From Aquabacterium sp. CECT 9606 (GTDB taxonomy: Bacteria > Pseudomonadota > Gammaproteobacteria > Burkholderiales > Burkholderiaceae_C): a stretch of DNA of 64,000 nt. The notes below the pieces were generated by a model that saw nothing but the letters and a program-made list of their open reading frames with translations, was not told the origin of the DNA and made no database searches. This document shows positions 1-64,000 of this stretch, in pieces. Made by a program: the position numbers and the translations under genes. Numbering within the stretch: position 1 is the first letter of the stretch; each line of letters starts with the position of its first letter. The stretch is from NCBI RefSeq assembly GCF_918741295.1, contig NZ_CAKKNB010000002.1, forward strand, positions 124,001 to 188,000. The letters are read 5' to 3'.

Positions 1-901
1 GGAAGTGGGTGGCGACGAAGGTGCCGCGCAGGTGGCCAAGCTGTGGCGCCAGCAAGGCATCAAGCTTGATTTCTTACTGGACGAAGGCTTGGTGATCACG
101 CACGGCCTGGTGCCTGGCGTGAAGGCGCCGGTGGCCTTGGTGGGCCTGTCGCAAAAGGGCTACCTCACGCTCAAGCTCACCGCCAAGGGGCAACCGGGCC
201 ACTCCAGCCAACCGCCCAAGCGGCATGCGATCGGGGTGCTGGCCGAGGCCTTGCAGCGCCTGGAGGCCCATCCCTTGCCCGGCCGCCTGGAAGGCCTGCC
301 CCGCGAAATGATGGAGTCGGTGGCGGCCGAGGCGAGCGGCCCGATGCGCGTGGTGTTGAGCAATCTGTGGCTGACGCGGCCTTTGGTTGAGCGCGAACTG
401 GCCAAGACACCGGCTGCTGATGCCATGCTGCGCACCACGGCCGTGCCGACCATCTTGAACGCCGGTGAGTTGGAGAACGTGGTACCGGGGTTGGCGTCGG
501 CCACCATCAATTACCGGCTGCTGCCGGGCAACACCAGCCAGGATGTGATCCAGCACGTGCAGCAGGTGGTTGAAGGCCTGAACGTGAGTGTTGAGCGCCA
601 GCCCAAGGGTGCGGAGGCCGCGCCGGTTTCCAGCACCGATTCAAAAGCGTATCGGGCTTTGGCGCGCAGCTTGCGCGAGTTGCAGCCGGGCACGGTGGTG
701 GCGCCGGGGTTGCTGATCGGGGGCACGGATTCGATTCACTTCGCGGACTTGGCAGAGACCATCCTGCGCTTTCGGCCCATTCATGCCACGGCCCAGGACT
801 TGCCGCGCCTTCATGGCACGAATGAGCGCATTGGTGTGGCGCAGTATGCCGAGATGATTCAGTTTTATGAGCGGCTGCTGCGGAATGTCAACAAGCGTTG
901 A
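1..901 (+). CDS. M20-family metallopeptidase (carboxypeptidase PM20D1/CPG2-like), 5' truncated by window edge
   Basis: Open frame from window start to stop at 901; motifs GQPGHSSQP, GGTDSIHF and LHGTNERI typical of M20 peptidases. Confidence 0.85.
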   Translation, partial: EVGGDEGAAQVAKLWRQQGIKLDFLLDEGLVITHGLVPGVKAPVALVGLSQKGYLTLKLTAKGQPGHSSQPPKRHAIGVLAEALQRLEAHPLPGRLEGLPREMMESVAAEASGPMRVVLSNLWLTRPLVERELAKTPAADAMLRTTAVPTILNAGELENVVPGLASATINYRLLPGNTSQDVIQHVQQVVEGLNVSVERQPKGAEAAPVSSTDSKAYRALARSLRELQPGTVVAPGLLIGGTDSIHFADLAETILRFRPIHATAQDLPRLHGTNERIGVAQYAEMIQFYERLLRNVNKR

Positions 902-968
902 ATCGAACTGAACGTGCAGCTGACCGCGGCTGGCCCACGGCGCTCGTTATCGGCGCCAAACTTTATGC

Positions 969-1067
969 GTCGAATATTGTAGACAATTTCGACACGTCAA
1001 GGCAATATGTTGAACACTTCGACATGCCCCAAGGATGTGTCGAGTGAAATGCATTTTCTCGACACAT
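969..1067. promoter_or_regulatory. Operator-like inverted repeat cluster upstream of fic
   Basis: Near-perfect inverted repeat GTCGAATATTGT-AG-ACAATTTCGAC (969-993) and perfect 10-bp inverted repeat ATGTGTCGAG(1035-1044)...CTCGACACAT(1058-1067) overlapping the start codon; TCGACA core recurs between them. Confidence 0.55.
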
Positions 1068-2160
1068 GGCATTCGACACCCAAACCCCATACAACACGCT
1101 TCCTGACCTGCCCCCTGTGGGTGACATTGAAACGCGCGCCGTGCTCAAGGCTTGCATTGAAGCTCGCGCCGCCGTCGCCGAGGCCAAGGCAGCCGGCCTG
1201 CTCGTCCCCAACCAGGGCGTGCTGATCAACAGCATCCCTTTGCTCGAAGCCCAGGCCAGCAGCGAGATCGAGAACATCGTCACCACGACAGACCAGATGT
1301 TCCTGTTCGATGGCGCCAGCGAGTCCGAAGCCGACCCCGCGACCAAAGAGGCGCTTCGGTATCGCGCCGCACTCTGGCAAGGCTTCCAGCAACTCAAAGA
1401 CCGCCCGCTAACCACCAACACGGCAGTCCAGATCTGCCGCGCCATCAAAGGCGTTGAGCTCGACATCCGCAAGACCCCTGGCACCACCTTGCGTAACGAA
1501 CGCACTGGCGAGACCATATACACCCCGCCGGAAGGCGAAGCTCTGCTGCGCGACAAGCTGGCCAATTGGGAGCAGTTCATGCACGGTGCCCTGGCCGGTA
1601 CCGATGCGCTGGACCCATTGGTGCGCATGGCCATCGGGCACTACCAATTCGAAGCCATCCACCCCTTTGTAGACGGCAATGGCCGCACGGGGCGCGTACT
1701 CAACCTGTTGTACCTGGTTGACCAAGGCCTGCTGGACATTCCCGTGCTGTACCTGAGCCGTCACATCATCCGCAACAAGGCTGACTACTACAACGGCCTG
1801 CTGGCCGTGACCACCGATGGCGCGTGGGAGCCGTGGATTCTGTACATGCTGCGCGGCGTGGCTGATACGGCCCGCTGGACCACACGCAAAATCGTGGCAC
1901 TGCGATCACAGATCGAAGAGACCGCCGAGCGCATGCGCACGCAAGCGCCTCAGATCTACAGTCGCGAGTTGGCTGAACTGATCTTCGTGCGGCCGTATTG
2001 CCGCATTGCCCATCTGGTCGAGGCGGGCCTGGGCCACCGCCAGACCGCAAGCGTGCACCTCAAGCAACTCGTGGCCATCGGTATCCTTCGAGAACACAAA
2101 TTAGGGCGGGAGAAGCTGTTCCTTAATCCCAGCTTCATCGAGTTGCTCAAACAGGATTGA
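1066..2160 (+). CDS. Fic-family protein (probable AMP transferase) with C-terminal winged-helix-like region
   Basis: Fic motif HPFVDGNGRTGR; N-terminal inhibitory-type motif SSEIEN (S/T-x3-E-G/N). Confidence 0.93.
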   Translation: MAFDTQTPYNTLPDLPPVGDIETRAVLKACIEARAAVAEAKAAGLLVPNQGVLINSIPLLEAQASSEIENIVTTTDQMFLFDGASESEADPATKEALRYRAALWQGFQQLKDRPLTTNTAVQICRAIKGVELDIRKTPGTTLRNERTGETIYTPPEGEALLRDKLANWEQFMHGALAGTDALDPLVRMAIGHYQFEAIHPFVDGNGRTGRVLNLLYLVDQGLLDIPVLYLSRHIIRNKADYYNGLLAVTTDGAWEPWILYMLRGVADTARWTTRKIVALRSQIEETAERMRTQAPQIYSRELAELIFVRPYCRIAHLVEAGLGHRQTASVHLKQLVAIGILREHKLGREKLFLNPSFIELLKQD

Positions 2161-2509
2161 ACGGTCACGCCATGCAGCACCCCTTCTTCACAGGTCCGCA
2201 AGAGCACTTCTTTCGGCCTTTGACACACGGATGTTGCGGCCGACACCAAATTGAGTCAAAACGCTGGGCCATCCCATGAAGCTGTGAGCCGCCCATTTGG
2301 ACACGCCAATGAGTGCTCAAGCGGGTTTGCATTGATCGGGCTGGCTCAAAGAGCCGTCGGCACACTGGCTCATCCTTCGCTCGGCGCCAACACGCGCAGG
2401 CACTTGCTGGCGCGAGACAGAGGATCGCCACCGGCGGAACGGGCAGTTGGGGGCGAGGTGTCCCTGACACCCTGCGCGCGGCATCAGAACGTTGCGCAGG
2501 CCCCCTTCC

Positions 2510-3610
2510 TCACGCGCGGCTGGATCTGCGCAAACGGTGTAGCCCGATGGAGGCCAAACCAACCAACATCAAAGCAAGAGTCTCCGGCTCCGGGACGGCC
2601 TGTACCGCATTGAATCCTGCAATTTGTTCGCCAACATAGGATCCCACCGAATCATTCAGAACGTTGCCGATCGGTTTCTGCTCCGCGGTTGGGTCTACCA
2701 AGCCCTCATTATCAAAGTTGCCCAAGTACTTGAAGAACTGGTATCGAACCACGACCGACGGGTCACCTTTCAGATCCAATGACTTGGAGACCTCATCGAC
2801 TTTGCCTGGTTGCAGCACTTGCCACTCAATCTCAGTCTCCGGCATGTCATCAAGTGCAGCGACATCATCATTCTGGAATGCATGGTGCCCGCCCATCAAA
2901 TCGTTGAGGCCCACGTTCTCGGGCAAGGTGGTCTGAACGATCTTGACCCAGTAAGCATTGTTTTGTGGAACAACCGGATCGACTTGCTGGGCCTTGATGA
3001 CCGCAACCACCGGTGCAGCTGGTTGAGCTGGGGCGGGCGGTGGAGGCGGTGTGAAGGTCACTGATGGGATCGCCACATTCGCGGCAACCAGTGCCCCAGG
3101 CGCAGCCCCCTCGACAAGCCAGCTGTAGGTGGTCTTGGTGGGTGAGCCAAGCGTACTCACCCCAAAGTGGTCACAAGGCACATTCGGATAACCGACATTT
3201 CCGAATTTCCAGCAGCTTTCGCCAGGCGTATTGAAGACGCCCGAGGCCGTGGCGGCGGACCACACGCCATTGGTAAAATTGGCAAGGTAAGTCACCTTGG
3301 CACCAATGACATTGCCCACACCATCCTGCAAGTCGCTCACCGCAGGCAAGCCATAGCGTTCGACATCTCCAGGCGATGGCGTTCCGAAGTTGCGGTTCAG
3401 ACCAAACACATCGGTGATCTCACTCTTCGTGATGCCCTCAAGTTCGATGACGAAGCCGTGCGCCGTTATGCCGGTGTCGTTCACCGCGTCGAAGTTGGCC
3501 AGGGATCCGAACGTTGGCGTTGCATGTGACAGCAACGGGGTGGACAGAAATGCAAGTGCAAGTGCAAGTGCAGATGCAGATGCAGATGCAGATGCAGATG
3601 GTCTGAACAT
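2510..3610 (-). CDS. PEP-CTERM sorting-domain protein
   Basis: C-terminus VPEPETLALMLVGLASIGLHRLRRSSRA; signal peptide; start at 3610 with GGAGAA upstream, or alternative ORF start 3649. Confidence 0.85.
   Translation of the reverse strand: MFRPSASASASASALALALAFLSTPLLSHATPTFGSLANFDAVNDTGITAHGFVIELEGITKSEITDVFGLNRNFGTPSPGDVERYGLPAVSDLQDGVGNVIGAKVTYLANFTNGVWSAATASGVFNTPGESCWKFGNVGYPNVPCDHFGVSTLGSPTKTTYSWLVEGAAPGALVAANVAIPSVTFTPPPPPAPAQPAAPVVAVIKAQQVDPVVPQNNAYWVKIVQTTLPENVGLNDLMGGHHAFQNDDVAALDDMPETEIEWQVLQPGKVDEVSKSLDLKGDPSVVVRYQFFKYLGNFDNEGLVDPTAEQKPIGNVLNDSVGSYVGEQIAGFNAVQAVPEPETLALMLVGLASIGLHRLRRSSRA
3551..3600 (-). repeat. Hexanucleotide tandem repeat (TGCAAG x3 then TGCAGA x5) inside signal-peptide coding sequence
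   Basis: Direct reading of the + strand; encodes (SA)5(LA)3 on the minus strand. Confidence 0.95.
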
Positions 3611-3781
3611 GCTGGTTCTCCAAGATCTCACACGCGTCTTCATCATCAACCTCGTGAACTTGTGACAACTTTGGAATAGTTACACCGTCGGCAAGCCCAG
3701 ATGTTGACGCACGTCAAATGCCAATTGCCTGGCTCTGCGGTCCTGCCTACTCATTCGCCGCGCACGTGCACTTCGCCAAGT

Positions 3782-3808
3782 AAAACGCCCGGCTATGCCG
3801 GGCGTTTT
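3782..3808 (-). terminator. Rho-independent (potentially bidirectional) terminator downstream of gyrB
   Basis: Perfect 12-bp arms AAAACGCCCGGC tat GCCGGGCGTTTT. Confidence 0.85.
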
Positions 3809-3846
3809 CTGTCGGAACCTTTCACTATCCGTGTCACCCGACAACG

Positions 3847-6483
<2,637 letters not shown>

Positions 6484-6495
6484 TCACAGGAGAAA

Positions 6496-7431
6496 TCAGG
6501 CGCGGCGGCCGGTCCTGACGCGCCAGGCCATCAAGCCCAAACCCAGGCCCATCAAGGCCCAGGTGCCGGGCTCAGGCACGAGCGTGCGGGTGGGCAACAC
6601 CGAGCCATAAGCGCTCATCAAGCCTGTGAAACCCACGGTCAGGGCCTGGTTGGAGGCATTTCGAACGTGGATGGAGAACGTGCGTTCCAGCAAGTTGGTG
6701 CCACTGGTGCCCAGGGATGAGCCATCAGCCACCACCACATCCGAAAATCCAATGGATTCGTACAAATTGACAGGCTCGCCACCGTCAAACACCTCGGATG
6801 CATCTGAATCGCCCCGCAGGGCAAACATGGTCAACTGAAAGCTGGCAGAGCCTGATGCCTTGATGCCCACCGGGTTCCAGGCGCGGTCTGCCAAGGTATT
6901 GGCATTGGCATTTGCCTGCAGGAGCAAGGTGCCGGTGAACACGGCATCTGTGTTGCGAGACAAGGTCCACTGGCTCGTCGCCGTGGCAGTCGACAGCAAA
7001 GAAGCCCCTTGGGGGACGGTGCGGTAAAAGCCGAAGGGCACATTGCTGAAAGTGGCTGCGTCGGCCGTCACTTGCGCTGAAAGGTTTCCGCCATCTTTGG
7101 AGGATTGGAGCAGGCCGGAGGTCAACGCCAGTTGGTCTTGCAACTTGGTGGTGTCCAGCAGGCTGCCGGCACCAAGGGTGGAAGTCCTCTGGTCTTGGAT
7201 CGAGGTCAGGTAGGTGCCGCTCAGGCGAGCGTCACCCGCCAGTACAACAGAGGTGTCGGCATCGATGAGTTTCAAGGATGGCGAGGTGAAATCGAACTTG
7301 TTGAGGTCGGTTAGCTTGACGCTGAAATTGGTGAGTTGTGCTTGCCCCGTCACGACTTGAGCTTGCGCCAGCTGAGGCCATGGGGCCAGTGCGGCCGCCA
7401 AGGCCACCGACAAAACATTGAACTTGGACAT
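6496..7431 (-). CDS. PEP-CTERM sorting-domain protein
   Basis: Signal peptide MSKFNVLSVALAAALAPWPQLAQA; C-terminus VPEPGTWALMGLGLGLMAWRVRTGRRA; GGGAG RBS. Confidence 0.88.
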   Translation of the reverse strand: MSKFNVLSVALAAALAPWPQLAQAQVVTGQAQLTNFSVKLTDLNKFDFTSPSLKLIDADTSVVLAGDARLSGTYLTSIQDQRTSTLGAGSLLDTTKLQDQLALTSGLLQSSKDGGNLSAQVTADAATFSNVPFGFYRTVPQGASLLSTATATSQWTLSRNTDAVFTGTLLLQANANANTLADRAWNPVGIKASGSASFQLTMFALRGDSDASEVFDGGEPVNLYESIGFSDVVVADGSSLGTSGTNLLERTFSIHVRNASNQALTVGFTGLMSAYGSVLPTRTLVPEPGTWALMGLGLGLMAWRVRTGRRA

Positions 7432-7516
7432 GACACTCCCTGATGCGTTTTGAATAACGTGCATTGAACGACATGACCCAAGTCTTTCTGAACCGGAGAA
7501 ACCCGGCATTCAAAAA

Positions 7517-8467
7517 TCAGCGGCGGCCCTTGGTCCGCCAAGCCATCAAGCCCAAGCCCAGCCCCATCAAAGCCCAAGAACTGGGTTCTGGCACCGTCGT
7601 GGCCTCCAACGTGGCGGCCGTGCCCACGCTCATGAACAACTGGCCGCTCAGTTCGCCCATGCTGGCATTGCTCAGCCTCACGCTGAAGCTGTTGCGGAAA
7701 CTGTCGCTCAGCAGATAGTCGGGGTCCAAGGACAAGCCCGAGGCATCCAGGATCTGCCGGGCACTGGCAAAAGCTTCGGCTGAATCACCAAAGGGCTCAC
7801 CATCGGCACCATCCGCGCTGAGCCGCACAGCGGTGAAGGCCAGCATCGTCAGTTGCACACCGTATTGACCACCCGCCATGTGCTGCACCAGGCTGCCTTG
7901 GGTCAACTGGCTCAAATCCACATGGGCCTGGACCTGGGTGGTGCCATCGATCACCAAGACCGTGTTGGGCGACAAGGTCCAGGCATGGTCACCGACCAGG
8001 GGCGAGGGCACCCCACTGTCATCCACGCTGGAGCCGTAGCCACTGACCACCCCGGTGGAGTCGACGTACAGCCACTCGCCGGCTTGCGCGCCAACACCGT
8101 TCAAGTCCTGGACGGTGCTGGCTTTGAGTTGGGAGTAAGCGGTGTAGGCCGTGCCTGACCCGCCCGCAGCCAACTCCCCGGATTGAGAGGTGACCGAGCC
8201 AATGGGTTGGGAGAACACATCGTTGCTCAAGACCACATGCTGAGCATCGTTGGGTTGGTAGTACCCGGCATAGGCACCCACTTGGTTGAAGCGCACCCAG
8301 GGCGTGACGCCATCGCTGGGGTCCAGGTCTTCCAGGTGATAGGACAAACCACTGATCCAGGCCGATCCCGTGCTCAGGACTGCATCGCTCTGGGCCCATC
8401 CCGGGGTGCACAGGGCCAGGGACATAGCCCCGGCCAGCCAGGCTGATTTCATCGTCATCATCTTCAT
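7517..8467 (-). CDS. PEP-CTERM sorting-domain protein
   Basis: Signal peptide near N-terminus; C-terminus VPEPSSWALMGLGLGLMAWRTKGRR; ORF extends to 8497 but MKMMTMK start preferred. Confidence 0.87.
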   Translation of the reverse strand: MKMMTMKSAWLAGAMSLALCTPGWAQSDAVLSTGSAWISGLSYHLEDLDPSDGVTPWVRFNQVGAYAGYYQPNDAQHVVLSNDVFSQPIGSVTSQSGELAAGGSGTAYTAYSQLKASTVQDLNGVGAQAGEWLYVDSTGVVSGYGSSVDDSGVPSPLVGDHAWTLSPNTVLVIDGTTQVQAHVDLSQLTQGSLVQHMAGGQYGVQLTMLAFTAVRLSADGADGEPFGDSAEAFASARQILDASGLSLDPDYLLSDSFRNSFSVRLSNASMGELSGQLFMSVGTAATLEATTVPEPSSWALMGLGLGLMAWRTKGRR

Positions 8468-8493
8468 CTTCCCCACCCCGGTATTCCAGATCC

Positions 8494-9618
8494 TCAAATC
8501 CGCATCGGCATCACGACGTATTTGAAGCCTTCGATCTCGGGGTTGGTGATCAAGGCCGAGCTGTTGCTGTCGTGCAGCGACACGGTCACCATGTCCTGGC
8601 TCATGTTGGCCAGCACGTCCATCAGGTAACCCACGTTGAAGCCGATCTCGAAGGCGTCACCGCCATAGTCGATCTCAAGCTCTTCCTTGGCCTCTTCCTG
8701 CTCGGCGTTACTCGATGCAATGCCCAGGGCGCCGGGCGACACGTTCAGGCGCACGCCCTTGAACTTCTCGCTGGTCAGGATGGCAGCGCGCTGCAAGCTG
8801 GACAACAAGGTGGCGCGGCCCAGGGTGATGTGGTTCTTGTGGTTCTTGGGGATGACGCGGTTGTAGTCGGGGAACTTGCCCTCGACCAGCTTGGTCACGA
8901 ACTCCAGACCACCGAAATTGAACTTGGCCTGGTTGCCAGCAAAGCGCATCTCGATCTGCTGCTCTTCTTCGGCTCCCTTGGGGTCGTCTTTCAGCAGGCG
9001 TTGCAGCTCGAGCACCGTCTTGCGCGGCAGGATGACTTCCTGCTTGGGCATCTCGACTTCGAGCGTGGCTTGCGCCAGTGCCAGTCGGTGGCCATCGGTG
9101 GCGACCAGGGTCAAGGTTTTGCCTTCGGCGACGAACAGGATGCCGTTGAGGTAGTAGCGGATGTCGTGCACCGCCATCGAAAAGTGCACCTGGCCGATCA
9201 GGCTTTTGAGCGTCTTTTGCGGCACGCTGAAAGCGGGGCCGAAATCGACGGCCTCTTGCACGAGGGGGAAGTCTTCGGCGGGCAAGGTCTGCAAGGTGAA
9301 GCGGCTCTTGCCGGCTTGCAGGGTCAACTTGGCCTGGTTGGCGGTGAGGGAGACGAGTTGGTCGCTGGGCAGGCTCTTGAGGATGTCGATCAGTTTCTTG
9401 GCCCCGACGGTGACGGCGTAGTTGCCATCGTCGCCATCGAGCTGGGCCGCGGTGCGGACTTGGATTTCGAGGTCGCTGGTGGTGAATTCGACGGAGCCGT
9501 CAGTCTTGCGGATCAGCACGTTTGCCAAGATGGGCAGAGTATGGCGACGTTCGACGATACCGGCAACCACCTGCAGGGCTGAGAGAACTTTTTCTTGAGC
9601 TGCTTTCAACACAATCAT
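8494..9618 (-). CDS. dnaN: DNA polymerase III beta sliding clamp
   Basis: MIVLKAAQEKVLSALQVVAGIVERRHTLPILANVLIRK...; position after dnaA. Confidence 0.98.
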   Translation of the reverse strand: MIVLKAAQEKVLSALQVVAGIVERRHTLPILANVLIRKTDGSVEFTTSDLEIQVRTAAQLDGDDGNYAVTVGAKKLIDILKSLPSDQLVSLTANQAKLTLQAGKSRFTLQTLPAEDFPLVQEAVDFGPAFSVPQKTLKSLIGQVHFSMAVHDIRYYLNGILFVAEGKTLTLVATDGHRLALAQATLEVEMPKQEVILPRKTVLELQRLLKDDPKGAEEEQQIEMRFAGNQAKFNFGGLEFVTKLVEGKFPDYNRVIPKNHKNHITLGRATLLSSLQRAAILTSEKFKGVRLNVSPGALGIASSNAEQEEAKEELEIDYGGDAFEIGFNVGYLMDVLANMSQDMVTVSLHDSNSSALITNPEIEGFKYVVMPMRI

Positions 9619-9864
9619 TTCAGTCTTTCAAATTGGTCGTCGTAGTAGAGGGCCGCATTTTTTGTGAACAACGCTATTTTGTCTTGTTCCATCAATGGTT
9701 TAGACCAATGACAAGCCTGTGGATGGCACCCGGCAACGTTTTGGGGACAACAGACAACAACTTTGGAAAAAGCCCAGGGCCTGTGGATAAGCAGGTGCTT
9801 GTCCTTTATTTATCCACAACCTTGTTGGCTTGACATTCTCCACTGCTTCGGCATCTGTTATTCG
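9619..9864. other. dnaA-dnaN intergenic region with DnaA boxes; candidate oriC (or part of it)
   Basis: Two consensus DnaA boxes: TGTGGATAA (9782-9790) and TTATCCACA (9810-9818), in a relatively AT-rich segment. Confidence 0.6.
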
Positions 9865-11400
9865 TCAGCCCTTCAGCGTCTGCTCGAGCACGTGCAATTG
9901 CTGGTTCAGTTCGGAGTCCTTGCCCCGCTCGCCACCGATCTTGCGCACCGCGTGCAGCACCGTGGTGTGGTCGCGGCCACCAAACAGTTCGCCGATCTCG
10001 GGCAGGCTTTTCTGCGTGAGCTCCTTGGCGAGGTACATGGCGATCTGGCGCGGGCGGGCGATGCTGGCCGGGCGCTTTTTGCTGTACATGTCGGCCACCT
10101 TGATCTTGTAGAAATCGGCCACCGTTTTCTGGATGTTCTCGACGCTGATCTGGCGGTTCTGGATGGACAGCAGGTCTTTCAGGGCCTCCCGGGCCAGGGC
10201 GATCGTGATCTCTTTGTGGTTGAACTTGGCGAAGGCCAGCACCTTGCGCAAGGCCCCTTCCAGTTCGCGCACATTGGCGCGCACATTCTTGGCGATGAAG
10301 AAGGCCACGTCTTCCGGCATGGTGATGGCCTCGACCTCGGCCTTCTTGATCAGGATGGCCACGCGCATTTCCAGCTCGGGCGGCTCGATGGCCACGGTGA
10401 GGCCGGCGTCGAAGCGGGACGTCAAACGCTCGTCGATGTTGACCAGGCCCTTGGGGTAGGTGTCGCTGGTCATGATGATGTGCGCCTTCTTGGCCAGCAG
10501 GGCCTCGAACGCGTTGAAGAACTCTTCCTGTGTGCGGTCCTTGCCCGCGAAGAACTGCACATCGTCGATCAGCAGCAGATCGAGGCTGTGGTACTTGGCC
10601 TTGAGCTCGTCGAACGTTTTGCGCTGGTAGTTCTTGACCACATCGCTGATGAACTGCTCGGCGTGCAGGTAGAGGATGCGCGCGTCGGGCTTGTCGGCCA
10701 GCAAGGCGTTGCCCACGGCGTTCATCAGGTGGGTCTTGCCCAGGCCCACGCCACCATAGATGAACAGCGGGTTGTACATGTGGCCGGGGGCGCCGGCCAC
10801 GTGCAGCGCGGCGGTGCGGGCCATCTGGTTGGCGCGGCCGGGCACGAGCGTGTCGAAGGTGAGGGCGGGGTTCAGGCCCATGACCTGCGGGTGGGCGCGG
10901 TGGCCATTGCCCTGATGGTGTTCCGGAGCGCGCTGAGGCTGTTGATAACCTTGGCCCGGGCTGTAGCTGGCGGGCCCCTGCGGGATGTTGGCCGAGGGGC
11001 CGTTGTAGGCTTGATAAGCGCCTGGATGGGCATTGGCCGGCAGGCTCAGTCCGCCAGGGTTGCCCATGCCCGGCATGGGCATGGCCGGGCGCGGCACGGC
11101 GGCACGCACCGCCAGGGCCAGGTCGATCTTGACCGGGCCGCCGGTCAGCTCGCCGACGATGCTCTCCAGCCGGGCGCTGTATTGGGTGCGGATCCAGTCG
11201 AGCATGAAGCGGTTGGCCACGCGCACGCTGACCACGGTGTGGCCGTCTTGCAGGCTGACGTCGGCCGGAGGCAGGGGCCGGATCCAGGTGTTGAACTGCT
11301 GTTCGGGCAGCTCGGTGGCCAGGCGCTCGCAACTGCGTTGCCACAGACTCGACAGGTCGGCGGAGGGGTGGCTGGCGGCGCTGGATTCAAACGCACTCAT
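9865..11400 (-). CDS. dnaA: Chromosomal replication initiator protein DnaA
   Basis: Walker [20 protein letters not shown]; DnaA signature [11 protein letters not shown]; start MSAFESS. Confidence 0.98.
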
Positions 11401-11403
11401 GGG

Positions 11404-11472
11404 TGTGGACAAGTCCTGAAGTGGGCCGGCAATTCTAAGGTGACCGGGGGCTTCCAACACAGGTTATCCACA
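11404..11472. promoter_or_regulatory. DnaA boxes upstream of dnaA
   Basis: Consensus TTATCCACA at 11464-11472 and one-mismatch TGTGGACAA at 11404-11412. Confidence 0.6.
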
Positions 11473-11525
11473 GATTTTTACCCAGGGTTGTCCAGGTGGG
11501 GCGCCGCACCCCTGGGCTTGGGGCA

Positions 11526-11554
11526 TTGACCAAAGCCTCAAGTTTTGCTGTAAT
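11526..11554 (+). promoter_or_regulatory. Putative sigma70 promoter of rpmH operon
   Basis: TTGACC - 17 bp - TGTAAT upstream of rpmH. Confidence 0.5.
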
Positions 11555-11650
11555 CGCGGGTTCGACCGGCCACAGGCTGGAAATCCTTGCGCGGCAATTG
11601 CATCGCCAAGGTAAAAAACTTGCAAATTAATTGCAGAAGAAGGATTGATC

Positions 11651-11785
11651 ATGAAGCGTACTTACCAGCCCTCCAAGACCCGCCGCGCCCGCACCCACGG
11701 TTTCCTGGTCCGCATGAAGACCAAGGGTGGCCGCAAGGTCATCAACGCACGCCGCGCCAAGGGCCGCGCTCGTCTGGCCGTCTGA
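11651..11785 (+). CDS. rpmH: 50S ribosomal protein L34
   Basis: [44 protein letters not shown]; 44 aa, below the ORF-track cutoff. Confidence 0.98.
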
Positions 11786-11870
11786 GTTTGCTGGTCTGAT
11801 CCCGGCAACTGATCCGACACCTGGGCCGCATGCGCGCATGCAGGCCCGATGGCTTGGCCGTTAGACCGCC

Positions 11871-12374
11871 GTGCGCAGTGCCAGCCTGAAAGCGGCCGAG
11901 TTCCAAAAGGCTTTGGGCACCCGCCCGGTGGCGCGCACAACCCATTTTGTGCTGCACCACTTGCCACACACCGAGGCAAAGTTGGCTGCCACTGCCGCAC
12001 CTTCCACGTCCCTTGAGCCAGAGTTGTCAACAACCCTGGCCTTGGGGGATGCCGTGTGTGTGGATGACTCGTCCACACCGACCGAGTTGCCAGCCTGGCG
12101 GCTCGGTTTGGTGCTGCCCAAAAAGCTGGCCCGCCGGTCGGTGACGCGGTCTTTGCTGCGCCACCAGGCGCGGGCCGCCGTGGTCCGCCATGCCCCCATG
12201 GTGGCCGCCACCGCTTGGGCCCAACAGCACCCCGCCGATGCCTGGGTGCTGCGCCTGCGTGCGCCCTTCGACCGCCAGCAGTTTCCCAGCGCCGCCTCCG
12301 AGGCTTTGAGCCGCGTGGTGCGCCTGGAGCTGGACACCTTGTGGGTGGCGCTGTGCGCCAAATCCCGGCCATGA
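11871..12374 (+). CDS. rnpA: Ribonuclease P protein component (divergent)
   Basis: Between rpmH and yidD; LGLVLPKKLARRSVTRSLLRHQAR block; GTG start. Confidence 0.85.
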   Translation: MRSASLKAAEFQKALGTRPVARTTHFVLHHLPHTEAKLAATAAPSTSLEPELSTTLALGDAVCVDDSSTPTELPAWRLGLVLPKKLARRSVTRSLLRHQARAAVVRHAPMVAATAWAQQHPADAWVLRLRAPFDRQQFPSAASEALSRVVRLELDTLWVALCAKSRP

Positions 12375-12676
12375 CCCCGATCCGGTGGCTCAGGTCTGGG
12401 ATACTCGCGGTGCTTTTGGCCCTGGTCAAGGGTTACCGGTTTTTCCTGAGTCCCTGGTTGGGCTCGGCCTGCCGTTTCACCCCCACCTGTTCCTTGTATG
12501 CCGTGCAGGCGCTCGAGCGCCATGGCCCGGCGGCGGGCACTTACCTGGCGGCGCGGCGCCTTGTGCGCTGCCACCCGGGGTGTCACGGCGGTCATGATCC
12601 TGTGCCCGAACGGCGCGTGGGGCTGTTTTCTTTCTCTTCTTCTTCCAACATTCCGTCAGACCAAGCTCACCCATGA
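12371..12676 (+). CDS. yidD: Membrane protein insertion efficiency factor YidD
   Basis: GYRFFLSPWLGSACRFTPTCSLYAVQALERHG; ATGA overlap with rnpA. Confidence 0.95.
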   Translation: MTPIRWLRSGILAVLLALVKGYRFFLSPWLGSACRFTPTCSLYAVQALERHGPAAGTYLAARRLVRCHPGCHGGHDPVPERRVGLFSFSSSSNIPSDQAHP

Positions 12677-14373
12677 ATGATTTGCGTCGCACCCTGTTGT
12701 GGTCGGTGTTTGCCGTCTCACTGTTGATGATGTGGGATGGCTGGCTGCGCCACACCGGCCAACCGTCCTTGTTCGCACCGCCGGCACCTCAGGCAACCGT
12801 CGCTGCTGAGCCTCAGGGCGCGGCCAGCGGGGCAGCCAGCCTGCCCACCGCGGTGGCCACGGGCAGCAGCCCTGCCACGGCCGCTCCGGCTGCCGCGGCA
12901 GCCGCTTCGGCACCTGCCGCGCACGAGCTGGTGACTTTCACCACCGACGTGGCCAAGATCACCTTGGACACCCAAGGTGGTGACGTGGTCAAGGTTGAGC
13001 TGCTCAAGCACCTCGACCAGGACGACGCCAGCAAGAACATGGTCGTGCTCAACCAGACCGCGAACCACACCTACGTGGCGCAGACCGGCCTGATCGGGGG
13101 CGGCAGTGCCGAGCGCCTGCCCAACCACCTCACGCCGATGACGATCGTGACGCCCGAGCGCACGCTGGCCAATGGCGCCGACACGCTGATGGTCAAGCTG
13201 GAATCGGCCCCGGTCGATGGCGTGAAGCTGCTCAAGACCTACACCTTCAAACGCGGTGACTACGCCATCGGCGTCAAGCAAGAGGTCGTGAACGGTTCGG
13301 CCGCCACGGTGCACCCGCAGCTGTACCTGCAACTGACACGCGATGGCACCCAGCCCGTGCAGGCAGGCCCCAGCTTCCTGATGGGCCCGACGGCCTACAC
13401 CGGCCCGGCCATCTACTCGGCCAAGGCCAAGTACCAGAAGGTGGATTTCAAGCACCTGAACGAGAACACCGCCGAGTTCGAGAAGAACGACACCCACGGC
13501 TGGGTGGCCATGGTGCAGCATTACTTCGCCTCGGCCTGGTTGCACAACGATGCCGCCCCCCGCACCTTCTTCGTCGACAAGACCGGCCCCAACCTGTACC
13601 GCACGGGCATGTTGTTTCCCTTGGGCGACCTGGCCGCAGGGCAGAGCAAGTCGTTTGACGCGGTCTTGTTCGTGGGCCCGCAAGAAGAAAACAAGCTGTC
13701 TGCCCTGGCCCCCGGCCTGGAGCTGGTGAAGGACTACGGCTGGCAACGCGTGCTGGCCGAGCCCCTGTTCTGGCTGCTGGACCAGTTGCACAAGCTGATC
13801 GGCAACTGGGGTTGGGCGATCGTGGCGCTGGTGGTGTTGCTCAAGGCGGCTTTCTACTGGCTGAACGCCAAGGCCTACCAATCGATGGCCAAGATGAAGG
13901 CGCTGAACCCGCGCATCCAGGCCATGCGCGAAAACCTGAAGGACAACCCGCAGCAGATGCAGCAAGAGATGCTGAAAATCTACCGCGAAGAGAAGGTCAA
14001 CCCGATCGGCGGCTGCCTGCCCATCGTGATCCAGATCCCGGTGTTCATCTCGCTGTACTCGGTGCTGCTGTCCAGCGTCGAGATGCGCAACGCCCCGTGG
14101 ATCGGATGGATCCATGACCTGTCGGTCAAGGACCCGTTCTTCGTGCTGCCCGCGCTGATGACGGCCTCGACCCTGCTGCAGACCTGGCTGAACCCCACAC
14201 CACCTGATCCGGTCCAGGCCAAGATGATGTGGATCATGCCGATGCTGTTCTCGGTGATGTTCTTCTTCTTCCCCTCGGGCCTGGTGCTGTACTGGCTGAC
14301 CAACAACATCCTGTCGATCGCCCAGCAGTGGATGATCAACCGCAAGATCGAAGCGGCCGCTGCCGCCAAGTGA
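12673..14373 (+). CDS. yidC: Membrane protein insertase YidC
   Basis: MNDLRRTLLWSVFAVSLLMMWDGW; PIGGCLPIVIQIPVFISLYSVL; translationally coupled to yidD. Confidence 0.98.
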   Translation: MNDLRRTLLWSVFAVSLLMMWDGWLRHTGQPSLFAPPAPQATVAAEPQGAASGAASLPTAVATGSSPATAAPAAAAAASAPAAHELVTFTTDVAKITLDTQGGDVVKVELLKHLDQDDASKNMVVLNQTANHTYVAQTGLIGGGSAERLPNHLTPMTIVTPERTLANGADTLMVKLESAPVDGVKLLKTYTFKRGDYAIGVKQEVVNGSAATVHPQLYLQLTRDGTQPVQAGPSFLMGPTAYTGPAIYSAKAKYQKVDFKHLNENTAEFEKNDTHGWVAMVQHYFASAWLHNDAAPRTFFVDKTGPNLYRTGMLFPLGDLAAGQSKSFDAVLFVGPQEENKLSALAPGLELVKDYGWQRVLAEPLFWLLDQLHKLIGNWGWAIVALVVLLKAAFYWLNAKAYQSMAKMKALNPRIQAMRENLKDNPQQMQQEMLKIYREEKVNPIGGCLPIVIQIPVFISLYSVLLSSVEMRNAPWIGWIHDLSVKDPFFVLPALMTASTLLQTWLNPTPPDPVQAKMMWIMPMLFSVMFFFFPSGLVLYWLTNNILSIAQQWMINRKIEAAAAAK

Positions 14374-14415
14374 AGGATGGGTTCGGGGCGCGGATGACGG
14401 CGCCCCGACAAATCG

Positions 14416-14455
14416 AAAGCCGCCTGGTCTTGTCGACCAAGGCGGCTTTTTTTTT
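14416..14455 (+). terminator. Rho-independent terminator downstream of yidC
   Basis: AAAGCCGCCT...AAGGCGGCTTT followed by a T-run. Confidence 0.85.
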
Positions 14456-14457
14456 GC

Positions 14458-14586
14458 TCAGTCGCCGGTGTGGCGGCTGAGGATCATGGCGGAGGCGAAG
14501 ATGGCGGCCAAGGCCAAGGGCCACAGTGGGGGTTCGGCCAGCGAGGCGCTGTTGAACATCAGCCAGTCGTTGAGGATGTGGATCAT
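14458..14586 (-). CDS. Small (42 aa) predicted membrane protein
   Basis: MIHILNDWLMFNSASLAEPPLWPLALAAIFASAMILSRHTGD; AGGAG 7 nt upstream of ATG. Confidence 0.45.
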   Translation of the reverse strand: MIHILNDWLMFNSASLAEPPLWPLALAAIFASAMILSRHTGD

Positions 14587-14674
14587 GACCAAGCTCCTGG
14601 TTTGTCGCCCGTGGGCGTGAACCAGCATGGTCAGCTTGGCGCATGACAGGGGCATGACGCCCCCACAGGGCATG

Positions 14675-15661
14675 TCAGGCGATCACGCCTTCTCCGTCGG
14701 GCGTGCCAGCCGTGGTGGCCGAGGAGGGCTGGCTGGTCTGGGCCGGCTTGTTGCTGGCGGGCGATGCCGTTTCGGCCGCCAGTTGCCGGGCTTTCATGCG
14801 TTTCCAGTTCAAGGGCACCAGCAACTGGCCCCAGAAATTGTGCAGGGGGTAGAAGTTCTCGTTGAACAGGCCCATGTGGGCTGGGCGCTGCTGGCCACGG
14901 GGCTTGTAGACGTAGGTGCCGAAGAGGTGGTCCCACAGCATGAAGACGCTGAAGTTCTTGGCTTCGTCGATGTTGTTGGAGTGGTGCCAGCGGTGCACTT
15001 CGTTCGTGCCGATCACGTAGTTCAGCACGCCGAACTTGAAGTTGACGTTCATGTGCGTGATGGTGGCCAGCACGCTGCCGATCACGCCGCTCATGATGAA
15101 GGCCTCCTGGCTGACGCCGGTCTGGAAGACCACGAAGGCGGGCACGATGCGGCGCCAGATCAGGTCGATCGGGTGGGCGCGGCTGGCATTGAGCACGCTC
15201 AGGCGGTGCGCGCAATGGTGCACGCTGTGCATGCGCCAGAAGAAGTCGACCTCGTGCGCCAGGCGGTGCGTCACGTAGAACATGAAATCAAAAGTGAGGA
15301 ACGAGATCAGCACCTGCACGGGCATGGGCAGGTGGCGTGCGGCCAGGCTGTCGTCCAGGATGCCGAAGTGGAACAACAAGCCCGACCCCGTGGCGGCGAT
15401 CAGGGCGTGGGTCAGGAAGTTCTGGATGCTGCCCACGGCCACCATGGCGCCATTGTTGAGCGTGTCGGTCAGGACCTCGCCCTTCTCGAACCGGTTGGGC
15501 TGCTCAGGCCAGACGTACTGCATCAGGGTGCAGACCAGATAGTAGGGCCCGAGGTAGTACATGAAGACCCGGCCGGGGTCGAAGCCGAAATGCAGCACGG
15601 CGGCGATGCCACCCAGCACTGAACCGACAAGAAAGCCCCAACTGGCGAGGAGTTTGAACAC
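14675..15661 (-). CDS. Sterol desaturase / fatty acid hydroxylase family protein
   Basis: Histidine clusters HRLAHE, HSVHH, HRWHHSNN. Confidence 0.88.
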   Translation of the reverse strand: MFKLLASWGFLVGSVLGGIAAVLHFGFDPGRVFMYYLGPYYLVCTLMQYVWPEQPNRFEKGEVLTDTLNNGAMVAVGSIQNFLTHALIAATGSGLLFHFGILDDSLAARHLPMPVQVLISFLTFDFMFYVTHRLAHEVDFFWRMHSVHHCAHRLSVLNASRAHPIDLIWRRIVPAFVVFQTGVSQEAFIMSGVIGSVLATITHMNVNFKFGVLNYVIGTNEVHRWHHSNNIDEAKNFSVFMLWDHLFGTYVYKPRGQQRPAHMGLFNENFYPLHNFWGQLLVPLNWKRMKARQLAAETASPASNKPAQTSQPSSATTAGTPDGEGVIA

Positions 15662-15787
15662 GACGACTCCATGAACTGCGCGTGATAGACCCGCTCAGTT
15701 TATGACGGAGCGCGTTTCATGCGCAGAGGGGCTTCCCCAGGGGGGACAATCGGTCTTTCCAAGGTGACAGAGAAAGTGAACAGCAGC

Positions 15788-17218
15788 ATGTCGTGGATGG
15801 ATCGCAACAGCCCGATCGTGGCGGTGGCCACCGCGCCTGGCCGGGGCGCCGTGGGGATTGTTCGGGTGTCCGGACAGGGTTTGGCGGCGCTGGTTCAGGC
15901 CTTGTGCGGGCGGGCCTTGCTGCCCAGGTTGGCCACTTACGGCCCCTTGCGCGATGCGAAAGGCGAGGCGATTGACCACGGCCTGGCGATTTACTTCCCC
16001 GGGCCGCACAGTTTCACCGGCGAGGATGTGCTGGAATTGCAGGCCCATGGCGGCCCCGTGGTGCTGCAGCTGCTGCTGGCGCGCTGCCTGGAGGCCGCGC
16101 GCGAAGTGGCGGCGGACACGGGCCGCGAGCGCCTGCCCGGCCTGCGGGTGGCCGAGCCTGGCGAGTTCACCCAACGGGCATTCCTGAACGACAAGATCGA
16201 CCTGGCCCAGGCCGAGGCCATCGCCGACCTGATCGACGCCAGCACCGAGGCCGCGGCGCGCTCGGCCACGCGCTCGCTCGGCGGCGCCTTTTCCAAGCAG
16301 ATCGAACTGCTGCGCGACCAATTGATCAACCTGCGCATGCTGGTGGAAGCCACCCTGGATTTTCCGGAAGAGGAAATCGACTTCCTGGAAAAGGCAGATG
16401 CGAGGGGCCGCCTGAACCGTGTGGCCGCCACCTTGGACCAGGTTTTGCAGCAGGCTCGGCAGGGCGCCTTGTTGCGCGAAGGCCTGCAGGTGGTGCTGGC
16501 CGGCCAGCCCAACGCGGGCAAAAGCTCCCTGCTCAACGCGCTGGCGGGGGCCGAGCTGGCCATCGTCACGCCGATCGCGGGCACTACGCGCGACAAGGTC
16601 AGCCAGACCATCCAGATCGAAGGTGTGCCGCTGCACGTGGTCGACACCGCCGGTTTGCGCGCCGAGCACGAGGCCAGCGACGAGGTGGAGCGCATTGGCA
16701 TGGCGCGCAGCTGGGAAGCCATTGCCCAGGCCGACGCGGTGCTGTTTTTGCACGACCTGACGCGCAGCCAGGACGCCGCCTACGTGGCGGCCGATGTGCA
16801 GATCGCGGGCAAGCTGCCGGGCGGCGTGCCGGTGATCCATGTTTTCAACAAGGCCGACAGCCTGGCGGTGGGCGATTTGCAGGCCCTGGCCCACGAGCCC
16901 GAAGGGCCGATGCTGGCCTTGTCGGCCAAGACCGGGGATGGGCTGGAGGCCTTGCGGCGCATGCTGCTGGAACAGGCGGGCTGGCAGGCCGCGCCAGAGG
17001 GCGTGTTCATCGCCCGGCAACGGCATGTGCAGGCCTTACGCCTGGCGCGCGAACACCTGGAAGGCGCGCAACAGCACGCCAACCAGGCCGATGGCGCCCT
17101 GGACCTGCTGGCCGAGGAGCTGCGCCTGGCGCACAACGCCCTGGGCACGATCACCGGGGCGTTCACCCCGGATGACCTGCTGGGCGAGATCTTCACCCGC
17201 TTTTGCATAGGTAAATGA
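15788..17218 (+). CDS. mnmE: tRNA modification GTPase MnmE
   Basis: [35 protein letters not shown]-terminal FTRFCIGK. Confidence 0.98.
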
Positions 17219-17311
17219 GCCGATTGAAGGCCTGATTGAACATCTGATACCCTCGCCGCTCCCTCGCCAGGCAAGCGACGCGGTCAACCCAGGACGGATT
17301 CAGGGAGAGTC

Positions 17312-18673
17312 ATGCCAACGCTCAGCCACGCCAGGGGCCTCTTGAAAGGCACCTCCACCAGTTCAAACTTGCGCAGCGACGCTTTGGCCGCCGCCTTGTT
17401 GCTGTTGCCGTTTCTGGTGGTGGCCCACTGGTTGAACGACTTGCGTGTGGCCATCGTGACCTTCCATGGCACCGATGAGCTGATCTTCCACTATCCCGCC
17501 ATCTTGCGGTTCGCCCAACAGTGGCCGCGCCCGGTGCTGGGCGACTACTCCTCGGCCACCACGCCGCTGTTCCACCTGGGCTTTTCCTTGTTGGGCAAGC
17601 TGTGCGGCTTCGACTTGTACAAACTGCGGGCGGTGAACGTCCTCATCTCGTGCGGGGCGGGCCTGGTCTACTTCAAGTTGTTGCGGGGCCATTTTCGGCA
17701 CAGCTGGGCGTTCGCGCTGCTGATGAGCCTGGTGTTCCTGCTGTCGCCGTATTTCTTCGGCGTCTCTTTCCTCTTGCTGACCGACAACCTTGCCTGGTTG
17801 TTGTGCATGCTCTCGCTGGCGTGTTTCCTTGGCGCCTTGAACATGCGCCGCCGCCGTGCGGGTTTGCTGGTCTGGGCGCTGGGTTGTGCCTGCCTGTGCC
17901 TGACCTTGCTGACCCGCCAGTCGTTCTTGTGGTTGCTGCTCAGCGCGGCGGGCGTGGCCTGGTTACGCACGCCCGCGTTGGCCGACAGGCTGCTGCGCAT
18001 GGCGATGCTGGGTGTGGCCGCCCTGCCGCTGTTGGCCCTGTTCATGGGCTGGCATGGGCTCATGCCGCCATCGTTCCAGGTGGCGCACGAGGCCCGCTCG
18101 CTGTTCAATCCGCGCGCCTTGGGCTTCACCTTGGCGGTGCTGGGTTTGTACTACCCACTGTTCAACCCGCAGCGGTTCGCGCAGGGCGTTTTGCAAAGGC
18201 AACCCGTGTTCATGGCTGCGCTGGCCGGGGGCCTGCTTTTGCTGGTGTTGCTGCCCCTGCCCGGTCAGGCGGTTGATGACGGCTTTTTGTGGCGCATGTC
18301 ACGCGGCGTGCCTACCTTGCTGCACACGTCCTGGCTGTTCTGGCTGCTGGTGCCGCTGGGCTGCGCCGCGGTGGTGACCATGCTGAAAGAGGCGCCGACC
18401 AGCATCGGCACTTTGTCGCTGCTGGCTTTCGCGCTGTCGGTGTTGCCGTCCAGCTTGCTGTACCAGAAGTACTTCGACCCCTTCATCCCGGTCTTTGTGC
18501 TGCTGGCCCGTCCGCCTGGCCAAAGCCTTGGCAAGCTGGATGTGGTCGCCTTGGCCGTCATGACCGTGGCTTTTGCCACCTATGCGGCGTGGCCTTATCT
18601 GAACCCCGACTTCTACAGCCATGCCAAGCTGCCCGTCTGTGCCGCTTCCGAGTGCTTTTCTGCTGCGAAATAG
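17312..18673 (+). CDS. Polytopic membrane protein, possible GT-C type glycosyltransferase
   Basis: Many hydrophobic segments; N-terminal TDELIFHYP...DYSSATTPLFHL motif. Confidence 0.55.
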   Translation: MPTLSHARGLLKGTSTSSNLRSDALAAALLLLPFLVVAHWLNDLRVAIVTFHGTDELIFHYPAILRFAQQWPRPVLGDYSSATTPLFHLGFSLLGKLCGFDLYKLRAVNVLISCGAGLVYFKLLRGHFRHSWAFALLMSLVFLLSPYFFGVSFLLLTDNLAWLLCMLSLACFLGALNMRRRRAGLLVWALGCACLCLTLLTRQSFLWLLLSAAGVAWLRTPALADRLLRMAMLGVAALPLLALFMGWHGLMPPSFQVAHEARSLFNPRALGFTLAVLGLYYPLFNPQRFAQGVLQRQPVFMAALAGGLLLLVLLPLPGQAVDDGFLWRMSRGVPTLLHTSWLFWLLVPLGCAAVVTMLKEAPTSIGTLSLLAFALSVLPSSLLYQKYFDPFIPVFVLLARPPGQSLGKLDVVALAVMTVAFATYAAWPYLNPDFYSHAKLPVCAASECFSAAK

Positions 18674-18742
18674 CCACCACGAGCCCCTCGGGATCGTATA
18701 AATTTGGGCGATTGTGCGTTGCAGCGCAACTTTGAGGAAAAG

Positions 18743-19210
18743 ATGGAAGTCACTGAACTGGTTCAGGCCATCCAGACATTGAACACTGAAGATGTGTTTC
18801 GGCCGCGTCTGGATGCTCAGCAATGGCGGACGTTTTGCCAATACCTGACTCGCCACGAATTGCGCTCGGGTGATTTGCTGGTCAAGCAAGGTGACCACGA
18901 CCGCACCGTGTACTTCTTGGGGCAAGGCTCCTTGCAGGTGTTTGTCACGGGTGGGGTGCCAGGTGCGGCCCGCATCGCCATCTTGCGCCCCGGGTCGATG
19001 TGCGGCGAGCCCGGTTTGTTCGCCGACACGCCGCGCATGGCCAACATCGAGGCCATGACGGCTTGTGTGATTTTCGCGCTGCGCCTGCAACGTTTTGAAG
19101 AGCTGATCGCCCGTGTGCCAGGCGTGGCGGTCGAGGTGATGCGCGCGGCCGGGGGCGTCATGGCCACGCGCATGCGGGCCAATTTGCAGCGCCAGGTGCC
19201 GTCTGCCTGA
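18743..19210 (+). CDS. Cyclic nucleotide-binding domain protein without obvious DNA-binding domain
   Basis: GDLLVKQGDHDRTVYFLGQGSLQVF...LRPGSMCGEPGLFADTPRMANIEA. Confidence 0.8.
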   Translation: MEVTELVQAIQTLNTEDVFRPRLDAQQWRTFCQYLTRHELRSGDLLVKQGDHDRTVYFLGQGSLQVFVTGGVPGAARIAILRPGSMCGEPGLFADTPRMANIEAMTACVIFALRLQRFEELIARVPGVAVEVMRAAGGVMATRMRANLQRQVPSA

Positions 19211-19243
19211 AGCGCCTTCATGCCATGAGGGAGTGGGGTCAGG

Positions 19244-20302
19244 ATGTTGATCAGTCAAGAGTTGCGCCGCCCCACGATTCTGGTGGCTGACGATTCACCC
19301 CAGAACATCGAGTTGCTGTCGAGGGTGCTGGGACAAGAGTACCGAATCAAAGTGGCGACCTCGGGCGAGAAGGCCCTGAAGATCGCCTATTCAGACGAAC
19401 CACCGGATCTGATCCTGCTCGACATCATGATGCCCGACCTGAGCGGGCTGCAGGTGTGCCAGCGCATCAAGTCCAACCCGGACCGCCGCCGCATCCCCAT
19501 CATCTTTGTCACCGCGATGACCACGGTGGAGGACGAGAGCCTGGGCCTGGCCATGGGCGCGGTGGATTACATCTCCAAGCCGATCAGCCCGCCGCTGGTG
19601 CAGGCCCGCGTGCGCACGCACCTGGCTTTGTATGACCAATCCCGCGAGTTGGAGCGCATGGTGGCGCAGCGCACGGCCGAGCTGGTGGCCACGCGCCAGC
19701 AGATCATCCGCCGCCTGGGTCGCGCCGCCGAGTTCAAGGACAACGAGACTGGCAACCACGTGGTGCGCATGAGCCACATTGCGCGGCTGGTGGCGCAGCA
19801 GGCGGGCCTGGGCCCCGAGGCCGTGCAACTGGTGTTCCAGACCGCGGCCATGCACGACCTGGGCAAGATCGGCGTGCCCGACCGCATCCTGCTCAAGCCC
19901 GGCCCGCTCACGGAAGACGAGTGGGTGATCATGCGCCAGCACGCCCAGATTGGCGCGGACATCATCGGCCGGCACGAGAACGAGCTGCTGGCCACCGCGC
20001 GCGCCATCGCCTTGACCCACCATGAAAAGTGGGACGGCACCGGTTATCCGCAAGGCTTGAAGGGCGAGCAGATCCCGATGAACGGGCGCATCGTGGCCAT
20101 CGCCGATGTGTTCGATGCGCTGATGACGCGCCGGCCCTACAAGCCGCCGCTGCCGGCCGCCGAGTCACTGGCCATCATGGCCGAGCAAAAGGGCAAGCAC
20201 TTCGATCCGATGCTGCTGGAGTGTTTCTTCCAGCAGCAGTTCGAGATCCTCAAGGTCATGGAGCTGTACTCCGATGACCGCGGGGCGATGATGGACCAGT
20301 GA
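19244..20302 (+). CDS. Response regulator with HD-GYP c-di-GMP phosphodiesterase domain
   Basis: REC (LILLDIMMPDLSG) plus HDLGKIG and HHEKWDGTGYPQGLKGEQIP. Confidence 0.93.
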   Translation: MLISQELRRPTILVADDSPQNIELLSRVLGQEYRIKVATSGEKALKIAYSDEPPDLILLDIMMPDLSGLQVCQRIKSNPDRRRIPIIFVTAMTTVEDESLGLAMGAVDYISKPISPPLVQARVRTHLALYDQSRELERMVAQRTAELVATRQQIIRRLGRAAEFKDNETGNHVVRMSHIARLVAQQAGLGPEAVQLVFQTAAMHDLGKIGVPDRILLKPGPLTEDEWVIMRQHAQIGADIIGRHENELLATARAIALTHHEKWDGTGYPQGLKGEQIPMNGRIVAIADVFDALMTRRPYKPPLPAAESLAIMAEQKGKHFDPMLLECFFQQQFEILKVMELYSDDRGAMMDQ

Positions 20303-20308
20303 GCCGCG

Positions 20309-24349
<4,041 letters not shown>

Positions 24350-24430
24350 GGGCGCGCTCTCCGGTATTTTTTTAGTCCGGCCAGTGTGCCCGGTCTTGGC
24401 GTCGATCCGGTAGGAGATTGCCCCGCGTTT

Positions 24431-26449
24431 TCAGCCTTTGAGCAACATACTTTCGGCCCGGGCCAGGTTTTGTGGCCTGCCCGACAGCACCAGGGTGTCG
24501 CCCGACTCCAGCACCAGGCCATGGTCGGGTGCCACCACGGCGCCATGGGCGCGGCGCACCGAGACCACGGCCACGCGCATTTCCTCGGCCGCGAGAGACT
24601 GGCTCAGGGTGTGGCCCACGCAGGCCGCATTGGCGCCCAAGGTGACCGACTGCAGGCGCTGCAGCTCCATCTCGTCCACCGTGTCGTCATCGCCTCCGTG
24701 GAAGTAGTCGCGCATGATGCCGTAGCGGGCTTGCCGCTGGGTTTGCACCAGGCGGATCACGCGGCGCATGGGCACGCCCACCAGGGCGAGGGCCTGAGAG
24801 GCCAGCATCAATGAACCTTCAATGGCCTCGGGCACGATCACGGTGGCGCCCGCGTTCTGCAGCTCGTCCAGGCTGCTGTCGTCGATGGTGCGGACCACCA
24901 CGGGCACCTCGGGCGCGTGCTCGTGCACCAGGTGCAGGATCTTCTTGGCCGAGGGGGTGTTGGGGTAGGTGATGACCACCGCGCTGGCCCGCGCCAGGCC
25001 GGCGGACACCAGGCTTTGCGGCCGGGTGGCATCGCCAAAGACCACGTTCTGGCCGGCTGCGGCCGCCTGTTGCACGCGGTCGGGGTCCAGGTCCAGCGCC
25101 ATGTAGGGGATGCCCTCCTGGGTGAGCAACCGCGCCAGGTTCTGGCCGCTGCGCCCATAGCCGCAGATCACCACGTGCTTTTCGATGTTGATGGCCTTGG
25201 TCGCGATCTTGGTCATGGCCAGCGATTGCAACAGCCAGTCGGTGGACGACAGCTTCATCACCAGGCGGTTGCTGCCCAGGATCATGAACGGCGTGGCCAG
25301 CATGGACAGCACCATCGCGGCCAGCACCGGGCTTTGCGCGCGCTCGGGCAGCAGGTGGTTGTCGGTGGCGAGGGACAGCAGCACGAAGCCGAACTCGCCG
25401 GCCTGCGCCAGGTACAGGCCCGTGCGCAAAGCCACGCCCGTGTCGGCGCCGAACAGCTGGCGCGCCAAGGCGGCGATCAGGCCGAACTTGAAGAGCACCG
25501 GCAAGGTGGTCAGCACGATCACCAGGGCCCAGCTGTCGACCACGATGTGCCAATCCAGCTTCATGCCGATGGTGATGAAGAACAGGCCCAGAAGCACATC
25601 GTGGAAGGGGCGGATGTCGGTTTCCACCTGGTGCTTGTATTCGGTCTCGGCGATCAGCATGCCGGCCAGGAAGGCGCCCAGCGCCATCGACAGGCCCGCG
25701 TGTTCGGTCAGCCACGACAGGCCCAAGGTGACCAGCAGCAGGTTGAGCATGAACAGCTCTTCGCTCTTGCGGCGCGCCACCAACGTGAGCCACCAGTGCA
25801 TCACCTTTTGCCCACCCACCAGCAGCAAGGTCAGCACCACCACGGCCTTGACGGTGGCGATGCCCAGGGTGCGCAGCAGATCTCCGCTGTTCTCGCCCAG
25901 GGCGGGGATCAGCACCAGCAAGGGCACCACGGCCAGATCCTGAAACAGCAGGATGCCCATGACGCGCTTGCCATGCGGGCTGTCCAGCTCCAGGCGCTCG
26001 GCCATCATCTTGACGACGATGGCGGTGCTGCTCATGGCCAGCGCGCCGCCCAGGGCCACGGCACTTTGCCAGTTCAGCGACCAGCCCAGCAGGCCGTGTT
26101 CGATGTTGAAATAAGGCAGCAGCGCATCCAGCGCGAAGTAGCCGGCCAGGGTGGCCAGCATGGTCACGCCCACTTGGCTGAAGCCCAGCCCGAACACCAG
26201 CGAACGCATGCTCTTGAGCTTGGGCAGGTTGAACTCCAGCCCGATCACGAACATCAGGAACACCACGCCGAACTCGGCCAGGTGGCGCACGCCGGCCGAA
26301 TCCTTGGCCAACGCCAGGGCGTTGGGCCCGATCACCACGCCCACCGCCAGGTAACCCAGCATCGGCGGCAACTTCACCAGACGGCACAGCACCACGCCCA
26401 GCACGGCGGCAAAAAGGTACAGCAAGGTGAGGTCGAGCGTGGAGGCCAT
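24431..26449 (-). CDS. CPA2-family monovalent cation:proton antiporter with TrkA-N and TrkA-C domains (KefB/YbaL-like)
   Basis: N-terminal antiporter fold, HVVICGYGRSGQNLARLL Rossmann motif. Confidence 0.92.
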   Translation of the reverse strand: MASTLDLTLLYLFAAVLGVVLCRLVKLPPMLGYLAVGVVIGPNALALAKDSAGVRHLAEFGVVFLMFVIGLEFNLPKLKSMRSLVFGLGFSQVGVTMLATLAGYFALDALLPYFNIEHGLLGWSLNWQSAVALGGALAMSSTAIVVKMMAERLELDSPHGKRVMGILLFQDLAVVPLLVLIPALGENSGDLLRTLGIATVKAVVVLTLLLVGGQKVMHWWLTLVARRKSEELFMLNLLLVTLGLSWLTEHAGLSMALGAFLAGMLIAETEYKHQVETDIRPFHDVLLGLFFITIGMKLDWHIVVDSWALVIVLTTLPVLFKFGLIAALARQLFGADTGVALRTGLYLAQAGEFGFVLLSLATDNHLLPERAQSPVLAAMVLSMLATPFMILGSNRLVMKLSSTDWLLQSLAMTKIATKAINIEKHVVICGYGRSGQNLARLLTQEGIPYMALDLDPDRVQQAAAAGQNVVFGDATRPQSLVSAGLARASAVVITYPNTPSAKKILHLVHEHAPEVPVVVRTIDDSSLDELQNAGATVIVPEAIEGSLMLASQALALVGVPMRRVIRLVQTQRQARYGIMRDYFHGGDDDTVDEMELQRLQSVTLGANAACVGHTLSQSLAAEEMRVAVVSVRRAHGAVVAPDHGLVLESGDTLVLSGRPQNLARAESMLLKG

Positions 26450-26487
26450 CTTGTCCCTAGAATCCTCTGATCCTACCCGGTGCGTTC

Positions 26488-27480
26488 ATGACCCAATTGC
26501 CCCCATCTTCCTTCGTCGCCCTGGCCCAGCAGGCGCTCAACATCGAATCGCAGGCCTTGCAGGACCTGAGTACCCGCCTGAGCGGCGAGGCCGGCGAGGC
26601 CTTTGCGCGGGCCGTGCAGGCCGTGCTGGCCTGCCAGGGCCGTGTGGTGGTGATGGGCATGGGCAAGAGTGGCCATGTGGGCCGCAAGATCGTGGCCACG
26701 CTGGCCTCCACCGGCACACCGGCCATGTTCGTGCACCCGGCCGAGGCCCACCACGGCGACCTGGGCATGGTCACGCCGGGTGACGTCGTGCTGGCCATCT
26801 CCAACTCGGGCGAAAGCGAAGAGCTGACCGCCTTGCTGCCTTTGCTCAAACGACAAGGCGTGGTCTTGCTGGCCATGACCGGGCGCCCGCAATCGTCCCT
26901 GGCCCGCCACGCCGACATCGTGCTGGACTGCGCTGTGGCGGTGGAAGCCTGCCCATTGAACCTGGCGCCCACCGCCAGCACCACTGCGCAGATGGCCCTG
27001 GGCGATGCCCTGGCCGTGACCCTGCTCGATGCGCGTGGCTTCAAGGCCGAAGACTTTGCCCGCTCGCACCCGGGCGGCGCCTTGGGCCGCAAGCTGCTCA
27101 CGCACCTGCGCGATGTGATGCGCTCGGGCGATGCCTTGCCCCGCGTCTTGCCACACGCCGCGTTCAGCGATGTGATGCGCGAAATGAGCGCCAAGGGCCT
27201 GGGCGCCGCCATCGTGGTCGATGCGGCTGGCAAGGTGCTGGGCGTGTTCACCGATGGCGACCTGCGCCGCAAGATTGAAGCGGGCGTGGAACTGCGCAGC
27301 GCCACCGCCGAGCAACTGATGACCCCGGGGCCGCGCGCCATCCGCGATGACGTGCTGGCCGCCGAGGCCGTGGCCCTGATGGAAACCCACCGCGTCAACA
27401 CCCTGCTGGTGGTCGATGCCGATGGCGTGCTCACGGGCGCCGTCACCACCAACGACCTGATGCGCGCGAAGGTGATCTGA
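26488..27480 (+). CDS. kdsD: KpsF/GutQ family arabinose-5-phosphate isomerase
   Basis: SIS domain MGMGKSGHVGRKIVATLASTGTPAMFVHPAEAHHGDLGM plus CBS domains. Confidence 0.95.
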   Translation: MTQLPPSSFVALAQQALNIESQALQDLSTRLSGEAGEAFARAVQAVLACQGRVVVMGMGKSGHVGRKIVATLASTGTPAMFVHPAEAHHGDLGMVTPGDVVLAISNSGESEELTALLPLLKRQGVVLLAMTGRPQSSLARHADIVLDCAVAVEACPLNLAPTASTTAQMALGDALAVTLLDARGFKAEDFARSHPGGALGRKLLTHLRDVMRSGDALPRVLPHAAFSDVMREMSAKGLGAAIVVDAAGKVLGVFTDGDLRRKIEAGVELRSATAEQLMTPGPRAIRDDVLAAEAVALMETHRVNTLLVVDADGVLTGAVTTNDLMRAKVI

Positions 27481-27481
27481 C

Positions 27482-28069
27482 ATGCGAAGCCTCAACCCGA
27501 CCCTGTCGTTCTCAGCCGATTTAAGGCCCTTTGCCCGGAGCATCCGCGCCGCCATCTTCGATGTCGATGGTGTGCTCACCGATGGCAGCTTGTTCATCAG
27601 CGAAGCGGGCGAAACGCTCAAGGCCTTCAACGCGCTCGATGGCCATGGCCTCAAGCTGCTGGCGCAAGGTGGCATCACGCCCATCGTGATCACCGGGCGC
27701 GATTCGCCCGCCGTGCGCCGCCGCCTGAAGGACCTGGGTCTGGTCCACGCCGTGTTTGGCGCGCACGACAAACTGGCCGCGGCCGAACCTTTGCTGGCCT
27801 CGCTGGGCCTGCCCTGGCGTGATGTGGCCGTGATGGGCGACGACTGGCCCGACCTGCCCTTGATGGTGCGCGCCGGCTTCGCGTGTGCACCCCTCAACGC
27901 CCATGCCGAGGTGAAAGCCATCGCCCGCCACGTGACCACCTTGCGCGGCGGCGAAGGCGCGGCACGTGAATGCTGCGACCTGCTCTTGTGGGCCACCGGA
28001 CGCTATGAGGCTTTGCTGCGCGGCCACCTCGAGACCTTGGACACCACGTCGGACGGCGCCACGCCATGA
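27482..28069 (+). CDS. kdsC: 3-deoxy-D-manno-octulosonate 8-phosphate phosphatase
   Basis: IFDVDGVLTDGSLFISEAGETLKAFNALDGHGLKLL; adjacent to kdsD. Confidence 0.95.
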   Translation: MRSLNPTLSFSADLRPFARSIRAAIFDVDGVLTDGSLFISEAGETLKAFNALDGHGLKLLAQGGITPIVITGRDSPAVRRRLKDLGLVHAVFGAHDKLAAAEPLLASLGLPWRDVAVMGDDWPDLPLMVRAGFACAPLNAHAEVKAIARHVTTLRGGEGAARECCDLLLWATGRYEALLRGHLETLDTTSDGATP

Positions 28070-28698
28070 GCAACCGTCGCTGGCTCACCGCGCTGGACCA
28101 TGCCCGTGCCGCCGTGCCCATGGTGGCCTTGTCCGGTCTGGCCGCCTTCACGTGGTGGCTGGTGCAATCGGCCCCGTCGCTCGATGGCGCCCGGCCCGCG
28201 GCCAAGGCCTCGTCCAGCCCCGACTATGAACTGCAGAAAGCGCGCATCGAGCGCTACAACGCTGATGGCCGGTTGATCGCCATCCTGGATGGCCAGGCCA
28301 TGCGCCACTATGCCGTTGGTGACCGCCTGGAGATCGACGCTGTGCAATTGTCGGCGCGTGATCTGCAGGGCCAGCACGTGCAAGGCGTGGCCCGCCAGGG
28401 TGAAGCCCTTGGCAACCAGGACACCGTGATCCTGCACGGCGGTGCGCGTGTGGTGGCCACACCGGCATCGGGCGCTGACGTCAAAGGCCAGCGTGTGGAC
28501 CAGTCGCCCGTGGTCATCGAAGGCGAAATGCTGCGCTTCAACACGCGGGATCGGGTGGTGAGCTCGGAGTTGCCGGTCAAGATCACGCATGCCCAAGGGC
28601 AGATGGTGGGCGGCACCCTGCGTTATGAAGAAGCCACCCGGATCGGCGAGTTGGGCCAGCGTGTTCGTGGGCGGTACGACGCGCCCGCCCGCCAGTGA
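28066..28698 (+). CDS. lptC: LPS export ABC transporter periplasmic protein LptC
   Basis: Single TM plus LptC-type periplasmic domain; downstream of kdsC. Confidence 0.88.
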   Translation: MSNRRWLTALDHARAAVPMVALSGLAAFTWWLVQSAPSLDGARPAAKASSSPDYELQKARIERYNADGRLIAILDGQAMRHYAVGDRLEIDAVQLSARDLQGQHVQGVARQGEALGNQDTVILHGGARVVATPASGADVKGQRVDQSPVVIEGEMLRFNTRDRVVSSELPVKITHAQGQMVGGTLRYEEATRIGELGQRVRGRYDAPARQ

Positions 28699-29483
28699 CT
28701 TTTCCGCGCGCCCGGCCGCTGGCGTTCATCACGGGTGCTTCCAGTGGCATTGGCCAGGCGCTGGCCGCGCGTTATGTGCAGGCAGGTTGGCGCGTGGCCC
28801 TGGTGGCCCGGCGGGCCGATCAGATGCGCGAGTGGGCCACGCAGCAGGGCTGGCCCGCCGACCACTGGTCTGTGCATGGCGCCGATGTGCGCGATGAAGC
28901 CCAGGTGCTGGCCGCCGCCAGCGAGTGCCTGCGCATCCACGGGTTGCCCGACGTGGTGATCGCCAATGCCGGCATCAGTGTGGGCGTGGATTTGTCCCTG
29001 GCCGAAGACCTGCCCGTGCTGCGCGACCTGCTGGAGACCCATGTCATGGGCGTGGCGTCGACCTTCCAGCCATTCATCGCGCCCATGCGTGAGCGGGGAT
29101 CGGGCACCTTGGTGGGCGTGGCCAGCGTGGCTGCTATGCGCGGGCTGCCCGGCCATGCCGGCTACTGCGGCGCCAAGGCGGCCGTGGTGCATGTGTGCGA
29201 AACCTTGCGGGGCGAACTCAAGCCCTTTGGCGTGAAGGTGGTGACCATCGCGCCGGGCTACATCGACACCCCGCTGACCCAGGGCAATGACTACCCCATG
29301 CCCTTTTTGATGACGCCTGAAGCCTTTGCCCACCGCGCCTTCAAGGCGATCAGCGCGGGGGTGCGCTTTCGCGTCATCCCTTGGCCCATGGGCATCGTGG
29401 CCGCGGTGCTGCGCTTCATGCCGCGCTGGTTGTTCGACGCCGTGGTGGGTGCCCAGAAGCACCGCAAAAAACGCCGCCGTTGA
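28695..29483 (+). CDS. SDR family NAD(P)-dependent oxidoreductase
   Basis: FITGASSGIGQALAARY; YCGAKAAV; GTG start overlapping lptC stop (GTGA). Confidence 0.9.
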   Translation: MTFPRARPLAFITGASSGIGQALAARYVQAGWRVALVARRADQMREWATQQGWPADHWSVHGADVRDEAQVLAAASECLRIHGLPDVVIANAGISVGVDLSLAEDLPVLRDLLETHVMGVASTFQPFIAPMRERGSGTLVGVASVAAMRGLPGHAGYCGAKAAVVHVCETLRGELKPFGVKVVTIAPGYIDTPLTQGNDYPMPFLMTPEAFAHRAFKAISAGVRFRVIPWPMGIVAAVLRFMPRWLFDAVVGAQKHRKKRRR

Positions 29484-29500
29484 ATTTGGAGCGGCCATGA

Positions 29501-29532
29501 AAAAAGGCGACGCCTTGAAGCACCGCCTTTTT
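29501..29532 (+). terminator. Terminator between convergent SDR and RRM genes
   Basis: AAAAAGGCG...CGCCTTTTT, 9-bp arms, usable in both directions. Confidence 0.7.
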
Positions 29533-29573
29533 GCAGATCGTCGTGACCCATGCGGGCCACGAATCGATTTTTT

Positions 29574-30047
29574 TTAGTAACCGCCGCCGCCGTAGCCGCC
29601 GCCACCGGAGCGGCCACCGCCGCCACCACCGTAGCCGCCGCCGCCACCGGAACGGCCACCGCCGCCACCGTAGCCGCCGCCACCACCTTCACGACGGCCA
29701 CCGCCGCCGCCACCACCACCGCCGTAGCCGCCGCCACCACCGGCGCCGCCACCGCTACCGCCGCCACCGTAGGGGCTGCGGAAACCGCTGGGACGTTCTT
29801 CACGAGGACGGGCCTCGTTCACCACGATGGCGCGGCCAGCCAGAGATTGGCCATTCATGCCATTGATGGCAGCTTGTGCTTCTGGGTCGGTGCCCATTTC
29901 AACGAAACCAAAGCCCTTGGAGCGACCGGTGTCGCGGTCCATCATGACCTTGGCGGAGCTGACGGCTCCAAATTGCGAGAAAGCATCTTGCAGATCCTGA
30001 TCGCGCACGCTGTAGGCAAGATTGCCCACGTAAAGTTTGTTGCCCAC
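29574..30047 (-). CDS. RRM-domain RNA-binding protein with glycine-rich C-terminal tail
   Basis: KLYVGNLAYSV (RNP2), SKGFGFVEM (RNP1), then (GGGGY)n tail. Confidence 0.95.
   Translation of the reverse strand: MGNKLYVGNLAYSVRDQDLQDAFSQFGAVSSAKVMMDRDTGRSKGFGFVEMGTDPEAQAAINGMNGQSLAGRAIVVNEARPREERPSGFRSPYGGGGSGGGAGGGGGYGGGGGGGGGRREGGGGGYGGGGGRSGGGGGYGGGGGGRSGGGGYGGGGY
29578..29768 (-). repeat. Degenerate CCGCCGCC/ACCGCC trinucleotide-type repeat encoding Gly-rich tail
   Basis: Direct reading of low-complexity sequence. Confidence 0.9.
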
Positions 30048-30265
30048 GAGAGAGCTCCTTTCAAAGTAACCATGTGGAGCTTCAACCCATCAGGACCCAT
30101 TCCATCGAAGGTGCCGCTTCCAGACACAGACTCGCACATTATGGGTGAGACTTTATTGTCTGGCCAATATTTTCAAGCGTTTTCAACCCTTATTTGTGCG
30201 CATATGTCAACCCACTGACCCGGCTGTTGTGCTTCTCCCTCAATCCTGGCTAAGGGCTTGCCCCT

Positions 30266-31315
30266 ATGATTTGGCCCATGCCCTCCACTTCTTTTCACCA
30301 CCCGCATGGGTCGTCTTTTGCCCAGCGGTTTGACTGGTGGCGTGCCCTGATCCGCGTCTTGGCCAGCGTCGAGGCGATCCGCGATGGCCGCGCCATGTAT
30401 GTTCTTTTGGCCAGTTTCTCGGCCACGGGGCTGGCCGTGGCTTGCGCCCAGGCGTCGATGGCCCGCAGCGATGTGCCCTGGGCGATCGGGCAGGGCGCGG
30501 CCGCCTTGTTCATCGCGTTTTATGGCAGCAATGCGGCCGGCCTGTTGCTGATGGACCGGGCCATGGGCCGCCCCGGCCGGGACGTGGGCCAGGCATTGGA
30601 AGATGCCTTGGGCATCGCGCACCGTCTGCTCTTCTCACTGGTGGTGATCTCGCTGGTGGCGGCGGTGCTGGCGGGTGCGGTGCTGGGGCTGTTCTGGCTG
30701 TGTTCGCTGCCCAAGGTGGGGCCCTGGTTGTTCGTGGTCGTGGTGCCGCTCACCGTGATGGTGCTGGGCTTGGCCCTGGTGGCCGGGGCGGCCATCGTCG
30801 GGCCGCTGGCCGGGCCTTCGGTCTGGGCCGGGGCGTCGTCGCTTGAAAGCCCGCGCATTTTGTGGCGCCTGATCCGAGAGCAGTTGCTGCAGGGGGCCGT
30901 GCTGATGGCCTCCTTGAGCGTGGTCACCGCGCTGGTGGGCGCGGGCGCCAGTTTCGTGGTGATTGCGGGTGGGCGGGTCATGGCCTTGTTGTCGGTCTGG
31001 CTGTTGGATGTGGACGTGGCGCCCGAGCTGTTCATGGCGGGCCTGTTCGGCCACAGCCTGCGCGGCGTGCCGGTGGCCAGCGTGCCCGCCGATGCGGTGC
31101 CCTACATCTCGGCGGCGTCGGTGGGTGGGGGCGTGGTGTTCGCGCTGGGCCTGGTGCTGCCCACCTTGGTCTACCTGCGGGGCGTGTGCGAGATCTACGT
31201 GACCTTGCGTGAGCGCATGGCCGAGACCGATGCGCACCATGCCGATCTAAAAATGCGCCAGGTAGCCGCCATCGACCGCCAGGGTCTGGCCGGTGATGTA
31301 GCTGGCGGCACCTGA
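30266..31315 (+). CDS. Polytopic membrane protein of unknown function
   Basis: Multiple hydrophobic helices; long ORF with consistent coding character. Confidence 0.65.
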   Translation: MIWPMPSTSFHHPHGSSFAQRFDWWRALIRVLASVEAIRDGRAMYVLLASFSATGLAVACAQASMARSDVPWAIGQGAAALFIAFYGSNAAGLLLMDRAMGRPGRDVGQALEDALGIAHRLLFSLVVISLVAAVLAGAVLGLFWLCSLPKVGPWLFVVVVPLTVMVLGLALVAGAAIVGPLAGPSVWAGASSLESPRILWRLIREQLLQGAVLMASLSVVTALVGAGASFVVIAGGRVMALLSVWLLDVDVAPELFMAGLFGHSLRGVPVASVPADAVPYISAASVGGGVVFALGLVLPTLVYLRGVCEIYVTLRERMAETDAHHADLKMRQVAAIDRQGLAGDVAGGT

Positions 31316-32044
31316 GGCCAGGAAGACCACGGCCCCGGCGATTTCACCCGGGTCGCCCCAGCGCCCCAGCGAAGTGCGTTGGCCCAGCCAGTGGGCCACG
31401 GCCGCATCGGCCACCATCTCGCGGTTGGCTTCGGTGGCGAAGTAGCCCGGGGCCACCGCGTTGACCGTGATGCCCCGCGGCCCAAGTTCTGCGGCCAAGG
31501 CCCGGGTCAGCGCATCCAGGCCACCCTTGGCGGTGGTGTAGGCCACGTCGCCCGCGCGCGAAATCGGCCCGGCGATCGATGTGATGTTGATGATGCGCCC
31601 GCCCGCGGCGGTGCCCTGGCCCACCGGCATGAGCCGCGCCGCCTGCCGGGCCAGCTCCAGTGGTGCCACCAGGTTGACCTCGAGCAGGCGGCGCACCTCG
31701 TCCAGCGCGAAATCGTCCAGGGGGCGGCGGTCGCGCTGGCCCACGTTGTTGACCAGGATGTGCAGGGCGCCGTGGCGCTGGCGCAGTTCGTCCATCGCGC
31801 GGGCCACCGCCTCGGCATGGCCGATGTCGAACACGGCGGGGTGGGCCTGGCCGCCCTCGGTGATGATGTCTTGGACCGCGGCATGGACGGCATCTGCGTG
31901 GCGGCCATTGACCAGCACTTGCGCGCCGGCCTGGGCCAAGGCGCGGGCCATGCTCAGGCCCAGGCCCCGGGCCGAACCGGTGACCAGGGCCAGCCGGCCG
32001 TCCAGGCGGAAAGGGTGGGGCGGGGTTGGAGCGGGAGGGGTCAT
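31247..32044 (-). CDS. SDR family oxidoreductase (gluconate 5-dehydrogenase-like)
   Basis: LVTGSARGLGLSMARALAQAGA; YTTAKGGLDALTRALA; AVAPGYFATEAN. Confidence 0.9.
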   Translation of the reverse strand: MTPPAPTPPHPFRLDGRLALVTGSARGLGLSMARALAQAGAQVLVNGRHADAVHAAVQDIITEGGQAHPAVFDIGHAEAVARAMDELRQRHGALHILVNNVGQRDRRPLDDFALDEVRRLLEVNLVAPLELARQAARLMPVGQGTAAGGRIINITSIAGPISRAGDVAYTTAKGGLDALTRALAAELGPRGITVNAVAPGYFATEANREMVADAAVAHWLGQRTSLGRWGDPGEIAGAVVFLASGAASYITGQTLAVDGGYLAHF

Positions 32045-32471
32045 GACCGATACGATAGGGCCTTTTGCCGCGACCATGACGACGCCCGAGCCCTGCCCCT
32101 GTGGATTGCCCGCCACCTATCTGGCGTGCTGTGGTCGTTACCACCAAGGACCACTGGCCGGGCAGGCGCCCACGCCCGAGGCCTTGATGCGCTCGCGTTA
32201 CAGCGCCTTCGTCAAGGACTTGCGCGACTACCTGCTGAGCACCTGGCACCCCTCCACCCGCCCGCCCTTGATCGAGCCGCCCGAGCCGGGCCTGAAGTGG
32301 TTGGGCTTGACGGTGCGGCACGCTGTCATGACGTCGGAAGACGAGGGCACCGTGGACTTCGTGGCGCGCAGCAAGTTGGGCGGACGCGCCCACCGTTTGC
32401 AGGAGGTCAGCGCGTTTGTCCGCGAAGGTGGGCGCTGGTATTACGTCGATGCCCCTCAAATGCGGGGTTAA
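32043..32471 (+). CDS. YchJ family protein (SEC-C-type N-terminal zinc motif)
   Basis: PCPCGLPATYLACCGRYHQG; LMRSRYSAFV; start 32043 or 32076. Confidence 0.88.
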   Translation: MTDTIGPFAATMTTPEPCPCGLPATYLACCGRYHQGPLAGQAPTPEALMRSRYSAFVKDLRDYLLSTWHPSTRPPLIEPPEPGLKWLGLTVRHAVMTSEDEGTVDFVARSKLGGRAHRLQEVSAFVREGGRWYYVDAPQMRG

Positions 32472-32563
32472 TGCCTGAGTGAAAGGGCTTCCCCGCAAGA
32501 CAAGTTCTGGGCAAATCCGTATGGTTGGAGGTTGTTGTTCACGCATTAGACGAAGCGCATCAG

Positions 32564-33577
32564 ATGTTGCCCTCACTCGATCTCGACCCCGTCAAGACCA
32601 TGATGCTGATCCTCGGCGGATCGGCCGTGGCGATCACCGCCCTGGAAGGGGTGCTGATCGCGCGCAACCGGGGGCCTGAGGCCTACGACTGGAAGGCGTT
32701 CTGGACCACCATCCGCATCAACATGTGGCGCGCCCTCGTCGAGGCCATTCCCATGGGCGCGGTGATCGGCGTGGCCTTGCCTTTCGGCGCCTGGGTCTAC
32801 GAGCACCGCCTGTTCACGGTGCCGATGGACACCTGGTGGGGCTGGGTGGCCATGTTCTTCTGCACCGAGTTCTTCTATTACTGGTTGCACCGCACGGGCC
32901 ACCGGGTGCGCTGGTACTGGGCCTCGCATTCCATCCACCACTCGGGCAACCAGTACAACCTGTCGGCGGCTTTCCGCCAATCGGTCACGGGCAAAATCTC
33001 GGGCGGTTTCATTTTCTTCGCACCGCAGTGCTTCTTCGGTTTCTCGCCCAATGCCGTGCTGATCTCCTACGGCGTGAACCTGGCCTACCAGTTCTGGATC
33101 CACACCGACCTGATCGACAAGATGGGCTGGATGGAGGGCTGGCTGAACACCCCCTCGGCGCACCGTGTGCACCACGCTGCCAATGTCGAATACCTGGATG
33201 CCAATTACGGCGGCACGATCATGATCTTCGACCGCCTCTTCGGCACCTACGTGCCCGAGAAGCAAGGTGTGCCGATCCGCTATGGTCTGGTCAAGCAGGT
33301 GACGACGAACAGCGCGCTGAAGATTCTGTTCAGCGAATGGATCGCCATTTTCAGGGATGTGTTCCGGGCGCGCCGCTTGCGCGATGCCTTGGGCTACATG
33401 TTCATGCCGCCAGGCTGGGCGCCCGATGGTCAGGGCTTGACCACCGCCGACCTGCGCCGCGAGATGGCCGCCCGGACGGGCTCGCCCACCGGCGTGCCGC
33501 CAGACGAGTTGCTGGACCGCCATCGCCGCCCACATGACGCAGAGGCCGACGACCTGGCGTTGAAAACCGCGCCTTGA
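32564..33577 (+). CDS. Sterol desaturase / fatty acid hydroxylase family protein
   Basis: HRTGHRVRW, HSIHHS, HRVHHAANVEYLDANYGG; alternative start 32525. Confidence 0.9.
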   Translation: MLPSLDLDPVKTMMLILGGSAVAITALEGVLIARNRGPEAYDWKAFWTTIRINMWRALVEAIPMGAVIGVALPFGAWVYEHRLFTVPMDTWWGWVAMFFCTEFFYYWLHRTGHRVRWYWASHSIHHSGNQYNLSAAFRQSVTGKISGGFIFFAPQCFFGFSPNAVLISYGVNLAYQFWIHTDLIDKMGWMEGWLNTPSAHRVHHAANVEYLDANYGGTIMIFDRLFGTYVPEKQGVPIRYGLVKQVTTNSALKILFSEWIAIFRDVFRARRLRDALGYMFMPPGWAPDGQGLTTADLRREMAARTGSPTGVPPDELLDRHRRPHDAEADDLALKTAP

Positions 33578-33588
33578 TCCGTGGGTGA

Positions 33589-33852
33589 TCAGCTGGCGGT
33601 GTCGGCCTCCAGCCGGCCCAGCCACCGCATGGCGTACTGCCGGTCGGTGCCGCACATCTCGTGCGAAGGCTGAAGCGATCCGCACACTGCGGGCCGCTCG
33701 GGCAGGCCGAACAATTGGCAACGCCAATCAGTGCTCAAGTGCGGGCAGGGCACGCCAGCCGGCTTGCCCTGGGGCAAGCCCGGCATGGGCGACGAAATGG
33801 AGGGGGCAATGCAGCACGCGGCGCAACCTGGGCGGCAGTTCATGGCCTGCAT
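33589..33852 (-). CDS. YkgJ family cysteine cluster protein
   Basis: [35 protein letters not shown]. Confidence 0.9.
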
Positions 33853-33968
33853 TGTCTGTCTGCCACCGCGGGTGTTGGAAAAAAAGCCCTGTTTTAATAT
33901 TCTTCGCGATGACAGCGCTTGTTCGAACGGATCCTAACGAAGCGGGCCGGATTTGCAAACCCCCTGGT

Positions 33969-34562
33969 TCAGACCTTGGTATGGCGGGCTGAACGGCGGC
34001 GCCAGACCAGGGCCACCAGGCCGACGCCCATCATGGCCCAGGTGCTGGGCTCGGGCACGGCCTGCAAGGTGCCCACGATGATGCCGCCTTCACGAAAAGC
34101 CATTGCGCTCTCTTGTATTTGGGGCAGCCCCAAGGCATCGACCTTGAAGTGCGCCCAACCGAATGAGGTGTAGAAAGAGTCGTCGTAGCTGAACCCAGGG
34201 TCGGTGTAGCTGCGGGTTTTGGCGGCCAGGTAGAAGTCGCTGCCCACGGTGAGCGGTGGGTTGCTGAAAACATTGGCCGCTGATGCACTGGAGGCCTGGG
34301 TGAACACGTCGCCGGCTTTGACCACGTACATGACCGCGCCCTCGTCGGCATTCACCGTGACGCCGTTGAGTTTGCCGTTGACGTAGTTCATGAACACGCC
34401 GGTGAAGTCGCCTTCGGGCGTCTGGTCCACGCTGACGGAAAAATTGTCGCCCATCGATCCGGTGAACGGCGAGGGCTTCCAGTGGCCAGCTTCAACCAGG
34501 GCATGGGCCTGGGTGGCGGCCAATGTAGTCAGGGTGAGAGCGAGTTTGATGATTGTTTTCAT
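33969..34562 (-). CDS. PEP-CTERM sorting-domain protein
   Basis: MKTIIKLALTLTTLAATQAHA signal; VPEPSTWAMMGVGLVALVWRRRSARHTKV; AAGGAGG RBS. Confidence 0.88.
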   Translation of the reverse strand: MKTIIKLALTLTTLAATQAHALVEAGHWKPSPFTGSMGDNFSVSVDQTPEGDFTGVFMNYVNGKLNGVTVNADEGAVMYVVKAGDVFTQASSASAANVFSNPPLTVGSDFYLAAKTRSYTDPGFSYDDSFYTSFGWAHFKVDALGLPQIQESAMAFREGGIIVGTLQAVPEPSTWAMMGVGLVALVWRRRSARHTKV

Positions 34563-34791
34563 GGGTTCCTCCTTGAATTTGATGGATAGATCGATGGGCA
34601 TCATCTGCTGAATGAACTGACCCAGGCCCAAGCTTAATTGGCGGGAATAGTTCACGCTGTAACTGATCGAAACTTCGACTCGCTAGGTGGGCTGCCGTCC
34701 CATGCGGATTCACCCCGCTGGGGAGGCGATTTCAGTACAATCCCGGGTTGCCCAAAAATGAGGCAACTGTCCTGACTTGCGCGAGGTGGCC

Positions 34792-36837
34792 ATGCTGTAC
34801 CCCAAAGAATTCGACGTCATCGTGGTGGGCGGTGGCCATGCCGGTACCGAGGCCGCTTTGGCTGCGGCCCGCATGGGCTGCGCCACCTTGCTGCTGAGCC
34901 ATAACATCGAGACGTTGGGCCAGATGAGCTGCAACCCGTCCATCGGCGGGATTGGCAAGGGGCATTTGGTCAAGGAGATCGATGCCTTGGGCGGTGCCAT
35001 GGCGGCCGCCACCGACGAATCCGGCATCCAGTTTCGCATCTTGAATTCTTCCAAGGGGCCGGCGGTGCGCGCCACCCGCGCGCAGGCCGACCGCATTTTG
35101 TACAAGGCCGCCATCCGCGCGCGCCTGGAGAATCAGCCCAACCTGTGGTTGTTTCAGCAAGCGGTGGACGACCTGATGGTGGAGTCGGATGGGGTGGGCG
35201 AGAGGGTGGTGGGTGCCGTCACCCAGGTGGGCATCCGCTTTCGGGCCAAGACGGTGGTGCTGACGGCCGGCACCTTCCTGGACGGCAAGATCCACGTCGG
35301 GCTGCAAAATTACAGCGCCGGGCGGGCGGGTGATCCGCCGGCGGTGTCGCTGTCGGCGCGCCTGAAGGAGCTCAAGCTCCCGCAAGGCCGCTTGAAAACC
35401 GGTACGCCGCCGCGCATTGACGGTCGCAGCATCGATTTCAACCAGTTGACCGAGCAGCCCGGCGACGGCATGGATGGCCACAGCCCGGTGCCGGTGTTCA
35501 GTTTTCTGGGCACGGCCGATCAGCACCCGGCGCAATTACCGTGCTGGATCACGCACACCAACCAGCAGACGCACGACATCATCCGCTCGGGTTTTGACCG
35601 CAGCCCCATGTTCACCGGCGTGATCGAAGGGGTGGGGCCGCGCTACTGCCCCAGCATCGAAGACAAGATCAACCGCTTTGCCGACAAGGACACGCACCAG
35701 ATCTTCCTGGAGCCGGAAGGCCTGACCACGCACGAGTTCTACCCCAACGGCATCAGCACTTCGCTGCCGTTTGACATCCAGCTGGCCGCGCTGCATTCCA
35801 TGCCGGGCCTGCAAAACGCGCACATCCTGCGCCCCGGCTACGCGATCGAGTACGACTACTTTGATCCGCGCGAGCTCAAGTCCAGCTTTGAGACGAAGGC
35901 CATTGGTGGCTTGTTCTTCGCAGGCCAGATCAATGGGACCACCGGCTACGAAGAGGCGGCTGCACAAGGCTTGTTCGCGGGTTTGAACGCCGCCTTGCAA
36001 GCCAGGGGCCAAGGTCCCTGGTTGCCTCGGCGTGACCAGGCCTATCTGGGCGTGTTGGTCGATGACCTGATCACCAAGGGCGTGACCGAGCCTTACCGCA
36101 TGTTCACGAGCCGGGCCGAATTCCGCCTGCAACTTCGCGAAGACAATGCTGACATGCGCCTGACCGAAGCCGGGCGTGAGCTGGGGCTGGTGGGCGATGA
36201 GCGCTGGGCCGCATTCAACCGCAAGCGGGATGCTGTTTCACGTGAAACAGAACGACTGCGCGCTCAGTGGGTGCGGCCTGCCACCTTGGCAGCGGCCGAC
36301 GCCCATCGGCTGGTCGGGAAGGCTCTGGAGCGCGAATACAGCTTGGCAGATTTGCTGCGCCGGCCGGGCGTGAACTTTGATGTGTTGGCAGAAGTCAGCA
36401 CGCTCGCCCACCAAGCCCAGGCCGCCTTGAACGCTGAGAAAGTGGCGTCAGGGCAGGGCACTGTTCCACGTGAAACAGTGCCGGTGTCTCGTGCGGCGCT
36501 GCAAGCCGAGCTGGGCAATACCTTGGCCGATGCGGTGGTCGAGCAGGTGGAGATCAGCATCAAATATGCCGGCTACATCAACAAGCAGAACGATGAGGTG
36601 GAGCGGTCTGCCCATTTCGAGAATCTGCAGCTGCCCGCCGAACTGGACTACCACCAGGTGCCAGCCTTGAGTTTTGAGGTGCGCCACAAGTTGAGCCAGC
36701 ACCGGCCCGAGACCCTGGGGCAAGCATCGCGGATTTCAGGTGTCACGCCTGCAGCCATTTCGTTGTTGCTGATTCACCTTAAAAAGGGCCGCTTCAAGGG
36801 CTTCGACCGCGTGCCCGAAGAGGCCAACCTGACCTGA
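34792..36837 (+). CDS. mnmG: tRNA uridine-5-carboxymethylaminomethyl(34) synthesis enzyme MnmG
   Basis: [50 protein letters not shown]. Confidence 0.98.
36234..36249. other. parS: parS centromere site 1 (inside mnmG)
   Basis: TGTTTCACGTGAAACA, exact consensus palindrome. Confidence 0.95.
36462..36477. other. parS: parS centromere site 2 (inside mnmG)
   Basis: TGTTCCACGTGAAACA, one asymmetric position, flanked by further CACTG/CAGTG symmetry. Confidence 0.92.
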
Positions 36838-36857
36838 TCGCTGATGTTCCCCTGCCC

Positions 36858-37553
36858 ATGAACCAAACCCGACTTTCATCCACCGCCAGCACGGCGCCCG
36901 CTTTGGCGTCCGAGCTTCGCCAGGCTTTGGCCGGCTTGGACCTGGGTGGCGCGCCCCCACTCACCGACCACCAGATTGACCAGTTGCTGGCTTACGTGGC
37001 CATGCTGGGGCAGTGGGGCAAAACCTACAACCTGACGGCCGTGCGCGACCCGGTCGAGATGCTGAGCCTGCACCTGTTGGACAGCTTGGTGGTGCGCGCT
37101 CCGCTTTGGCGGCATCTGCAGGGCCAGCCGGCGGCATTGCTCGACGTGGGCAGCGGCGGCGGTTTACCTGGCGTGGTCTTGGCCATCACCATGCCGCAAC
37201 TGGAGGTGGTGTGCGTGGATGCCGTGGCCAAGAAGGCCGCCTTTGTCCGGCAGGTGGCGGCCGAATTGCGCCTGTCCAACCTCAAGGCCGAGCACTCTCG
37301 GGTGGAAGACCTCAAGCCCAAGCCCTGGCAAGTGATCACCTCCCGGGCCTTTGCCTCTCTGCATGACTTTGTGGTGTTGACGCAGGATCTGCTGGCGCCC
37401 CAGGGTGTGTGGATGGCCATGAAAGGCAAGCACCCTGGCGATGAAATCACCGCCTTGCCCGAGGGCGTCAGTGTGTTTCACGTGGAACAACTGCAGGTGC
37501 CCGGCCTGGAAGCCGAGCGTTGCCTGGTCTGGATGCGCCCGCAGCAGGGATAA
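36858..37553 (+). CDS. rsmG: 16S rRNA (guanine527-N7)-methyltransferase RsmG
   Basis: KTYNLTAVRDPVEMLSLHLLDSL; DVGSGGGLPGVVLAI. Confidence 0.97.
   Translation: MNQTRLSSTASTAPALASELRQALAGLDLGGAPPLTDHQIDQLLAYVAMLGQWGKTYNLTAVRDPVEMLSLHLLDSLVVRAPLWRHLQGQPAALLDVGSGGGLPGVVLAITMPQLEVVCVDAVAKKAAFVRQVAAELRLSNLKAEHSRVEDLKPKPWQVITSRAFASLHDFVVLTQDLLAPQGVWMAMKGKHPGDEITALPEGVSVFHVEQLQVPGLEAERCLVWMRPQQG
37474..37489. other. parS: parS centromere site 3 (inside rsmG 3' end)
   Basis: TGTTTCACGTGGAACA. Confidence 0.92.
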
Positions 37554-37560
37554 TGGCGGC

Positions 37561-38340
37561 ATGCCGCACATCTTCTGCATTGCCAACCAAAAGGGCGGGG
37601 TCGGCAAGACCACCACCACCGTGAACCTGGCGGCCGGCTTGGCCCAAGTCGGCCAGCGCGTTTTGATCGTTGACCTGGACCCGCAAGGCAACGCCACCAT
37701 GGGCTCGGGGGTGGACAAGCGCACCCTGAGCAATACCGTCTATGACGTGTTACTGGAAGACGTGACCATCGCCGACGCGCGCCAACGCAGCCCCAAAGGC
37801 GGCTACGACGTGTTGGGCGCCAACCGCGATCTGGCTGGCGCCGAGATCGAATTGGTGCCGCTGGAGCGGCGCGACCGGCGGCTCAAAACCGCACTCGAAG
37901 CCGTGGCCGCCGAATACGACTTCGTGCTCATCGATTGCCCGCCATCCCTCAGCCTGCTCACCCTCAACGGACTGACCTGCGCCCATGGCGTGATCGTGCC
38001 CATGCAGTGCGAGTATTTTGCGCTCGAAGGCCTGACCGACTTGGTCAACACCGTCAAGCAAGTGCACGCCAACCTCAACCGCGATCTGCAATTGATCGGC
38101 CTGCTGCGGGTGATGTACGACCCGCGCATCACCCTGCAGCAGCAAGTGAGCGACCAGCTCAAGGCGCACTTTGGCGACAAGGTGTTCGACACCGTGATCC
38201 CGCGCAACGTGCGTTTGGCCGAGGCGCCCAGCTACGGTGTGCCCGGCGTGGTGTTCGATCCCAGCTCCAAAGGTGCCCAGGCCTTCGTGGCCTTTGCCCA
38301 GGAAGTGGTCGAACGGGTAGCGAACAAGTCGCTGGCGTGA
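37561..38340 (+). CDS. parA: Chromosome partitioning ATPase ParA
   Basis: IFCIANQKGGVGKTTTTVNLAAGL; between rsmG and parB. Confidence 0.97.
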   Translation: MPHIFCIANQKGGVGKTTTTVNLAAGLAQVGQRVLIVDLDPQGNATMGSGVDKRTLSNTVYDVLLEDVTIADARQRSPKGGYDVLGANRDLAGAEIELVPLERRDRRLKTALEAVAAEYDFVLIDCPPSLSLLTLNGLTCAHGVIVPMQCEYFALEGLTDLVNTVKQVHANLNRDLQLIGLLRVMYDPRITLQQQVSDQLKAHFGDKVFDTVIPRNVRLAEAPSYGVPGVVFDPSSKGAQAFVAFAQEVVERVANKSLA

Positions 38341-38912
38341 TGCGGCTCTTGCTCCTGCCGGGCTGGAACGACTCGGGCCCGGCCCATTGGCAAAGCCGCT
38401 GGCCCCAGCTTCACGGCAAACAGGCTCGGTTCTGCAAAGTCGATCAGGACGACTGGGCCTGGCCCAAACGCGGCGACTGGATGATGAACCTGGACGAGGT
38501 GCTGCTGGCCGACCGGGCGTTTGAGCACGATCCCGCCATCCTGGTCGCCCACAGCCTGGGCTGCCACCTGGTGGCGGCCTGGGCGGTGCACTCGCAGCAC
38601 ACGCGCCGCGTCAAAGAGGCATGGCTGGTGGCGCCGCCTGACCTGGATGGCCCTCCCAACCCGGCCACGGCGGCGCCACAGCTGCAGGGCTGGCGGAAGG
38701 TCGTGCGGCAGCGGCTGCCGTTTCCCGCCATGGTGCTGGCCTCGCGCACCGATCCCTATGCCAACTTTGAGCGCAGCCGGGTCTTGGCCCAGGACTGGGG
38801 CGCGGGCCTGCTGGACCTGGGTGAGGCTGGGCATGTGAACGAGGCTTCCGGCCACGGCGATTGGCCAGAGGGTTGGCAAATGCTGCAAGAACACGCCGCG
38901 CGCAGAAACTGA
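38340..38912 (+). CDS. RBBP9/YdeN family alpha/beta hydrolase
   Basis: LLLPGWNDSGPAHWQSRW; VAHSLGCHL nucleophile elbow; start overlaps parA stop. Confidence 0.9.
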   Translation: MRLLLLPGWNDSGPAHWQSRWPQLHGKQARFCKVDQDDWAWPKRGDWMMNLDEVLLADRAFEHDPAILVAHSLGCHLVAAWAVHSQHTRRVKEAWLVAPPDLDGPPNPATAAPQLQGWRKVVRQRLPFPAMVLASRTDPYANFERSRVLAQDWGAGLLDLGEAGHVNEASGHGDWPEGWQMLQEHAARRN

Positions 38913-38927
38913 CGGACAATCCCGGCC

Positions 38928-39830
38928 ATGGCGACCAAAAAATCCAAAGGCCTGGGGCTGGGCCTGGAGGCCCTGCTGGGCCCCAAAGTCAGCGACACCC
39001 CGGCACCCGCAGCGGCCGAAGGCCCTCCCACGATCCTGAACCTGTCCTTGATGCAGGCCGGCAAGTACCAGCCGCGCACGCGCATGGACGAAGGCTCGCT
39101 GTACGAGCTGGCCGAGAGCATCCGCACCCAGGGCATCATGCAGCCGATTCTGGTGCGGCCCATCGGTGGCGGGCGCTACGAGATCATCGCCGGTGAACGC
39201 CGTTCGCGCGCCGCCAAGCTGGCCGGCCTGACCGAAGTGCCCGTGCTGGTGAAAGACGTGCCCGACGAATCGGCTGCCGTGATGGCGCTGATCGAGAACA
39301 TCCAGCGCGAAGATCTCAACCCGCTGGAAGAAGCCCAAGGCTTGCAGCGCCTGACCCAGGAATTCGGACTCACGCATGAACAGGCCGCCCAATCGGTGGG
39401 CCGCTCGCGCAGTGCCGCCAGCAACCTGCTGCGCCTGTTGAACCTGGCCGACGCGGTGCAGGGCATGCTGATGGCCGGGGACATCGACATGGGCCACGCC
39501 CGTGCCTTGCTGGCCCTCGACAAGGCTCAGCAGGTCACCACCGCGCACGAGATCGCCAGCAAAAAGCTGAGCGTGCGCGATGCCGAAAAGCTCGTCAACA
39601 AGCAGATCGGGGCAGGGCGGCAGACGCCGCTGATGCGCATCAAGGGGGACAAGTCGCGCGATGTGCTGCGCCTGGAAGAAGAGCTGTCTGACCTGCTGAC
39701 CGCGCAACTGGAGATCCGCGTCAAGAAGCGCACCAAGCGCGGCGAGCAGGGCGAACTGGCCATCCAGTTCGGCAGCCTGGAAGAGCTCAACGGCTTGATC
39801 GACAAGCTGCGTGGCGGCCCGCAAGCCTGA
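38928..39830 (+). CDS. parB: Chromosome partitioning protein ParB
   Basis: KSKGLGLGLEALLG; GERRSRAAKLAGL; ALIENIQREDLNPLEEA. Confidence 0.97.
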   Translation: MATKKSKGLGLGLEALLGPKVSDTPAPAAAEGPPTILNLSLMQAGKYQPRTRMDEGSLYELAESIRTQGIMQPILVRPIGGGRYEIIAGERRSRAAKLAGLTEVPVLVKDVPDESAAVMALIENIQREDLNPLEEAQGLQRLTQEFGLTHEQAAQSVGRSRSAASNLLRLLNLADAVQGMLMAGDIDMGHARALLALDKAQQVTTAHEIASKKLSVRDAEKLVNKQIGAGRQTPLMRIKGDKSRDVLRLEEELSDLLTAQLEIRVKKRTKRGEQGELAIQFGSLEELNGLIDKLRGGPQA

Positions 39831-39846
39831 GCGAGCAAGGACCGGC

Positions 39847-40593
39847 ATGGGGCCCTGGCCACTGCCCGCCTTGCTGAGCTGGGCCCTGGCCTGGGGCTTG
39901 TGCTTCGCCTTGCGCAGCAGCGCCGCGCCCTTGTGGGCGGTATTGGCTTTGCCCACCGCGCTGGGCGCCTTGTTGGCCCTGTGGCCGAGCGTGGCCGCGA
40001 CGCCCTGGCGGCGCGTGTTCGTGGCAGGCGGCTTTCCACTGTCGGCCCTGGCACTGGGCCAGGGCAGCGGCCTGCCGGCCTGGGCCTGGCTGGCACCGCT
40101 GGGCCTGCTGCTGTTGGCCTACCCCGTCAACGCCTGGCGCGATGCGCCGGTGTTCCCCACGCCGCGCGGTGCCCTGACCAAGCTGCCCCAGCACGCACCC
40201 CTGCCCGCGAATGCCCGCATCCTCGACGCTGGCTGTGGCATGGGCGATGGCTTGGCCGAATTGCACCGCGCCTACCCCCACGCGGCGCTGCACGGCATCG
40301 AGTGGAGCTGGCCCTGGCGCCTGGTCTGCGGCCTGCGGTGCCCCTGGGCGTCGGTGCGCCGTGCGGACATGTGGGCGGCCGACTGGTCGGGCTACGACAT
40401 GGTCTACCTGTTCCAGCGGCCCGAGTCCATGCCACGCGCGGTTGAAAAGGCCCGCCGGGAACTCCAGCGTGGTGCCTGGCTGGTCAGCCTGGAGTTCGAA
40501 GCGGTGGACGAGCAGGGCGTGCCCTTGACGCCGCAAGCCCGTTTGACCTTGGAAAACGGCCGACCCGTGTGGATGTACCAGCCCGCACACTGA
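39847..40593 (+). CDS. Class I SAM-dependent methyltransferase with N-terminal membrane segments
   Basis: ILDAGCGMGDGLAELHRAYP SAM motif; hydrophobic N-terminus. Confidence 0.75.
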   Translation: MGPWPLPALLSWALAWGLCFALRSSAAPLWAVLALPTALGALLALWPSVAATPWRRVFVAGGFPLSALALGQGSGLPAWAWLAPLGLLLLAYPVNAWRDAPVFPTPRGALTKLPQHAPLPANARILDAGCGMGDGLAELHRAYPHAALHGIEWSWPWRLVCGLRCPWASVRRADMWAADWSGYDMVYLFQRPESMPRAVEKARRELQRGAWLVSLEFEAVDEQGVPLTPQARLTLENGRPVWMYQPAH

Positions 40594-40645
40594 CACCGCT
40601 TTGGGCAGGGGTCTACACTGTGGCCTTGTTCTGGAAAACGATTCG

Positions 40646-41179
40646 ATGTCCCTGCCTTCAGACCCCGCTGCCACCGACACTCCCGCCTCTGCTGGCGCAC
40701 CGTTCACGCCCGAAGAGTTTCGCGCAGCCCTGGGGCAGTTCACCACCGGGGTGACCATCGTCACGGCCCGCACCCCCGAGGGCGTGCTGGTGGGTCTGAC
40801 GGCCAATTCCTTCAATTCGGTCTCGCTGTCGCCCCCACTGGTGTTGTGGAGCCTGGCGCGGCAATCGTCGTCCTTGCCGGCCTTCCTGTCGGCCACGCAC
40901 TATGCCATCAACGTGCTGGCGGCGGATCAGCGCCAATTGGCCGAGCGCTTCGCGCGCAAGGGCATCGACCGGTTCGAGGGCGTGCAATGGCGCCAGGGCC
41001 TGACGGGCGCCCCCGTGATCCCTGGGGCCGTGGCCGTGTTCGAGTGTGCGCACCGCAGCCACCATGACGCGGGTGACCACGTCATCTTTGTCAGCCAAGT
41101 GGCGCATTGCAACCGCCGCATCGGCGCCGCACCCCTGGTGTTCCATGGCGGGCGTTTTTTCAGCGACCTGACCTGGTGA
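40646..41179 (+). CDS. Flavin reductase family protein
   Basis: FTTGVTIVTARTPEGVLVGLTANSFNSVSLSPPLVLWSL. Confidence 0.92.
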   Translation: MSLPSDPAATDTPASAGAPFTPEEFRAALGQFTTGVTIVTARTPEGVLVGLTANSFNSVSLSPPLVLWSLARQSSSLPAFLSATHYAINVLAADQRQLAERFARKGIDRFEGVQWRQGLTGAPVIPGAVAVFECAHRSHHDAGDHVIFVSQVAHCNRRIGAAPLVFHGGRFFSDLTW

Positions 41180-41193
41180 GCGCCCGGCCGGCC

Positions 41194-43311
41194 TCAGCCT
41201 TCTTCGGCTGATTCCTCGTTGTTTTGCGCAGTCAACTGCTTGGCGTAGCTGTCCAGCAGGGCCAGCAGGCGTGCCACGTCCAGGGGCTTGGTGAGGTAAT
41301 CCAGGAAACCACGCGCGCGCGCGGCGGCGATCTGGTCGGGCATGGCGTCTGCCGACAAGCCCACGCGCGGGATGCCTGCGGTTTCGGCCCGGCGTGCCAG
41401 CACATCCGAGACGTCCAGGCCGCTCATGTCGCCCAGGTGCATGTCCAGCAGCAGCAGGTCGGGCGGGCAGGCGCGGGCCATCTGGATGGCCTCGGCGCCA
41501 TTGCGCGCCACTTCCATGTGCCACTTGGGCCGCATGTGCATGACCTGGCGCACCAGCTCCACGTTGACGACGTTGTCCTCGGCGTACAGCAGGGTCAGGG
41601 TGCCGGGGTTGAGCGCGTCGAAAGCGCCGAAGCCCGAACGGCCGCCCAGGCGTCCCGCGATGGAATCGGCCGCTTGCGGTTGGGGATTGAGAGCGGCGGG
41701 CAACCAAACCCGGAAGCTGGAGCCGATGCCAATCTGGCTGCTGATCTCAAGCCGGCCACGCATCAGGTCGATCAGGCGCTTGACGATGACCAGGCCAATG
41801 CCCGTGCCCTCGACCGAGGTGCGTTCGGCGCCCAGGCGGTTGAAGGGCTCGAACAGGTGGGCCTGCTGCTCTTCGCTCAGGCCCCGGCCCGTGTCGCTGA
41901 CCGTGATGACCACGTACGAGCGCACACCCTGGGCCTCGATCATGACGCGCCCACCGGGCTTGTTGTACTTGACGGCATTGGTCATCAGGTTGACCAAAAT
42001 CTGGCGCAGGCGCACCTGGTCGGCTTTGACGAAGAGGTCTTCGGCGGGCGGGGTCAGCAGCAGCTGCACATCGCTTTGGGTGACCTGGTTGCTGACCAGG
42101 GCGACGGCCTCTTCCAGCACGCCGGACAGGCGCTGCGGCTCCAGGCTCAGCGGCAGGCCGCCGGCCTCGATGCGGGACAAGTCGAGCACGTCGGTCAGCA
42201 TGGCCAGCAGGTGGGCGCCCGCGCGTTCGATGTGGCTGACCTTCTTGCGCTGGATGTCGTTGATCGGGTTGGTGGGGTCCACGCGCAGCAATTGCGCGAA
42301 GCCCAGCATGGCGTTCAGAGGCGTGCGCAGCTCATGGCTCATGCGTGACAGGAAATCGGTTTTTTCCTTGTTGGCGCGTTCGGCGGCCTTGGCCGAGTTC
42401 ATGGCCTCTTCGAACTGGCGGCGTTCGGTGATGTCTTCGCTCACGGCCACGAAGTGCAGCGGCTGGCCCTGGGCATCGCGGACCAGCGCGGTCGACAGCA
42501 TCACCCACACCGCTTGCCCATCGGGCCGCACATAGCGTTTCTCAAGGCTGTAGCGCTGGCGCTGCCCTTCCAGCGCCGAGGCGGCCATCGCTTCGTCGGT
42601 GGCCAGATCGTCAGGGTGCGTGATGTCGTGGTGGTGCAGTTGCAGCAACTGCTCGCGCGTGCGGCGCGTGATCTCGGTGAAGCGGTGGTTGGCGTCCAGG
42701 AAGCGGCCACCCACTGACAGGCGAACGATGCCCACGCCCGCAGCGTCGAACAATTGGCGGTAGTGGTCTTCGGTGCTGCGCAGCGCCCCGCGGGCGATGG
42801 CCAAGGCAGTGAGGGCTTCGCGCTGGCGGTGCTCGGCCTGCCAGGCCGCGACGCTGCTGGCCAACAGCGCCAGCGCAGGCGTCAGTTGCCGGGTGATCAG
42901 GTCGCTGTAACCGCCAGGGCGATTGGCCAGCCCCACAATGCCGATCAACTGGCCACCGCGAAGCAGGGGTTGGGCCATCAGGTTCTGCACGCCCTTGATG
43001 GTCTGGCTGTCCACCTGGTTGTTCACCACCGGGCCGCCCGTGTCGAGCACGGTGGCCCACAGGGTGGAGGGTGCCTGGCGGGGATCGTTGGGCCAGACCA
43101 GCGGGCCGGCGCTGTGCAACTGCAACTGGCCCGAGGCCGCATCGACCAAGTCGCCGATGAAGCCGCAAGGGCTGCTGGTGAAGACCATCAGCTCGGTCAA
43201 CTGGGCCTGGACCAGATCCCACCCGGACATGCCCCGGCCGTCCACGGTGGCCAAACGGCTGAGAAACTGGACGGCGGTGTCGTTGGGGTCAGGATCTGAA
43301 GGGCTGTGCAT
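41194..43311 (-). CDS. Hybrid sensor histidine kinase (GAF, PAS, HisKA/HATPase, REC)
   Basis: FLSRMSHELRTPLNAMLGFAQLL; GTGIGLVIVKRLIDLMRG; REC LLLLDMHLGDMSG; ORF extends to 43407. Confidence 0.92.
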   Translation of the reverse strand: MHSPSDPDPNDTAVQFLSRLATVDGRGMSGWDLVQAQLTELMVFTSSPCGFIGDLVDAASGQLQLHSAGPLVWPNDPRQAPSTLWATVLDTGGPVVNNQVDSQTIKGVQNLMAQPLLRGGQLIGIVGLANRPGGYSDLITRQLTPALALLASSVAAWQAEHRQREALTALAIARGALRSTEDHYRQLFDAAGVGIVRLSVGGRFLDANHRFTEITRRTREQLLQLHHHDITHPDDLATDEAMAASALEGQRQRYSLEKRYVRPDGQAVWVMLSTALVRDAQGQPLHFVAVSEDITERRQFEEAMNSAKAAERANKEKTDFLSRMSHELRTPLNAMLGFAQLLRVDPTNPINDIQRKKVSHIERAGAHLLAMLTDVLDLSRIEAGGLPLSLEPQRLSGVLEEAVALVSNQVTQSDVQLLLTPPAEDLFVKADQVRLRQILVNLMTNAVKYNKPGGRVMIEAQGVRSYVVITVSDTGRGLSEEQQAHLFEPFNRLGAERTSVEGTGIGLVIVKRLIDLMRGRLEISSQIGIGSSFRVWLPAALNPQPQAADSIAGRLGGRSGFGAFDALNPGTLTLLYAEDNVVNVELVRQVMHMRPKWHMEVARNGAEAIQMARACPPDLLLLDMHLGDMSGLDVSDVLARRAETAGIPRVGLSADAMPDQIAAARARGFLDYLTKPLDVARLLALLDSYAKQLTAQNNEESAEEG

Positions 43312-43390
43312 GGATCTGGGGACAGACACCACCGGGCTTGACAGCCGAGCCTCGGGAGGTGGTGTACCCCAGGGCTCAGGCCCAACTGTC

Positions 43391-44551
43391 TCACACTTGT
43401 CGGGCATCGGCCAGCGAGTTTGCCTGGTCGGTGGCGGCGGTCTGGGCCAGCCGGGCCACGGTGCGGTTGCGGCCCTGCGCCTTGGCGGAGTACAAGGCCT
43501 GGTCGGCGCGTTCCAGCGTTTCGTGCAGAGGCTCGCCGCTGGGGTGGTCCGTCAGGCCGGCAGAGAAGGTCACGGGCAGGCCACTGGCCCGGGGGCCGTT
43601 CTGGTGGCGCTTCAGGCAGGTGGCCACGCGCAACAAGGCCGCCTGGGCATCTCCCGGGTGTTCGTTGGGCAAGAGCAGCAGGAACTCCTCGCCGCCCCAG
43701 CGGGCCAGCACGTCGGTCTGGCGCAGGACTTCCAGCGCGGCCTGCGCGAACTCCTTGAGCACCAGGTCGCCCATGGCGTGGCCGTGCTGGTCGTTGACGC
43801 GTTTGAAGTGGTCCAGATCGATCAAGGCCAGGCAGAAAGGCTCATGGGTGCGCAGTTGCAGCGCGGCTTCTTCCTCGATGCGCTGCTGCATGTGGCGGCG
43901 GTTGACCAGGCTGGTCAGCTCATCGCGCGAGGCCACCTCTTGCAGCAAGGCGAAGGCGTGGGCCAACTCGGCTTTCTGCTCGATGAGCCGGGCGCGCATC
44001 TGGCTGACGTAATAGGCCACGCCCGACACGGCGGGCAGCGTGCTGGCGGCCAGCACGAAACGGATGAACTCCAGGCGTGCATCAATGTGGGGATTCTGCC
44101 GGGTCATGATGGTCATGATGACGCCCAGGCTGGCCACGGTGAAGATCCCCAGGATCACCACCTCGCGGGCCTTCAGCGAGAACATGCCGAACACCAGCAC
44201 CAAGGCCACCAGCATCAGCACCGAGCTGCGCACTTCGCCGGCGATCATGTAGGCCCACAGGATGGCCACGGTGGCGTACAGGCATTGCGGCAGGTCCATG
44301 CCCGGGTTGCCCAGCCGCGAGGACCAGTCGGTGCGTACCAGCAGGTAGAAGGTGCCCATGCCGACCCAGATGTAGGTCATCAGCCACAGGCCTTGCTGGC
44401 GCTCGACCAGGCCGATGTCGATGGCGAACAGCAGCAGCAAGGAGCTGATGCTGTAGCCATAGAAGGCGATCATCGCCAAGGTCACGCGCATGCGGACCTT
44501 GCGTTCGGTGCCCAGGATCAGGTCACCGATGCGTTTCAGGGCGGGGTGCAT
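43391..44551 (-). CDS. Membrane-bound GGDEF diguanylate cyclase
   Basis: RWGGEEF active site with RQTD I-site 5 residues upstream; N-terminal TM helices. Confidence 0.93.
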   Translation of the reverse strand: MHPALKRIGDLILGTERKVRMRVTLAMIAFYGYSISSLLLLFAIDIGLVERQQGLWLMTYIWVGMGTFYLLVRTDWSSRLGNPGMDLPQCLYATVAILWAYMIAGEVRSSVLMLVALVLVFGMFSLKAREVVILGIFTVASLGVIMTIMTRQNPHIDARLEFIRFVLAASTLPAVSGVAYYVSQMRARLIEQKAELAHAFALLQEVASRDELTSLVNRRHMQQRIEEEAALQLRTHEPFCLALIDLDHFKRVNDQHGHAMGDLVLKEFAQAALEVLRQTDVLARWGGEEFLLLLPNEHPGDAQAALLRVATCLKRHQNGPRASGLPVTFSAGLTDHPSGEPLHETLERADQALYSAKAQGRNRTVARLAQTAATDQANSLADARQV

Positions 44552-44576
44552 GGATGGGTGGGTCGGCGCGCCCCGT

Positions 44577-45767
44577 TCAGCTCATGGTGCCGGAAGCGCT
44601 GGGCTGCGCGAGCGCTTCCTTGGCGGCCTGGATGTCTTGCAGCTCGACAGGGCTGGCCTGGATGACGGTGCGGTTGCGGCCGTCGCGCTTGGCCTTGTAG
44701 AGCGCCTTGTCCGCCCGCTCGATGCACACGTCCAGCCGCTCGTTGTCGCAATAGCCGGTCAGGCCCGCCGAAAAGGTCGGGGCCAGGCCTGGCTGGCTGG
44801 GCGCCATGGTCACGCTGGCCAGGTGGGTGCGGATGCGCTCCAGGCCGATGTTGGCCAGCGCGGGCGAGGTGTCGTTGAGCAGCAGCAGGAATTCTTCACC
44901 ACCCCAGCGGGCCAGCACGTCGGTGTCGCGCATCACTTTCTGCGCTTCTTCGGCGAAGTGGCGCAGCACCTCGTCGCCCACACCATGGCCATAGGTGTCG
45001 TTGACGCGCTTGAAGTGGTCGATGTCCAGGATGGCCAGGCAGAAGCGGTGGTGGCCAGAGCGCTCCAGGCGCTTTTGGTGTTGGCCCAGCACGTCCAGCA
45101 TGTGGCGGCGGTTGACCAGGCCGGTCAGCTCATCGCGGGTGGCCAGCACCTGGATGCGGGTCAGGGCCTCGGCCAGCTCGTTCTTTTGCGCTTTCAGCTT
45201 CTCGCGCATGTTGCTCAGTTGCACCGCCAGCGACGAGATGGTGGGCACGATGGCCACGGTCATCCAGAAGTGGGCGAACTCCAGCTTGAAGGGGTAGTGG
45301 ACGGGATCGATCTGGATCTTGATGGCCATGGCGATGCCGATGATCACCACGGTGTAGGCCCCCGCAATCATGGCGCCCTTCGCCTTGAGGTTGAAGATGC
45401 CGAACACCAGCACCAGGGCCAGCAACATCATGGTGGAGCCGTGCACGGGCCCGGTCAGCGCATACGCCCCGACGATGATCGTCAAGGAAGACAAGATCTG
45501 CGGCAAGGTGAGCGAAGGGTCCTTGAACCGGAGGTTGACGCCCGAGCGCAGCACCGCGTACCAGAACACGATGTTGCCGATGCAGGCGGCCGACAGCACT
45601 TTGGCGTCGTCCAGCTGCATGTAGCCCACGTAATAGGCGTAGATCTGCAGGCCGATGCACAGGAGGTAAACCGTGGCGGCCATGAGGGAGCGCTTGATCC
45701 GCAAGCGTTGCTTGGGGTCTGCGCCGAACGCCGCGATGAAGAGCCACTTGAGTGCAGGTGATCTCAT
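44577..45767 (-). CDS. Membrane-bound GGDEF diguanylate cyclase (tandem paralogue)
   Basis: RWGGEEF active site with RDTD I-site; N-terminal TM helices. Confidence 0.93.
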   Translation of the reverse strand: MRSPALKWLFIAAFGADPKQRLRIKRSLMAATVYLLCIGLQIYAYYVGYMQLDDAKVLSAACIGNIVFWYAVLRSGVNLRFKDPSLTLPQILSSLTIIVGAYALTGPVHGSTMMLLALVLVFGIFNLKAKGAMIAGAYTVVIIGIAMAIKIQIDPVHYPFKLEFAHFWMTVAIVPTISSLAVQLSNMREKLKAQKNELAEALTRIQVLATRDELTGLVNRRHMLDVLGQHQKRLERSGHHRFCLAILDIDHFKRVNDTYGHGVGDEVLRHFAEEAQKVMRDTDVLARWGGEEFLLLLNDTSPALANIGLERIRTHLASVTMAPSQPGLAPTFSAGLTGYCDNERLDVCIERADKALYKAKRDGRNRTVIQASPVELQDIQAAKEALAQPSASGTMS

Positions 45768-45934
45768 GGGGGGTTACATGTTGTATGTCATGTGTTTCGG
45801 CAGCAATCGGGCCAGCTTAAGAGCAAAGTGAGGATTCAAATTTCTTGAATTAGGGCGTTAACCGGGTTCAACCCCGGCGATTACCTACGCGGTAAGCTGT
45901 GGCCATTGCCTCTTATCTGCCAAAGGCTCAGAAC

Positions 45935-46483
45935 ATGAACGCGAAGGGACGCTACACCGGCTTTGCCATCACCCTGCACTGGTTGCTGGCCGTGGCCATC
46001 CTCACGGCTTTCGGCGTGGGGCTGTACATGACGGGGCTGGGCATGTCGCCCACCAAGCTCAAGCTGATCAACTGGCACAAGTGGGCGGGCGTGTCCATCC
46101 TGGTGCTGTCGGCGGTGCGCTTGCTGTGGCGCTTGACGCACCGACCGCCCGCGCTGCCGGCCAGCATCGAGCGTGCCATGCCGGGCTGGCAAAAGCTGGC
46201 GTACCACGGCACCCATTGGCTGATGTATGTGCTGTTTTTCGCGGTGCCCTTGATTGGCTGGGCTTACAGCTCGGCGCACGGCTACCCCATCGTGTGGTTT
46301 GGCGTGTTGCCCTTGCCTGATTTTGTGCCGGTGGACAAAGCCCTGGCCGAAGCCATCAAGCCCTGGCACCAGATTTCGGCCTTTGCCCTGATCGGCCTGG
46401 TGGGCCTGCACGTGGCGGCCGCCCTCAAGCACCACTTCATCGACCGCGATGGCCTGCTGCTGCGCATGCGTCCCGGCCGCTGA
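45935..46483 (+). CDS. Cytochrome b561
   Basis: GFAITLHWLLAVAIL; KWAGVSILVLSAVRLLWRLTHRPP; GLHVAAALKHHFIDRDGLLLRM. Confidence 0.93.
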   Translation: MNAKGRYTGFAITLHWLLAVAILTAFGVGLYMTGLGMSPTKLKLINWHKWAGVSILVLSAVRLLWRLTHRPPALPASIERAMPGWQKLAYHGTHWLMYVLFFAVPLIGWAYSSAHGYPIVWFGVLPLPDFVPVDKALAEAIKPWHQISAFALIGLVGLHVAAALKHHFIDRDGLLLRMRPGR

Positions 46484-46511
46484 TCCACTTTCACCCCAAG
46501 GATCTTTTGAC

Positions 46512-47084
46512 ATGAAACGATTGTTTGCCTCTGCCTTGGCCACCGTGGCCCTGGCCACCATCGCCGTGCCTCAACTGGCCCGCGCCGATCAGACCTTGCT
46601 GCCCGCCCAAAGCGAGATCACCTTCGTGGCCAAGCAGCTGGGCGTGCCGCTGGATGGCCGCTTCAAGCGCTTCGCCGCCCAGGTGGCGTTTGATCCCAAG
46701 GCCTTGCCCGCCAGCAAGATCGCCTTCCAGATCGAGCTGGGCAGCGTGGCCGTGAACGCCGACTCCGACGCCGAGCTGGTCAAACCCGAGTGGTTCAACA
46801 CGGCCAAGTTCCCCAAGGCCACCTTCCAGTCCAGCGCCATCAAGGCCCTGGGCGGCGGGCGCTTTGAAGTGGCCGGCAAGCTGGCCATCAAAGGCACCGC
46901 GAAGGATCTGGTGGTGCCCGTGCAACTGACCCAGGCCGGGGCGCTGACCACGGCCACGGGCACCTTTGGCATCAAGCGCCTGGACTTCAAGATCGGCGAT
47001 GGCGACTGGGCCGACCCGTCGGTCGTGGCCAACGACGTGCAAGTCAAGTTCAAACTCGTTCTGCAAGGCGTTCCCGCGCTTTGA
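46512..47084 (+). CDS. YceI family periplasmic protein
   Basis: SEITFVAKQLGVPLDGRFKRF; KRLDFKIGDGDWADPSVVANDVQVKF. Confidence 0.92.
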   Translation: MKRLFASALATVALATIAVPQLARADQTLLPAQSEITFVAKQLGVPLDGRFKRFAAQVAFDPKALPASKIAFQIELGSVAVNADSDAELVKPEWFNTAKFPKATFQSSAIKALGGGRFEVAGKLAIKGTAKDLVVPVQLTQAGALTTATGTFGIKRLDFKIGDGDWADPSVVANDVQVKFKLVLQGVPAL

Positions 47085-47114
47085 TCCCTTTCATTCACCC
47101 TGAGGAACCCGACC

Positions 47115-47690
47115 ATGAAGAAGCTTTCCCTGACCCTGCTGGCCGCCACGGCCGCTTTGGCTGCCGCCGCCGTTCACGCTGAACCGGCCACCTACGCCAT
47201 CGACCCGACGCACACCTTCGTCACCTTCGAGGCCCAGCACTTCGGCACCTCGACCAACCGTGGCCGCTTCGACAAGAAATCGGGCAGCATCTCGCTGGAC
47301 AAGGCCGCCAAGACCGGCAAGGTCGATGTCACCTTGGACACCGACTCGATCAACACGGGCACGGCCCCGTTTGACCGCCACCTCAAGAGCAAGGATTTCT
47401 TCAACGTCGAAGCTTTCCCCAAGGCCACGTTCGTCAGTGACAAGCTGGTGTTCGAAGGTGAGAAAGTCACGGCCGTGGTGGGCACCTTGACATTGCTGGG
47501 CAAGCCCCAGACCGTGACCTTGAAGGCCCACAACTTCAACTGCTACCAGAACCCGATGCTCAAGCGTGAGGTGTGCGGTGGCGACTTCGACACCACCATC
47601 CAGCGCAGCGATTTCGGCATGACCTATGGGCTGCCGGGCATCCCCAACGACATCCACCTGGTCATCCAGGTCGAAGCCGTCAAGCAGTGA
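47115..47690 (+). CDS. YceI family periplasmic protein (tandem paralogue)
   Basis: YAIDPTHTFVTFEAQHFGTSTNRGRF; signal peptide. Confidence 0.95.
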   Translation: MKKLSLTLLAATAALAAAAVHAEPATYAIDPTHTFVTFEAQHFGTSTNRGRFDKKSGSISLDKAAKTGKVDVTLDTDSINTGTAPFDRHLKSKDFFNVEAFPKATFVSDKLVFEGEKVTAVVGTLTLLGKPQTVTLKAHNFNCYQNPMLKREVCGGDFDTTIQRSDFGMTYGLPGIPNDIHLVIQVEAVKQ

Positions 47691-47694
47691 GTGG

Positions 47695-49650
47695 TCAAGC
47701 CGTGACCGAAGGCTGACGCTCGGTGTGCAGGTGGGCCTTGAGCATGGCGCTCAGGTCTTCCTGAGTGAAGGGCTTGGCCAGGTGGTCGTCCATCCCGGCG
47801 GCCCGGCAACGGTCGCGGTCCTGGCTCATCACATTGGCGGTCAGCGCGATCACGGGCAGGCTGGGGCGGCCCTGCTCCTGCTCCATGCAGCGCAGCCGCC
47901 GCGTGGCCTCGATGCCATCCAGCACGGGCATCTGGCAATCCATCAGGACCAGGTCGATGCCGTGGTGCGGCGCACTCAAGGCGGCCAGCGCCTGCTGACC
48001 ATCTTCCACGTGCGTGACCTGCAGGCCCAGCTTGGTGAGGATGGCTTGGGCGACCAGGGCGTTGACCGGGTTGTCCTCGGCCAGCAGCACGTGGCCGCTG
48101 AAGCCCAATTCGCTCATCAGGGGCGAAGGGCGCGTGGCCAGGAAGCGGGTGGGTTCGCTGTTGGTGACGCGCGGTAGCGGCACGTTCAAGGTGAACACCG
48201 AGCCCTGGCCGGCCGTGCTTTCGCACAGGATGTCGCCGTTCATGGCACGGGCAATCTCGCGCGAGATCGTCAAGCCCAAACCGGTGCCGCGGTGGCGGCG
48301 CACAAAGCTGCCATCGGCCTGGTGGAAGGCGTCGAACACCATGGTTTGCTGGTCGGGCGAGATGCCGATGCCGGTGTCTTCCACCCGGAACACCACGCGC
48401 TTGGCGCAGGCGCTGTCGGGGCCATCGTCATCGCAATGGTGGCGTTGCACGGTCACGCGCACGTGGCCCAGGTCGGTGAACTTGATGGCGTTGCCCACCA
48501 GGTTGTGCAGCACCTGGCGCAAGCGCGCCGCGTCGCCAAACACCATGCAGGGCGAGGGCAGTTGCACATCGCGCGTCAAGGGCAGGCCCTTTTCAGCGGC
48601 GGTGACGGCCAGCAGCGACAGCACATCGTCCACCACCGCGTGCAGGTCGAAGGGCGCCTGGTCGATCTGCAGCTTGCCAGCCTCGATGCGCGAAAAATCC
48701 AGCACATCGCTGATGATGCCCAGCAGGTGCTCGCCCGAGCGCTCGATCAGGGCCAGGTGTTCGCGCGATTCATTCAGCACGCCCGGGCGCGGTGGCAGCT
48801 TTTGGCCCACGAGCCGCGCCAGGCCCAGGATGCCGTGCAGCGGTGTGCGCATCTCGTGGCTCATGGTGGCCAGGAACTGGTCCTTGACGGCGCTGTGGCG
48901 CTGCGCGAGCTTGAGCGCTTCGGCACGCTCTTGCGCGATGCGGTCGGTGGTGAAGCGCAGCCACAGCAGTTCGGTGATGCGCCGGGCCGAGCGTTCGCCT
49001 TCCAGCAGCATGATGCCCATCAGCGTCAACAGGCCGCAGCCGCCGAACAGGCCATAGGCATCCTGGCGGGTGAACAGCATCACAGCACTGGGCATCAGCA
49101 TGCTGATGTTGAGGATGCGGTTGGGGCGGGGATCGGCCTGCAGCGCGAAGGTGCAGATGGCACTGGCGCCAATCAGCGATCCCACGATGACGGCGGACAC
49201 GTTCAAATCGTTGACCGGCAGCAACCAGGCGCTGCCCAGCCCCCAGGTGCCCCCCAGCAGGCCGGACATGAGCATCATCTTGCCAAGCCAGTGGGGATGG
49301 GCGCGGTGCTGCGATCGCAGGTAGGCCCGGTAGATGCACAGGCGTACACCGGTCACGCACAGGCACACCACGGCCCAGATCACGGCGCGCCGCCAGCCCA
49401 CCTGCGCGCCAATCAGCGCGGCCAGGGCCACGGAAAAAACGCTGCTGACCAGCTCCACCGGCAAAGCGGCGCCGAACAGCATCCGCACCCGTTCGGCTTC
49501 GATCAGGCGCTTGAGTTGGGGGTCGTCAGGGGTGACCCGCAAAGGGTCCGGCAAGAGCAGCATCGTCTGTTTATCGTCCGGCATGCCGGCGACTTGAGCG
49601 ATGCGGGCCGCAGCTTCAGGCTTTTTGACGCGCGGTGTTGAGTCGTTCAC
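47695..49650 (-). CDS. Hybrid sensor histidine kinase (TM sensor, HisKA/HATPase, REC)
   Basis: FLATMSHEMRTPLHGILGLARLV; GTGLGLTISREIARAMNGD; REC LVLMDCQMPVLDG. Confidence 0.93.
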   Translation of the reverse strand: MNDSTPRVKKPEAAARIAQVAGMPDDKQTMLLLPDPLRVTPDDPQLKRLIEAERVRMLFGAALPVELVSSVFSVALAALIGAQVGWRRAVIWAVVCLCVTGVRLCIYRAYLRSQHRAHPHWLGKMMLMSGLLGGTWGLGSAWLLPVNDLNVSAVIVGSLIGASAICTFALQADPRPNRILNISMLMPSAVMLFTRQDAYGLFGGCGLLTLMGIMLLEGERSARRITELLWLRFTTDRIAQERAEALKLAQRHSAVKDQFLATMSHEMRTPLHGILGLARLVGQKLPPRPGVLNESREHLALIERSGEHLLGIISDVLDFSRIEAGKLQIDQAPFDLHAVVDDVLSLLAVTAAEKGLPLTRDVQLPSPCMVFGDAARLRQVLHNLVGNAIKFTDLGHVRVTVQRHHCDDDGPDSACAKRVVFRVEDTGIGISPDQQTMVFDAFHQADGSFVRRHRGTGLGLTISREIARAMNGDILCESTAGQGSVFTLNVPLPRVTNSEPTRFLATRPSPLMSELGFSGHVLLAEDNPVNALVAQAILTKLGLQVTHVEDGQQALAALSAPHHGIDLVLMDCQMPVLDGIEATRRLRCMEQEQGRPSLPVIALTANVMSQDRDRCRAAGMDDHLAKPFTQEDLSAMLKAHLHTERQPSVTA

Positions 49651-50458
49651 ACACCCGCACGGTGGCCATCTGGAAAGCCTGGAAGTTCATGCCGATCTGT
49701 TGGGTCAGCGGCTCCAGCTTTTGCCACATGGCGGCCGGCTCGGCGGCGGAGACCGGATCCAGCAGCAGGCCGTCCACGGCGGCGCCGATGGTCAGCAGGC
49801 GCTGCACTTGGGGCCGCTCATTGGCCCAGGAGGCCGGGCTTTGCAGGCGGCCACGCACCCCATCGGCCACCTCGCGGGACAGGCCCCACGATTGGCACAG
49901 GGCGGCGCCCAGGGCCGAATGGCTGACGCCAAAGGCGGCGATCTCGGCCTCGGCCAGTTGTTCTTCGTTGGCGCTCTTGCTGTCCAGCGCCGTGTAGCGT
50001 TGGTGGTCGTAGGCGATCAGAACGGCGCGCCCGCTTTCGGCGAACAGGCCGATGGTGTGGGCCAGCCATTGATCCACATCCAGCTGGCGGGCGATGCTGC
50101 CCATGGCCAGGCCACGGATGCCAGCGCGGTCCCAGATCGCCTGCAGCAGCGGGCCGGGCGGGAACGCGCCGCGAAGACCAATCTCGTACGTCAGGCCGGC
50201 GACTTGGGCCATGCCCAGGTAGCGGATGCCCTCGTGCACGGTGTCGACGCGTTTGAGCAGGCCGAACAGCGCCGAGTTGACGGTGCGCACCACGGCCGAG
50301 GACAAGGCCATGTCGTTTTCAATGACCTCGGCCAGTTGCTCGGTGGTGCAATCTTCTTCGGCCATCAACAGCGACAGCTTGACCAGGGTGCTGGGGCAAG
50401 CGGGCAGGTCGATGTTCAGATTGCGCAGGGGGGATTCGATCGTCATGGCGGGAGGCAC
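49616..50458 (-). CDS. HDOD domain protein
   Basis: LPACPSTLVKLSLLMAEEDCTTEQLAEVIENDMALSSAVVRTVNSALFG. Confidence 0.88.
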   Translation of the reverse strand: MPPAMTIESPLRNLNIDLPACPSTLVKLSLLMAEEDCTTEQLAEVIENDMALSSAVVRTVNSALFGLLKRVDTVHEGIRYLGMAQVAGLTYEIGLRGAFPPGPLLQAIWDRAGIRGLAMGSIARQLDVDQWLAHTIGLFAESGRAVLIAYDHQRYTALDSKSANEEQLAEAEIAAFGVSHSALGAALCQSWGLSREVADGVRGRLQSPASWANERPQVQRLLTIGAAVDGLLLDPVSAAEPAAMWQKLEPLTQQIGMNFQAFQMATVRVCERLNTARQKA

Positions 50459-50516
50459 CTTTCACGGTGCAGTCTATGCCTGCCCGCCGCATCGTGAAAG
50501 GGGAAATGCGCCGCCT

Positions 50517-51608
50517 TCAGGCCACAGTATTCTTGATGCTCAGGCGGGCGCGGGCCAGCCGTGTGGTGGGCGGGGTCAGGCCCTGGCTGCGGCGGTATTC
50601 GCTGGGCGCCATGCCCTTCCAGCGGCGGAAAGCCTCGATGAAGGTGGTGACATCGGCATAACCCAGGCGCTCGGCGATCTCGCTGTGCGTCAGGCTGGCG
50701 GTGGCCATCAGCTCTTCGGTCAGGGTGCGGCGCACCTCTTCCAGCAGGCCGCGGAAGGTGGCGCCTTCGGCCGTGAGGTGGCGGCGCAGGGTGCGCGAGG
50801 TCATGTTCATTTCCTCGGCCACTTTTTCCATGTCGGGGATGTGGCCGGGGGTGCGCAGCAGGCGGTCGCGCACATTGGCGGCCACCCCGGTGCGGGCATG
50901 GCGGCTTTCCATCAGGTTGCGGCACATCTGCTCGCAGAGCTGGGCGGTGTGCGGATCGGCCTGCGGCAAGGGCAGGTCCATCAGGCTGGCGTCAAAAATG
51001 TTGCGCTCGTGCGGCATGTTGAAGCTGGGGCGCACACCGAACAGCGCGGTGTAGGCGGCCACCACCTCGGGCGCGGGCTCGGGGCACTTCATCTGCACCT
51101 CGCGGTACGGGATCGGGGCGCCCAGGATCTCGCGCTGCAAGGTGACCACAGCGGCTCGGTCCCGGTCGATGATGAACTGGCGCACATCGGGCGGCAGGTG
51201 GTCGGTCTGAAAGGTGGAGGTGATGACGTCGCCCTGGCGCTCGACCACGTTGGTGGTGAGCGAGAAGGTCAGGTTCAGCATGCGCGAGGCCATCGACACG
51301 GCGTTGCCCAGCGTGGAGCTGCTCATGACCGCGTAGCCCCACAGGCCATAGGTGGTGACGTGGTAACGGCAACCGGCATGGATGCCCAGCTCGGAGGCGT
51401 GGTTCAGCTCGGTGCTGAGGTTGCGGATCAGTTGGACTTCCTGCAGCGCCTCGATCTCGGCCTTGGGGTCGTCCAGCTGGGCCCGGGTGATGCCGGTGTG
51501 GCGCAGCATGGCGTCCACGCTGACGCCGCGTTCATAGCCCAGCTGGGTCAGGACACGGGCCGTGGCGATGCCTCGGCGGAAATCCCAGATCGTGGGCTTG
51601 GAACTCAT
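50517..51608 (-). CDS. AraC family transcriptional regulator
   Basis: C-terminal HTH LTHSEIAERLGYADVTTFIEAFRRWKGMAPSEYRR. Confidence 0.92.
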   Translation of the reverse strand: MSSKPTIWDFRRGIATARVLTQLGYERGVSVDAMLRHTGITRAQLDDPKAEIEALQEVQLIRNLSTELNHASELGIHAGCRYHVTTYGLWGYAVMSSSTLGNAVSMASRMLNLTFSLTTNVVERQGDVITSTFQTDHLPPDVRQFIIDRDRAAVVTLQREILGAPIPYREVQMKCPEPAPEVVAAYTALFGVRPSFNMPHERNIFDASLMDLPLPQADPHTAQLCEQMCRNLMESRHARTGVAANVRDRLLRTPGHIPDMEKVAEEMNMTSRTLRRHLTAEGATFRGLLEEVRRTLTEELMATASLTHSEIAERLGYADVTTFIEAFRRWKGMAPSEYRRSQGLTPPTTRLARARLSIKNTVA

Positions 51609-51710
51609 GCGACTACTTCCATTGGTTGTTCATTGGCGTTACAAATTATGTCCGCCAATACCAATGCTGATGTCCGCACTTCCACATGTCCCGACGAAAA
51701 CCGGGGTTAT

Positions 51711-52904
51711 TCAACGGCGCAATATCACGAGGCCCTTGAGGTATTCGCCTTCCGGGAAGGTAACGGTGGTGGGGTGGTCGGGCGAGGCCTCCAGGCGCTT
51801 GACGATGTAGCCGTCCACGCCCGCGTCCAGCCCCGCACCAGCCACGATCTTGTGGAACAGGTCGGCGCTGATGCCGCCCGAGCACGAGAAGGTCAGCAAT
51901 GCGCCGCCCGGCGACAGCAGCCGGAAGGCCAGGCGGTTGATGTCCTTGTAGGCCCGCGCGGCACGTTCCGCATGCGCGGCGGTGGGCGCGAACTTGGGCG
52001 GGTCCAGCACGATGGCGTCGAACTGCTGGCCTTCGGTGATGAGGCGGCGCAGGGTGGCGTTCACGTCGGCGTCCAGGGCGGTGTGCAAGCTGGCATCAAA
52101 GCCGTTGAGGGCCACGTGGGCCTTGGCCCGCTCAAGCGCAGGGCCGGACGAGTCCACGCTGATGACCTCGGTGGCGCCGCCCATCAAGGCCGCCACGCTG
52201 AAGCCGCCGGTGTAGCTGTAGCAGTTGAGCACGCGCTGGGCGTTCAACTGGCGGACCAGATCGGCGAACAGCTTGCGGTTGTCGCGCTGGTCCAGGTAGT
52301 AGCCGGTTTTGTGGCCCTCGGCCACGTCCAGGCTCAGGCGCAAGTCGTGCTCGCGGATGGCCAATTCGGTGACCAGGGGATCGCCCTCGGGGTGGCGCAG
52401 CCAGCCGGTGCGTTGGGGCAGGCCTTCCAGTTCGCGCACGCCCACGTCGGAGCGTTCGTACAGGTGTTGGCAACCGGTGGCTTGCAGCAGGGCGTCGGCG
52501 ATCACGTCGCGCCAGCGCTCCACGCCCACGCTCAAAAACTGGGCGCTCAGCAGGTGGGCGTAGCGGTCCACCACCAGGCCGGGCAGACCGTCGGCCTCGC
52601 CGTGGATCAGGCGCATGGCGTCGCTGTGGATGGCCAGGCGCGGGCGCAAGGCCACGGCCTGGGCAATGCGGCGCTGGAAGAAGGCGGCGTCAATGCGCTC
52701 GGCCTCGTCAAAACTCCAGGCGCGCACGCGGATCTGCGAGGTCGGGCTGAACGAGCCCCAGGCCAGGAACTGGCCATCGTGCGATTGCACGCGCACGGTC
52801 TCGCCGGGGTCGCCGCCGCCTTTGGCGATGCTGCCTTGGAACACCCAGGGGTGGCGGCGTTGGAGCGAGCGTTCCTTGCCTGCGCGCAGGGTGATGGTTT
52901 TCAT
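51711..52904 (-). CDS. rlmI: Class I SAM-dependent rRNA methyltransferase (RlmI family)
   Basis: N-terminal PUA-like region (HPWVFQGSIAK), GYYLDQRDNR, LNCYSYTGGFSVAAL, VLDPPKFA. Confidence 0.88.
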   Translation of the reverse strand: MKTITLRAGKERSLQRRHPWVFQGSIAKGGGDPGETVRVQSHDGQFLAWGSFSPTSQIRVRAWSFDEAERIDAAFFQRRIAQAVALRPRLAIHSDAMRLIHGEADGLPGLVVDRYAHLLSAQFLSVGVERWRDVIADALLQATGCQHLYERSDVGVRELEGLPQRTGWLRHPEGDPLVTELAIREHDLRLSLDVAEGHKTGYYLDQRDNRKLFADLVRQLNAQRVLNCYSYTGGFSVAALMGGATEVISVDSSGPALERAKAHVALNGFDASLHTALDADVNATLRRLITEGQQFDAIVLDPPKFAPTAAHAERAARAYKDINRLAFRLLSPGGALLTFSCSGGISADLFHKIVAGAGLDAGVDGYIVKRLEASPDHPTTVTFPEGEYLKGLVILRR

Positions 52905-52959
52905 GGGGGCTGACGGTGCTGAAAGGCGCGATTGTCCGCCTCTTCGCGAAGGCGGTACT

Positions 52960-53919
52960 TCAGTCCTTGCGCTTGGCCCGGGGGTGCGCGGCGTCGTACA
53001 CCTTGGCCAGGTGCTGGAAATCCAGCTTGGTGTAGACCTGGGTGGTGGTGATGTGGGCGTGGCCGAGCAGCTCCTGAACGGCCCGCAGGTCGCCGCTGGA
53101 TTGCAGCAGGTGGCTGGCAAAGCTGTGGCGCAGCATGTGCGGGTGCACGTGGGTGGGCAGGCCCGCGTCGATGGCCATCTGTTTGAGGCGGTTGCGCAAT
53201 TGCACAGCGGTCAGGCGGTGGCCCAGGCGGCTCACGAACAGGGCCGCCTCACCGGGTGCGGCCAAGGCGGCGCGCAGGTCCAGCCAGGCGTCCAGGGCCT
53301 TCAAGGCCGCGCTGCCCACGGGCACGGTGCGGCGCTTGCTGCCTTTGCCCAGCACATGCGCTTCGGCGCCATCGCGGTCCAGCCAGCCTTGGGCCTGCGG
53401 GCCGGCGCTCACGTCCAGCCCCAGCAACTCTGCGCTGCGCAGGCCGCTGCCGTAAAGCAGTTCGACCATGCAGTGGTCGCGCGCGGCCAGCCAGGGCGCT
53501 TCGCGTGCGTCGCGGCTGCGCGGGGGCGCAGGCTTGGGCGGTGCTTCGGTGGACAGCGCCACGGCCTGTTCCACCGACAGGGCCTTGGGCAGGGGCTTGG
53601 CGCCTTTGGGCGCGCGCACGCCTTCCACCGGGTTGATGGTGGCCAGGCCTTCGCGCCCCATCCAGCGGAACAAGCCCCGCCAGGCCGACAAGGTGATCGC
53701 GATGCTGCGGGGGCCCAGACCCGCGGCGTGCAGCCGGGCCGCCCAGCCGCGCACATGGTGAGGTTTGACGGCGGGCAGCGCCAGCTTCTCTTTCGCGCAA
53801 AAGGCATCCAGCTGCTTGAAGGCGTCCTGGTACATGGCCAGCGTGCGCTCGGCCAGGCGGCGCTGCACGCGCAGGTGCTCCAGGTGGCGGGTGACCAGGT
53901 CGGGGGGCGAAGGCGTCAT
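52960..53919 (-). CDS. xerC: Tyrosine recombinase XerC
   Basis: LYGSGLRSAELLGLDV; HPHMLRHSFASHLLQSSGDLRAVQELLGHAHITTTQVYTKLDFQHLAKVYDAAHPRA. Confidence 0.95.
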   Translation of the reverse strand: MTPSPPDLVTRHLEHLRVQRRLAERTLAMYQDAFKQLDAFCAKEKLALPAVKPHHVRGWAARLHAAGLGPRSIAITLSAWRGLFRWMGREGLATINPVEGVRAPKGAKPLPKALSVEQAVALSTEAPPKPAPPRSRDAREAPWLAARDHCMVELLYGSGLRSAELLGLDVSAGPQAQGWLDRDGAEAHVLGKGSKRRTVPVGSAALKALDAWLDLRAALAAPGEAALFVSRLGHRLTAVQLRNRLKQMAIDAGLPTHVHPHMLRHSFASHLLQSSGDLRAVQELLGHAHITTTQVYTKLDFQHLAKVYDAAHPRAKRKD

Positions 53920-54031
53920 GGCCCATTGTCACACCGGGCCCTCAAGTAGCGCCACGGCTTTGCCGATAGCACTGCGGTGAGGGGCCCGCGCCGCCTCCAT
54001 CACCATCATTCAAACGGGAAGGGCCACCGCC

Positions 54032-55576
54032 ATGAACCTCATCACCAACCTGAACCTCGGCAAACGCCTGACCCTGGGCTTTGCCGTGCTGATCCTGCTC
54101 AGCCTGATTGCCGCTGGCGTGGGCATCGAGCGCATCAGGGCCGTTCGCGCCATTGCCGACCGCCTGGGCAGCGACGATGCCGAACTGCTGGTCCTGACCC
54201 AGCGCTGGACGAGCGCCATCGAATCGAACGCGGCCCGCACCTGGGTGCTGTTCTTCGCCACTGATCCAACGGTGGTCGGCCGCGTCAAGCAAGAGATGAA
54301 GGCCACTGTCACCGCCACCACGGCCCGCATCAAGCGCATTGACGAACTGGCCAGATCTGCCGAGCAAAAGCAGTTGATCAAGGACATCTCCGAGCAGCGC
54401 AATGCCTTCCAGGCCGAACGCAACGCCTTGCTCAAGCGCAAGGAGGCCGGCGAGGACGTGGGCGCGGAGGTGCTGGCCAAGGTCTTCCCGGCGGCGCAGA
54501 GCTACCTGGAATCGGTCGAACGCCTGGCCGACTTCCAGAACAAGGCCATGCAGCGCACCAAGGACGAAGCCGACCAGGCGGCGATGGAGGGCATCACGGC
54601 CCTGACCATCGGCACGGTGCTGGCCTTGGTGGTGGGCTGCGGATTGGCCTGGGCCTTGACCCGCTCCATCGTGGTGCCGGTGCGCCGCGCCCAGTCCGCG
54701 GCCGAAGCCATCGCCAATGGTGACCTGAGCGTCGATGTCCGGGCAGACTCTTCAGACGAGATCGGTCAGTTGATGCAGTCCATGCAGCGCATGGTCGCGT
54801 CCCTGCATGGCATCGTGCACGCGGTGCGGGCCAGCTCTGATTCGATCGCCACGGGTTCGGCCGAGATCGCCATGGGCAATGCCGACCTCTCGCAACGCAC
54901 CGAAGAACAAGCCAGCAACCTGCAGCAAACGGCCGCGTCGATGGAGCAGCTCACCGCCACCATCAAGCAGAACGCCGACACGGCGCGCCAGGCGTCGCAA
55001 CTGGCCAGCAGCGCCTCGGCCGTGGCCGTGGATGGGGGCACGGTGGTGGGCCAGGTCGTGGCCACGATGGAAGACATCACGGCCAGCTCGCGCAAGGTGG
55101 CCGACATCATCGGCGTGATCGATGGCATCGCTTTCCAGACCAACATCCTGGCGCTGAATGCGGCCGTGGAAGCGGCGCGGGCGGGTGAACAAGGCCGCGG
55201 CTTCGCCGTGGTGGCCAGCGAAGTCCGCAGCCTGGCACAGCGCAGCGCGCAGGCTGCCAAGGAGATCAAGACCCTGATCGGCGAAAGCGTGGAAAAGGTC
55301 GAGAACGGCACGCGCCTGGTCGGCACGGCGGGCTCGACCATGGACGACGTGGTCAAGCAGGTCAAGCGGGTGACCGACCTGATCGGCGAGATCACCAGCG
55401 CGAGCATCGAGCAAAGCACCGGCATTGGCCAGATCGGCGATGCGGTCAACCAGCTGGACCAGGTGACGCAGCAAAACGCCGCCTTGGTGGAAGAGTCAGC
55501 CGCCGCGTCGGAAAGCCTGCGCCATCAAGCGGCCAGCCTGGCCCAGACGGTGTCGGTGTTCAAGCTGGCGGTTTGA
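54032..55576 (+). CDS. Methyl-accepting chemotaxis protein
   Basis: Signalling hairpin [55 protein letters not shown]. Confidence 0.95.
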
Positions 55577-55588
55577 GCCGAAGCGGGC

Positions 55589-56215
55589 TTAGGCGCCAGG
55601 CAGGTCCAGGAACTCGACCGCGCCGGTATCGAGCGAGTACTCGGCGCCCACCACGGTCAGCTTGCCTTGCTGGATCAGTTGCTCCAGCAGCTCCGAGCCA
55701 TGGCGCAACTGGTTGACCGAGGCGCGCACATTGGCGCGCACGGCGTGGTGTACCAGCTGGTGCATGTCGTGGCGCAGCTCGGTGGCCAGCAGGCCTTCGA
55801 CCGAGGGCCTCACGCGGTTGACAATGGAGTGGATGTTGCGCGAGGAGGCGCTGCCAGAGGGCGACTGCAGCTCTTCGATGGTGGCCACGATGGCACCACA
55901 ACCCGAATGCCCCAGCACCACCACCAGCGGCGTGCCGAAGCGCGAGGCCGCGAACTCGACGCTGCCCACTTGCGAAGGCGCCACCACATTGCCGGCGACG
56001 CGGATCACGAACAGATCGCCCAGGCCCTGGTCGAACACCAGTTCGGCAGGCACGCGGGCGTCGGAGCAACCCAAAATGATGGCGAAGGGATTTTGCGGCT
56101 GGCCCAGCTCGATGGGCTTGGTGGGGCCCAGCAAGGTCTGACCCGACTGGATGCTGGCCACGAAACGGCGGTTGCCTTCGCGCAAGCGCTCCAGCGCATC
56201 GTGGGCGGCGTTCAT
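55589..56215 (-). CDS. Beta-class carbonic anhydrase
   Basis: IILGCSDARVPAELVFDQGLGDLFVIRVAGN; VLGHSGCGAI. Confidence 0.95.
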   Translation of the reverse strand: MNAAHDALERLREGNRRFVASIQSGQTLLGPTKPIELGQPQNPFAIILGCSDARVPAELVFDQGLGDLFVIRVAGNVVAPSQVGSVEFAASRFGTPLVVVLGHSGCGAIVATIEELQSPSGSASSRNIHSIVNRVRPSVEGLLATELRHDMHQLVHHAVRANVRASVNQLRHGSELLEQLIQQGKLTVVGAEYSLDTGAVEFLDLPGA

Positions 56216-56904
56216 GCTGGTCCCAGCAAGCGTGCCAGGGCGGCGCTGGCGGTTTCGCCGACCTGCTGCAGAAAGTCCACGCCCATGTCGGCCGTGTAGC
56301 GGGTCGGGTCGGGCGAGCCCAGCACCAGCAGGCCGTAGGTCTGGCCCAGGTGGTGCAGCGGGATCATCGCGAGCGAGGTGATGGTGCTGGCGTCCTGCAT
56401 CCACTTGGCCGCTTCAAAGCCGGCGTTGACGCCGCAGTAGGGCAGGCTCAGACTGGCCGCGAAACTGCGCACGTCGTCACTCACAGCCTGGGCGGCGGGC
56501 AGCTCGCGCAGGGCTTCGCGCACCGGGAGGGTGGGCGTATCCCACACGCGCACGGCGGCTTGCGGGATCAGGAACTCGCGTTGCAGCTCGGTCAGCATGA
56601 CGTCGGGCAGGGCCGCGTCGTCGTGCGTCATCAGCACCGAGCGCACCCAATGGTGCAGGCGCTGGGCGATGGCCTCGTTCTCCTGGCTGTGGCGGATCAT
56701 CTCCATGATCCGGCGCTCCAGGCCCTTGTTCTTGTCGCGCAGCATTTCCATCTGGCGCTCTTGCAGCGAGACCGCGCGCAGGCCGTGCGGGCTGGTCAGT
56801 TGCACGCTGGACAGCAGCTGGGCGTGGCGCTCGAAGAAGCCGGGCGTGTTGACCAGGTAGTTGGCGATGTCGTCTTCGGTGATGCCTTGCAGGGGTGTCG
56901 TCAT
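56212..56904 (-). CDS. DUF484 family protein
   Basis: ITEDDIANYLVNTPGFFERHAQLLSSVQLTSPHG; adjacent to dapF. Confidence 0.92.
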   Translation of the reverse strand: MTTPLQGITEDDIANYLVNTPGFFERHAQLLSSVQLTSPHGLRAVSLQERQMEMLRDKNKGLERRIMEMIRHSQENEAIAQRLHHWVRSVLMTHDDAALPDVMLTELQREFLIPQAAVRVWDTPTLPVREALRELPAAQAVSDDVRSFAASLSLPYCGVNAGFEAAKWMQDASTITSLAMIPLHHLGQTYGLLVLGSPDPTRYTADMGVDFLQQVGETASAALARLLGPA

Positions 56905-56942
56905 GGTGGCGTGTGGTTGGGTTTGGGGCGGCGCTTGATTTT

Positions 56943-57806
56943 TCAAAGCGCGGGCACGTCGATTTCGCCGTCGAACACGGTGGCGGCCGGGCCGGTCATC
57001 ATCACCGGGTGGCCCACGCCAGCCCAGTGGATGGTGAGCAGGCCACCACGCGTTTCAACGTCCACGGTGGCGTCCAGCCAGCCCAGGCGGATGCCCGCGA
57101 CCACGGCGGCGCAGGCGCCCGAGCCGCAGGCCAGGGTCTCACCTGATCCGCGCTCGAACACGCGCAGCTTGATGTGCGCGCGGCCCACCAACTGCATGAA
57201 GCCGGCGTTGACGCGCTTGGGAAAGCGTTCATGGCTTTCGATCTGCGGGCCGATCTCGCCCACGGGCGCGTGGTCGACATCGTCCACGCGCAGCACCGAG
57301 TGCGGGTTGCCCATGGACACCACGGCCACGTCGACCGGGTAGTCGGCCAGGGGCAGGGGCCACAGCTCGCAGCCGTTGACCAGCTTGGGCGTGAGGCCGG
57401 CGCTGTTGAAGGGCACCTGGGCAGGCTCCAGGATGGGCTGGCCCATGTCCACGGTGACGCGGCCGTCGTCTTGCAACTGTGGTTCGATCACACCCAGCAT
57501 GGTCTGCACGCGCAGTTTGGTCTTGCGGGTGAGCTGGTGGTCGTGCACATAGCGCGCGAAGCAGCGGGCGCCATTGCCGCATTGCTCGACCTCACCGCCA
57601 TCCGCGTTGATGATGCGGTAGGTGAAGTCGGTGTTCTGCTCGGCTGAGCCGGGCTCGACGATGAGGATCTGGTCGGCTCCGATGCCGAAACGGCGGTCGG
57701 CCAGGAAGCGGTATTGGGCCTCGCTCAGTGGCAATGGCCCCCGGGTGGCGTCGAGCACGATGAAATCGTTGCCCGCGCCGTGCATTTTGGTAAAGCGCAG
57801 CTTCAT
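56943..57806 (-). CDS. dapF: Diaminopimelate epimerase
   Basis: [38 protein letters not shown]. Confidence 0.98.
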
Positions 57807-57842
57807 GGCCGCGATTATCCGCCCGGCCGGGCGTCGTGCGCG

Positions 57843-59423
57843 TCAGGCGGGTCGAATGTCCACCTGGAAGCGTGCCACGGCGTCGTTCAGGCCCTGGGCT
57901 TGCTGGCGCAGGCTGTCGGCGGCGGCGGCTGATTGCTCCACCAACGCGGCGTTCTGTTGCGTCATCTGGTCCAGCTGGCTCACCGATTCGCCCACGTGGC
58001 TGATGCCCAGAGACTGCTGCTGCGTCGCGTCGGCGATCTCGCCCATGGCCTGCGTGACGCGGCGTATGGCGTCCACGATCTCGGCCATGACGTTGCCGGC
58101 ATCCTTCACGCGCCTGGACCCCACCTCCACGCGCTCTGCCGACTGGCCAATCAGGCCTTTGATCTCCTTGGCCGCGTCGGCGCTGCGCTTGGCCAGCAGC
58201 CGCACCTCGCTGGCCACCACGGCAAAGCCCCGGCCTTGCTCGCCAGCACGGGCCGCTTCCACGGCCGCGTTCAGCGCCAGGATGTTGGTCTGGAAAGCGA
58301 TGCCATCGATCACGCCGATGATGTCGCTGATCTGCTGCGAAGCCTTGCTGATGTCGGCCATCTGCAGCACCACGCTGTCGACCACCAGGCCGCCTTGCTC
58401 TGCGCGCTGGCAGGCCGTGTCGGCCAGGGTGTTGGCCACATTGGCCGACTGGGCCGATTGCGCCACGGTGGTGCTGAGCTGGTCCATCGACGAGGCCGTT
58501 TGCTGCAGATTGGAAGCGGCCTGCTCGGTACGGTCGGACAGATCCTGGTTGCCGGCGGCAATTTCGGTGCTGGCCACCAGCATGTTCTGCGAAGACTGGC
58601 GCACGGAGGCCACCATGGTGCGCAGCGATGTCTGCATGTCCTTCATGCACGTCATCAGGCGGGCGATCTCGTCGTGGCCGCGCGGGTTGATCTCTTGCGT
58701 CAGGTCGCCATGCGCGATGGCCTGGGTGTGGGCTTCGGCGCGCTTGAGTGGGCCCGTGACGGAGGCGATGGTCAGGCCCATCAGCGGCAGGAAGATGATG
58801 CCGGGCGACAGCAGCAGGGCCCACAGCGAGATGATGGCGTTGTTGGCGCTGTGGCTGACCTTGGCGCGGCGGGCCTGGGCCAGCTTTTCGATGTCAACGT
58901 TGAGCTTGGCCACGATGGCATCGATTGTGTCGCCTTCGGCGCGTTGCGGTTCACTGGACTGGAAGGCCTCGGCGGGCGAGGTGATGGCCGACGAGTTGAT
59001 CAGCTCCAGCGTGGGGGCCAGGCCTTTGCCGTAGCTCTGCAGCTTGGCTTCCACCGACTTGACCTGCTCGGCGATGGTGGCGTTGGGGGCCACCTGGGCC
59101 AGGTCTTGCGTGGCTTTCAGGGTGCTGACCAGCGAGGTTTGCCAGGCCTTGATGTGGGTCGAGGCGGACACCGAATCGCCCGTGTTGATGATGGCCGACT
59201 TCTCGAATCCACGCAGTTGGCCCAATTGCAATGCCAGGGTGCTCATGCGCTGGGTGGCTGAAAATTCTTGCGTGGCAAAGGCGTCGAATTCGCCGCGCAG
59301 TTGTGACAGTTGCCAGGTGGAGCCGGCCCCCACGATGAGGCCGATCACCACGACCAGGGCCATGCAGGCGAGCAGACGGGCGCGGATTGAAAATCCACGC
59401 AACAACGTGATCCAGGAACTCAT
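57843..59423 (-). CDS. Methyl-accepting chemotaxis protein
   Basis: [55 protein letters not shown]; start MSSWITLL. Confidence 0.95.
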   Translation of the reverse strand: MSSWITLLRGFSIRARLLACMALVVVIGLIVGAGSTWQLSQLRGEFDAFATQEFSATQRMSTLALQLGQLRGFEKSAIINTGDSVSASTHIKAWQTSLVSTLKATQDLAQVAPNATIAEQVKSVEAKLQSYGKGLAPTLELINSSAITSPAEAFQSSEPQRAEGDTIDAIVAKLNVDIEKLAQARRAKVSHSANNAIISLWALLLSPGIIFLPLMGLTIASVTGPLKRAEAHTQAIAHGDLTQEINPRGHDEIARLMTCMKDMQTSLRTMVASVRQSSQNMLVASTEIAAGNQDLSDRTEQAASNLQQTASSMDQLSTTVAQSAQSANVANTLADTACQRAEQGGLVVDSVVLQMADISKASQQISDIIGVIDGIAFQTNILALNAAVEAARAGEQGRGFAVVASEVRLLAKRSADAAKEIKGLIGQSAERVEVGSRRVKDAGNVMAEIVDAIRRVTQAMGEIADATQQQSLGISHVGESVSQLDQMTQQNAALVEQSAAAADSLRQQAQGLNDAVARFQVDIRPA

Positions 59424-59520
59424 TTTTGTCTCCGAGGGCAAACTTTCAGCTATTGCGTGTATCGGTTGATTTGAGGTTGGACTTGAGTGGTTTGTGCTTT
59501 TTTGGGGCAGCGCGGGGTGG

Positions 59521-59738
59521 GGGATTCGGCGGAGGCAGGCGGGGCTCCTATGGGGGCAGTCCACCGCTGCGCGGCGGACTGCTCTCGGTGCTCGGCCACG
59601 GCGGGCGGCTGCGGAACTCGCTGGCCTGCGGCCCGCTCAGACAGTCCTCGCCGACCCCTCGCGGTGCGAGGGGCAACCCGCCGTGGCCTGTGCGCCTCGA
59701 CGCCCCCGAAGTCGCCCCGCCCGCCTCCGCCGAATCCC
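59521..59738 (-). ncRNA. Structured palindromic module 1: candidate non-coding RNA or dispersed element
   Basis: 25-nt closing inverted arms (59521-59545 / 59714-59738, one mismatch), 12-bp stem 59594-59605/59677-59688 (perfect), 12-bp hairpin 59556-59567/59571-59582 (one mismatch), 8-bp hairpin 59655-59662/59666-59673 (perfect). Both mismatches become G-U on the minus strand. Confidence 0.5.
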
Positions 59739-59791
59739 TGATCCACCCCGCTGGCGGCGCAGCACGAAATGCGGCCGTGGCAGGCCACCAG

Positions 59792-60041
59792 CGGGGCGAA
59801 ACAAGGGCTGGGTGGGTGTCCGGCAGGGCGCCTTGTTGGTGCCGAGGAGCGCAGCGGCGAGGTGGGCGCGCGAAGCGCGCATCGTCAACTGACTTGTCGC
59901 CGATGTTTGAACGCAGCGCCTGGAAGGCGCGAAGAGAGTTTCGGCGACACCACCTCGCTGCGAGCACCGCAAGGCAGTCCCGCGACCAGCGGGACCACCA
60001 ACACGAAGCCCTGACGGATACCCGCCCAGCCCTCGCCCCGT
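59792..60041 (+). ncRNA. Structured palindromic module 2: candidate non-coding RNA or dispersed element
   Basis: 25-nt closing inverted arms (59805-59829 / 60008-60032; 22 Watson-Crick, 2 G-U on + strand, 1 G-A), inner stems 59834-59841/59996-60003, 59857-59865/59950-59958, 59895-59903/59941-59949, hairpins 59866-59880, 59916-59930, 59977-59995. Confidence 0.5.
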
Positions 60042-60058
60042 GCTCCCCGATAAAGCGA

Positions 60059-61042
60059 TCAATAAACGCCAGGCTCCCCAGGCGGCCTTGTCTTGAACCG
60101 CTTATGCACCCACAAATACTGAGCCGGCCTTTTCAAAATCTCCGCTTCGATGATCCGGTTCAACCGCGCTGTGTCTGCCTCGGCATCCGCCGTGGGAAAG
60201 TCTTTGATCGGCGGTAAAAAATGGATGCGCCAGCCTTGCCCGCCCGGCAGCGTCTCGGCAATCACCGGCTGCACCACCATGTTCAGCATGCGCGCCATGC
60301 GCGAAGGTGCCAGCAAGGTGGCCGCCGGCACGCCGAAAAACGGCACAAAGGCCGCGTCCTTGGCCCCAAAGTCCATGTCTGGCAGGTTGAAAAACCCCCG
60401 CCCCGCCTTGATCGCCCTGAACAGCGGCTTGACCGAATCACTGCGCGGAAAAATCTCGGCGTCGCCAAAGCGCAGGCGGCCGCGCTTCATCGCCTCGTCG
60501 ATCACCGGGTTGCTCTGCTTTTGGTAAATCGACGCCCCTGGGCGTTGCTGCTGCAGCAGGATCGAGGCGCCCGCCACGTCCAGCCCCACGAAATGCGGGC
60601 ACAGCCACATGGTCGCGCGGCCGGTGGTTTGGTACTCGCGCTCGGCCAGTTCAATGTCGCCCTCCACCTGGATCAGGCGTTTGAGGCGCTCAGCGGGGGC
60701 GTACCAGAACAATGCGCGCTCCAGCAGGCTGCGCGCCAGCCAGCCGAAGTGCTCCTTGACCAGCGCGCGTCGCTCGGCCTCGGGCATCTGGGGGAAGCAC
60801 AGCTCCAGGTTGCGCAGCGCGATCTTGCGGCGCGAGCCCGCCAGGGGGTACAGCACGGCGCCCAGCCCGCGGCCCAGCGCGGCCAGCAATGGCAAAGGCA
60901 ACCACGACAGCAGCCACAGCAGGCCCAGGGCCAGGCGAACACCCAGGACCTTCAAGGGGCGTCCTTGCAGGGCGGGCTGGTCAGCATGTCGGCCTTGGGT
61001 TGCTTGTAGCGGTTGTAGCCCCAAAGGTATTGCTGGGGGCAC
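60059..61042 (-). CDS. Lipid A biosynthesis acyltransferase (LpxL/HtrB family)
   Basis: HX4D motif HFVGLD; YLWVHKRFKTRPPGE; true start probably internal near 60950 because the ORF overlaps the upstream gene. Confidence 0.9.
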   Translation of the reverse strand: MPPAIPLGLQPLQATQGRHADQPALQGRPLKVLGVRLALGLLWLLSWLPLPLLAALGRGLGAVLYPLAGSRRKIALRNLELCFPQMPEAERRALVKEHFGWLARSLLERALFWYAPAERLKRLIQVEGDIELAEREYQTTGRATMWLCPHFVGLDVAGASILLQQQRPGASIYQKQSNPVIDEAMKRGRLRFGDAEIFPRSDSVKPLFRAIKAGRGFFNLPDMDFGAKDAAFVPFFGVPAATLLAPSRMARMLNMVVQPVIAETLPGGQGWRIHFLPPIKDFPTADAEADTARLNRIIEAEILKRPAQYLWVHKRFKTRPPGEPGVY

Positions 61043-61857
61043 TGCATGATCATGGCTTCCATTTCACGGTTCAGCGCGATGGCGGATTGGGCGGGATCGC
61101 CCAGGCGCACGGCCTCGACCAAAGCGGGACCAGGGGCTTGGGCGTGAACAATGAAGTCAGCGCCCACTTTGTGGCGTTGCCAGAATCCAAGCCGCTCACC
61201 CCGCAGCCACACCAGGCTCGCCCCGGTCTGGTAGGCCAGTTTGGTGACCATGGTCATGGTGTAGGCGGGCTTTCCAAAAAACGGGGCCCACACGCCCAGG
61301 CCCTCCGGCGGCACCTGGTCGGGCAGCATGCCCAGGGTCTGGCCGCTCTTCAGCGCCCGCAGCAGTTGCCGCACGCCGGTGAGCGTGGCCGGGGCCGTGT
61401 GCAGGTGCTCACGGTTGCGCGCGTGCTCCAGGATACTGGCGAGCCAGGCTTGCTTGGCCGGGCGGTACAGCGCCGTGATGGGCTGCTGGGCACCAAAGCG
61501 TTCGGCGTAAGCCTGGGCACAAATCTCGAAGCAACCCTGGTGTGGCGACAGCAGCACCACGCCCTTGCCCTTGGCCAAGGCTTGATCGACGACCTCGGGG
61601 TGAGTCCACCGCACCCGGTCGCCGAGCTTCACGCCGGCGGGCCGAGCCCACAGGCGTGGCAACTCGGCCACCATGCGCCCGGCATGGGCCACGGCCGCCC
61701 AGCGCTGGGGCGTGCTCAAACCCACCTGATCGGTGTGGGCTTTGAGGCGTTTGCGGTAAGACGGCGAGGCCGCGTAGGTGATCCAGCCCAGGGCTGCACC
61801 CATGGGGTGAAGCACGCCGAGCGGCCAGCGGGCCAGCAAGAAAAACAAGCGAGACAT
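60952..61857 (-). CDS. Lipid A biosynthesis acyltransferase (LpxL/HtrB family), tandem paralogue
   Basis: HX4E motif HQGCFE; LPDQVPPEGLGVWAPFFGKPAYTMT; QQYLWGYNRYKQP. Confidence 0.92.
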   Translation of the reverse strand: MSRLFFLLARWPLGVLHPMGAALGWITYAASPSYRKRLKAHTDQVGLSTPQRWAAVAHAGRMVAELPRLWARPAGVKLGDRVRWTHPEVVDQALAKGKGVVLLSPHQGCFEICAQAYAERFGAQQPITALYRPAKQAWLASILEHARNREHLHTAPATLTGVRQLLRALKSGQTLGMLPDQVPPEGLGVWAPFFGKPAYTMTMVTKLAYQTGASLVWLRGERLGFWQRHKVGADFIVHAQAPGPALVEAVRLGDPAQSAIALNREMEAMIMQCPQQYLWGYNRYKQPKADMLTSPPCKDAP

Positions 61858-61921
61858 GGGCCGCGATGTTACTTGGCGAGCCGGGCTATTCTGGCGACCT
61901 GTTCACGCGAAAGGAGACAGC

Positions 61922-62938
61922 ATGATCTTGTGCGCGGATATCGGGGCCACCAAAACCCTGCTGGGCCTGGCGCGGCTGGACGACTCGGGGCGGGCCAGGA
62001 TCGTGGCCGCTCAGCGGTATGTGGCCGCCGACGTGGCCTCGTTCGACACCATGCTGGACCAGTTCCTGAAGGACCAGGCCCAGCACCTGGGCTCGCCATT
62101 GCGCGCGGCCTGTTTTGGCGTGGCGGGCCCGGTCCACGACCAGGTGGTGCAGATGACCAATCTGCCCTGGCGCCTGGATGCCGTCGCGCTGAGCCACAAG
62201 CTGGGCGGCATCCCCGTGCGGCTGGCCAATGACTTTGAAGCCGCGGCCAGTGGCATCGATGGCTTGGCTCCTCACGATCTGCTGTGCCTGCAGGCGGGCC
62301 AACCCGTGGCCGGCGCGCCCCAAGTGGTGATCGGCGCGGGCTCGGGGCTGGGGGTGGCCTTCCGCATCTGGCAGCCCACGCCCGAAGGTGGCCGCTACCA
62401 GGTGGTGACCGGCGAAGGCGGCCACTTTGGCTTCACCCCGCTCAATGCCGAACAAGACCGCGCCCTCATGCGGCTGCGGGCGCATGTGGCGCGGCCGGTG
62501 GCCGAGCACTTCGTGTCGGGCCCGGGCCTGGCCAATTTCTACACATTTCTGGACACGGCCGATGGCGGCAAGACCTTGGTCAAGGACAGCCACACGGTGG
62601 CCACCGCCAGCAACACCGGTGGCCTGACGGGCGAGGAAATCTGCCGCCGCGCCATGCAGGACGGCGAGCCGCGCGCTTTGCACGCCTTGCACCATTTTCT
62701 GCTGTCGTATGGCGTGGTGGCGGGCGACTACGCGCTGGCCACCCTGGCCAAGGGTGGTGTGTTCCTGGCTGGCGGCATTGCGCAGAAGCTGGGGCCCTTG
62801 ATGCAGGACGGGCGCTTTCTGGTCGGCTTTCGGCAAAAAGGGCCTTACGCCGATTTCATGAACACCGTTCCCGTGCACGTCGTCCAGGAACCCGACCTGG
62901 GCTTGCGTGGCGCGGCGGCCATCGGCGGGCGCATTTGA
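61922..62938 (+). CDS. glk: Glucokinase
   Basis: MILCADIGATKTLLGLARL; GVAGPVHD; GAGSGLGVAF; GGIAQKLGPLM. Confidence 0.95.
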   Translation: MILCADIGATKTLLGLARLDDSGRARIVAAQRYVAADVASFDTMLDQFLKDQAQHLGSPLRAACFGVAGPVHDQVVQMTNLPWRLDAVALSHKLGGIPVRLANDFEAAASGIDGLAPHDLLCLQAGQPVAGAPQVVIGAGSGLGVAFRIWQPTPEGGRYQVVTGEGGHFGFTPLNAEQDRALMRLRAHVARPVAEHFVSGPGLANFYTFLDTADGGKTLVKDSHTVATASNTGGLTGEEICRRAMQDGEPRALHALHHFLLSYGVVAGDYALATLAKGGVFLAGGIAQKLGPLMQDGRFLVGFRQKGPYADFMNTVPVHVVQEPDLGLRGAAAIGGRI

Positions 62939-62978
62939 TCCGCTTTTGACCGGTGCGTGTCATTCTTACCGGCTCGCC

Positions 62979-63749
62979 TCAGCGCAGCAGGGCCAGCATC
63001 TTCTGCAACATGGTGGCCACTTCTGAATGCGTGTCCAGGTAAAAACGGGCACGCGACAAGGGGTCGTCGCGCCCGATGCGCACCGTCAGCCAGTGCGGCT
63101 GGGCGCTTTCAAACACCGATTCGTCGTTCAGGTCATCGCCCACAAACATGGCTGCGTCCGACTTCGAACGCGCCACCAGCATGGCCACGGCATCGCCTTT
63201 GTCGGGCGCATCGGCCGCCACCACATTGACCACGCACTTGCCCCCAAAGCTGGCCAGGGCCGGGTCCAGCCCGCGCAGCAAGGTCTCGATGGTGACCAGC
63301 GCGGCGTCGCGGTCGCGGGCCAGGCGGTAGTGAAAGGCCAGCGAATGGCGCTTGTCCTCCACCTGGATGCCCGCTGACGCAAGCGCCTCTGCGCTGGTCT
63401 CGATCTTCAGGCGCAGGGCATTGAGCTTGTCGGTCAGGGCGATGTAGACCTCGGGCGGCAAGGCGGGTTGCTCGGGGTCCTCGGCACCATGGTTGCCGAT
63501 GATGTAGTGCGGATCAAAGCCCAGGCGCGGTGCGACATCGTCCACCCGGCGGCCGGTGACGATGGCCACGGGCAGGTGCTCGGCGAGTTGTTCCAGGCGG
63601 TGGGCCACGCCAATGGCCACACGGGCGTCGTCCGGGCGGGTCACGATGGGGGCCAGCGTGCCGTCGAAATCAAAGGCCAGCAAGGGGCGCCGCTGCATCA
63701 CGGCTTCCAGGGCCTGCTGGCCCGGGGGGGTGAACAAATGGTGTTTCAT
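62979..63749 (-). CDS. otsB: Trehalose-6-phosphate phosphatase
   Basis: LLAFDFDGTLAPIVTRPDDARV; GNHGAEDPE; FVGDDLNDESVF. Confidence 0.95.
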   Translation of the reverse strand: MKHHLFTPPGQQALEAVMQRRPLLAFDFDGTLAPIVTRPDDARVAIGVAHRLEQLAEHLPVAIVTGRRVDDVAPRLGFDPHYIIGNHGAEDPEQPALPPEVYIALTDKLNALRLKIETSAEALASAGIQVEDKRHSLAFHYRLARDRDAALVTIETLLRGLDPALASFGGKCVVNVVAADAPDKGDAVAMLVARSKSDAAMFVGDDLNDESVFESAQPHWLTVRIGRDDPLSRARFYLDTHSEVATMLQKMLALLR

Positions 63750-63750
63750 G

Positions 63751-64000
63751 TCAGCCCGGTTGGTGTCGTTGCACGCGTGCCTCGATGCGCTCCCGCAATC
63801 GCCACCGCCCGGCATCGGTCAGCATGCGGCCGGCCCAGCGGTAGACGTTGAATTCGCGCACGGTCATGCGCAGGCTGCCCATGCGTTCGCGCTGTTCTGC
63901 CTCGGGCATGGTCAGCGAGCGGTGCAGGGCGTCGGCGGTCTCTTCCACATGATACGGATTCACGATGAGGGCCTGGCTCATTTCGCGCGCGGCCCCCGCG
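63751..64000 (-). CDS. otsA: Trehalose-6-phosphate synthase, C-terminal fragment (continues beyond window)
   Basis: ALIVNPYHVEETADALHRSLTMPEAEQRERM typical of OtsA C-terminus; adjacent to otsB. Confidence 0.9.
   Translation of the reverse strand, partial: AGAAREMSQALIVNPYHVEETADALHRSLTMPEAEQRERMGSLRMTVREFNVYRWAGRMLTDAGRWRLRERIEARVQRHQPG

What the first reader, a model, noticed from the sequence alone, without database searches (positions are those of the whole stretch)
59521..60041. Two-module, heavily self-complementary non-coding element between an MCP gene and the acyltransferase pair
About 520 bp without a credible gene is organised into two adjacent modules (59521-59738 and 59792-60041). 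Each is bounded by 25-nt inverted arms and filled with nested perfect 5-12 bp stems, several abutting without spacers as in coaxially stacked RNA junctions. Ordinary GC-rich intergenic DNA would not be expected to give two independent 25-nt inverted pairs each enclosing further hairpins. From memory only, I associate similar spurious-ORF translations (e.g. CVQTSATSQLTMRASRA, VPQPPAVAEHREQSA) with hypothetical proteins in Comamonadaceae-type genomes, which would suggest a dispersed, perhaps mobile or regulatory, family.
Basis: partly seen in the sequence, partly recalled or inferred. Interest (0 to 1): 0.8.

Follow-up and report, generated by a model that had tools for sequence, protein, structure and literature searches.

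The report
Giant folded repeat between converging genes
The non-coding stretch is one copy of an apparently undescribed family of large, folded DNA repeats, carried by many genomes of the Comamonadaceae and related Burkholderiales, usually where two neighbouring genes run into each other, and used as a landing pad by an RNA-guided jumping gene.

Summary
59496-60056 folds far better than shuffles on both strands (z about -12). It is one of at least 16 copies in this genome and belongs to a dispersed family found in 53 of 301 sampled genomes of its family (31 of 141 genera), and in none of about 270 sampled outside it.

48 of 64 consensus pairs show compensatory changes and internal-loop sequence is conserved. 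G.U versus A.C counts favour the outward strand as the RNA-like one.

In this genome 13 of 16 copies lie between convergent genes, ends mostly 6-52 bp from both stop codons (background 12%). Orthologous sites show full, one-module, stub and empty states, mostly deletion scars, plus exchange of modules between sites. No transposase, target duplication, Rfam, plasmid, phage or virus match was found; RAYT is excluded as mobiliser.

An IS110/IS1111-type element is inserted in the module's conserved loop in two relatives, and its predicted seekRNA guides match each target exactly.

Best reading: a giant REP/BIME-like repeat acting as a bidirectional transcript-end element. The function is inferred, not shown. 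New variant of a known kind.

The parts
59496..60056 (.). Whole element: terminal inverted repeat GCTTT(TTT)ggggcAGCGCG ... CGtGCTccccGATAAAGC enclosing two inverted modules and a spacer hairpin
   Evidence: Alignment of 14 own-genome copies shows conservation ending at these sequences
59509..59749 (-). Module M1. Inward (outer-to-inner) sequence is on +; the RNA-like (outward) strand is -
   Evidence: Homologous to reverse complement of M2; G.U 42 vs A.C 24 gains on outward strand
59749..59793 (.). Spacer hairpin C (CCCCGCTGGCGGC ... GCCACCAGCGGGG) joining the modules
   Evidence: the repeat finder I3, conserved in own-genome copies
59793..60044 (+). Module M2, RNA-like (outward) strand +; outer end 15 bp from the acyltransferase stop codon
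   Evidence: Covariation 48/64 pairs; G.U 121 vs A.C 41 gains on outward strand
59904..59940 (-). Conserved internal-loop core of M2 (AACTC.CT.CGCG...CGCT.CG.TCARACA), used as family signature
   Evidence: Pattern scans
59615..59644 (+). Counterpart of that core in M1 (AACTC...TCAGACA)
   Evidence: Alignment
59836..59856 (+). IS110/IS1111 target site A; AG core at 59845-59846
   Evidence: IS inserted exactly here in the orthologous copy of G004 and in another copy of G015
59955..59972 (+). IS110/IS1111 target site B; AG core at 59963-59964
   Evidence: Five IS right ends in G001 all abut modules here
60059..60994 (-). Flanking gene: LpxL/HtrB-type lipid A acyltransferase family protein, stop codon next to M2 outer end
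   Evidence: NCBIfam PRK06946/TIGR02207
57843..59422 (-). Flanking gene: methyl-accepting chemotaxis protein, start codon about 85 bp from M1 outer end
   Evidence: NCBIfam, ORF list

Best explanation
A large, ancient, interspersed repeat that works like a giant REP/BIME. SHOWN: each unit is a ~245-nt module with a conserved branched fold; two modules face each other around a hairpin; in this genome copies sit mainly between convergent genes with their ends next to both stop codons; modules are exchanged between sites and lost by deletion; the conserved loop is a site-specific target of an RNA-guided IS110/IS1111 element. INFERRED: the element is a bidirectional transcript-end device. Read-through from either gene transcribes the near module in inward sense and the far module in outward sense, the strand on which G.U pairs are tolerated, so each transcript would end in a very stable branched structure that stalls or ends transcription and shields the mRNA 3' end. 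The inverted pair makes this work for both genes. At the window's own site it lies between two co-directional genes, where it would separate the acyltransferase transcript from the MCP gene. How copies were first spread is unknown.
For: Repeat family and copies; inverted same-family modules here and in many named genomes; covariation against shuffles and slid controls: 492 two-sided cells vs 129 shuffled, 94.9% paired vs 38-44% when slid; 13/16 own-genome copies between convergent genes vs 42/354 background intergenic regions, none divergent; outside the genus, outer side faces a stop codon in 60 of 81 modules and divergent regions are nearly avoided; outward-strand G.U excess in three data sets, as in RNase P sense and unlike its antisense; orthologous states and module exchange, M2 orthologues 82.4% vs paralogues 81.1% identical; seekRNA guide-target match.
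Against: No expression or termination data. No conserved U-run family-wide and no terminator call inside the element. Single modules in other genera between co-directional genes show little orientation preference (about 14 vs 11, my count). Position at gene ends may only reflect removal of copies that damage promoters. Gene calls come from a home-made caller checked only on the window; orthologous copies in relatives are not independent.
Confidence: 0.5

Rival explanations
1. Selfish non-autonomous mobile repeat (MITE/REPIN-like) with no cellular function, mobilised in trans by an unidentified enzyme; copies survive only where harmless, at gene 3' ends.
For: Dispersed copies at unrelated sites, some own-genome copies 94-96% identical, avoidance of divergent promoters, terminal inverted repeat.
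Against: No transposase recurs beside copies; RAYT presence does not track the modules; no target-site duplication seen; most sites shared with relatives and 'empty' sites carry remnants; absent from plasmids, phages and viral contigs; two-sided changes and conserved loops at old sites suggest continuing selection.
Confidence: 0.33
2. An independent structured non-coding RNA gene family, made from the outward strand and acting in trans.
For: Outward-strand G.U excess, conserved unpaired loops across genera while stems change completely.
Against: No sigma-70-like promoter in 59300-60300, no conserved sequence upstream of the RNA-like 5' end, many copies per genome, no Rfam relative.
Confidence: 0.12
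3. DNA-level role: hairpins or cruciforms as binding sites for gyrase or nucleoid proteins, or templated palindrome correction keeping the arms matched without selection.
For: Large inverted repeats in both strands; two-sided changes far outnumber one-sided ones.
Against: The strand asymmetry of G.U over A.C is not expected for a strand-symmetric DNA role; loop conservation is not explained by palindrome correction.
Confidence: 0.1

Closest known systems
REP / BIME repeats of enterobacteria and pseudomonads
   Same: Dispersed, intergenic, enriched at gene ends, foldable, alternating orientations, exploited as site-specific targets by IS110-family elements (PMC1525189, PMC11208160)
   Different: REPs are 20-40 nt single hairpins (PMC3733652), often >100 copies and tied to RAYT (PMC2817692); here a ~245-nt branched module, tens of copies, no RAYT link, conserved internal loops
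BRE, Beta-proteobacterial repeat element (PMC3110155)
   Same: Dispersed GC-rich intergenic repeat, overlapping taxa (Polaromonas, Delftia, Acidovorax, Rhodoferax, Bordetella)
   Different: 75-91 bp, tandem arrays, VNTR; no inverted ~245-nt modules described. Its sequence is not in the paper's text, so homology could not be tested
Enterobacterial RU/ERIC and other MITE-like repeats (RU-1 127 bp, RU-2 168 bp; PMC2759123)
   Same: Small non-coding intergenic repeats with inverted-repeat ends
   Different: Single imperfect palindromes, half the size or less; no internal multibranch fold of this kind known to me
IS1111/IS110 elements with seekRNA or bridge RNA (PMC11187229, PMC11208160)
   Same: The element inserted in the module has DEDD transposase domains, subterminal inverted repeats, downstream non-coding region and two guides matching both target strands
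   Different: It is the guest, not the module; the target is a new repeat family

Membership tests
REP/BIME | Short (20-40 nt) single-hairpin unit | tested here: not met
   Module ~215-256 nt with 7 helices
REP/BIME | Extragenic, dispersed, multi-copy | tested here: met
REP/BIME | Units in alternating (inverted) orientation | tested here: met
REPIN/RAYT system | Associated RAYT (Y1_Tnp) transposase | tested here: not met
   Module-rich genomes without RAYT and RAYT-positive genomes without modules
MITE of a DDE transposon | Target-site duplication and matching autonomous transposase | tested here: inconclusive
   None found, but sites are old and flanks diverged
Any Rfam family | Score above gathering cut-off | tested here: not met
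   No match in the window; below cut-off only chance hits
BRE | Sequence homology to the ~90-bp BRE | not testable with these tools
   Sequence not printed in PMC3110155 text
BRE | 75-91 bp unit in tandem array | tested here: not met
   ~245-nt units in inverted pairs
IS1111-type IS (the inserted element, not the module) | PF01548 + PF02371 transposase, downstream NCR, subterminal IR, guides matching both target strands | tested here: met
   sTIR GGACGCCTCCC/GGGAGGCGTCC read

The most novel reading that the evidence does not exclude
A new class of structured RNA element: a ~245-nt module with conserved internal-loop motifs, functional as RNA from its outward strand, deployed as inverted pairs between convergent genes as a bidirectional transcript-end insulator, and spread through a bacterial family by an unknown route.
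Probability: 0.3. Interest if true: 0.8.

Novelty: new variant of a known kind. Interest (0 to 1): 0.64.

Why it matters
A repeat family this large, this strongly covarying and this widespread has, as far as I could find, no name, no Rfam entry and no paper. It gives a testable case of repeats shaping the ends of converging transcripts, and a natural, high-copy genomic target for a programmable IS110/IS1111 element whose guides change together with the target. It may also explain recurrent 'hypothetical proteins' in these genomes as translations of a non-coding repeat.

Tried and rejected
Protein-coding reading: no Pfam or NCBIfam hit, frame-breaking indels. Known RNA: none. Plasmid, phage or viral origin: no match. 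Cargo-carrying transposon with the modules as ends: the DNA between distant inverted modules in L059, L060, L061 and L066 holds ordinary unrelated genes. RAYT mobiliser: excluded. Recurrent neighbour gene as mobiliser: only common families. U-run after the module as intrinsic terminator: not family-wide (my outer-stem finder often stopped at the inner helix, so this test was weak). First gene callers collapsed onto antisense frames and were replaced. Most IS110 copies in the genus (20 of 22 loci) are not in modules, so targeting belongs to one IS subgroup only. Literature searches found no description; the library is open-access only.

Full report
Observation. The 520-bp non-coding stretch between the MCP gene and the acyltransferase gene is real and strongly self-complementary. 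Both modules have inverted arms of 37-38 nt at 84-86% complementarity. Both strands fold about 12 standard deviations below dinucleotide shuffles. No ORF in it matches Pfam or NCBIfam and no Rfam family matches.

Anatomy. BLAST inside the genome (5.1 Mb, 18 contigs) finds 43 matches at about 18 places, seven of them near full length at 84-100% identity. An alignment of 14 copies fixes the ends: GCTTTGTC-ggggAGCGCGGGG on the left and CCCCGCGCTgccc-GAYAAAGC on the right, a terminal inverted repeat; nothing beyond is conserved. Inside are module M1 (59509-59749), a hairpin spacer (59749-59793) and module M2 (59793-60044). M1 is a diverged inverted copy of M2: the two align end to end when one is reversed (score 83 against 35 +/- 6 for shuffles), and copies in related genomes match both probes at once.

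Structure. In 59 modules of the genus the consensus has 64 pairs, 48 with changes on both sides. Against shuffles, 492 two-sided cells versus 129; 94.9% of cells paired versus 38-44% when partners are slid by 1-3 columns. Across other genera the stems change completely (for example Hylemonella gracilis, L181) while loop sequences such as AACTC, TCARACA and GTCAG persist. Part of the loop conservation in the cross-genus set is built in by the search pattern. To ask which strand is functional I counted independent gains of G.U and A.C in stems: outward strand 121:41 (M2 genus), 42:24 (M1), 120:73 (other genera); RNase P, a true RNA from the same genomes, gives 26:11 in sense and 25:29 in antisense; unpaired positions show little C>U over G>A bias. 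This favours an RNA read outward from the centre: + strand for M2, - strand for M1. It is statistical evidence, not proof of transcription.

Distribution. In whole genomes: 53 of 301 in the family, 31 of 141 genera, up to about 20 matches per genome; class-wide only members of the same family match; reversed-pattern controls give zero. None in viral contigs, plasmids or phage records. Plus-then-minus pairs 290-500 bp apart recur, so the inverted pair is the family's architecture. Two hits in MAGs labelled Gammaproteobacteria (L157, L184) may be binning errors.

Context. With a gene caller trained on these sequences, 13 of 16 own-genome copies lie between convergent genes and 3 between co-directional ones, none divergent; background intergenic regions are 12% convergent and 23% divergent. 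By my arithmetic the chance of 13 of 16 at 12% is about one in a billion if copies are independent. Ends usually lie 6-52 bp from the stop codons. The window's copy is one of the three exceptions: M2 abuts the acyltransferase stop, M1 lies upstream of the MCP start. In other genera the outer end faces a stop codon in 60 of 81 modules and divergent regions are nearly avoided.

History. The MCP-acyltransferase site lacks the element in most genus members and holds it in G063 and G004. At 15 sites compared with four close relatives I find full elements, single modules, terminal stubs (G034:C14, G014:C115) and empty sites, most of the latter with remnants of the ends, so loss by deletion dominates. 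Modules also move between sites: M2 orthologues are no more alike (82.4%) than paralogues in one genome (81.1%), while own-genome M2 copies at sites s001, s002 and s008 are 94-96% identical. At other sites (s074, s009) orthologues do group together. This fits ectopic gene conversion or replacement. No target duplication and no recurrent transposase were seen, and RAYT does not track the family. The birth mechanism is open.

An RNA-guided guest. In G004 the copy at this very locus is split by an IS110-family transposon (NF033542, 283 bits; PF01548 and PF02371). An 84% identical IS in G015 splits another copy at the same base, and five IS right ends in G001 all abut modules at the mirror site. 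The IS has subterminal inverted repeats and a downstream non-coding region, as IS1111 elements do (PMC11187229). That region carries two guides around a hairpin: TTCCGCTTCT and TGCTGAGA in G004, TGCGCTGCT and CGCCGAG in G015, each matching its own target on opposite strands and not the other's. A 10-nt match occurs by chance in about 0.05% of random stretches. IS621 and ISPa11 use REP sequences in the same way (PMC11208160, PMC1525189). Other IS110 subgroups in the genus are not in modules.

Verdict. The family is real, structured, ancient and, as far as I could search, undescribed. It resembles REP/BIME in habitat, inverted arrangement and use by IS110, but fails REP membership by size, fold and lack of RAYT. 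BRE (PMC3110155) shares taxa but is a 75-91-bp tandem repeat; homology could not be tested. The most likely role is a bidirectional transcript-end element; that step is inference. A purely selfish repeat is the main rival.

Noticed in passing
L099:1852-3277 (G004) and L300:1501-2927 (G015): IS1111-type insertion sequences whose predicted seekRNA guides match the module's conserved loop and differ together with the target; natural reprogramming within one IS subgroup.
   Followed up: yes
G001 contig ends (L301, L312, L315, L316, L318): Multi-copy IS right ends all abut modules at target site B; the IS insertions in modules probably break this assembly.
   Followed up: partly
L098 (G034:C36:99000-108000): At the orthologous MCP-acyltransferase gap G034 carries a ~5.7-kb insert with an AbiEii nucleotidyltransferase (PF08843, E=1e-39) and a 1361-aa protein with an N-terminal HTH: a possible defence cassette using the same intergenic spot.
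   Followed up: partly
G250 contigs C11, C13, C33: Same-orientation module pairs 476-479 bp apart at several places, suggesting tandem duplication of a ~477-bp unit in that genus.
   Followed up: no
G083 chromosome C1: 15 reverse against 5 forward matches; possible orientation bias along the replichore.
   Followed up: no
L157 and L184: Module signature in MAG contigs labelled Gammaproteobacteria (one of them Wenzhouxiangella); binning error or transfer.
   Followed up: no
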